Shown here: positions 1-37,837 of the stretch, piece by piece
Numbering within the stretch: the stretch's first letter is position 1
How the letters are laid out: the number at the start of each line of letters is the position of its first letter
DNA from: an uncultured Paracoccaceae bacterium
GTDB lineage: Bacteria; Pseudomonadota; Alphaproteobacteria; Rhodobacterales; Rhodobacteraceae
NCBI GenBank assembly: GCA_938016515.1
Contig: CALILP010000021.1
Coordinates: 1 to 37,837 of the forward strand
Reading direction: 5' to 3'
Length of the DNA stretch: 37,837 bases
Translations under genes and position numbers: made by a program
Notes under the pieces: generated by a model
What the model was told of the DNA's origin: nothing
The model's database searches: none
Seen by the model: only the letters and a program-made list of their open reading frames with translations

Positions 1-365
1 GGGGCTGTCGTGTCCTGCCACTCGGCCAATGACCACGGCGTGTCCGACACCGAAACGGTATCATCTGGAACATATGTGCATGCGGCAACGTTCTGCGCGC
101 CGATCTGAATTTCAACAGAAGTTACGCTGTACTCAAAGGGAAGTTCATAAGCATTCAGGCGTGCGAGGTCAGCAACACTTAGATCCCGCACGATCACCCC
201 ATTTGCGGTTTTTCCCGGACGTGGGATCAGCGCGGGAAGCGGCGCATCGTTGTGGCGCAAAACCGTATAGTCCATAAGCGTCGCTGCCTGCGCAGACGTC
301 GCCCGGCCCAACAAGCGGTCGCGCAAGATATCGTCCAGCAGGGTCCCGTATAAAAAGACGTCCAC
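1..365 (-). CDS. TrgB-like protein, N-terminal gamma-glutamylcyclotransferase (AIG2-like) domain, partial
   Basis: The reading frame starts at GTG (365-363) and runs off the left edge, so only about 121 N-terminal residues are present. They begin VDVFLYGTLLDD, the YGTL-type signature of the AIG2/gamma-glutamylcyclotransferase fold, followed by DYTVLRHNDAPLPALIP, also typical of that fold. The trgA stop codon lies one base upstream, so the two are almost certainly co-transcribed. In Rhodobacter the gene after trgA is trgB, linked to tellurite resistance and usually carrying a NUDIX domain. Whether a NUDIX domain follows here is outside the window. The name rests on position plus this domain; the GTG start is chosen from the tight trgA junction. 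Confidence 0.7.
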   Translation of the reverse strand, partial: MDVFLYGTLLDDILRDRLLGRATSAQAATLMDYTVLRHNDAPLPALIPRPGKTANGVIVRDLSVADLARLNAYELPFEYSVTSVEIQIGAQNVAACTYVPDDTVSVSDTPWSLAEWQDTTA

Positions 366-366
366 C

Positions 367-807
367 CTAGCTAAACCGCTTTCCGATAAATTCCGTGATA
401 AATCCAGCAACAACGCATCCAGCCAGCATCAGCAAACCCAACTCTGGGATGAAGAATACTTTTCCCCAATCCAGCATGATTTCGAAAACGTTCACAACGG
501 CTTCGACCGGACCATCATAGGATTTTCGGAGCGACTTTTTGATCATGTCGTGGAATGACATAATGAAATAGACCCAGAACAACATGCCAACACCGGTGGT
601 CAAACCGTTGGCTATTCCATTCGGATAGCCACTTCCGGCACGCGTGCCGCAAACAACCCATCCCAAGATCGCGCCTGCAGCGCCGTTCAGATAGAACCAA
701 TAATCAGGCTCTTTGGCTTCGGGGAAATACTGACGGGCCTGATAGGCGAACGCCAATCCAACAAGCGTGAAAAATATCGCTGCGGTCAAACGGGCTGCGG
801 TGGGCAT
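367..807 (-). CDS. trgA: TrgA family membrane protein (tellurium resistance)
   Basis: A 146-residue integral membrane protein resembling TrgA of Rhodobacterales. Hydrophobic segments lie at about residues 6-22, 40-56, 68-84 and 122-140, with the pattern YWFYLNGAAGAILGW and a glycine-rich TTGVGMLFWVYF stretch seen in this family. Its molecular function is unknown; trgAB of Rhodobacter sphaeroides was described as contributing to tellurite resistance. It sits 40 bp downstream of the Cfa-type methyltransferase and one base before the TrgB-like gene, suggesting a methyltransferase-trgA-trgB transcription unit. The length is normal for the family and nothing looks broken. Confidence 0.8.
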   Translation of the reverse strand: MPTAARLTAAIFFTLVGLAFAYQARQYFPEAKEPDYWFYLNGAAGAILGWVVCGTRAGSGYPNGIANGLTTGVGMLFWVYFIMSFHDMIKKSLRKSYDGPVEAVVNVFEIMLDWGKVFFIPELGLLMLAGCVVAGFITEFIGKRFS

Positions 808-847
808 ACTCTGTCTCCTCTACGCCCCCGCCAGTGTGTTTGCGGTC

Positions 848-2062
848 TTATGCCGCTTTGGTCAAGGTAATCTGCGTTACGTCGCAATTTCCGCTATGAA
901 ACGTTGCAGCGCAAGACGTCAGATAAAAATTCCACATCCGTTTGAATCTTGCATCAAATCCCAAAGATGCAGCCTGATCCCACTTTTCATTGAACGTATC
1001 ATACCACCGGCGCAGCGTGATCGAATAGCTTTCCCCGAACTCGATCGATTTCGCAACGTGCAGGCCGTGGCTTGTGGCAACTTCGCGCAGCTTGCTTGGG
1101 CTGGGCAGCATACCACCGGGAAAAATGTATTTTTGGATAAAGTCTGGTCCACGTTTGTAGACCTCCCAGCGGCGATCCGCGACTGTGATGATCTGCAAGG
1201 TGGCGTTCTTGCCGGGCTTCAGGCGGTCGCGGACTGTGTCGAAGTAGACCGGCCAGTATTTCTCGCCGACCGCCTCGAACATCTCAATTGAAGCGATGCC
1301 ATCATAGGTGCCTTTTTCATCCCGGTAGTCTTGGAGCTTAAAGGTGACCTTATCGGAAAGACCTGCTTTTTCAATGCGATCCACGGCGTACTTAAACTGT
1401 TCCTCGCTGATCGTCAGGCACGTTACCTTCAATCCACGTTCCTTGGCAGCATATTCCGCAAACCCGCCCCAACCACAGCCGATTTCAAGGACATGATCAC
1501 CCGGCTGGGCACCCATTTCATCGACCATAGACTTGTATTTCTCAATCTGGGCGGCTTCTGTACTTTCCTGCCCGGTCTCGAATTTGGCAGAGGAGTAGGT
1601 CATCGTGTCATCCAGCCACAGACCGTAAAAATCATTCCCTAAATCGTAGTGATAAGAGATGTTCTTTTTGGCTTGCGACTTGGAATTGGACTGCAACCAG
1701 AACCGCATCCGCTCGTAGGCCCGGACAAATAGCTGGCCGGGAAAGCCGTCGTAAATCTCTTCGGCTTCGCCCGCGTGCATCAGATCCATGAAGGCCATCA
1801 GGTCGGGTGTCGTCCACCAGCCTTCAAGGTAGGCCTCGCAAAATCCCATGTCGCCTTCACGGATCGTCCGGGCAAAGACGTCTGGATTGTGAACGGTGAC
1901 TTCAGCAACATACCCCGGCTTGGGCGCATCCACGCGAAAGGTGCGACCATCGGGCAATGTGATGTCGATCCTGCCGCTTTCCATTTTGCTGAGCGCATCA
2001 AAAATCGGTGCAAAATAGCGTGGCAGATCTTTTTGGCCCTGCGTTGATGTCAGTATGTCCAT
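848..2062 (-). CDS. cfa: Cyclopropane-fatty-acyl-phospholipid synthase family methyltransferase
   Basis: A 404-residue SAM-dependent methyltransferase of the Cfa/CMAS family, which methylates or cyclopropanates double bonds of phospholipid acyl chains at the membrane. Residues 137-146 read YHYDLGNDFY and are followed by TMTYSSA, both family hallmarks. VLEIGCGWGG at 191-200 is the SAM-binding glycine motif, and the C-terminus holds the conserved NFYLTSCAATFHSGNCDVTQ. The length matches the family (about 380-420). The photolyase gene lies 180 bp upstream in the same direction and trgA 40 bp downstream. In Rhodobacter sphaeroides homologues of these genes belong to the singlet-oxygen sigma-E response, so a similar role is inferred. 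True cyclopropanation versus another methyl transfer (for example towards furan fatty acids) cannot be decided here. Confidence 0.85.
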   Translation of the reverse strand: MDILTSTQGQKDLPRYFAPIFDALSKMESGRIDITLPDGRTFRVDAPKPGYVAEVTVHNPDVFARTIREGDMGFCEAYLEGWWTTPDLMAFMDLMHAGEAEEIYDGFPGQLFVRAYERMRFWLQSNSKSQAKKNISYHYDLGNDFYGLWLDDTMTYSSAKFETGQESTEAAQIEKYKSMVDEMGAQPGDHVLEIGCGWGGFAEYAAKERGLKVTCLTISEEQFKYAVDRIEKAGLSDKVTFKLQDYRDEKGTYDGIASIEMFEAVGEKYWPVYFDTVRDRLKPGKNATLQIITVADRRWEVYKRGPDFIQKYIFPGGMLPSPSKLREVATSHGLHVAKSIEFGESYSITLRRWYDTFNEKWDQAASLGFDARFKRMWNFYLTSCAATFHSGNCDVTQITLTKAA

Positions 2063-2242
2063 GGTCGTCCCGTTTTGTCGTCCTGCCGATCCATTGGTCG
2101 GATCGCCCTCGGATCAAAGATTAGCGTTTTGTTAACGGGAGTCACGAAATTTGGGCCAATAAAAATGGCCAAGTCGCTGCGTCATATAGCAAAAACGTGA
2201 TCCCAGCACACAAGTTTGCGCCTTGGGTTGTATTTGATCCGC

Positions 2243-3664
2243 TCAGAAGCCCCGATTTTCGTAGGCACCCAATGCCCTTTTGCGTCCTTCATCAGCGGCC
2301 ACGATGGGATCTGGATAACGGGTGTCTGCCGTCATAGACCACCGCTTTGGGATCGCATCGAAATAGGACAAGGCGGTCTCTGTCGGCTTTGACCGTCCTT
2401 CTGCGATCCATTTTTGCACATAAACACGGTCTTTGTCGAATTTATCCAATTGCGTGACCGGGTTGAACACGCGAAAATATGGCGTCGCATCGGGGCCGGA
2501 CCCGGCTGACCATTGCCAGCCCATCGCGTTGCTTGCCGGATCCCAATCGATCAAGCAGTCAGCAAACCAGTCCAGCCCGATCTTCCAGTGACACAGCAAA
2601 TGTTTGGTCAGGTAAGAGGCCACGATCATCCGACCCCGATTGTGCATGACACCGGTGACATACATCTCGCGCATAGCCGCATCGATAAACTGGATGCCGG
2701 TACGGCCTTGCTGCCAAGCGATAACCTCTGGCGTGGTCTTATCGGTGTTCCATGGGAAGGCATCCCAATCTGGCTTCCAGTTACCAGTCTCAATGCGCGG
2801 CGTGTGGTGCGAAAGATGGTAAGCAAACTCGCGCCAGACTAATTCCTTTAGGAAAATCTCTGCGTCAGCTTTGCCGTCATGCAAGGCGCGCCAGCCCGCG
2901 TGCCAACAAACCCGCGGCGAGATTTCTCCGTAGGTCAGGTTTTCGGACAATCCAGACGTGCCCTTGATTGCAGGCAAATCGCGGTTCGTCTGATAATACG
3001 CGATCCACTGCGCGACGAAGGCGTCCAGCCGGTCTGCCGCCGCTGCCTCGCCTACGGTACAATGTTGCAGGACAACGTCATGCCCGCGCCGCATATCGGC
3101 GCCCATCTGCCAGTCTTCCAAGACATCTGTCTCAGGCCAGCTTTCAGGGGATGGGATAGCACCGGGACGCGGCAGGCTGTCCGGCACTGCCCTGTCGCGC
3201 ACAGACCTCCACATTGGTGTGTAGACTTTGTAAAACCCACCGGTTTTGGTTTCGACCGTCCACGGTTCGAACAACAGATGCCCTGCAAAGCTATGTGCTG
3301 CGATCCCTTGGTCTTTCAAAGCAGCCTTGACCGCAATGTCGCGGTCTTTCGCGGTGACGTCGTACTGACGTGACCAATAGACAGCTGTCGCACCCGTTTC
3401 TGCAATGACAGCCCTTAACACGTCCAAGGCATTGCCCTTGCGCAGAATCAACTGGCTTCCAGCGGCCTTGAGGTCATTGCCAAGTGCGCCAACAGACAAT
3501 CCAAGCCGAAAGCGCGGGGCAGCACCCTGCCCGGCCACGACCTCATCATGGATGAACAGCGGGATCACGGGCCTGCCGCTTTCGCAGGCGGCGGTTAGTG
3601 CGGCGTGATCACCAAGACGCAGATCGCGCCGGAACCACATAATAATCGGGGATTTGTCAGTCAT
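2243..3664 (-). CDS. phrB: Deoxyribodipyrimidine photo-lyase (class I cryptochrome/photolyase family)
   Basis: A 473-residue FAD-dependent DNA photolyase that repairs UV-induced cyclobutane pyrimidine dimers using blue light. The N-terminal antenna domain begins PIIMWFRRDLRLGDH, the standard photolyase opening. The FAD-binding half contains GTSGLSENLTYGEISP (about 235-250), ELVWREFAYHLSHH (about 274-287), HNRGRMIVASYLTKHLL (about 341-357) and DPASNAMGWQWSAGSG (about 375-390). Tryptophans near 305, 360 and 383 align by eye with the electron-transfer triad of the E. coli enzyme. The start at 3664 (MTDKSPII) is preferred because the in-frame upstream extension (to 3718) is arginine-rich and unlike the family. 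The gene begins about 70 bp past the BCCT terminator, so it has its own promoter. Confidence 0.93.
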   Translation of the reverse strand: MTDKSPIIMWFRRDLRLGDHAALTAACESGRPVIPLFIHDEVVAGQGAAPRFRLGLSVGALGNDLKAAGSQLILRKGNALDVLRAVIAETGATAVYWSRQYDVTAKDRDIAVKAALKDQGIAAHSFAGHLLFEPWTVETKTGGFYKVYTPMWRSVRDRAVPDSLPRPGAIPSPESWPETDVLEDWQMGADMRRGHDVVLQHCTVGEAAAADRLDAFVAQWIAYYQTNRDLPAIKGTSGLSENLTYGEISPRVCWHAGWRALHDGKADAEIFLKELVWREFAYHLSHHTPRIETGNWKPDWDAFPWNTDKTTPEVIAWQQGRTGIQFIDAAMREMYVTGVMHNRGRMIVASYLTKHLLCHWKIGLDWFADCLIDWDPASNAMGWQWSAGSGPDATPYFRVFNPVTQLDKFDKDRVYVQKWIAEGRSKPTETALSYFDAIPKRWSMTADTRYPDPIVAADEGRKRALGAYENRGF

Positions 3665-3734
3665 GTCGCGCCTTCGGATGATCCTGCGCAAAAGGTAGCA
3701 CGACAGCCACCGCGTCAAGACTTGATCAACGTAA

Positions 3735-3758
3735 AAGGCCCCGCCGAGACGGGGCCTT
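3735..3758 (-). terminator. Rho-independent terminator of the BCCT transporter gene
   Basis: Nine-base arms AAGGCCCCG and CGGGGCCTT (3735-3743 and 3750-3758) enclose a 6-nt loop and are followed on the minus strand by a short T run. It lies 22 bp after the BCCT stop codon and separates that gene from the photolyase. Confidence 0.8.
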
Positions 3759-3780
3759 CCACAAGTCTACGATTGGCAGA

Positions 3781-5460
3781 TTACTCTGCCGGGGTCGCGT
3801 TTGGAATATCGCTGTGCAGCGTTGGTACGCCAGCGGCTTCGCGACGTCCGTCGTTGTAAATTGCTTTGATCAGCGCAAGGCACATCAAGACCATCACGAC
3901 GGAGAACGGCAAAGCGCCGATAACCATCGCCGTTTGGATTGCCCCGGTCCCACCAGAGATTAACAAACCGCCAACCACAAGAGCCAGTGCAGCCCCCCAG
4001 AACAGGATGTGCGGACGCGCCTTTGGACCTTCGTCACCCGCCGCGTTGATCGTGTTCACGATCAAGACGGCCGAGTCGGCTGAAGTCACAAGGAACGTCA
4101 TCAGCAAGACCACGATCATCACAGCCATGCCCCAAGACAATGCAGTGCTGATAGGTTCCAGCATGAAGGCTGTCATCGCAAAGATCTTGTCGCCATTGGC
4201 TGCATCCAGGATCAAACCACCTGCACCGCCATTCAACTCTAGATCGATGGCAGTCCCACCGGCCCAAGCGAACCAAACAAAGCACATCAGCGACGGCACA
4301 ATCATCGCACCCAGAACGAATTCACGGATCGAGCGACCACGGGAAATACGTGCAAGGAACAGACCAACGAATGGCGCAAATGCTATCCACCATGCCCAGT
4401 AGAACACAGGCCACCAGCCCTGCCACTGCGCCAGCAAGAAGCTTTGAGACCCTTCGACACCGTCAGATGCATAGACGTTAAAGCTGAGCCACGGCAGTTG
4501 AACAAGATAGTCGAAGATGCCGACGAAGAACGCTGACGCACCAAAGAATGTCGCACCAAACAGAATGAAGAAGCTCAGAAGAAGTATCGACAAGACCATG
4601 TTGATGTTCGACAGCCATTTGATGCCCTTGCCAACGCCCGAGAGCGCCGACAACGTCGAGGCCCCCATGATAACCAGCAATGCGACGACGATACCCATTG
4701 TGGTCGCGGATCCGTCTTCAAGCGCCAAGCCTCCGATACCGATCCGTGTCAGACCAGCTACAAATTGCTCCACGCCGAAACCAAGCGTTTGTGCAACACC
4801 AAGAATAGTCGCCACAACCGCAACGATATCGATGATATGACCCAGTGTACCGGACAAGGCTTTACCGAACAGCGGCGTCAGGGACGACCGGATCGTCAGA
4901 GGCAGACCACGGCGATAGCTAAAGAAGGCCAAAGCCAAACCAGCGACCGCGTAGCAAGCCCATGCTCCCAAACCCCAATGAAGATAGGACCACACATAGG
5001 CTGTGCGCACATTATCCGTTTCCAGTGCCGTCGTTAAACCTTGAATAACCGAAGGGTTGTTCTTGAAGTGCGCAACGGGTTCGGCAACGGCCCACGTGAG
5101 CATCCCCACACCAATACCCGCACCGAACATCATCGAGAACCACGAGAAATTCGAGAATTCCGGCTTTTCTCCGTCTTGCCCCAAATTGAGGCGTCCGGCA
5201 GTTGGCCAAATAGCCAGTCCAAGACACACGATCACAAAGAATGCCACGGTCCAGATGTACCAAGCAGCAAAGTTACGCAGAATAACCGCATTCCATGCGC
5301 CGAGGACTTCACCCGCCCATTCTGGCCAAACAATCGCCCAGACGACGAGTACACTGATGATGATCTTCGACACAACTGTGACGTTCACGCTAAACCCACT
5401 GTAGAAGCCTGTGTCGGCCGTCTTAATCGGTAGTTCCGATAAAGGTGGTTTAAGTGCCAT
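3781..5460 (-). CDS. BCCT family transporter (betaine/choline/DMSP-type)
   Basis: A 559-residue polytopic membrane carrier of the betaine-choline-carnitine transporter family, which imports quaternary-ammonium or sulfonium zwitterions, usually with sodium. Diagnostic stretches are GAGIGVGMLTWAVAEPV (about 113-129), HWGLGAWACY (161-170) and the aromatic box region WPVFYWAWWIAFAPF (350-364), followed by the conserved ARISRGRSIREF loop. The start at 5460 is preferred over 5493 because GGGGAA sits about 5 bases upstream of it. The gene ends at a strong terminator. Proximity to acuI and dmdA suggests DMSP as a substrate, but glycine betaine or choline are equally compatible with the sequence. A 15-bp inverted repeat lies about 70 bp upstream. 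Confidence 0.92.
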   Translation of the reverse strand: MALKPPLSELPIKTADTGFYSGFSVNVTVVSKIIISVLVVWAIVWPEWAGEVLGAWNAVILRNFAAWYIWTVAFFVIVCLGLAIWPTAGRLNLGQDGEKPEFSNFSWFSMMFGAGIGVGMLTWAVAEPVAHFKNNPSVIQGLTTALETDNVRTAYVWSYLHWGLGAWACYAVAGLALAFFSYRRGLPLTIRSSLTPLFGKALSGTLGHIIDIVAVVATILGVAQTLGFGVEQFVAGLTRIGIGGLALEDGSATTMGIVVALLVIMGASTLSALSGVGKGIKWLSNINMVLSILLLSFFILFGATFFGASAFFVGIFDYLVQLPWLSFNVYASDGVEGSQSFLLAQWQGWWPVFYWAWWIAFAPFVGLFLARISRGRSIREFVLGAMIVPSLMCFVWFAWAGGTAIDLELNGGAGGLILDAANGDKIFAMTAFMLEPISTALSWGMAVMIVVLLMTFLVTSADSAVLIVNTINAAGDEGPKARPHILFWGAALALVVGGLLISGGTGAIQTAMVIGALPFSVVMVLMCLALIKAIYNDGRREAAGVPTLHSDIPNATPAE

Positions 5461-5531
5461 TATTTTTCCCCATTGGCTATTTTCATTAACCATAGTCTGT
5501 TGGTGAACGCGCTAACATGTAACCCCGAAAA

Positions 5532-5546
5532 GCGACACTCTGTCGC
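5532..5546. promoter_or_regulatory. Short inverted repeat upstream of the BCCT gene, possible operator
   Basis: Arms GCGACA and TGTCGC are separated by CTC, a perfect 6-3-6 inverted repeat about 70 bp upstream of the transporter start. The spacing suits a repressor site, but no regulator is encoded next to it and no promoter elements are obvious. This is a candidate only. Confidence 0.3.
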
Positions 5547-5792
5547 AAATGAGCAATTGAGTCGGCCAAATTGTCGGTAAAGTGTCAGTCAACATCACAA
5601 AATTTTATCTCACGAATGCTGATCCGCACGTTTTCTGAGCAAAACGAATCGAGCGTCAAATCCGGTTTTGGGAAACGCGTAAGCAGCACTGATTTAAGAG
5701 CGGTGAAACCAAGTGTTTCTTCCGCTTTGTACACCCTAATGGCTGGGCGGATTTCCTCAAATACAGCGCATTCAAAGGAAAAAATCTCTTCA

Positions 5793-5820
5793 CATTTGGG
5801 GATCAAGTTATCCCCAAATG
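5793..5820 (-). terminator. Inverted repeat downstream of acuI, probable terminator
   Basis: Perfect 10-bp arms CATTTGGGGA (5793-5802) and TCCCCAAATG (5811-5820) flank an 8-nt loop. On the minus strand the hairpin lies about 46 nt after the acuI stop, and six Ts follow roughly 8 nt after the stem. This fits an imperfect rho-independent terminator for the dmdA-acuI operon. An operator is the alternative reading. Confidence 0.5.
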
Positions 5821-5866
5821 CGATGTTTTAGCCGGCGCGCAAGGTGCAATCGCGCACCGCGAACAA

Positions 5867-6850
5867 TCAGGCGTTCACGTCGACAACAACCCGGCCTTTG
5901 ACTGCCCCCTTCAGGATGTCTTTGCCAAGTTGCGGCAGATCAGACAACGTCGCGGGCTGTACCATCGCCTCTAACCTGTCCATCGGCAGGTCCTGCGCAA
6001 TCCGCGCCCATGCCCGCACCCGGTTGTCATAGGGCTGCATCACGCTGTCGATCCCCAGCAGGTTCACACCACGCAGCAAGAACGGAATAACGGTCGCGGG
6101 CAGACCCGCGCCGCCCGCAAGGCCAACTGCAGAAACAGAGGCACCGTACTGCATCTGGCCCAGCAACCGCGCCAGCATCTCGCCGCCCACTGCATCAACG
6201 CAACCACCCCATGTTTCCGCCTCTAGCGGGCGTTTGGTGGTCTCATTGATGTCTTCACGAGCAACAATCTGCGTTGCGCCAAGGCCGTTCAGGTAATCGG
6301 CAGTCTCGGGGCGACCAGTGACGGCGGCCACCTCATGTCCCAGCTTTGCAAGGATCGCGGTAGCAACAGATCCAACGCCACCCGCAGCACCAGTGACCAG
6401 CACGGGGCCATCTTTGATGCCGTGGTCTTCCAAAGCCATGACAGCAAGCATCGCCGTGAAGCCTGCCGTGCCAACGGCCATCGCTTGCTGTGTCGTCAAA
6501 CCATCCGGCAGCGGCACAAGCCAATCGGCTTTCACGCGGGTCTTTTGAGAATACCCGCCCCAATAGGCCTCGCCAACGCGCCAGCCTGTCAGAACAACCT
6601 TATCGCCCGCCTTGTAACGGTCATCGTCAGAGGCCTCGACGGTGCCAGCGAAATCAATGCCCGGCACATGCGGATAGTTGCGGACCAAACCACCCCCCGG
6701 CCCAATGCACAGGCCGTCTTTGTAGTTTACTGTCGAATACTCAACAGCAACGGTCACATCGCCTGCTGGCAAGTCATCCAACCCAATCTGAGACACGGCA
6801 GCACTGGTCTTGCCTTCATCATTCTTGTTGACGACCAAAGCGTTAAACAT
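5867..6850 (-). CDS. acuI: AcuI family acryloyl-CoA reductase (NADPH)
   Basis: A 327-residue zinc-free medium-chain dehydrogenase/reductase of the YhdH/AcuI group, which reduces acryloyl-CoA to propionyl-CoA with NADPH and so detoxifies acrylate formed from DMSP. Visible features are YSTVNYKDGL (about 38-47), HVPGIDFAGTVEAS, TGWRVGEAYWGGYSQ, and the nucleotide-binding VTGAAGGVGSVA (152-163). The C-terminal DSVMQPYDNRVRAWARIA segment matches the family. It lies 51 bp after dmdA on the same strand, the same pairing as in Ruegeria pomeroyi. The length is full. Other members of the YhdH group have less certain substrates, but the dmdA neighbour makes this assignment firm. Confidence 0.9.
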   Translation of the reverse strand: MFNALVVNKNDEGKTSAAVSQIGLDDLPAGDVTVAVEYSTVNYKDGLCIGPGGGLVRNYPHVPGIDFAGTVEASDDDRYKAGDKVVLTGWRVGEAYWGGYSQKTRVKADWLVPLPDGLTTQQAMAVGTAGFTAMLAVMALEDHGIKDGPVLVTGAAGGVGSVATAILAKLGHEVAAVTGRPETADYLNGLGATQIVAREDINETTKRPLEAETWGGCVDAVGGEMLARLLGQMQYGASVSAVGLAGGAGLPATVIPFLLRGVNLLGIDSVMQPYDNRVRAWARIAQDLPMDRLEAMVQPATLSDLPQLGKDILKGAVKGRVVVDVNA

Positions 6851-6901
6851 CGTTACTCTCTTTCCGGGACGTAGCGCCCCTGTTGCAATCTAAGGGCGGC
6901 G

Positions 6902-8002
6902 TTACTGCCAGAATTCTTCATGAACGGTGGCTTCAAAATCTCCGTCCTGTGTGCGCACAGCCAGAACCGTGCCCGCATCCCAATGCGTCATGCGCACCAT
7001 GCCAATCGCGACGTTGACGCCGTAGTCAGGCGATTTCGCAGCAGAGGTGACCTGTCCAACCCGCTTCGTGCCCGCCATCAAAGGCCAAGCGCGATCACAG
7101 GGCGGCAAATCGCCTTCAATCGTGATTGGGCGAATTTGCTGAACCGGGCCTTCTTTGGCGACCCGCAGCAAAGCATCACGACCGACACACCCAATCGCTG
7201 TTTGGGTCGAACAGAACCGTCCCAGACCACATTCGTGTGGCGTGTTATCGCGGGTCATATCGTTGCCATAGGACAAAAGACCGCCCTCAATCCGCTCGAT
7301 CCCGTTCGGACAGCCTGCACGGACATCCAGATCTTCGCCTGCTTTGAACAGAGCATCCCACAAAGGCATGCCCATATCAGCGCCATCAACGTAAATCTCG
7401 AACCCGCCCTGCTTTGAGTAACCGGACCGCGCAATAACCAGCCAGCGGCCCTCGAATTCGAACCAGCTAAAGCGGAAGAACTTGATTGCGCGCACGGCCT
7501 CTCCAAAGACCCGCACCATCAGCTCTTCAGCTTTTGGACCCTGCACGGCAAGGGGGGAAATGTCAGGTTCATCAACCAGCACGTCCAAACGATACCCATG
7601 GGCCAAACCTTTGACCCAAAACAGCAAATCACTGTCAGCAATTGAAATCCACCAGCGGTCTTCGGCGAGCTTCAAAGCAACAGGATCGTTCAACATGCCA
7701 CCTGTCTCGTCCACGATAGGGACATAGTAGCACTGGCCGGGCAACATCCCCCGCAGATCGCGTGGGGTCAGCATTTGCATCAAACGGCCCGCGTCGGGAC
7801 CACGCAACTCGACTTGCCTTTCGACAGCCACATCCCAGACCTGCACATGATTTTTCAGGTGATGATAGTCGGCCTCAACACTTTCAAACACGGTTGCAAG
7901 CAACATCCGATTGTAAACCGTGAACGCTTTCGGGTTTGCCCGATCAACGCCTTCCGAAAAGGGGGTCCGTCGCAGACGACGGCTGGGTGAGATCATTGCC
8001 AT
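6902..8002 (-). CDS. dmdA: Dimethylsulfoniopropionate demethylase DmdA
   Basis: A 366-residue protein of the glycine-cleavage T-protein/aminomethyltransferase fold that moves a methyl group from DMSP to tetrahydrofolate, giving methylmercaptopropionate, the first step of the demethylation pathway. The sequence closely resembles the Ruegeria pomeroyi enzyme as I recall it. Examples are SRRLRRTPFSEGV near the N-terminus, HVQVWDVAVERQV, QCYYVPIVDETGGMLNDPVA, DISPLAVQGPKAEELM, SKQGGFEIYVDGADMGMPLW, RAGCPNGIERIEGGLLSYGND and DYGVNVAIGMV. These stretches separate DmdA from ordinary GcvT. It is one base from the DinB gene upstream and 51 bp from acuI downstream. The ATG at 8002 is the natural start. 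Confidence 0.93.
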   Translation of the reverse strand: MAMISPSRRLRRTPFSEGVDRANPKAFTVYNRMLLATVFESVEADYHHLKNHVQVWDVAVERQVELRGPDAGRLMQMLTPRDLRGMLPGQCYYVPIVDETGGMLNDPVALKLAEDRWWISIADSDLLFWVKGLAHGYRLDVLVDEPDISPLAVQGPKAEELMVRVFGEAVRAIKFFRFSWFEFEGRWLVIARSGYSKQGGFEIYVDGADMGMPLWDALFKAGEDLDVRAGCPNGIERIEGGLLSYGNDMTRDNTPHECGLGRFCSTQTAIGCVGRDALLRVAKEGPVQQIRPITIEGDLPPCDRAWPLMAGTKRVGQVTSAAKSPDYGVNVAIGMVRMTHWDAGTVLAVRTQDGDFEATVHEEFWQ

Positions 8003-8003
8003 C

Positions 8004-8507
8004 TCAGGTCTCCGGCATAAAAACCAAATCAGTGGCGTCAGGTTTCTGCCCCGCTGCTGTCAGCATGGCATGCAACTGACCCCGATGATGGGTCTGGTGG
8101 TTGAAGAAATGTGTAATGCAGGTGGCAAACGGACGGGTGACCTCGGCGTTGATGGACCCCGAGAACCACGTTATGTCGCCAACAAGATCAATCGCAGACA
8201 GATCATCCGCCCAAACACTGATCCGACCATCAAGACGGACACGTTCCGCAGCCCACTCAGCCGCGGTTGGCATGAAGGTCGTGCTTTTCGCGATCACATG
8301 GTCAGGGCCTTCGGAGCCTTCAAACCGGGCAAGCCACAGGGCATCACCCCACAGCAAATGGTTCAGCGTCCCGAAAATAGAACCAAAGAAAGAGCCTCGG
8401 TCTTTGGTCAGTTCAGTCTTGCTGAGGCCCTCGACACAGCGCCGCAGGCTTTTGTTTTGCCATGCGTTGTATTGCGCCATCGTCCGGCAATACTGCGGCG
8501 TGATCAC
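8004..8507 (-). CDS. DinB family protein
   Basis: A 167-residue four-helix-bundle protein of the DinB/YfiT superfamily. Candidate metal ligands are His50 (TLNHLLWGD) and His137/His141 in HFFNHQTHHRGQ, the usual three-histidine arrangement. Relatives include metal-dependent thiol S-transferases (bacillithiol, mycothiol) and the DinB-like domain of ergothioneine synthase; most members are uncharacterised. The start overlaps the DUF1326 stop by 4 bp and dmdA begins one base after its stop, so translation is probably coupled. A thiol-handling role alongside DMSP and methanethiol metabolism is an inference from this context, not shown by the sequence. Confidence 0.85.
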   Translation of the reverse strand: MITPQYCRTMAQYNAWQNKSLRRCVEGLSKTELTKDRGSFFGSIFGTLNHLLWGDALWLARFEGSEGPDHVIAKSTTFMPTAAEWAAERVRLDGRISVWADDLSAIDLVGDITWFSGSINAEVTRPFATCITHFFNHQTHHRGQLHAMLTAAGQKPDATDLVFMPET

Positions 8508-9211
8508 GGGCGTGGACCTTGCCAGTCAATCGGACAGATCTCGGCGGATTTACCGCCAAAGTCCCAAACGCGGCCATAGTCACGAATGCGGGACTTCGTA
8601 CCTTGTGCCGCGATGATATCAGGACCCATCCAGTACTTAGAGTTAGAGACCATCACAGGATGATCCTTGTCCTTGCCGGTAATCATCTCAATCTCGCCCT
8701 GGATCTTGCGGCCAATATAAATGCCGCGCTTCGTACCGTCGCGCACAATCTCGACCTTCTCACGCTCTGCACCGATGATCTCGGACACCAGCATCGTGAA
8801 CAGGCCTGTGGTTCCACCGGCCTGCCCGCTAAAGATTTTCAAAATGCCATTGTAGGCCTTTTGTGTCGATCTTTCATCGACATAAGCTGCGACCTTCCAG
8901 TTGCCTTCAGCCATCTTTCCGGGGATATCGACGAGCAATCCAACGTTCAGCCCACCAAGGTCTTCGCCCTCAAAGTGGCCCTCATCAATCGCAATGGCCA
9001 TCCATGCGTGGCAATATCCTTCAGTCGGAGGATGCGCACCAAGCGAGACGACACATGGGCAGAAGGTTGTGCAAGAGCAGTTCAGAAACAACTCTCCCTT
9101 GATTGCCCAATTCGTCGGCTGCAACTTGCGGCGCTTCGGGTTGTCCATCCGCTGATCAATACGCTGCGAAATCGCGATACGATCAGCAGGTTCTTTCTTT
9201 TTAACAGCCAT
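8504..9211 (-). CDS. DUF1326 domain-containing protein
   Basis: A 235-residue soluble protein. After a basic N-terminal tail (about 1-33) comes the DUF1326 signature WAIKGELFLNCSCTTFCPC (about 35-53), giving cysteines 45, 47, 51 and 53, with a further GYCHAW cysteine near 67. The later GKIQGE..MITGKDKDHP region resembles the rest of the family. The biochemical function is unknown; the clustered cysteines suggest metal or thiol binding. It lies 13 bp after the DUF2182 membrane protein, its frequent genomic partner, and overlaps DinB by 4 bp. A GGAAAGGG-like ribosome site precedes the 9211 start. Confidence 0.85.
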   Translation of the reverse strand: MAVKKKEPADRIAISQRIDQRMDNPKRRKLQPTNWAIKGELFLNCSCTTFCPCVVSLGAHPPTEGYCHAWMAIAIDEGHFEGEDLGGLNVGLLVDIPGKMAEGNWKVAAYVDERSTQKAYNGILKIFSGQAGGTTGLFTMLVSEIIGAEREKVEIVRDGTKRGIYIGRKIQGEIEMITGKDKDHPVMVSNSKYWMGPDIIAAQGTKSRIRDYGRVWDFGGKSAEICPIDWQGPRP

Positions 9212-9224
9212 CTGCGTCCCTTTC

Positions 9225-9980
9225 CTAAAGTGCCATCACAGCCACAACGAGGCCGGCAAGGATCAGCAAGACCCCCGCTGGCTTGGTGACACGATGCCCG
9301 ATCTCGGGCAGTTTCTCAAAGACCATAAACAAGGTTGCCAAACCCATCCATAACAGGCTCATCACACCGCCGACGAAGCCCAGCATCATAAAGCCCCAGC
9401 AGCAGCCAACGCAGAATGCGCCAAGGCCAAGGCCCATGCGCAAACCACCGCCAAATCCAGTCCGCCATTTGCCCAGAAAGTAATTCATCGGCGCATGACA
9501 AACGCCGTGACAAATCTCTTTCGCCCGCGTGAACTGAAAGGCACCGACAACGATCAGCAAGGCCGCAGCAAAGAACCCGGTGGTGGAGATGCCTAATCCA
9601 TCAATGACGTTGAAAGCAATCAACCCAAGCTGCACCAAGGTAATCAGCCCGGCGAAACCAACCCAAACGATGAAATACCCCAGCAAGACGCCGAGCCACC
9701 CTGCCCGCGTACCGTCCGCACTGATCATCAACCGCTCATAGTCCCGCAAGGTCGGCACCATCGTCGGCAGCATCATCGCCGCCATCATGATTGCCCACAT
9801 CGGGAATAACGCGCCAAATGTCGTCATCGGCATCATGTTCATGCCCACAGGACGGCCGATCATGTCCACGCCAGACATCCGCGCCATCATGAACATAAAG
9901 GCCCAAGCCGCGAGGATCGCTGCGAAAAAGGCCACCCAAAGGATGGCGCGTAGCGGAAACTGAACCGGAGATGTCGTCAC
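9225..9980 (-). CDS. DUF2182 domain-containing integral membrane protein
   Basis: A polytopic membrane protein of about 251 residues from the GTG at 9980. I prefer that start over the upstream TTG at 10016 because GGGAGG (9990-9995) is correctly spaced before it. The methionine-rich stretch PMWAIMMAAMMLPTM and the later CHGVCHAPMNYF and FCVGCCWGFMMLGF segments are the family signature. The methionines and cysteines look suited to soft-metal binding. Function is not established. It heads the minus-strand DUF2182-DUF1326-DinB-dmdA-acuI series and faces the GntR regulator across the operator at 10021-10046. Confidence 0.85.
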   Translation of the reverse strand: MTTSPVQFPLRAILWVAFFAAILAAWAFMFMMARMSGVDMIGRPVGMNMMPMTTFGALFPMWAIMMAAMMLPTMVPTLRDYERLMISADGTRAGWLGVLLGYFIVWVGFAGLITLVQLGLIAFNVIDGLGISTTGFFAAALLIVVGAFQFTRAKEICHGVCHAPMNYFLGKWRTGFGGGLRMGLGLGAFCVGCCWGFMMLGFVGGVMSLLWMGLATLFMVFEKLPEIGHRVTKPAGVLLILAGLVVAVMAL

Positions 9981-10020
9981 GCGCGTCACCCTCCCGTGCG
10001 ACTCAAGTGTTGCCAAGGAT

Positions 10021-10046
10021 ATGTCAGACGTTTAATTGTCTGACAA
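10021..10046. promoter_or_regulatory. Double-palindrome GntR-type operator between divergent genes
   Basis: The perfect 11-bp palindrome TTGTCTGACAA (10036-10046) is preceded by the near-palindrome ATGTCAGACGT (10021-10031). Outer arms TGTCAGAC and GTCTGACA also pair across the pair of sites. The TNGTC-N-GACNA pattern is that of FadR-subfamily GntR operators. Possible promoter elements overlap it: TTTAAT (10031-10036) towards the regulator and TTGTCA (10046-10041) towards DUF2182. This predicts autoregulation plus control of the dmdA operon. Confidence 0.7.
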
Positions 10047-10790
10047 ATGAAAATTGATCCCGACAGTTCAAAAGATCTTTCTGCCCAAATTGCTGCCGCC
10101 ATTCGGGACGCGATTATTTCCGGGAAACTACCGGTAGATGAGCGTCTTCCGTCAGAAACAGAGCTTTCTGAACAGTTCGAAGTGTCCCGCTCTACCGTCC
10201 GCGAAGCTCTCAAGCGTTTGGCCGCCCAATCGCTGATCCGTACCCAACGCGGTGCCACCGGGGGTGCCTTCGTCAACCGGCTCCGGTTCGAGGATGCCTA
10301 CGGTCAGCAGATCACCACATCGACGCTGCTTCTTTCGATGAATTCCGTCAGCTTTCGCACGGCCTGCGAAGCCCGCTATGCCTTGGAACGCGCCTGCGCC
10401 CCGCTTGCCGCAGAACGGCGCACCGCCGACCATCTTGCCACGATGCGTGCCGAGGCACACCGTCAGGCACAGCCCGGCCTGACCGACGAGGCATTTTGCG
10501 CCAGCGATGTCGCCTTCCACCGCGCGCTGGTGGATGCTGCCGCGAACCCCGTTTTGTCATACCAATTGGCGGGTGCAGTCGAGGCCATGCAGCCTTTGAT
10601 GAACATGATCACATTCAGCGCGCGGGATCGGGCAACGATCATCGACTTGCACACGCAAATCGCCAATGCGCTTGACCAGCACGACGCGGAAACCGCTGAC
10701 GCGCTGTTGGTGCAACTGTCAGATTATACCCAGAGCCTTGCAGAAAGCGTGTTCGCCGCCCGCGCCGCACAAAAAGCGGATGTCACGTAG
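10047..10790 (+). CDS. FadR/GntR family transcriptional regulator
   Basis: A 247-residue regulator. The N-terminal winged helix-turn-helix reads LPSETELSEQFEVSRSTVREALKRL (about 30-55, shown in part) and RTQRGATGGAFV forms the wing. The C-terminal all-helical FCD-type domain (about 95-235) contains the FRTACEARYALE and DVAFHRALVDAAANP segments that usually carry metal/ligand-binding residues. It diverges from the DUF2182-dmdA-acuI operon over a typical GntR operator that ends directly at its ATG. No ribosome site is visible, so the mRNA may be leaderless or nearly so. The ligand is unknown; a DMSP-pathway metabolite is a reasonable guess. A GntR regulator also neighbours dmdA in other roseobacters. 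Confidence 0.88.
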   Translation: MKIDPDSSKDLSAQIAAAIRDAIISGKLPVDERLPSETELSEQFEVSRSTVREALKRLAAQSLIRTQRGATGGAFVNRLRFEDAYGQQITTSTLLLSMNSVSFRTACEARYALERACAPLAAERRTADHLATMRAEAHRQAQPGLTDEAFCASDVAFHRALVDAAANPVLSYQLAGAVEAMQPLMNMITFSARDRATIIDLHTQIANALDQHDAETADALLVQLSDYTQSLAESVFAARAAQKADVT

Positions 10791-10851
10791 GGTGGGCGAA
10801 ACCCACGCGTGCGACCCATCACATTGTGAACAACGTGGGTTTCACCCACCC
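10790..10851. repeat. Long inverted repeat, probable terminator or dispersed element
   Basis: Eighteen-base arms (10790-10807 and 10834-10851), GGGTGGGCGAAACCCACG and its near-exact complement with one mismatch, enclose a 26-nt loop. The left arm begins at the last base of the GntR stop codon. There is no T run. The composition resembles repetitive GGGTGGG...CCCACCC elements found between genes in many proteobacteria. Confidence 0.6.
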
Positions 10852-10907
10852 CACGCTTGCCCCACCGTTGCAGCAGGCTAAGTTCCCGCGCAGGACAAGG
10901 AACACTT

Positions 10908-11252
10908 ATGGACATTCTCAACATTATCTTTGCGCTGCTCAGCATCGCGTTGGGCTGCTTTGGCTGGCTTGCGCCTAAATACACGATGGGGGCGCTAAAC
11001 CTTGAAGGGCATACCGACACGATGGGCATGTCCGAGATCAGCGCCAGCGCTGGATGCCTGTTTGTCGGCATGGGGATCGGTGCTTTGATCATCGGCACAC
11101 CAGAAGCATATGCGATGCTGGGGTTCTGCTGGTGCGGTGCCGCGGTTGGTCGCCTGACGTCATGCATCCGTGACGGCGCGAGCCCGAAAAAGTGGATCTA
11201 CTTCGCCGTCGAAGCGGGCGTCGGCCTACCCGCCTTGTTTCTCAACATCTGA
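10908..11252 (+). CDS. Small membrane protein, DUF4345-like
   Basis: A 114-residue hydrophobic protein with about four membrane segments: MDILNIIFALLSIALGCFGW, a glycine-rich CLFVGMGIGALIIG segment, AYAMLGFCWCGAAVG and the C-terminal FAVEAGVGLPALF. The middle LNLEGHTDTMGMSEISASAG region resembles small DUF4345-type proteins, but this is recognition by eye. The start at 10908 is preferred because AAGGA lies just upstream; a longer frame from 10857 would add an unlikely arginine-rich leader. Its 3' end overlaps the convergent Kef antiporter gene by 27 bp. Function unknown. Confidence 0.7.
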   Translation: MDILNIIFALLSIALGCFGWLAPKYTMGALNLEGHTDTMGMSEISASAGCLFVGMGIGALIIGTPEAYAMLGFCWCGAAVGRLTSCIRDGASPKKWIYFAVEAGVGLPALFLNI

Positions 11253-13205
11253 GGTCTGCGCCTCTTGTGCCGGCACATCCTGTTCGCGAATAGCCGACAT
11301 CTTGTCTGACATGATTTTTTCCCACTTCGGCAAGTTCTCCCGCACAAATTCCATGTATTCTGGGTTATCCAGCGGCCGCACACCTGGTTTATGCACGTTT
11401 GCGACGGTCACCATTGCCTCTCGATCCGTCTCTTTGAAAGCTTCAAGCATCTGCTCGGCGTGATGTTTGTTGACGCCCATCGCCTCAAACGCAGAGCGGC
11501 CCATCCGGGTGGCACTGTCAAACGTTTCGCGGATGATGTCGCGCGATCCTGCTGCCCAGAGACTATAAACATGGTCACGGTCCACAGCCCGCGTCACCAG
11601 ATGCACATGCGGGTAGGTCTGATGCACGTAGTGGGTCAGCTCTGTAATCTGATCTTTCCCATCAATGGCAATCACCAGCATCTTGGCATCCGCAATGCCC
11701 GCAGCGGCAAGCAAGTCTGGCCGGGTCGCATCGCCATAATAGGTGTGGAACCCAAAAGCGCGCATATTTTCAAGTTGCTTGGCTGAATAGTCGATGACCG
11801 TCGTCTTGAACCCGGCGGCAGACAACATCCGCTCGACGATGCCACCCACCCGGCCACGGCCAGCGACAATGATATGCCCGGATTCCTCTGGCATCTTATC
11901 GGCTTCCCGCTCTTGATCTTCGCTGTATTTGGGTGCGATCACCTTGTCATACAGAATGAACAACGCGGGCGTCAGCAACATCGACAGCGCCACGACCAAC
12001 AGCAATTGATCCGCAATAGCGGGTGGGATCACCTGATTGGCGACCGTAAACGACAACAACACAAAACCAAATTCACCGGCTTGCGCCAACCCTAGGGCTG
12101 CCAGCCATCTGTCCGTCCCGCGTAGGCCAAACAACGTTCCCAGCGCGTAGATCACGCCAGCTTTCAGTGCCATCAATCCAATCGTCAGCCCCACGATGGT
12201 GAAAAGGTTCGCGAACAGCAGATCAAAGTTGATCCCTGCCCCTACGGTCATAAAGAATACGCCTAACAGCAGGCCCTTGAACGGGTCGATATCGGATTCC
12301 AACTCGTGCCGATATTCGCTGTTCGCCAAAACAACCCCGGCAAGGAACGTCCCCAAGGCAGCGGATAGTCCCACCAGCGACATCAACAGCGCGATCCCGA
12401 CAACCATCATCAAGGCCGTCGCCGTGAACAACTCGCGCAGGTTCGCGGCAGAGATGAACCGGAAGACGGGGCGGGTCAGGTAAGAGCCCCCCAGAACCAC
12501 AAAACCAATTGCACCAATCGTGACCAGCGCCGTCTGCCAGCCGTTCAGCCCGTCTACCAGGCTCATCCCCGATCCATGATCATCGTGATCGTCATGACCA
12601 TCCGCGTGATCGTCTCCGTGGCCATCAGGGCTTTCGACATGCGTTGTTTCTGAGGCGTGTGGCGCAACATCCATCCCGAAATCCATCAAATCAGGCATCG
12701 CAAGTAGTGGGATCAGGGCAAGCATTGGGATCACGGCGATGTCCTGAAACAACAGGACGGAAAAACTGCCCTGCCCGCCATCAGACTTCATCAAGCCCTT
12801 TTCATTCAACGTTTGCAAAACGATAGCAGTCGAACTTAAAGCCAGAACAAGACCAATCGCCAAGGAAATCGACCACGGGATGCCAAAGACCAGACAGACC
12901 CCCATGACCAGCCCGGTTGTGATCACCACCTGTCCGCCACCAAGACCCAACAGCTGGCCCCGCATGCCCCACAGCAGTTTCGGCTCCAGCTCTAACCCCA
13001 CGAGGAACAGCATCATAACGACGCCAAACTCTGCGAAATGCTGGATCGACACGACGTCAACGTTCAGAAGTGCCAATATCGGGGAAATCACAATGCCAGC
13101 AATAAGATACCCCAGCACCGATCCCAGCCCCAGCCGGGTTGCAATTGGCACGGCCACCACCCCTGCAAACAAGAATACAAAAGCCAGCGCCAGAAAGTCG
13201 GTCAT
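11226..13205 (-). CDS. Kef-type monovalent cation:proton antiporter (CPA2) with RCK domain
   Basis: A 659-residue protein. Residues 1-430 form a CPA2 exchanger with about 12 membrane spans, including GLELEPKLLW, ALSSTAIVLQ and the LLFQDIAVIP segment with the ion-binding aspartate. Residues from about 440 form a Rossmann-type RCK/TrkA-N domain (HIIVAGRGRVGG, YYGDATRPDLL). It resembles KefB/KefC/YbaL potassium-proton systems. An unusual cytosolic or periplasmic loop at about 183-210 carries seven histidines and many aspartates. The ATG at 13205 has a GGGGGA ribosome site. The gene starts just before the divergent ssrA gene and ends overlapping a convergent small gene. Confidence 0.9.
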   Translation of the reverse strand: MTDFLALAFVFLFAGVVAVPIATRLGLGSVLGYLIAGIVISPILALLNVDVVSIQHFAEFGVVMMLFLVGLELEPKLLWGMRGQLLGLGGGQVVITTGLVMGVCLVFGIPWSISLAIGLVLALSSTAIVLQTLNEKGLMKSDGGQGSFSVLLFQDIAVIPMLALIPLLAMPDLMDFGMDVAPHASETTHVESPDGHGDDHADGHDDHDDHGSGMSLVDGLNGWQTALVTIGAIGFVVLGGSYLTRPVFRFISAANLRELFTATALMMVVGIALLMSLVGLSAALGTFLAGVVLANSEYRHELESDIDPFKGLLLGVFFMTVGAGINFDLLFANLFTIVGLTIGLMALKAGVIYALGTLFGLRGTDRWLAALGLAQAGEFGFVLLSFTVANQVIPPAIADQLLLVVALSMLLTPALFILYDKVIAPKYSEDQEREADKMPEESGHIIVAGRGRVGGIVERMLSAAGFKTTVIDYSAKQLENMRAFGFHTYYGDATRPDLLAAAGIADAKMLVIAIDGKDQITELTHYVHQTYPHVHLVTRAVDRDHVYSLWAAGSRDIIRETFDSATRMGRSAFEAMGVNKHHAEQMLEAFKETDREAMVTVANVHKPGVRPLDNPEYMEFVRENLPKWEKIMSDKMSAIREQDVPAQEAQTSDVEKQGG

Positions 13206-13249
13206 ATGAGTCCCCCAGTTACGAAAAGGCTAGAACGGTTCACTCTGAT

Positions 13250-13612
13250 CAGCAACGCCCCTTGCGAGAGGCCCTCTGGTGCCTTATCTAAAAGAAGTCC
13301 TTCGGGACTATGGACATAAACGCGCTCGTAATAAGCGGATCGGACCCGGGGGCGGTACCCGGCGACTCCACCAAACACCCGGTTATTTGACGGTGGATGG
13401 GGTCGAAATAGGATCGACGAACGTCTAAAGGGGTTAGCTTTGTTTCGGTGAGTTACCACCGTTATCGGTACGATTAGTATAGTTGCAAATAACAACCATG
13501 CTCCAGTGGCAGTCGCAGCGTAAGCTGTGCCTAATACTGAAACTTTAACTCCTACGGTTTAGCGACCTTAGGCGGGGTTCGCAGGTACCTGGCAACAGAA
13601 ACCTGCACTTCA
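13250..13612 (+). ncRNA. ssrA: Transfer-messenger RNA, circularly permuted two-piece alpha type
   Basis: Rescues stalled ribosomes and tags nascent proteins. The acceptor piece comes first and ends in CGACTCCACCA at 13373. It includes a 5-7-5 T-arm (CCGGG, loop GGCGGTA, CCCGG) and a UUCG-capped hairpin (13296-13309). After a 25-nt intervening segment the coding piece begins GGGGTCG (13399-13405), which pairs with CGACTCC to make a 7-bp acceptor stem with one G-U pair. The tag frame is at 13485-13523. A hairpin GCAGGT...ACCTGC lies near the 3' end. This 3'-before-5' order is characteristic of alphaproteobacterial tmRNA. Outer boundaries are approximate; the internal landmarks are exact. Confidence 0.92.
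13485..13523 (+). other. tmRNA tag reading frame
   Basis: From the resume codon GCA to TAA the frame reads ANNNHAPVAVAA followed by stop. With the charged alanine the tag is A-ANNNHAPVAVAA. The C-terminal VAA end is the expected ClpX degradation signal and the asparagine-rich start matches the usual AND/ANN opening contacted by SspB. Confidence 0.92.
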
Positions 13613-13717
13613 TTCCCCATCAGACTGTTGCTTCAGGCTCTTTTTGGACCAAGCCTTAGCACCGCATGCCCAATATTCGTGCTTGCGTGGTTACAGACCG
13701 ATGCGCAAAGTACGGTA

Positions 13718-14374
13718 ATGAATGGTTTTATGCGCGCACTCACCGCCACGTTTCTTTGCCTGCCGATCACGGTGCAAGCCTGCGACACGGCCTTGGTCTT
13801 GTCGGTTGACGTCTCCAATTCTGTCGACCCCGGAGAATACCGTTTACAGGTCGATGGCATGGCAGATGCCCTGCAAGATCCCGAAATCGTCGAGGCGATG
13901 GTCCGGGGCGAAGTTGCGATTGCGGTGATGCAGTGGTCTGGGGAAGCCCGCCAGCAGGTCTCAATCCCGTGGCGCCAAGTCCGCACCGCCCTTGACGCAG
14001 AAAGCCTATCGCAAGAAGCCCGTCTGATGTCCCGCGCGTTCATCTTGTCTGATACCGCCCCGGCAGAGGCGATATACTTTGCCATCAACATGTTCCGTGA
14101 CGCACCCGATTGCCGCAGGAAAGTGATCGACGTCTCGGGCGATGGCACGCCCAATGCAGGCCGCGGCACCTCTGCGGCCCGCCAGACAGCCCAGCGGGCC
14201 GGGATCACAATCAACGGCATCGCAATTGAAGCGCTAGGTATGGCGATCACGACGTTTTTCCAACGCCAGGTGATTACGCGTGATGGCTTTGTCATCACGG
14301 CCCGCACCCATCGCGACTATCCCAACGCGATCCGGCGTAAGCTGATCCGCGAGTTGACCCAACCATTGGGTTGA
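13718..14374 (+). CDS. DUF1194 exported VWA-like protein
   Basis: About 218 residues with an N-terminal signal peptide (FLCLPITVQA then CDTALVLSVD). The mature part resembles DUF1194, a von Willebrand A-like fold: VLSVDVSNSVD (a DxSxS metal-site motif), EVAIAVMQWSGEARQQ, and KVIDVSGDGTPNAGRGTSAAR. A cysteine at the mature N-terminus may pair with the APDC cysteine. The start is 13718 or 13730; neither has a strong ribosome site, and the frame upstream of 13718 would run into the tmRNA region. Function in the periplasm is unknown. It follows ssrA on the same strand. Confidence 0.85.
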   Translation: MNGFMRALTATFLCLPITVQACDTALVLSVDVSNSVDPGEYRLQVDGMADALQDPEIVEAMVRGEVAIAVMQWSGEARQQVSIPWRQVRTALDAESLSQEARLMSRAFILSDTAPAEAIYFAINMFRDAPDCRRKVIDVSGDGTPNAGRGTSAARQTAQRAGITINGIAIEALGMAITTFFQRQVITRDGFVITARTHRDYPNAIRRKLIRELTQPLG

Positions 14375-14480
14375 CCTGCTTTGTCTAAGGCGGCACACAG
14401 CAGGCATGGGGCACGCGACACCCCGTGAGGTTTCGGCCGAAGGCTCGCATCCACTGACCACTTTCAGAAAGGATGTCGCT

Positions 14481-15293
14481 ATGGCCCACCCCAAACCCGG
14501 ATTTGGCGAAATGAACCCCGCGCAACTTATGCGGCTGATCGGCACGCCAGATGCCCCGGCGATCGTTGATGTGTGCATTCCAGAAGACGTCGCAGACGCA
14601 CCTTTTCGCATACCTACCAGTGTGGCCGCCGACCATCGTAACCTGACTGATCTGGTGGCAATCCTGCAAGGCCGCAGTGTTGTCGTCGTTTGCCAAAGAG
14701 GACGCAAACTGAGCCACGGTACGGCTGCTGCCTTCAGGACCGCTGGCATTGCGGCAGAAGTCTTATCGGGTGGGATGCTTGGCTGGCTTGAGACCGACTA
14801 TCCACGCATACCAATTGACCGGTTGCCAACAGGATCCCGGTGGGTCACGCGCCACCGCCCCAAGATCGACCGGATCGCTTGTCCTTGGTTGATCCGCCGG
14901 TTCGTCGACCCAGACGCCGCGTTTCTGTATGTCCCTCCCAATGAAGTCTTGGCCGTCGCAGAAAAGTTCGATGCAATCCCCTTTGACATCCCGGACGGGG
15001 CATTCACCCACCACGGACAGCACTGCACCTTTGATCACATGCTGGCACATTTCGCGTTGAAAACCCCTGCGTTGACGAAAATGGCAGATGTGATCCGGGC
15101 GGCCGACACGGGACGCCACCAAGACGCGCCGCAGGCTGGCGGATTGCTCGCCTTATCGGTCGGCCTGTCGCGCATGTATAAAGACGACCAGGCACAATTG
15201 CAGGCAGCGCTGCCTCTTTACGACGCGCTGTATCGCTGGGCACGCGACGGTCAGGACGAAACACATGCATGGGACACAGAGGTCGCCCGATGA
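14481..15293 (+). CDS. chrB: Rhodanese-ChrB fusion, chromate resistance protein
   Basis: A 270-residue protein. Residues 1-110 form a rhodanese domain with active-site-like Cys71 in CQRGRKLSH. Residues about 120-265 match the ChrB C-terminal domain (RHRPKIDRIACPWLIRRFVD, GAFTHHGQHCTFDHML), which in other bacteria regulates or supports chromate resistance. The start at 14481 is chosen because AGAAAGGA precedes it; a longer frame from 14406 has no such site. It overlaps chrA by 4 bp (ATGA), so the two are translationally coupled. Sulfur-donating or redox activity of the rhodanese part is inferred from the family. Confidence 0.87.
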   Translation: MAHPKPGFGEMNPAQLMRLIGTPDAPAIVDVCIPEDVADAPFRIPTSVAADHRNLTDLVAILQGRSVVVVCQRGRKLSHGTAAAFRTAGIAAEVLSGGMLGWLETDYPRIPIDRLPTGSRWVTRHRPKIDRIACPWLIRRFVDPDAAFLYVPPNEVLAVAEKFDAIPFDIPDGAFTHHGQHCTFDHMLAHFALKTPALTKMADVIRAADTGRHQDAPQAGGLLALSVGLSRMYKDDQAQLQAALPLYDALYRWARDGQDETHAWDTEVAR

Positions 15294-16534
15294 TCCCCTA
15301 CCCCATGCTTGTCCGCGTCTTTGGCCGGATCGGGATTTTGTCTTTTGGCGGCCCTGCAGCCCAAATCGCCTTAATGCACAAAGAACTGGTCGAGAACCGA
15401 GACTGGCTGACAGAAGACCAATTCCTGCGCGCCCTATCGTTTTGCATGCTGCTTCCCGGTCCAGAGGCCATGCAGCTGGCCACGTATGCAGGCTGGCGTC
15501 AGCGTGGGATCATTGGAGGGCTGATCGCAGGTGGGCTATTCGTTCTCCCCGGTGCCTTGATCATCATGTGTCTGGCGCTGCTTTATGGGGCTTACGGCAA
15601 TCTGCCCTTTGTGCAGGCCTTGTTTTTGGGGGTGAAGGCAACCGTTGTTGTCATCGTGATCGAGGCTTTGATGAAAGTCTCGAAACGGGCGCTGACCTCA
15701 GCGACTGCACGCCGGATCGCCATTGCAGCTTTCTTTGCTTTGTTCCTGTTCGCGGTGCCTTTTCCGGTGGTGATCATCATCGCAGCACTTGCTGGGGCGA
15801 TCACAGCGCAGAACGTGCAGCAAGGCACACTTTCGGCAAGGTTCCCCTGGACCTATAGTCTGATGATTGTCGTCATCGGGGGTGTGATCTGGGCGGCCCC
15901 TTTCGTGCTGATCCGAGGGGCGGACCCCATCTTGGCTGACATCGGAGCCTTTTTTGCGTGGCTGGCTGTGGTGACCTTTGGGGGGGCCTATGCGGTGCTG
16001 GCCTATATGACCCAAGCGGTGGTCAGTGATTTTGGCTGGCTGACAACACCGCAGATGATGGACGCGCTGGGCTTGGCAGAGACCACGCCAGGGCCGCTGA
16101 TCCTTGTCACGCAATTCGTGGGTATGATCGCAGGGGCACAGGCTGGCGATACAGGTCTGGCGTTGGCGGCCGGTGCGCTGACACTTTGGGTCACCTTTGT
16201 CCCTTGCTTCATCTGGATATTCGCGGGCGCGCCGCTGATTGACTGGCTGGAACAGCAACCGCGGCTGACTGCGGCGCTGGGGGGGATCACGGCGGCAGTG
16301 GTGGGTGTCATCGCCAATCTGTCGCTTTGGTTCGCCCTGCATGTCTTCTTTGGCAACAACATCCAAATTAACAGTGGCCCGTTCCAAACCATTCTGCCCG
16401 ACATCACAAGTTTCCAACCGCTTGCCTGCGTCTTGGCAGTCATTGCTGCTGTCTTGCTTCTGTGGCGTCATGTGAACCTTTTGTTGGTTCTGGCGATCTC
16501 GGTTGCGCTAAGCGGGATAGTTGCGCTGATCTGA
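15290..16534 (+). CDS. chrA: Chromate transporter ChrA
   Basis: A 414-residue long-form CHR-family transporter that exports chromate. It has two homologous halves: the first with ILSFGGPAAQIALMHKELVE and LLPGPEAMQLATYAGW, the second with VVTFGGAYAVLAYMTQAVV and AETTPGPLILVTQFVG. Those paired FGG and PGP motifs are diagnostic. About 10-12 membrane segments are visible. The ATG at 15290 overlaps the chrB TGA and has AGAGG upstream. Some CHR proteins have unknown substrates, but the chrB partner supports chromate. No clear terminator follows. Confidence 0.92.
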   Translation: MIPYPMLVRVFGRIGILSFGGPAAQIALMHKELVENRDWLTEDQFLRALSFCMLLPGPEAMQLATYAGWRQRGIIGGLIAGGLFVLPGALIIMCLALLYGAYGNLPFVQALFLGVKATVVVIVIEALMKVSKRALTSATARRIAIAAFFALFLFAVPFPVVIIIAALAGAITAQNVQQGTLSARFPWTYSLMIVVIGGVIWAAPFVLIRGADPILADIGAFFAWLAVVTFGGAYAVLAYMTQAVVSDFGWLTTPQMMDALGLAETTPGPLILVTQFVGMIAGAQAGDTGLALAAGALTLWVTFVPCFIWIFAGAPLIDWLEQQPRLTAALGGITAAVVGVIANLSLWFALHVFFGNNIQINSGPFQTILPDITSFQPLACVLAVIAAVLLLWRHVNLLLVLAISVALSGIVALI

Positions 16535-16619
16535 CCTCAATTGTTTCGATTGGCCCCCTTTTACTCCCCAGTGATATCGGTATGCTTCCCATTGAAGATG
16601 ATCAAAGGATGCGCCCGCC

Positions 16620-17132
16620 GTGAACAGCACGATCGACTATGGCAACCTGATGCACCGCGCAATGCGGAGCCTGATTCAAAACGTCCTTACAGACGTTTCC
16701 GACAATGGTTTGCCCGGCGAACACCACTTTTTCATCACCTTCGATACGATGCACCCAGATGTCGAAATCGCGGATTGGCTGTCGGATCGATACCCCAATG
16801 AAATGACCGTGGTGATCCAGCATTGGTTCGACAATCTGGATGTGACAGACGAAGGCTTTTCCATCACACTGAACTTCGGTGAAAACCCGGAACCTTTGTA
16901 TATCCCATACGACGCGATCCAGACCTTTGTGGACCCATCCGTCGAGTTTGGCTTACGGTTTGAGACGCAAGATGGCGACGAAGATGCGCCAGATGGCCTC
17001 TCAGCGGTGACAGAACCTGACCCAGTCCCAGAAGCACCAATGGAAGAAATGGCAGAGCCAGAGCCTGCCCCTGAACCCGAAGAGCGCAAAGAGGCTGAAG
17101 TCGTCAGCCTTGATCAGTTTCGAAAGACCTAA
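16620..17132 (+). CDS. sspB: SspB family ClpXP protease adaptor
   Basis: A 170-residue alpha-type SspB, which tethers tmRNA-tagged proteins to ClpX. The folded domain (about 5-125) reads IDYGNLMHRAMRSLIQNVL, GLPGEHHFFITFDTMHPDVE, YPNEMTVVIQHWFDNL and IQTFVDPSVEFGLRF, all family hallmarks. It is followed by an acidic proline/glutamate-rich linker (about 128-158) and a basic-ended tail VVSLDQFRKT, probably the ClpX-binding peptide. It starts at GTG 16620 with AAAGGA about 11 bases upstream. It lies only about 3 kb from ssrA, its functional partner. Confidence 0.95.
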   Translation: MNSTIDYGNLMHRAMRSLIQNVLTDVSDNGLPGEHHFFITFDTMHPDVEIADWLSDRYPNEMTVVIQHWFDNLDVTDEGFSITLNFGENPEPLYIPYDAIQTFVDPSVEFGLRFETQDGDEDAPDGLSAVTEPDPVPEAPMEEMAEPEPAPEPEERKEAEVVSLDQFRKT

Positions 17133-17218
17133 GCGTTCGATGCGGCAGCGCTGTCCAGCTTCTTGTCGCGATCTGACTTTGCGAAAGCAACTGACAGGAC
17201 AGCAACAGGGCTAAGCAC
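17129..17218 (-). other. Possible tiny ORF or C-terminal gene remnant
   Basis: A 29-codon frame from GTG 17218 reads MLSPVAVLSVAFAKSDRDKK and ends LDSAAASNA, overlapping the convergent sspB stop. The hydrophobic start and charged tail look protein-like, but there is no clear ribosome site and no recognised family. It may be the end of a lost gene or chance. Confidence 0.2.
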
Positions 17219-17543
17219 CCCAAGACGATGAGATCGCCTTTCTTAACAACTGCGCGCAGGTCTTTGCGGTCACATCCTCGACACTGCGCAGCTTGACGTG
17301 TCGCCGGGACTTGCCTGACCCTTCCAACACGCCGCCAGGGTCATCAAACGTAGCACCCTTCGCAAATTCCAATGACACATAGTCTGCGTAGCCATAGACC
17401 CCGCCAATCCGGCTTTTGGGATTATCTGTCTCAAGCTCGATCACAGTGCCCCCGTACATCGGCCGCAGATTGGCATCTGGAACCAGTGCAGTGATCACCT
17501 GAACCAAGGTGTCGATGATTTCAGCGCGGTTCACGTCATCCAT
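17211..17543 (-). CDS. DUF1801 domain-containing protein
   Basis: A 110-residue soluble protein starting at ATG 17543 (MDDVNRAEIIDTLVQVITAL). The pattern LRPMYGGTVIELE...GGVYGYADYVSLEFAKG...LEGSGKSRRHVKLRS is that of DUF1801/YdhG-like proteins. No function is established. A longer frame back to 17699 would overlap the VOC remnant and add an unrelated leader, so the internal ATG is preferred. Its start overlaps the VOC stop by 8 bp, indicating that the two once formed, or still form, an operon. Confidence 0.75.
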   Translation of the reverse strand: MDDVNRAEIIDTLVQVITALVPDANLRPMYGGTVIELETDNPKSRIGGVYGYADYVSLEFAKGATFDDPGGVLEGSGKSRRHVKLRSVEDVTAKTCAQLLRKAISSSWGA

Positions 17544-17778
17544 GCGCGACCGACCCTGCGATAGGCGAGGCGCTCTCGACGATGCATCCATCCAGATCGC
17601 GGACGTAAGACACGGTTTGGCCCCAGGGCTTTGCGCTCGGGGCGCTGACTGGTGAACACCCGGCTGATACTGCCCGGTCAAAGGCAGCAGCAACGTCATC
17701 GGTCACAAAACAGATTTCCCATGCCGCAGCAGGACCGTTAGGAGAATTCGGGACAACTGCCAAGCCATTCATTGCCAT
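17536..17778 (-). pseudogene. 5'-truncated VOC (glyoxalase-like) gene
   Basis: Eighty residues matching only the C-terminal half of a glyoxalase/VOC protein (normally about 120-130): WEICFVTDDVAAAFDRAVSAG and KPWGQTVSYVRDLDGCIVES. The N-terminal strand-helix module and its metal ligand are missing, and the space upstream is taken by the divergent fumC start at 17832. The stop overlaps the DUF1801 gene by 8 bp. A deletion that joined the remaining half to the fumC region is the simplest reading; a functional short protein is less likely. Confidence 0.65.
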
Positions 17779-17831
17779 CCCATGGGCAAGCCGCTATCCC
17801 AAACGCAACATTTTTCAGATCGGAGCCTGCC

Positions 17832-19223
17832 ATGACTGCCACCCGTACCGAATCCGACAGCTTTGGTCCTTTGGAGGTCCAAGCGGACCGGTATTGGGGC
17901 GCACAGACCCAACGATCCTTGATGAATTTCCCCATCGGTTGGGAAAAGCAGCCCGTTGCCCTTGTGCGTGCGCTAGGCGTCATCAAACAGGCCTGCGCCA
18001 AGGCCAACAAGGACCGTGGCAAGCTGGACGCCAAACTGGCGGATGCCATGATCGCGGCAGCCAACGAAGTTGTCACAGGCAAGCTAGATGATCACTTTCC
18101 GCTGGTGGTTTGGCAAACGGGGTCCGGGACCCAGTCCAACATGAACGCCAACGAGGTGATCTCAAACCGCGCTATCGAAATGCTCGGAGGGACGATCGGG
18201 TCCAAAGATCCGGTCCACCCCAATGATCACTGCAATATGGGACAATCTTCTAACGACACGTTCCCAACGGCGATGCACATCGCTGTCGCAACAACGGCCC
18301 ACGACGTTCTGTTGCCCGGCCTTGCGAAACTGCACGCGGCCTTAGAGCAAAAACAGAAAGAGTTTGATCACATCATCAAGATTGGTCGCACCCACACAAT
18401 GGACGCCACGCCGCTGACCCTAGGCCAGGAATTTTCGGGCTACGTACATCAGGTCGCAATGGCGATCCGCCGGGTGAAAGCTGCTTTGCCAGCGATCTAC
18501 GAACTGGCCCAAGGCGGAACTGCTGTGGGGACCGGGTTGAACACACCCAAAGGCTGGGGCGAAACTGTTGCGGCTGAAATGGCTGAAATCACTGGCCTGC
18601 CCTTTGTGACAGCCCCCAACAAATTCGAAGCGCTTGCTGCCCACGACGCCCTTGTCGAAATGTCCGGGGCTTTGAAAACAACAGCTGCCAGCCTCTACAA
18701 AATCGCCTGCGACATTCGTTTCCTCGGCTCTGGTCCACGCTGTGGCTTGGGCGAACTGATGTTGCCGGAAAACGAGCCCGGATCATCAATCATGCCCGGC
18801 AAAGTGAACCCGACGCAGGTCGAAGCGATCACACAGGTCTGCGCCCACGTTATGGGTAATGATGCCGCTGTTGGGTTTGCGGGGTCACAAGGCCACTTCG
18901 AGCTGAATGTGATGAAGCCGATGATGGCCTACAACGTCCTGCAATCCATGCAGCTGATCGGGGACGCTTGCGGTACCTTCACAGACAACTGCGTCTCTGG
19001 CATCCAAGCCGATGAAGACCGCATCAACAAACTGATGCGCGAGTCGTTGATGCTGGTGACAGCCCTTGCGCCGACCATCGGGTACGACAACGCCACGACT
19101 GTCGCCAAGACCGCGCACAAGAATGGTACGACGCTGAAAGAAGAAGCGATCAAGCTGGGCTTTGTAGATGAAGAAACCTTTGAAAAGGTCGTGCGTCCAG
19201 AAGACATGATCGGCCCCAAATGA
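17832..19223 (+). CDS. fumC: Class II fumarate hydratase
   Basis: A 463-residue iron-independent fumarase of the citric acid cycle, converting fumarate to L-malate as a cytosolic homotetramer. [13 protein letters not shown] (97-109), [14 protein letters not shown] (about 129-142) and the superfamily signature [13 protein letters not shown] (about 317-329) contain the active-site residues. The start at 17832 ([12 protein letters not shown]) has GGAG just upstream; the longer frame from 17772 lacks one. It overlaps the DUF4169 gene by 4 bp and heads a three-gene series. Confidence 0.96.
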
Positions 19224-19399
19224 CGACACCGATCAATCTCAATAAGGCCCGCAAAGCAAAGGCGCGGGACGACAAGAAGATCCGTGCCAATGCCAATTCG
19301 ATCAAGTTCGGCCTGACGAAGTCAGAGCGTCTTTTTGCAGCGACCAAAGAAAAACAAGCCGCCGACAGGCTGTCGCAACTTAAATTTGAAGATGACTGA
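19220..19399 (+). CDS. DUF4169 family small basic protein
   Basis: A 59-residue lysine/arginine-rich protein: [20 protein letters not shown], then [15 protein letters not shown] and a tail ending LSQLKFEDD. This matches DUF4169, short proteins found downstream of fumC in Rhodobacterales. Its ATG overlaps the fumC TGA (ATGA) and its own end overlaps the next gene's start, so all three are translationally linked. Function unknown. Confidence 0.85.
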
Positions 19400-19619
19400 C
19401 ACGTTCGATGGACGCCCGGTCAAGCATTCGCTGACCTTGAAAGGTCACCGTACCAGCGTGTCACTTGAAGATGCGTTTTGGGTCGCATTCCGTAAAATTG
19501 CGGCAGATCGCGGTCAGGCCATCAACGCACTGGCAAGCGAGATTGACGCACAGCGCGGCGATATCGGTCTTGCTTCAGCAATTCGGGTGTTTGTTTTAAA
19601 GACGGTTCAGGCCTGCTGA
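19392..19619 (+). CDS. Ribbon-helix-helix domain protein
   Basis: A 75-residue protein starting at ATG 19392, inside the end of the DUF4169 gene. RPVKHSLTLKGHRTSVSLED forms the strand and first helix, followed by AFWVAFRKIAADRGQAINAL and the final LASAIRVFVLKTVQA helix, the arrangement of the RHH_4 family. It may bind DNA, but targets are unknown. It is conserved in this position after fumC and DUF4169 in related bacteria as far as I recall. A longer frame from 19335 lies entirely within the previous gene and is rejected. Confidence 0.82.
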   Translation: MTDTFDGRPVKHSLTLKGHRTSVSLEDAFWVAFRKIAADRGQAINALASEIDAQRGDIGLASAIRVFVLKTVQAC

Positions 19620-19861
19620 TCGTGATACAGCGCGTCGCGGATTCTTGACAGCGTGTCATGTTCCAACTGCTGACCAGAGCGGCCTTCTTCCGCCGCGCTG
19701 ACAGGGCGTGCGGGTTGGTTGATCATCATATCCTGCATGGTCGGCCGCGGAACCGGACGGTGCACATACAGATCATCTGCTTCAGAAAGGCGCACCGCAT
19801 GCGGCGTGCGCGTCGTTGCTTCAACGATAGAGTTCAATACATTTGTCATCGAAAACGCCAT
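19607..19861 (-). CDS. Hypothetical protein
   Basis: An 84-residue frame starting at ATG 19861 with AGAGG six bases upstream, which makes this start better than the one at 19879. The protein begins MAFSMTNVLNSIVEATTRTP, has a proline-rich middle (HRPVPRPTMQDMM) and ends in a charged helix-like RIRDALYHDQQA. No family is recognised. It overlaps the convergent ribbon-helix-helix gene by 13 bp. Codon use looks normal and the ribosome site is good. Confidence 0.5.
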   Translation of the reverse strand: MAFSMTNVLNSIVEATTRTPHAVRLSEADDLYVHRPVPRPTMQDMMINQPARPVSAAEEGRSGQQLEHDTLSRIRDALYHDQQA

Positions 19862-19895
19862 GTCGCACCTCTGGATCACTGTTTACTGGTCACAC

Positions 19896-19957
19896 GCTAT
19901 GCATAGCACAAAGATGGCCACCTAAGCGCCATAATTGCGGCACAATTCGCCGCAATT
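19896..19957. repeat. Palindromes in the gap downstream of the P450 gene
   Basis: Two structures lie here. GCTATGCATAGC (19896-19907) is a perfect 12-bp palindrome 35 bp upstream of the hypothetical gene and could be an operator. AATTGCGGC and GCCGCAATT (19933-19941, 19949-19957) form a 9-bp stem with a 7-nt loop, possibly a weak terminator for the minus-strand P450 gene, though no T run follows. Confidence 0.4.
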
Positions 19958-20093
19958 TAGAGCCATCACGATACAACCCACTGATTAATATAACTTTAAG
20001 TACGACATCACAGGCAAAGACACACGCACTGTCGCAAAGCGATGGTGCGACAATATCGATCCCACGCTATGACTATCTGCAAACCAGCAACAA

Positions 20094-21452
20094 TCAGCTG
20101 TCTCTGGGAACGAATCGCAGCCAGATCCCTTCCTTTGATCGCACCGTCAAATGGGCCACCGGGACAGGTGTGCGATCTGTCACGATTTCGAACCGGTAGG
20201 CCCGCAGGATCAACGCAAGCAGGACAACACCTTCGATCATCGCAAAGCCTGCACCTGTGCACACACGCGGCCCGGCAGAGAACGGCATGTACGCCTCGCG
20301 CTGCGCTGTCTTGTCGGTGTCGGACTGCCACCGGGCAGGATCAAAGCCGTCTGGATTGGTCCACATCCGCGTGTGCCGATGCAAGTGCCAAGGTGACAGG
20401 ACCACCTGTGCGCCGCGTCTGACGGCACGTTTGCGAAAGGTCTCTGGCTTGGTCGTTTCGCGCACCATCATCGGGACAGGCGGATACAAGCGCAGGCTTT
20501 CCCGAAACACATCTCTGGTGATCCTCAGGGTCGACAGTTTACCGAATTCGGGTGTCATTCCAGCGGCTTCAGACGCGACCTTGTCTTGCCACTCCGGGTA
20601 AAGCGCCAGCAAGTACAGGGTCCATGCCAAGGCGGACGCAGAGGTTTCGTGGCCTGCCAGAAAGAAGATCGCAACCTGATCGACCATCTCATCAACGTCA
20701 AAGACCTCACCTGTTTCAGGGTCAGGTGTCGTCATGATCTTGGTGGCCAGATCATCAGGCATGTCCCCGTGTTTGATATGCTTCAGCCGGTCTTGGGTCA
20801 GCTGCGTGATCAGGTGCCGGATATCAGCTGCGGTCTGCTTTGTTTCCTTGCGGAAAAGTCGCGGCATCCACGCAGGCCCGCGGACAAAGGCTGCAAGGTT
20901 CAAGATCGGTTGGGTCCGTTGATGAGACTTGAACTTGTCAAACACCTCTGTGGCGACAACATTCTCGATCGGGATCGAAAACAACGTCCGAAAGATCACG
21001 TCAGCGGCAGCATGACTAGTCATCGCCTCGATCTCTTGCGCGGTGCCATCTGCACCAACAGCCATCCGATCAACGGCAGCCTCGCCTGCGGCCCAGATCG
21101 CTGGAAACGTATCACGCAACCGTCCGCCCTCAAAGGCAGGATCAATGATCCGGCGTTGACGCTTCCACGTCTCTCCATTTGTCAAAAAGACAGAGTTTCC
21201 AAGTAACGGTCGCAAGCCCGCCCCAATCCGATCAGATTTGGGGAAGTCATCGGGCCGATCTTTCAGGACCAAATTGATCAATTCCGGGTCATTCGCCAGA
21301 TAGCTGCGAAAGAACGGCGTCTTAAACTCAGCCATCCACGCACGATACAACTTGGCAGGCTGCGCCGAAAGAATGTCCGCCCGGAACAACTTCATGTATC
21401 GCCAAAGTGAGACGCGGTCAGGCCGTGCCTTGGGTTTAGGGGGCAATGTCAT
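20094..21452 (-). CDS. Cytochrome P450
   Basis: A 452-residue soluble P450 monooxygenase. WKRQR (96-100) is the C-helix heme-propionate motif, FFLAGHETSASA (about 263-274) is the I-helix oxygen-activating motif, FRESLRL holds the ExxR pair (E318, R321), and FSAGPRVCTG carries heme-ligating Cys398. No ferredoxin or reductase gene lies nearby. Its start overlaps the stop of the hydrolase-like gene by 4 bp, so both are probably translated together. The substrate cannot be assigned; the sequence recalls bacterial relatives of fatty-acid or terpenoid hydroxylases. Confidence 0.93.
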   Translation of the reverse strand: MTLPPKPKARPDRVSLWRYMKLFRADILSAQPAKLYRAWMAEFKTPFFRSYLANDPELINLVLKDRPDDFPKSDRIGAGLRPLLGNSVFLTNGETWKRQRRIIDPAFEGGRLRDTFPAIWAAGEAAVDRMAVGADGTAQEIEAMTSHAAADVIFRTLFSIPIENVVATEVFDKFKSHQRTQPILNLAAFVRGPAWMPRLFRKETKQTAADIRHLITQLTQDRLKHIKHGDMPDDLATKIMTTPDPETGEVFDVDEMVDQVAIFFLAGHETSASALAWTLYLLALYPEWQDKVASEAAGMTPEFGKLSTLRITRDVFRESLRLYPPVPMMVRETTKPETFRKRAVRRGAQVVLSPWHLHRHTRMWTNPDGFDPARWQSDTDKTAQREAYMPFSAGPRVCTGAGFAMIEGVVLLALILRAYRFEIVTDRTPVPVAHLTVRSKEGIWLRFVPRDS

Positions 21453-22732
21453 GCAACGGACGTGTACTTGGACGCCGGAACATCGATCCGGCTCTTTGAT
21501 GGGGCGCGGCCGCGATACCTGTCGTGTAGGGTTATTGGGCCACAGGTGATCTGAAAGTAGTCATAGTCACCCGGATTGTCGAAGGCGCATAGATACTGAA
21601 AGTGCAACCGAAAGAAGCGCCACCGTAACGCCTTCCACGTTTCAGGCTGCAACGTTTGGGTAAACGCGGCAGAGACAACCAGCGGCCAACGCTTGTCCTT
21701 TGGTGCAACACCGGAAACCGCGACAGGATCACACAGCGCAAAGGCACAACCGTCACCGGGCGCTGTGACATCAACCCACGTCAGGGCCTCTTGCATGCTG
21801 AGGTAGGCAAGGTCTGCGCGCAGCCGCTTGGCCTCTGGCAGGAATGACATCATCGGCACGACCTGCCCCAGCGACAGGAACGCCAGTTTGGGTCTGTCTG
21901 CGGGAATGCGCCCTGCCCGCAATAAATCCGCAAGGATCGACACTGCCAGATGGGCACCGGAAGAGTGACCGACAACCAAGACTTCTTGCACATCCGTCTG
22001 GAAGGCCGCTGCGATCTGATCCCCAAAGGCGGTCATGCGGTCTTCAAGTGCGGGCGGGTTAGCGCCACGCCACCGGGCTGAAAAGCTGTAGTCATGCATC
22101 AGGTAATACGCAAAAAATCTGCCATCCTTCGACTTGAACCACCGCAAAACCCAGACAAAAGCCGCAAGGCCTGCCGCCCAAGCAATCAAGAACACGGGCC
22201 AGAAAATGATGCTGTCTCTTAGCAGCGCTTCCGAGACAAGGCCCAGGCCAGCCTGTGTGCCTGCCATGATTGTGGTCCCAACAAACCGGGCCAAAGCGAT
22301 GGCAAGGACAAGCTGCAATAGCAGCATCCCGATCGGATAAAGGGCCGCGATCACCGGCCCTTTGCGCATCCACATCAAACGGCGTAGTGCACCTGTACTG
22401 ATATAGACCCATGCAGTGCGGATCAGTTGCCCATAGGTGGCCGGGATCGACTGGGACATGCTTTCACGCACGATGTCGGACCATATCAGGACATCCACAT
22501 CAGCCTGGACAGTGCGCCCTTTGATCACAGAGGCTGCGTGCCATCCAAAGGTGTCCGCCGCTGGTTTGGCCTTCAAGGCGATCTCGTAGCCAGATATCGC
22601 AGCCTGAGCAGCACCTTCTTTACGATACAGCTCGCGATACCTGCGCGGATGAATCGGATCATAGCCGGGGATGTAGAATACCCGGCGTCTGATGACGTGT
22701 TCTGTTGGCCCGTGGCTGGTCATGCTGCTCAT
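21449..22732 (-). CDS. Alpha/beta-hydrolase-like membrane protein
   Basis: A 427-residue protein. It opens with RRRVFYIPGYDPIHPRRYRE, typical of an oxyanion-hole region. Two membrane segments lie at about 126-155 and 175-198. The nucleophile elbow VVGHSSGAHLA follows at about 253-263, placing a candidate catalytic serine at 257. The C-terminal part includes DPVAVSG and DNPGDYDYFQITCG, where the acid and histidine may lie. The enzyme reaction is unknown; esterase or lipase activity is an inference. It overlaps the P450 gene by 4 bp. The start could be 22732 or 22723 (MTSHG). Confidence 0.75.
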   Translation of the reverse strand: MSSMTSHGPTEHVIRRRVFYIPGYDPIHPRRYRELYRKEGAAQAAISGYEIALKAKPAADTFGWHAASVIKGRTVQADVDVLIWSDIVRESMSQSIPATYGQLIRTAWVYISTGALRRLMWMRKGPVIAALYPIGMLLLQLVLAIALARFVGTTIMAGTQAGLGLVSEALLRDSIIFWPVFLIAWAAGLAAFVWVLRWFKSKDGRFFAYYLMHDYSFSARWRGANPPALEDRMTAFGDQIAAAFQTDVQEVLVVGHSSGAHLAVSILADLLRAGRIPADRPKLAFLSLGQVVPMMSFLPEAKRLRADLAYLSMQEALTWVDVTAPGDGCAFALCDPVAVSGVAPKDKRWPLVVSAAFTQTLQPETWKALRWRFFRLHFQYLCAFDNPGDYDYFQITCGPITLHDRYRGRAPSKSRIDVPASKYTSVA

Positions 22733-22790
22733 TCTTTTAGGGCAGCTTAACCCATAATCGGGGCGAGATTAAGAATTTGTGCGCAGGGGC

Positions 22791-23546
22791 TTACCCAAGG
22801 GCGGCCAAGCCGGGAAAAGCTTCCAGCATCCAGTAGCTGAAAGCAGCAAACTGACCGGTAATCATCATCAGGCCAACTGTCCAAAGAAGCAGTCCCGAGG
22901 TCCGCTCGATCTTGTCCATATGGCGCTTCATCCAGTTCATCACACCCTTGAGACGGGGAAAGAACGCAGCCACCAGCAAAAAGGGAATACCAAGGCCCAA
23001 AGCGTAGACCGCCAGCAATGTGGTCCCCCTTGCAACATCAGCCTCGGACGCAGCCAGCCCAAGGATCGTCCCAAGGATGGGTCCCAGACACGGCGTCCAG
23101 CCAAAGGCAAAGGCAAGACCAAGGATATAGGCACCCATCGCAGACCCACCTTTGTCACCCGCTTCCATACGGGCCTCGCGGTCCAGAAAACCGATCCGGT
23201 AGACACCGACAAAGTGGGCCCCAAAGATCATCACAACAATGCCAGAGATGGTCAGGAACCAATCCTGGTATTGTAAGAACGTCCGACCAAGAGCAGAGAA
23301 AGCGAAACCCAATAAAAGAAAGACTGTCGACAAACCAAGAACGAAAAAGGCAGCGCACAACAGGACCCGGCGACGGGCCGTGCGCTCTTCTTCCATGTCA
23401 CACATGCTGACACCGCCCATATAGGCAAGGTACGGTGGCACAATCGGCAGCACACAAGGCGACAGGAATGACAGCAGACCTGCGGTCAAGGCAATCATCA
23501 TCGCCGGGATCAGGGTGGCGTCTAGAATTGTTGTGGCTTCAAGCAT
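22791..23546 (-). CDS. ccdA: Cytochrome c biogenesis protein CcdA
   Basis: A 251-residue membrane protein of the CcdA/DsbD-beta family that carries reducing equivalents from cytosolic thioredoxin to periplasmic thiol proteins. Six membrane segments are visible. The two redox cysteines are Cys31 in LSPCVLPIVPPYL and Cys153 in GWTPCLGPILG, both in the expected repeated context. The ATG at 23546 has AAGGAG upstream. It diverges from tusA, another sulfur-handling gene, across about 110 bp. Confidence 0.93.
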   Translation of the reverse strand: MLEATTILDATLIPAMMIALTAGLLSFLSPCVLPIVPPYLAYMGGVSMCDMEEERTARRRVLLCAAFFVLGLSTVFLLLGFAFSALGRTFLQYQDWFLTISGIVVMIFGAHFVGVYRIGFLDREARMEAGDKGGSAMGAYILGLAFAFGWTPCLGPILGTILGLAASEADVARGTTLLAVYALGLGIPFLLVAAFFPRLKGVMNWMKRHMDKIERTSGLLLWTVGLMMITGQFAAFSYWMLEAFPGLAALG

Positions 23547-23656
23547 AGGTGCTGTGTCTCCTTGCGCCCTGCTTACGTGGCAATTGTGGCCGCGTCACGC
23601 CATGGTCTCTCACAACCTTGTGGACTCTTTGAAACATCGCTCCTAGATCACCGGGT

Positions 23657-23887
23657 ATGAGTGACCCAAATCAAACCCTCGACGCGCTCGGGCTGCTGTG
23701 CCCCCTGCCCGTGCTCAAGGCGCGCAAACGCTTGTCTGGCATGGCGAAGGGAGAGGTTTTGCGGATGATTGCAGACGACCCGGCTGCAATTGTCGATGTG
23801 CCGCACTTCTGCGCAGAGGCCGGGCACGACCTTGTGTCGCAGGCAGAGGCGGACGGTATTTTGACTTTCGACATTCGCCACGGGTAA
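23657..23887 (+). CDS. tusA: TusA family sulfurtransferase
   Basis: A 76-residue protein with the family signature DALGLLCPLPVLKARKRL, where Cys15 in the CPxP motif would carry persulfide sulfur. The second half (VLRMIADDPAAIVDVPHFC...AEAGHDL) is the usual small alpha/beta fold. Homologues deliver sulfur for tRNA thiolation or other cofactors; the exact partner is not visible here. It diverges from ccdA. A perfect 20-bp AT-rich palindrome begins at the base after its stop codon. Confidence 0.9.
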   Translation: MSDPNQTLDALGLLCPLPVLKARKRLSGMAKGEVLRMIADDPAAIVDVPHFCAEAGHDLVSQAEADGILTFDIRHG

Positions 23888-23907
23888 CGATTTTTCTAGA
23901 AAAATCG
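23888..23907. repeat. Perfect 20-bp palindrome after tusA
   Basis: Arms CGATTTTT and AAAAATCG meet around CTAG immediately after the tusA TAA. The run of Ts lies inside the stem rather than after it, so it is an unusual terminator candidate or a protein-binding or dispersed element. Confidence 0.5.
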
Positions 23908-23939
23908 AGGGCGCGCCGAATCGTAACCGCCCCATGACA

Positions 23940-23968
23940 AAGGCCAGCGTGTGAACAACGCTGGCCTT
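23940..23968 (-). terminator. Rho-independent terminator of rne
   Basis: Ten-base arms AAGGCCAGCG (23940-23949) and CGCTGGCCTT (23959-23968) with a 9-nt loop lie 19 bp after the rne stop on the minus strand and are followed by TTTG. The hairpin could also serve tusA from the other side. Confidence 0.75.
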
Positions 23969-23987
23969 CATGTCTTCTAGCAGTTGG

Positions 23988-26681
23988 TTAGCGCCCCAGC
24001 GACCACCATCCTTTGCGTTTCGGCTTATCAGGCGCATCAGCCTGTGGCTCCGGTGCAGGGTCAGGCGCGGGGTCAGCTGCGACCTCAACAACAGGTGCGG
24101 TCTCCACGGCGACTGGCTCCGGCGCAGCAGGCTCCACCACAACATCTGCCTCGGCCGCAGGTGCTACCTTTGGTTTTGCGCGGCTCTTGCGTTTCGGCTT
24201 CGGCTTTTCTTCAGCCGCAGGCGCTGGCGCGTCTTCCACTGCACCCTCATCGGTCGCAACCGCCTCGGCCTCCGTTGGTTTGTCTGCCTTTTTGGCGCGA
24301 GACCGGCGTTTGGGCTTCGGCTTTTCTTCAGCCAGTGGCTCTTCACCCGTTTCAACCGGCGCGGTTTCAGCGGCACTTGCCTCTGCAGAAGCCGTCTCAG
24401 CGTCGTCAACCTTCTTGCGTGATCGCCGCGTCCGGGTGCGCTTTGGCTTTTCTTCAGCCGCGGGCGCATCCGTGTCGGCATCGGGTGCATCCACTGTCAC
24501 GGCAGCATCTGCATCGGCAGCAACGGTCTCGGCAGGTGCCTCGCCCGCCTCAGCCGCCTGTCCGTCACCGTTCTGCGGCGCATCTCCGTTCTGCTGGCCT
24601 TCGCCACCACCGCCACCCCGACGCCTGCGACGCCGACGCCGTTTGCGCTTGGGTTGGTCCTCAGAGGCTTCCGCCGGCGCGCCAGGCGCATCAGGGGCTT
24701 CTTCGGTGATGATGTTGCTGTCATCTGCAAAAACTTCGTCCATCAACGCAGCAGAGCCGACAACAGCCGCAGGTGCATCAGGCACCACACGGGTGGCCGT
24801 CTTGAACTTCTCGATAGCAAAATCAGGCGAGGTCAGCGTCGTATCGCACTCGATCCGGACAGACATGCCATAGCGGGCTTCTACATCGCCGATATGTTCG
24901 CGCTTTCCGTTCATCAGGAAGTTAGCGATAGAGATCGGGGCACGCACCAGCACTTCTTTGCTACGACCGCGCACACCTTCTTCTTCCAAGGCCCGCAGGA
25001 TCGACAACGAAACGTTATCATCTGAACGCAGCAGACCTGTCCCATGACAATGGCTACACATCTGGGTCGTTGCTTCCAACATCCCCGGACGCAGGCGTTG
25101 ACGGGACATTTCCATCAGACCAAAGCCAGAGATGCGACCCACCTGAATGCGGGCGCGATCTGTCTTCAGCTTGTCCTTGAAACGTTTTTCAACAGCGGTG
25201 TTATTGCGCCGTTCGTCCATATCAATGAAGTCGATCACGATCAGACCGGCCAAGTCACGCAAGCGCAATTGGCGGGCGACTTCATCAGCGGCCTCCAGGT
25301 TGGTCTTCAACGCGGTTTGCTCGATCGAGCCTTCTTTCGTGGCCCGGCCAGAGTTCACGTCGATGGCGACCAGCGCCTCGGTGATCCCGATCACAATATA
25401 GCCACCGGACGGCAACTGCACCGTGGGGTTGAACATGCCACCCAGGTAGCCTTCGACCTGATAGCGGGCATAAAGCGGCAGCTTCTCACCATACAGTTTC
25501 ACGTTCTTGGCGTGCGACGGCATGATCATCTTCATGAACGTCTTGGCTGTCTTATAGCCCTCGTCACCGGCGACGATCACTTCGTCGATCTCTTTGTTAT
25601 AAAGATCACGAATGGACCGCTTTATCAGATCGCCTTCTTCGTAGATCTTTGCAGGCGCGATGGACTTCAACGTCATCTCGCGGATCTGTTCCCACATCCG
25701 CTGCAGATATTCGTAGTCGCGTTTGATCTCTGCCTTGGTCCGCTGAGAGCCTGCGGTGCGAATGATCAGGCCAGCCCCCTCAGGCACGGTCATGGAATTC
25801 GCGATTTCCTTAAGCTTCTTGCGGTCCGGAGCATTGGTGATCTTGCGGCTGATCCCACCACCACGGGCGGTGTTCGGCATCAAGACGCAGTAACGACCGG
25901 CCAGAGACAGATATGTCGTCAGGGCAGCACCTTTGTTGCCACGCTCTTCCTTCACAACCTGGATCAGCAGGATCTGACGTACTTTGACGACTTCCTGAAT
26001 CTTATAGCGCTTCGGGCGTGGCTTGCGGACCGGACGGACATCATCAGTGTCGTCTTCCTCGGCGACGCTTTCGATGGTTTCGTCCTTCTCGGAGGCGTCA
26101 TCCATCGCAACGTAGGGCTTCTCTTCGGCGTCGTCCGCATCGTCCGCTTCGACAGTGTCGTCTTCGCCTTCATCCGCTGCGGGTGTCTCGACCGGGGTCT
26201 CAGCGACCAACTCCATCGGCGAAGAGCCTTCTTCGCTGTCATCAAGATCAATTGTCTCCATGCCCGCGACGTCGCCTTTCGCGACGACATCATCCGTCTC
26301 GACCTCAGCGGCCTTTGCACGACTGCGGCGACGGCGCTTTGGCTTGGCTTTCGCCTCGTCCTCTGCCTCCGCTTCAGCCTTCTGGCTTTCGGCATAGGCC
26401 TTTTCCTCGGCGATCAGCGCTTCGCGGTCGGCAACAGGGATTTGGTAATAGTCCGGGTGGATTTCAGAGAACGCAAGAAAACCGTGGCGATTGCCGCCAT
26501 AGTCCACAAAAGCCGCCTGCAACGAGGGCTCAACCCGCGTGACTTTGGCTAAATATATGTTCCCAGCAAGCTGACGCTTGAACTGGCTCTCGAAATCAAA
26601 CTCCTCGACTTTGTTTCCATCTACCACAACAACGCGGGTTTCTTCCGCGTGCGTTGCGTCTATCAACATTTTCTTTGGCAT
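23988..26681 (-). CDS. rne: Ribonuclease E (Rne/Rng family)
   Basis: An 897-residue endoribonuclease for mRNA decay and rRNA/tRNA processing, the scaffold of the degradosome. The start is MPKKMLIDAT at 26681; the frame upstream to 26741 is unlike the family. The S1 domain opens normally (about 36-80) but is split by an acidic/basic insertion (about 95-222) before RYKIQEVVKVRQILLIQVV. The catalytic region holds AIDVNSGRAT (Asp441) and VIDFIDMDERRN (Asp484), and the zinc link is CSHCHGTG (542-549). The C-terminal third is disordered: an arginine run, then three EEKPK...RSRAK-type repeats, suited to RNA or partner binding. The length is typical of alphaproteobacteria. Confidence 0.95.
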   Translation of the reverse strand: MPKKMLIDATHAEETRVVVVDGNKVEEFDFESQFKRQLAGNIYLAKVTRVEPSLQAAFVDYGGNRHGFLAFSEIHPDYYQIPVADREALIAEEKAYAESQKAEAEAEDEAKAKPKRRRRSRAKAAEVETDDVVAKGDVAGMETIDLDDSEEGSSPMELVAETPVETPAADEGEDDTVEADDADDAEEKPYVAMDDASEKDETIESVAEEDDTDDVRPVRKPRPKRYKIQEVVKVRQILLIQVVKEERGNKGAALTTYLSLAGRYCVLMPNTARGGGISRKITNAPDRKKLKEIANSMTVPEGAGLIIRTAGSQRTKAEIKRDYEYLQRMWEQIREMTLKSIAPAKIYEEGDLIKRSIRDLYNKEIDEVIVAGDEGYKTAKTFMKMIMPSHAKNVKLYGEKLPLYARYQVEGYLGGMFNPTVQLPSGGYIVIGITEALVAIDVNSGRATKEGSIEQTALKTNLEAADEVARQLRLRDLAGLIVIDFIDMDERRNNTAVEKRFKDKLKTDRARIQVGRISGFGLMEMSRQRLRPGMLEATTQMCSHCHGTGLLRSDDNVSLSILRALEEEGVRGRSKEVLVRAPISIANFLMNGKREHIGDVEARYGMSVRIECDTTLTSPDFAIEKFKTATRVVPDAPAAVVGSAALMDEVFADDSNIITEEAPDAPGAPAEASEDQPKRKRRRRRRRRGGGGGEGQQNGDAPQNGDGQAAEAGEAPAETVAADADAAVTVDAPDADTDAPAAEEKPKRTRTRRSRKKVDDAETASAEASAAETAPVETGEEPLAEEKPKPKRRSRAKKADKPTEAEAVATDEGAVEDAPAPAAEEKPKPKRKSRAKPKVAPAAEADVVVEPAAPEPVAVETAPVVEVAADPAPDPAPEPQADAPDKPKRKGWWSLGR

Positions 26682-27114
26682 ATTTTCCGTTCGCACGACA
26701 CGACGCCACAGCGCCCGGGGGGGCGTCTGTCCGTGTGACATGTCTATAATTGGCGATCACGGCGCAGGGTGTGGCGCGGCCCCTCGGGGCGCTTGCGGCA
26801 CTGTTTGTCCTCTGCACGGTGTGCATCGCGTTGGTCTCCGGCCGCGCAACCATAAGATGTGCGACCCATTCAATTCCCGACCGTCATGGTTGAACCGTGC
26901 GGCTGGGGGTTTAACTGGCGTTTCCGCCACATCAGCTGACGGCTGCGGGTGTCTACCCATCTGGCCTGTCAGAGAAACTCCCGGGGTCACAGCGTTCCAT
27001 CACGCGGCACTCCCGTATTGCATACATAAGGGTAACAGGTCGCACTTTACAATCGAAAAGGCGCATTGGCGGGCATGGCACCCACAATTCGCTGAGCTAT
27101 GCTCTTGACGACGG
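26682..27114 (-). promoter_or_regulatory. Long noncoding region upstream of rne
   Basis: About 430 bp with no supported gene. Open frames on both strands here are rich in unlikely residues and lack ribosome sites. The stretch probably contains the rne promoter and a long 5' leader, since RNase E often controls its own mRNA through leader structures. Short GC-rich stems such as GCCCC/GGGGC near 26780 are visible. I could not settle promoter positions. Confidence 0.4.
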
Positions 27115-27876
27115 TTACTCTGGGGCCAGAGTGACAAAGCCCGCCCCGTCCAAGCCAAAGCCGCCCGCCACCAGATTTTCGGCGTCTTGGCCCTGAAAAC
27201 TGGCGATCATCCCGTCGGACCCAAAAGCAACTTGACCACGTAGAGGAACCGGATCACCGCCCAGATTGGCCTCGCCCCCCTCAAAGCGGTGGATAAGCGT
27301 GCTTGGCTGCGCTGGCGGGGTCGGACTGTAGATGACAACCTCATCAAAACTGATCCGACCGTCATCTGAGGTGCCAAACAATTCGACAACGTCGAAGTCA
27401 TGGCTATGTCCGTGACCCGGATCATTGGCGCTGGTCAGTGCGGTATGCAACTCGATCCGGGCGTCAAATGTGCCAGAGAACGTCTCTTGCTCCCAATTCG
27501 CAGGGTTCGCAGAGCGTTCGTAGCCTGACACCACCGTCATGGCGTATGCGCCAGAATAGGACGCGGTGCCGGATACATAAGCGCTGCCAACATTATAGTC
27601 ATCAACGATACCGGAGACAGCAAAAGACCCGGTGTCACCCGAGGCCGAACCGCCAGAATTCCCGATGACAGTCGCATCAACGCCTTGCAGAAACCCATGC
27701 GCGAAACTGCCAGCATCACTATCCAAAATGGCAAGCGATTGCCCACTGACACCAGCAACCGCGCCGCTGGCATCTACTGTGATGTCCGTCACGCCGACGA
27801 ATGCTTTGCTACCACCGCCCCCGCAGGCTGCTAAACCAGCGGCTGCGATTGCGTACAAACCGAACTTGAGAATAAT
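27115..27876 (-). CDS. Glycine-rich lipoprotein, possible beta-barrel, atypical start codon
   Basis: The signal LKFGLYAIAAAGLAAC ends in a clear lipobox, so the mature protein is a lipoprotein of about 235 residues. It is rich in Gly, Ser and Asp with alternating strands (SGTASYSGAYAMTVVSG, FSGTFDARIEL, LRGQVAFGSDGMIASF, VAGGFGLDG), loosely like transferrin-binding-protein-type small barrels. No ATG, GTG or suitable TTG precedes the signal; the only in-frame standard start (GTG 27972) lies within dctD and would bury the signal. GAGGG (27881-27885) is well placed for ATT codons at 27876 or 27873. It follows dctD by about 15 bp. Function is unknown. Confidence 0.65.
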   Translation of the reverse strand: MILKFGLYAIAAAGLAACGGGGSKAFVGVTDITVDASGAVAGVSGQSLAILDSDAGSFAHGFLQGVDATVIGNSGGSASGDTGSFAVSGIVDDYNVGSAYVSGTASYSGAYAMTVVSGYERSANPANWEQETFSGTFDARIELHTALTSANDPGHGHSHDFDVVELFGTSDDGRISFDEVVIYSPTPPAQPSTLIHRFEGGEANLGGDPVPLRGQVAFGSDGMIASFQGQDAENLVAGGFGLDGAGFVTLAPE

Positions 27877-27890
27877 CCTACCCTCGAAAC

Positions 27891-29237
27891 CTAAGCCGTC
27901 GCGTTCAGGTAATCCGAGCGCTGCAAGCCATATTTCGCCATCTTTTCGTTCAACGTCCGGCGTGGCAAGCACAACTCCTCCATGACAGCCACGATAGAGC
28001 CTTTGTGACGGCGCATCGTGTTGTCGATCAACATCCGCTCAAACGCTTCGACGAATTCCTTCAAAGGTTTGCCTTCGGTGGTCATCGCAGGCTTAATCTC
28101 TTCGGTGCTGTCAGACATCAGCAAAGAGGCAATCGACCCTGATCCACGCCGGTTCTGCAACACGGCACGCTCAGCGACATTGATCAACTGACGCACGTTA
28201 CCGGGCCACGGGGCCTGCAACAACTGTGCAGCTTCCTGAGCGGTCACTTCGGGCGCATCACAGCCGTATTCATCGGAGAACTGCTCACCCAGCTTGGTGA
28301 ACAACGTCAGGATATCCTCGCCCCGCTGGCGCAGCGGCGGGACAGTGATCCGCAAGGCAGCCAAGCGATAGAACAGGTCAGGTCGCAGCACGTCTTCACA
28401 GGTCTTGTCCTGCTCTTGCAGGTTACAAATCGCGACGATCCGGGTCTCGGAAGGTGTGCCTTGATCATTGATCGCGGTCAGCAACCGGGCCTGCAGCTTG
28501 TCAGACAAAGCTTCGATATCTTCCAGCACCAACGTGCCACCACGGGCATCTTCAACGGCAGGAACAGGCTCATCATCCTGAGATGGGCCAAACAGGCGAC
28601 GGCTCAACGCCTCTTCCTCGTAGGCAGAACAGGAAATCAGGGTGAATTTCTTCGAGGCACGGGCACCCACGGCATGCAAGGCATGGGCCACCAAAGTCTT
28701 TCCAGTCCCGGTCTCGCCCTCGATCAGGACATGACCATCGGCCTGCCCCAAATCAAGAATGTCTTCTTTCAGCCGCTCCATCACGGGGGACTGACCGATC
28801 AGCTTCTTGATGATCGCAGAGCCGTCAGACAGCTCGCGCCGCAAAGCACGGTTGTCCAACGTCAAACGACGGGCATTCGTGGCCCGCTTTGCCAGTTCGG
28901 TCATCTGGTCGGGGTTGAACGGCTTCTCAAGGAAGTCAAAAGCACCCACGCGCATGGCTTCCACGGCCATCGGGACATCACCGTGGCCGGTAATCATGAT
29001 CACAGGCAAACCGCTGTCGACACCCTTCAGCTTCTTCAGAAACTGCATCCCGTCCATGCCGGGCATCTTGATGTCGGACACCACGATCCCGGGGAAATCG
29101 CTGCCAAGCCCTTTTAGGGCATCCTCAGCACTTGCGAATGTCTCGGTGTCAAAGCCGGACAAGGCCAACCATTGGGAAATCGACTGACGCATATCTTTTT
29201 CGTCATCAACAATCGCGATCTTCATAGCCTTGGTCAT
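27891..29237 (-). CDS. DctD-like response regulator lacking the sigma-54 contact motif
   Basis: A 448-residue NtrC-type regulator. The receiver domain (1-120) has acidic residues 11-12 and phospho-acceptor Asp55 (VVSDIKMPG). The AAA+ domain shows Walker A GETGTGKT (174-181) and Walker B-like GGTLVLED (233-240). The C-terminal Fis-type helix-turn-helix reads SIVAVMEELCLPRRTLNEKM. After LFG (215-217), where GAFTGA should follow, the sequence runs straight through an acidic stretch to Walker B, so the sigma-54-binding loop is missing. It probably acts with another sigma factor. It is paired with the upstream sensor kinase; AAGGAG precedes ATG 29237. Confidence 0.9.
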   Translation of the reverse strand: MTKAMKIAIVDDEKDMRQSISQWLALSGFDTETFASAEDALKGLGSDFPGIVVSDIKMPGMDGMQFLKKLKGVDSGLPVIMITGHGDVPMAVEAMRVGAFDFLEKPFNPDQMTELAKRATNARRLTLDNRALRRELSDGSAIIKKLIGQSPVMERLKEDILDLGQADGHVLIEGETGTGKTLVAHALHAVGARASKKFTLISCSAYEEEALSRRLFGPSQDDEPVPAVEDARGGTLVLEDIEALSDKLQARLLTAINDQGTPSETRIVAICNLQEQDKTCEDVLRPDLFYRLAALRITVPPLRQRGEDILTLFTKLGEQFSDEYGCDAPEVTAQEAAQLLQAPWPGNVRQLINVAERAVLQNRRGSGSIASLLMSDSTEEIKPAMTTEGKPLKEFVEAFERMLIDNTMRRHKGSIVAVMEELCLPRRTLNEKMAKYGLQRSDYLNATA

Positions 29238-29252
29238 AACCCAAGCTCCTTA

Positions 29253-31010
29253 TTATTCTGCCGCAGCGACCTGCTCTTCATAGATAGGAAGCTGCACCTC
29301 AAATACAGCCCCGCCTGCTATTGCATTGCGGGCGGTCAAACGCCCGCCAAGATCATTAACGATCCCCGAAGAGATCGCGAGGCCAAGGCCCACACCATCC
29401 CCAGGTTGCTTGGTCGTGTAGAACGGCTCAAACAACTCATCGAGGTCTTCAATGCCCGGTCCATTGTCGCGGACCGTCAGGCGGACTGTCTCACCAGCCG
29501 CAAGCAGGATCTCAATAGACGGCTCTTCAGACAATTTTGTGGCATCAAGTGCGTTGCGTAACAGATTGATAATAACCTGTTCCAAGCGCAAGCGATCACC
29601 CATGATCAAAACAGACTCAGATGGCAACGTCCGGGTGATATTGACCTTCCGTGTCTTCAACTGCGGTTCCATCATCGCCAAAGCAGATGACACAGCCGCC
29701 CGGCAATCCACCGGGGTTAGACTTTCGCCACCCTTACGGGCATAGGATTTCAACTGTCGGGTAATGGCACCCATCCGGTCAATCAGATCATCGATCCGCT
29801 GAAATGACGACATCGCTTCGTCCGGGCGCTTTCGCTGCAACAACAATCGCGCACCCGCCAAATAGGTCTTCATCGCAGCCAACGGCTGGTTCAACTCGTG
29901 GCTTACGGCAGCAGACATCTCACCCAAAGCGGCCAACTTTGAGGACTGGGCAAGTGTCTGTTCCGCAACTTCCAACGTCTTCTCGACCTTCTCACGTTCG
30001 GCGATCTCGCGTTGTAAACGCGCGTTCAGCTGTCTTAGTTCCGCAGATTCACGCTGGAAAAACACCAACCGAGACGCAGTCTTGCGATTAGAGGCCCAAA
30101 ACAGCAACGCCAGCAACAAGGCAAAGCCCATCACTTCAATCGCTAAGAACCCGTTCACTTTTTCACGGACAGAACTGTAAGTGGTGAAACTGACCATCCG
30201 CCAGCCTTGGAACGGCACGCGGATTTCGCGACGCAACACAGCCTCACCGCCAACGTAGGCGTCGACAGGCGGCGTGGCCCAGTCTTGGGTGGCACGCAAG
30301 GCGCGCTCGATTGCTGAAGGTGCCGAATGCAAAGACAGTGCACTTTCCTCATTCTCTCCGCGCCACCGTGGCTCGGTCGACAGAATGATTTCACCTTCGC
30401 TGTTTGTTACAAAAACAGCGTCAGATACGCCGGCCCAGCCGCGCTCTAGCTTTGGCATATCCACTTCTACGGTGATCACGCCAAGGGTCTCGCCTGCATC
30501 CTCTACCTTGCGGGAATAGACAAAGGCGTACCCACCGGTTTCGCGATCGTTGACGGTGAAGATCGTGCCGTTCGTGCGGGTGGCATTCACAAAATACGGC
30601 TGACTGCTGTGGGTCTCGCCCAAGCGGTTGCGATCTGTTGCGGCAACGGTCCGGCCATTCTCATCCAGCAAGGTCAAGGATGCAGCACCGATCTCGTCGA
30701 CAAACGACAAGAGCCGCTGCGTCGACAATGAATAATTACGGTCCTGCAAGGCGGTGATCAAATCCGGATCACGCGCCAACAACTGCGGCACAATCGAGTT
30801 GCGCTGCAATTCGCTCATCAGGCTGGCCACATACAACGTCAGGCGCACATCGGCGCGCGTTGACGTGCTGGCGGTAAACCGCTGTGTCAGCAGGCTGTTT
30901 GTAACCGTGATGGTCACAATCCCGAGCAGACATATGCCGACAATCGCCAGCCGGAAAAACCAGCGATCGGGCCGTCTGCTTTCTTCTTGTTGTTTTATTT
31001 TACTACTCAT
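29253..31010 (-). CDS. DctB-like membrane sensor histidine kinase
   Basis: A 585-residue kinase. Membrane segments lie near residues 20-42 and 280-300 and enclose a dCache-like periplasmic sensor (LLDENGRTVAATDRNRLGE, FTVNDRETGGYAFVYSRKV). A coiled-coil leads to the HisKA box (MSAAVSHELNQPLAAMKTYL) and the ATPase domain (INLLRNALDAT, RDNGPGIEDL, GVGLGLAISSGIV). DctB relatives sense C4-dicarboxylates, but the ligand here is unproven and no dct transporter is in view. The start at 31010 (MSSKIKQQ) has AAGG 8 bases upstream. The regulator gene follows after 15 bp. Confidence 0.9.
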   Translation of the reverse strand: MSSKIKQQEESRRPDRWFFRLAIVGICLLGIVTITVTNSLLTQRFTASTSTRADVRLTLYVASLMSELQRNSIVPQLLARDPDLITALQDRNYSLSTQRLLSFVDEIGAASLTLLDENGRTVAATDRNRLGETHSSQPYFVNATRTNGTIFTVNDRETGGYAFVYSRKVEDAGETLGVITVEVDMPKLERGWAGVSDAVFVTNSEGEIILSTEPRWRGENEESALSLHSAPSAIERALRATQDWATPPVDAYVGGEAVLRREIRVPFQGWRMVSFTTYSSVREKVNGFLAIEVMGFALLLALLFWASNRKTASRLVFFQRESAELRQLNARLQREIAEREKVEKTLEVAEQTLAQSSKLAALGEMSAAVSHELNQPLAAMKTYLAGARLLLQRKRPDEAMSSFQRIDDLIDRMGAITRQLKSYARKGGESLTPVDCRAAVSSALAMMEPQLKTRKVNITRTLPSESVLIMGDRLRLEQVIINLLRNALDATKLSEEPSIEILLAAGETVRLTVRDNGPGIEDLDELFEPFYTTKQPGDGVGLGLAISSGIVNDLGGRLTARNAIAGGAVFEVQLPIYEEQVAAAE

Positions 31011-31058
31011 GGCGGCAACCTTACGTCGCGGCCCATTTTCGAACAAGCGTATGCCCGC

Positions 31059-31727
31059 TTATGCGGCGGTCATTTGCCCAACCAAACCCGCAAACAAGGG
31101 CTGACCATCGGTTCCACCGTGACCGGCATCCACAGCGCGCTCTGGATGCGGCATCATGCCCAACACACGCCTGTTTTCCGACAGAATCCCTGCGATATCA
31201 GCGACGGACCCGTTAGGGTTGTGCGTGTAGGTAAATGCGACGCGATCCTCGCCCTGCAAACGGGCCAGCGTGTCGGCATCAGCGGTGTAGTTCCCGTCGT
31301 GATGCGCGATGGGGTTTTGGATGATCTGACCTGCGGCATATTGCTCTGTAAAAGCAGAGGCTTGGGTCTCAACCTTGAGGCCAGATGTCTTGCATAAGAA
31401 CTTAAGGCCAGCATTGCGCATCAAAGCCCCGGGCAGCAGGCCAGTTTCAGTCAAAACCTGAAAACCATTGCACACGCCTAGCGCGTAGCCACCGCGTTCC
31501 ACATGGGAAACAATCGCCTTGGAAACAGGGGATTGGGCGGCAATCGCGCCACAACGCAGGTAGTCACCAAAAGAGAAACCCCCAGGCACTGCGACAAAAT
31601 CGACACCATCTGGTAGATCGGCATCTTTATGCCACACCATCGTGACGTCAGCGCCAGCAGCTTTCAAAGCAACTGCCATATCTCGGTCACAATTGGAGCC
31701 GGGGAAGACAATGACCGCAGCTTTCAT
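31059..31727 (-). CDS. purQ: Phosphoribosylformylglycinamidine synthase subunit PurQ
   Basis: A 222-residue glutaminase subunit that releases ammonia for the FGAM synthase complex with PurL and PurS in purine synthesis. [16 protein letters not shown] at the start, the [13 protein letters not shown] oxyanion region, nucleophile cysteine in LGVCNGFQ, and [10 protein letters not shown] with the catalytic His/Glu are all present. Its ATG shares a base with the purS TGA (TGATG). The longer frame from 31784 lies inside purS and is rejected. Confidence 0.95.
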
Positions 31728-31957
31728 CACAGAACCTCGATTCGATAGCTTTCGATCACCGTATTCGCGAGCAGTTTTTCGCACATCTGACCGATGGTGG
31801 CCTCATCTGTGCCGTCCGCCAGATCCAGCTCGATCACTTTGCCCTGACGCACGTCATTGACGCCTTCAAACCCCAAAGACCCCAGCGCGTGCTGCACGGC
31901 AGCTCCCTGCGGGTCCAGCACCCCGGTCTTCAACATCACATGTACACGGGCTTTCAT
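31727..31957 (-). CDS. purS: Phosphoribosylformylglycinamidine synthase subunit PurS
   Basis: A 76-residue small subunit of the three-part FGAM synthase; it bridges PurQ and Pur[21 protein letters not shown] and [15 protein letters not shown] are typical. AAGGAC precedes ATG 31957. It lies 58 bp after purC and is fused end-to-start with purQ. Confidence 0.93.
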
Positions 31958-32015
31958 GGGCAAAGGTCCTTCAACTTCATTTCGCCATAACAACTCAAAC
32001 AGCGCGGCGGCTGCA

Positions 32016-32780
32016 TCAGTTAATCAAGGTTGGTTTTGTCGGGGCATGGGTCACATTCGAGGGCAGAACACCCAACCGCCGGGCCACTTCGGTATAGGCA
32101 TCTGCCAAATCACCCAAATCCTGCCGGAACACGTCTTTGTCCAGCTTGCGACCACTTTCGATATCCCACAAACGGCAGCTATCAGGGCTGATTTCATCAG
32201 CAACGATCAGGCGCGGGAATTCGTTGTCCCAGACCCGGCCAATTTCGATCTTGAAGTCGACCAGCTGAATTCCGACGCCATACATGACACCAGACAGGAA
32301 ATCATTCACCCGCAACGCAATCGCGACGATATCATCCATATCCTGCTGCGAGGCCTAACCGAATGCCGCGATATATTCCTCGGGAACCAAAGGATCACCA
32401 AGGCTGTCGTCTTTATAGGAAAATTCCACAATCGGACGCGGCAACCGTGTGCCTTCGTCCATCCCCATGCGCTTGGCCATCGTGCCGGCGGCAAAGTTGC
32501 GCACGATCACTTCCAACGGAATGATCTCGACCTGACGGATCAACTGCTCGCGCATGTTCAAACGCTTAAGAAAGTGGGTCGGGACACCAACTTGGCTAAG
32601 GCCATTCATAAAGAATTCCGACAGGCGGTTGTTCAAGACACCCTTGCCATCGATGGTCGCACGTTTTTCAGCGTTAAAGGCTGTCGCATCGTCTTTGAAG
32701 TACTGCACCAACGTCCCCGGCTCGGGGCCTTCATACAGAATTTTTGCTTTGCCTTCGTAGATTTTCTTGCGACGCGCCAT
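32016..32780 (-). pseudogene. purC: purC (SAICAR synthetase) with an in-frame TAG
   Basis: The full 254-codon frame matches PurC, which joins aspartate to CAIR in purine synthesis. Codons 1-141 read [20 protein letters not shown] through [16 protein letters not shown]; then codon 142 is TAG (32357-32355); the same frame resumes [19 protein letters not shown] and continues through [15 protein letters not shown] to a normal C-terminus. Relatives have FGW at this point, so TGG to TAG is a single G-to-A change. No frameshift is involved and the rest is intact. An ATG 12 bases after the TAG could restart translation but has no ribosome site. A sequencing error, a recent mutation or suppression are all possible. 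purS follows after 58 bp. Confidence 0.9.
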
Positions 32781-32924
32781 GCTGTCCCCGCCAATAGTCC
32801 GACACAACGGGCGCCGGAACGTTGCGGGTGCTATAGGTCAAGCACAACCGGTGGGCAAGATGTGCCGCGTTATTCCCTGTGAAACCAGCAGGCAGGGCGA
32901 TCGAACCGCCCTGCCCTTGTGCGA

Positions 32925-34475
32925 TCAGGCCGCAGATTGCGGTGCCGCATTGCTTTGCGTTTCGACGTCAGCAGCATCAACAGGCAAACCAGCCAGCCGG
33001 ATCAGACTGCTCAGCTCCCAGCCAGTGCCGCCGGTATCGACGTTGTCTTCGCCAGACCGCAGCAAAGGATCATCATCGGGCGTCCAACAGGGCCGCAGGT
33101 TCAAATACGAATGCGGATCGCCTTTCAGCAGTCCTGCAAAGGTCGCAGCCACAATCGTAGATCCCACTTTGCCAAGCGCTTCACCCCCGGCAATTTCCCC
33201 TTCCTTGAGGATGTAGTACCACAGCGCGTCTGGCTCATTTGCGTCCAGTTCAATCGGATCAATGCACCATTTACGGGCCACATCAGTGCCAGACGGCAGA
33301 TCAAAGCTGATCCCGCGCTTAAGGTTGCGGAATGCCAGAATGTTCAGCGGATCATCCGGTGACATGCCCTCGAACAGATGCGCCAGGGCATTGGACAACT
33401 TCGCGTCGATCTTGCGGGCGCGCTGCGGAAACGGCCCAGCCGAGGTGGTCATGTTCAAGAACCAATCCCATTGGATCGTATTGGACGCCTTCATTGGCCG
33501 GAAGCCCCGCAGATCATCGGGATCATCAGCACCGGTATTGTCAAAGATCGGGGCATTCACCCCAAACCCACGGTGCGGATGGTTTGTCTGATAGCTGTTG
33601 CGGACCATGGAATGGCCAAACCGATATGCGGCGACCGAAAACTCGACCGGCATGAACGGCTGGTGCTTCCAGCTGTAGACGTCTTTCAAGCCAAGCTCCC
33701 ACCGCTTGCGGCCATCGGCGGTCGTCTCAAGCGACAAGGCCGCCGCCCGCGTATCCGCGTCACATATGCGGCGGATAAAGTCATGCCAGACAATCCACTG
33801 ATACAGCCACCGCAAGGTATCGCGCGCACTTTCAAACGGATGATCGTGACCCGCAGCCTCTGCGCGATCCACCAGCGTGTTATGGGCCAGCAAGAAAGCC
33901 AGTTGCAGCTGACTGACCATCGCGTTTTCATCGTTGCGCATATCGCCGATCAAAGCGCGACCAGCAGCGTTACGGGGCAAATCCCGCAACCCAGAGCCTG
34001 CAACATTGCCAATCAGCATCCGGCCTGTACCGTCATACATATACGGCTGGTCCTCCGGGCCACGCCCATAGACATTGTCCAGATCAAACCGCGGCGTTCG
34101 AAAGTTCAGCAACGCATTCGGATCGTTCTTGCGGGCCAAGCTCGACATCGGATCAAAGGTCAGATCGTGATCCACGAACTGACCAAAATACGTGTAAGCT
34201 GCGGGAATGCCCGTGCTTGGATCACCGGCGTCGCCGGTGGTAAACCGGGCGTCCAGATCCGCAACCTTTGCCGCATCTGTCAGATCGGCAGGCAAAAGAC
34301 CCGGTTCTTCCAGCATCAGGTTCTGGGCGATATCAAGCAGGTAATCATCAACTTGATCCGGACCCACAGGTGGGGTCCAAGGTGGAAGATCAGGACAAAT
34401 ACGCCCAAACGGTCCTTGGTAAAAAGGGGATCGCGGGGCTGTCACGTCAATTGCGTGACCCTTACCATGTGCCAT
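32925..34475 (-). CDS. Animal-type heme peroxidase family protein
   Basis: A 516-residue protein of the peroxidase-cyclooxygenase superfamily (peroxidasin/myeloperoxidase-like bacterial group). TYFGQFVDHDLTFDP (about 94-108) carries the distal histidine and calcium-site aspartate, GDMRNDENAMVSQLQLAF the helix that follows, and AAYRFGHSMVRNSYQ the proximal heme-binding histidine. No signal peptide or calcium-repeat region is seen, so export is uncertain. Substrate unknown; halide or phenol oxidation is typical. AGGAG precedes ATG 34475. It separates purC from the ATPase zeta gene, which are often neighbours in relatives. Confidence 0.92.
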   Translation of the reverse strand: MAHGKGHAIDVTAPRSPFYQGPFGRICPDLPPWTPPVGPDQVDDYLLDIAQNLMLEEPGLLPADLTDAAKVADLDARFTTGDAGDPSTGIPAAYTYFGQFVDHDLTFDPMSSLARKNDPNALLNFRTPRFDLDNVYGRGPEDQPYMYDGTGRMLIGNVAGSGLRDLPRNAAGRALIGDMRNDENAMVSQLQLAFLLAHNTLVDRAEAAGHDHPFESARDTLRWLYQWIVWHDFIRRICDADTRAAALSLETTADGRKRWELGLKDVYSWKHQPFMPVEFSVAAYRFGHSMVRNSYQTNHPHRGFGVNAPIFDNTGADDPDDLRGFRPMKASNTIQWDWFLNMTTSAGPFPQRARKIDAKLSNALAHLFEGMSPDDPLNILAFRNLKRGISFDLPSGTDVARKWCIDPIELDANEPDALWYYILKEGEIAGGEALGKVGSTIVAATFAGLLKGDPHSYLNLRPCWTPDDDPLLRSGEDNVDTGGTGWELSSLIRLAGLPVDAADVETQSNAAPQSAA

Positions 34476-34654
34476 GGTGCTCTCCTAAAAATGTTTACAA
34501 AAATAGATCTTCAAAAATACGTGCGTACACGTGTGCTCAGGCTAAACAGCACAACCCCCACTTGAATATGGAGGATTTCCTGACCCGCCCCCGTTGCGAA
34601 ACCCAAGGGGACAGGCCATATCTAATGCAACCACATTGACAGGGAGAGCAGCCA

Positions 34655-34972
34655 ATGTCCGACAGTATGAAAGACCGCGAAAACGCGTTCGAAAATAAAT
34701 TCGCCCATGACGCCGAGATGCAGTTCAAAGCCGAAGCCCGGCGCAACAAGCTATTGGGTCTGTGGGCCGCAGACTTGCTGGGCAAAACCGGCGATGCGGC
34801 GGATGCCTATGCCAAAGAAGTCATCAAATCTGATTTCGAAGAGGCCGGCGACGAAGATGTCTATCGCAAAGTGTCTGGTGATCTAGGCGACAAAGCGGAC
34901 GAGGCAACGATCCGGGCAAAGATGGCCGAACTGATGGCACAGGCCAAAGGCCAGCTGATTGACGAAGTCTAA
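34655..34972 (+). CDS. F1F0-ATPase inhibitor zeta subunit (DUF1476)
   Basis: A 105-residue helical protein matching DUF1476, shown in Paracoccus denitrificans to be the zeta subunit that blocks ATP hydrolysis by F1-ATPase. The N-terminal inhibitory region MKDRENAFENKFAHDAEMQF and the following KAEARRNKLLGLWAADLLG are strongly conserved; the rest (DEDVYRKVSGDLGDKAD) completes the four-helix body. It has its own terminator at 35017-35039. AGGGAGA precedes ATG 34655. Confidence 0.93.
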   Translation: MSDSMKDRENAFENKFAHDAEMQFKAEARRNKLLGLWAADLLGKTGDAADAYAKEVIKSDFEEAGDEDVYRKVSGDLGDKADEATIRAKMAELMAQAKGQLIDEV

Positions 34973-35016
34973 GACACTTCACTGAAAATCCAGATTAAAT
35001 CTGCATTTCAAAGTCA

Positions 35017-35045
35017 GGCGTGATCCCTCGGATCGCGCCTTTCTT
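35017..35045 (+). terminator. Rho-independent terminator of the zeta-subunit gene
   Basis: Arms GGCGTGATCC and GGATCGCGCC (35017-35026, 35030-35039; one G-U pair) with loop CTC are followed by a T-rich tail (35040-35045). It begins 44 bp after the stop. Confidence 0.85.
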
Positions 35046-35106
35046 TCAGGCCTGATTAAGACCCCTCGCTTAGCTCTAAGACCCTACCAACAAGCGAGGG
35101 TCCTTC

Positions 35107-36984
35107 ATGTTGCAAGCCATCCAGCACCGCAAAGGTGCGCTTCGAACCGGCCTGACCTGTTGTATCACTGGCCTTTGCCTGATGATCCTTGGCCAACACA
35201 TCGCGACCGTCGATTTGGCCGACATCAACACCGCAATTCAGGGTATCGGACCGTGGCAATGGACCTTGGCACTCTGTGCGACGGCGATCAGCTTTTTAGC
35301 CGTGGGACAATATGATGTGGTCTGGCACAGGCAGCTCAAAACGGGTGTTTCAGGCGCCCAAGCGCGATCTTCAGGCATGGCGGCAATCGCAGTTGGCCAA
35401 GCGGTCGGCCTTGGGGCCGTGACCGGGACCTTTGTTCGTTGGCATCTGCTGAAAGAGCATAGTTTAAAATCAGCGGCTGCGGTGACAATTGCGGTCAGCG
35501 TCTCATTCTTGATCTGCTGGGGCGTCTATGCGCTGCCGGCGGCATCGTCGCTTGGGCTATTGACGGGACGACAGGCGGTCATTCTGGCCAGCATCGGCGG
35601 CTTTGTCGCGTACCTTATCCTTAGACGATCGGCAGATCAGACCAGCAAACGTAGTCTCATGGCCCTACTACTATTGACAGGCATCGATATTGTCTTTGCC
35701 GGAACTGCCCTTTGGATCTTAATACCTACAGCTGACGCAAGCCTGTTTGAAGCGGTGATCCTGGCCTACATCTTGGCACTTGGGGCTGGGCTGATCTCAA
35801 ACGCGCCGGGCGGGGTTGGGGCGTTCGAATTGGTCTTGCTTGCACTGCTCAGCACGATCCCGGAAACGGCCGTGCTTGCAGGGGTGCTGGCGTTTCGGAT
35901 TGTCTATTACATTGTTCCGGCCTTGCTCGGCGGATGTCTGATGCTCCGGGCACAGCTGACTAAGCCTGCAGCCGCATTGCGCGCACATGCCCACGATGCG
36001 GCCCCCATCAGCGATCTGTGTCATCAGGGTGCAACGCTTGTGCGGCGCGGCGCGGCGTCATGGGTGATCCGCAAACATCTGCTTGGCACCGTGGCCATTG
36101 AACCGGGCGGATCAAATCCGTTTTGGCAAAGGCGCGGACCCGGCTTTCGAGGATTGTATAAATGCGGACCACGTCTGGCAGGTCAAGCGCGCGCCAAGGG
36201 TTGGCAGGTCCGCCTGATTGCAAAAGACGCTGTCATTTTGCCCATATCATGGACGCTTGATGGATCGAAACGCAGCGGGCTCCGGCGCAAGATCCGTCAG
36301 GCTGAAAAAGCGGGGATCCGTGTGACAAGGGCAGAAGCGACCCTGCCATTGGTTCTGATGGACGCAGTCGCAGCCAGCTGGGCGACCCAAAACAAAGGCG
36401 AGTTGGGCTACGCCATGGGCCGATACACGCACGCTTACGTGGCGCACCAACAGGTCTATCTTATCTGGCAGAACCAACAGCTTTGCGGCTTTGCCACCGT
36501 GCAAACACGCCCACAGGCGTGGGGGCTTGATCTGATCCGTCATCTGCCAAACATGCCGACGGGCGCGATGCATCTGGCCATCGCCACAATCATCGCAGAT
36601 GCTCAGTTCGCAAAAGTCGGCCAGTTCAGCCTTGGGGCGGTGCCTGCAGGGCCCGCGGGGTCGCGCCTTCAACAGCACTGTGCCGCGAAAAAGGCGGGGC
36701 TCCACCAATTCAAGGCGGGCTTTATGCCACACTGGGTCCCGCTGTATCACGCGGCACCCAGCAAGGGACAATGGCTGCTGTCAATGATGCATGTGTGCGG
36801 ACATATCCAGCGGCCCCTCAAAAGACTGCTCAGCCAAAGCGGGTCCACCATCACGGAACTCATAAAAAAGGCGAATATTATTCATTTGCCTCATATTGAA
36901 AGCTCTGTCATCGACCAGCCAACTCTGGCGCACGAAAGGCTCCACCATGACCAATGCTCTGTCCGATCTCTTGGCAACCCGTGA
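35107..36984 (+). CDS. MprF-like phosphatidylglycerol aminoacyltransferase/flippase
   Basis: A 625-residue protein. Residues 1-290 form a UPF0104/LPG-flippase-type membrane domain with GTFVRWHLLKEHSLKSA and SNAPGGVGAFELVLLALLS, the latter a family hallmark. Residues about 300-600 form a DUF2156 (GNAT-like) domain (GLRRKIRQAEKAGIRVT, ELGYAMGRY). Full MprF proteins modify phosphatidylglycerol with an amino acid and flip it outward; this one is shorter than the Staphylococcus type (about 840), lacking several N-terminal membrane spans. Its last 13 codons read into the following gene (38-bp overlap), suggesting a displaced stop codon. Confidence 0.8.
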   Translation: MLQAIQHRKGALRTGLTCCITGLCLMILGQHIATVDLADINTAIQGIGPWQWTLALCATAISFLAVGQYDVVWHRQLKTGVSGAQARSSGMAAIAVGQAVGLGAVTGTFVRWHLLKEHSLKSAAAVTIAVSVSFLICWGVYALPAASSLGLLTGRQAVILASIGGFVAYLILRRSADQTSKRSLMALLLLTGIDIVFAGTALWILIPTADASLFEAVILAYILALGAGLISNAPGGVGAFELVLLALLSTIPETAVLAGVLAFRIVYYIVPALLGGCLMLRAQLTKPAAALRAHAHDAAPISDLCHQGATLVRRGAASWVIRKHLLGTVAIEPGGSNPFWQRRGPGFRGLYKCGPRLAGQARAKGWQVRLIAKDAVILPISWTLDGSKRSGLRRKIRQAEKAGIRVTRAEATLPLVLMDAVAASWATQNKGELGYAMGRYTHAYVAHQQVYLIWQNQQLCGFATVQTRPQAWGLDLIRHLPNMPTGAMHLAIATIIADAQFAKVGQFSLGAVPAGPAGSRLQQHCAAKKAGLHQFKAGFMPHWVPLYHAAPSKGQWLLSMMHVCGHIQRPLKRLLSQSGSTITELIKKANIIHLPHIESSVIDQPTLAHERLHHDQCSVRSLGNP

Positions 36985-37837
36985 CTGGCTGCTCGCAGAC
37001 GGGGCCACTGGCACAAACCTGTTTAACATGGGGCTTGGGGCGGGCGACCCTCCAGAGCTGTGGAACGTGGATCACCCTGACCGGATCCGGGCGCTTTATG
37101 CAGGGGCGGCAAATGCTGGCTCTGACCTCTTTCTGACAAACACCTTCGGCGGCAACGCATCGCGTCTGAAACTGCACAACGCACAAGACCGGGTTTTTGA
37201 GCTGAACAAAGCAGGCGCAGAACTGGGCCGCGAGATCGCAGATGCAGCATCCCATCCGGTCATCGTGGCCGGCTCGGTCGGGCCGACAGGGGACATCATG
37301 GCCCCAATGGGCACGCTGACCCATGCCATCGCGGTCGAGATGTTTCACGAACAAGCCGAAGGCCTGAAAGCGGGCGGGGCAGATGTGGCCTGGGTCGAAA
37401 CGATCTCAGCGCCCGAAGAATTTGCGGCAGCGGCAGAAGCTTTCAAACGGGCCGATATGGCCTGGTGCGGCACCATGAGCTTTGACACGGCGGGGCGGAC
37501 CATGATGGGGTTAACGTCCAAGGCGATGACCAAGATGGTCGGCAAACTTGACCACGGGCCTTTGGCCTTCGGGGCAAATTGCGGCGTCGGAGCGTCAGAC
37601 CTGTTGCGGACAGTGCTGGGATTTCACGCGGATGGGCTGCAAACGCCATTGATCGCCAAAGGCAACGCAGGCATCCCTAAATATCACGACGGCCACATCC
37701 ACTACGACGGCACCCCTGCCCTGATGGCAGATTATGCGGTGCTGGCACGCGACTGCGGGGCAAAAATCATTGGCGGTTGCTGTGGCACGACACCAGACCA
37801 CTTACGACACATGCGCCATGCACTGGAAACCCGGCCA
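36947..37837 (+). CDS. bmt: Betaine-homocysteine S-methyltransferase, 3' partial
   Basis: An open frame of 297 codons from ATG 36947 to the window end. It begins MTNALSDLLATRDWLLADGA and contains TNTFGGNASRL, AGSVGPTGDIM, WVETISAPEEF, and the zinc ligands in GANCGVG (near residue 210) and GGCCGTTPDH (near 282). It transfers methyl groups to homocysteine to make methionine; betaine is the usual donor and DMSP can substitute in marine relatives. AAAGG lies 8 bases upstream of the ATG, which is inside the last codons of the MprF-like gene. About 40 C-terminal residues are probably missing. Confidence 0.88.
   Translation, partial: MTNALSDLLATRDWLLADGATGTNLFNMGLGAGDPPELWNVDHPDRIRALYAGAANAGSDLFLTNTFGGNASRLKLHNAQDRVFELNKAGAELGREIADAASHPVIVAGSVGPTGDIMAPMGTLTHAIAVEMFHEQAEGLKAGGADVAWVETISAPEEFAAAAEAFKRADMAWCGTMSFDTAGRTMMGLTSKAMTKMVGKLDHGPLAFGANCGVGASDLLRTVLGFHADGLQTPLIAKGNAGIPKYHDGHIHYDGTPALMADYAVLARDCGAKIIGGCCGTTPDHLRHMRHALETRP

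Follow-up and report, generated by a model that had tools for sequence, protein, structure and literature searches.

A lone in-frame TAG in purC of a Yoonia-like bacterium: a probable sequence error or very recent mutation

In the stretch of DNA analysed here (37,837 nucleotides, hereafter the window), an in-frame TAG interrupts purC at codon 142, which in all likelihood reflects an error in the sequence or a mutation of very recent date rather than a novel reading of the genetic code. The source is a Yoonia-like bacterium whose genome comprises 227 contigs with a total of 3,434,689 bases (completeness 81.4%, contamination 2.39%); the window is its contig C21, and the fragmentation suggests a metagenome bin. 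The explanation we favour, with a probability of roughly 60%, is that the TAG would be due either to an erroneous base in the consensus or to an allele of a minority strain that entered the draft consensus; purC would then be functional in the population and the stop would not be a working feature of the organism. We infer a base that is wrong or unrepresentative. The lesion is isolated, the rest of purC is intact, the genome is a draft and TAG keeps its normal meaning. A single stop in a draft gene that is flawless elsewhere is compatible with a base error, with a minority allele or with a mutation so young that no decay has followed.

The purC gene lies on the minus strand, starting from an ATG at nt 32780, with a frame of 254 codons ending at a TGA (nt 32018–32016). 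The plus strand reads CTA at nt 32355–32357, hence TAG on the minus strand, and apart from this codon the frame is free of stops. Codons 1–141 (nt 32358–32780, minus strand), the open stretch ahead of the TAG, match positions 5–151 of TIGR00081 (E = 2.1e-41), and codons 143–254 with the TGA (nt 32016–32354, minus strand) match positions 155–275 (E = 5e-17). The two halves do so separately, in register and without a change of frame; each alone stays below the curated cut-off of 189.9 bits (142.2 and 62.2 bits, respectively), whereas with the stop read as a residue a full-length match of 219.8 bits is obtained. Both the reading of the sequence and the matches of the two halves thus confirm what the preliminary description had claimed, a TAG at purC codon 142 with the frame intact on either side. 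The sequence surrounding the TAG contains no ambiguous letters, which counts against a base error, and such an error is not easier to predict here than a real mutation. The unambiguous codon is in favour of the alternative of a real and recent TAG, with the strain having a truncated 141-residue PurC without SAICAR synthase activity and importing purines from its surroundings. We regard this as possible and give it less weight than an error or a minority allele.

In related loci, codon 142 was TGG (Trp), from which TAG differs by one base, in 109 out of 109 aligned cases with the window's own locus excluded; the alignment held 110 loci including the window's own, and some genomes are possibly counted twice. 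The tryptophan had been described as conserved, which stands for these relatives but not universally, since among solved PurC structures the corresponding position is occupied by Trp in 3kre, by Leu in 2ywv and by Ala in 3nua. The best named match of PurC was Yoonia ponticola (88%), and the 80 loci kept spanned 80–89% and were mostly Rhodobacteraceae judging by their titles. Within the genus, the best full-length protein match had 90% identity, and one partial match had 92%; at the DNA level, purC was at most 80% identical to the 12 nearest sequences compared. Among the genus genomes and these sequences, no other genome of the same species was found, and the allele being known from one genome of the species counts against a real recent null.

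Across the 55 other genus genomes, no stop was found inside the match to purC; two of these genomes gave partial matches, both spanning codon 142. Close relatives whose PurC is normally split into two polypeptides at this point, a circumstance contemplated in the preliminary description, are therefore absent from this set. When the window's own genome is included, exactly one PurC match was present in each of the 56 genus genomes, with an internal stop in the window's only. In a further sample of 59 other genomes, of which 35 belong to the genus, purC was matched in 55 and no match had an internal stop, and in a search of the family the internal stop was seen in the window's row alone, among the matches listed.

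The part of purC following the stop is undecayed. Conservation was evaluated on 107 distinct sequences including the window's own, a column being considered conserved when identical in at least 95% of the other 106. The window's purC deviates at none of the 93 conserved columns before codon 142 and at none of the 66 after it, while the other sequences deviate on average at 0.51 columns before and 0.20 after. Taken alone this is a weak test, because 88 of the 106 other sequences likewise show no deviation after codon 142. The median dN between the window's purC and its 12 nearest sequences was 0.078 upstream of the stop and 0.087 downstream of it, to be compared with 0.055 and 0.100 among those 12 sequences themselves, and on both sides of the stop the window's values are within the range found among relatives. 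Several pairs had synonymous distances that were saturated or undefined (given as -1), and for this reason our claims rest on dN and on the conserved columns, not on dN/dS. To judge from these comparisons, there is no trace past the stop of selection having been lost, and an old pseudogene was rejected on account of the undecayed 3' part. The zero deviations and the ordinary dN argue for an error or a minority allele, but the lack of decay is equally expected from a recent real mutation and the 88 undeviating sequences weaken the argument. Conversely, the absence of relaxed selection past the stop speaks against a real null, although a recent mutation would leave none.

Searching the assembly, which is 81.4% complete, by protein and with the broad SAICAR_synt model revealed no second purC, the model matching one place only. 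The search for an additional copy proposed in advance was thus negative within that assembly, a result in line both with an error or minority allele and with a recent null. In the family search, 5 of 295 genomes were without a purC match, and the match was absent from 2 of the 259 genomes with completeness of at least 90% and contamination of at most 5%, which is also in favour of a recent null. These genomes may be natural purine auxotrophs or may simply have gaps. About 28 of the 290 family genomes with a match showed two or three by hand count, representing second genes or split matches. With about a fifth of the genome missing, a second intact purC lying in the missing part, by which the lesion would be tolerated, is conceivable; the multiple matches in the family agree with it. 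However, each of the 55 other genus genomes has a single PurC match and the broad model finds one place in the assembly, and we consider a hidden copy improbable.

As to the meaning of TAG, in a 557-kb genome sample that includes the window this codon terminates 84 out of 365 ORFs with 200 or more codons (the ORFs are largely non-overlapping and some may be chance ORFs). In the window, it closes 6 of the 34 ORFs listed, and these 6 include the front part of purC. Release factor 1 (prfA) is present and open, without an internal stop. None of the 33 tRNAs found has a CUA anticodon, in a set that is incomplete because no tRNA called Glu, Tyr or Ile is among them, so that a suppressor tRNA may have been missed. 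A Trp-CCA tRNA is included in the 33, and a tRNA-Leu with the anticodon UAG was rejected as a suppressor, as it reads CUA codons. Recoding of TAG was rejected on the stop usage, the open release factor 1 and the lack of a CUA anticodon among the 33 tRNAs, in agreement with the earlier view that reassignment is unlikely; the accompanying suggestion of a suppressor tRNA gave no candidate within this incomplete set. The case resembles UAG recoding and natural amber suppression in having an in-frame UAG within a conserved gene, but it is unlike them in that TAG is a widespread stop, release factor 1 is present and no CUA anticodon was seen among the 33 tRNAs. The normal use of TAG as a stop and the open release factor 1 argue for an error or a minority allele.

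The same observations bear on read-through, namely that UAG is read by a suppressor tRNA or by leaky termination to give full-length PurC. Leu and Ala at this position in two other PurC proteins suggest that a substitution is possibly tolerated, and the set of tRNAs is incomplete; the absence of a CUA anticodon from that set, the open release factor 1 and the frequency of TAG at the end of long ORFs are all contrary to it, the last because strong suppression would be expected to lengthen many proteins. Read-through is in our opinion more improbable than a hidden second copy. Still lower odds are given to the fuller proposal in which the base is real and fixed and read-through yields enough full-length PurC while UAG is otherwise a normal stop.

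An in-frame ATG at nt 32339, six codons past the TAG, opens an ORF of 107 residues, and would allow PurC to be made as two chains, the second starting at this codon. The methionine is an ordinary residue at this position (58 of the 109 relatives have M and 51 have L) and an AGGA is placed one base from the ATG, a spacing too short for the usual ribosome site. As an internal purC stop is also lacking in all 55 other genus genomes, we judge a split PurC the least probable of the explanations considered. The positive support for read-through and split chains is limited to the tolerant site and the in-frame ATG.

Stops flanked by coding-like sequence were also scanned for in the 557-kb sample, corresponding to approximately 16% of the genome. 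The lax scan returned 40 candidates over all three stop codons, the window's purC included, and recovered 1229 of 1825 simulated stops; as the latter were placed in long ORFs at a distance from either end, this figure overstates the true reach. All 40 candidates were read by eye in a context of 45 residues and 16 stops in a longer one. Many were ordinary gene ends with a start codon nearby, and among the 39 candidates besides purC none was clearly a solitary stop in a gene that is sound elsewhere, with a few ambiguous by eye. In the sample, purC is thus set apart by having one lesion and being otherwise sound, in a scan that misses at least a third of such lesions and with a window that was selected because of the purC stop. 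The result for the other 39 candidates is in favour of an error or a minority allele, and the limited reach of the scan counts against it.

Clear interruptions were found in two other places. On contig C12 (L154), several in-frame stops and frame changes occur at about nt 8000–10300 of the minus strand, in nos-like remains that we take to resemble nosD, nosF and nosY. Of five pieces submitted to a homology test, one matched ApbE (PF02424), one matched the ABC transporter family (PF00005) and three had no match; the region is probably a decaying nitrous-oxide reductase cluster. Its decay indicates that true loss-of-function changes occur in this genome, which counts against the error reading. 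Near the end of contig C9 (L151), at about nt 11450–11970, a short frame with two stops is probably a gene remnant.

The other purine genes examined are open. Downstream of purC, purS (nt 31727–31957, minus strand) scores above cut-off with NF004630 and TIGR00302, and the following purQ (nt 31059–31727, minus strand) with NF002957 and TIGR01737. Elsewhere in the genome, purL, purB, purH and purF are all open. A dead purine pathway was rejected for these six genes, purD, purM, purN, purE and purK being outside the set. The open genes argue for an error or a minority allele and against a recent null, and the former is further favoured by the draft state of the genome, with its 227 contigs and 81.4% completeness.

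Among the four options initially put forward, a wrong base and a purine auxotroph by recent null remain, whereas for the other two no second purC and no CUA tRNA were found in this incomplete genome. The lone stop shares with ordinary nonsense lesions and draft base errors the one-base codon change, the single copy found, the intact rest of the gene and the lack of any compensating machinery found, and no feature was found that sets it apart from them. Literature matches listed for purC nonsense or amber mutations were unrelated by their titles and the beginning of their abstracts. Nothing was found on premature stops, assembly errors and pseudogenes in metagenome-assembled genomes, nor on purine auxotrophy in Yoonia. 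For in-frame stops and sequencing error in metagenome assemblies, the titles and opening lines retrieved concerned ciliates only, and for bacterial UAG read-through or natural suppressor tRNAs in essential genes those of the matches listed had nothing on this case. As it stands, the purC stop is of little import, and when an incomplete draft shows a single stop within a conserved gene, this should not be taken as auxotrophy or recoding. Were the base real and the organism able to grow without purines, the stop would be an example from nature of amber read-through that the cell needs.

Two further features of the window were recorded. Next upstream of purC and on the same strand, nt 32925–34475 encode a protein with an animal-type haem peroxidase domain (PF03098). 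A tmRNA with the tag ANNNHAPVAVAA is located at nt 13281–13614 and was starred by ARAGORN, an asterisk presumably denoting the permuted, two-piece type.
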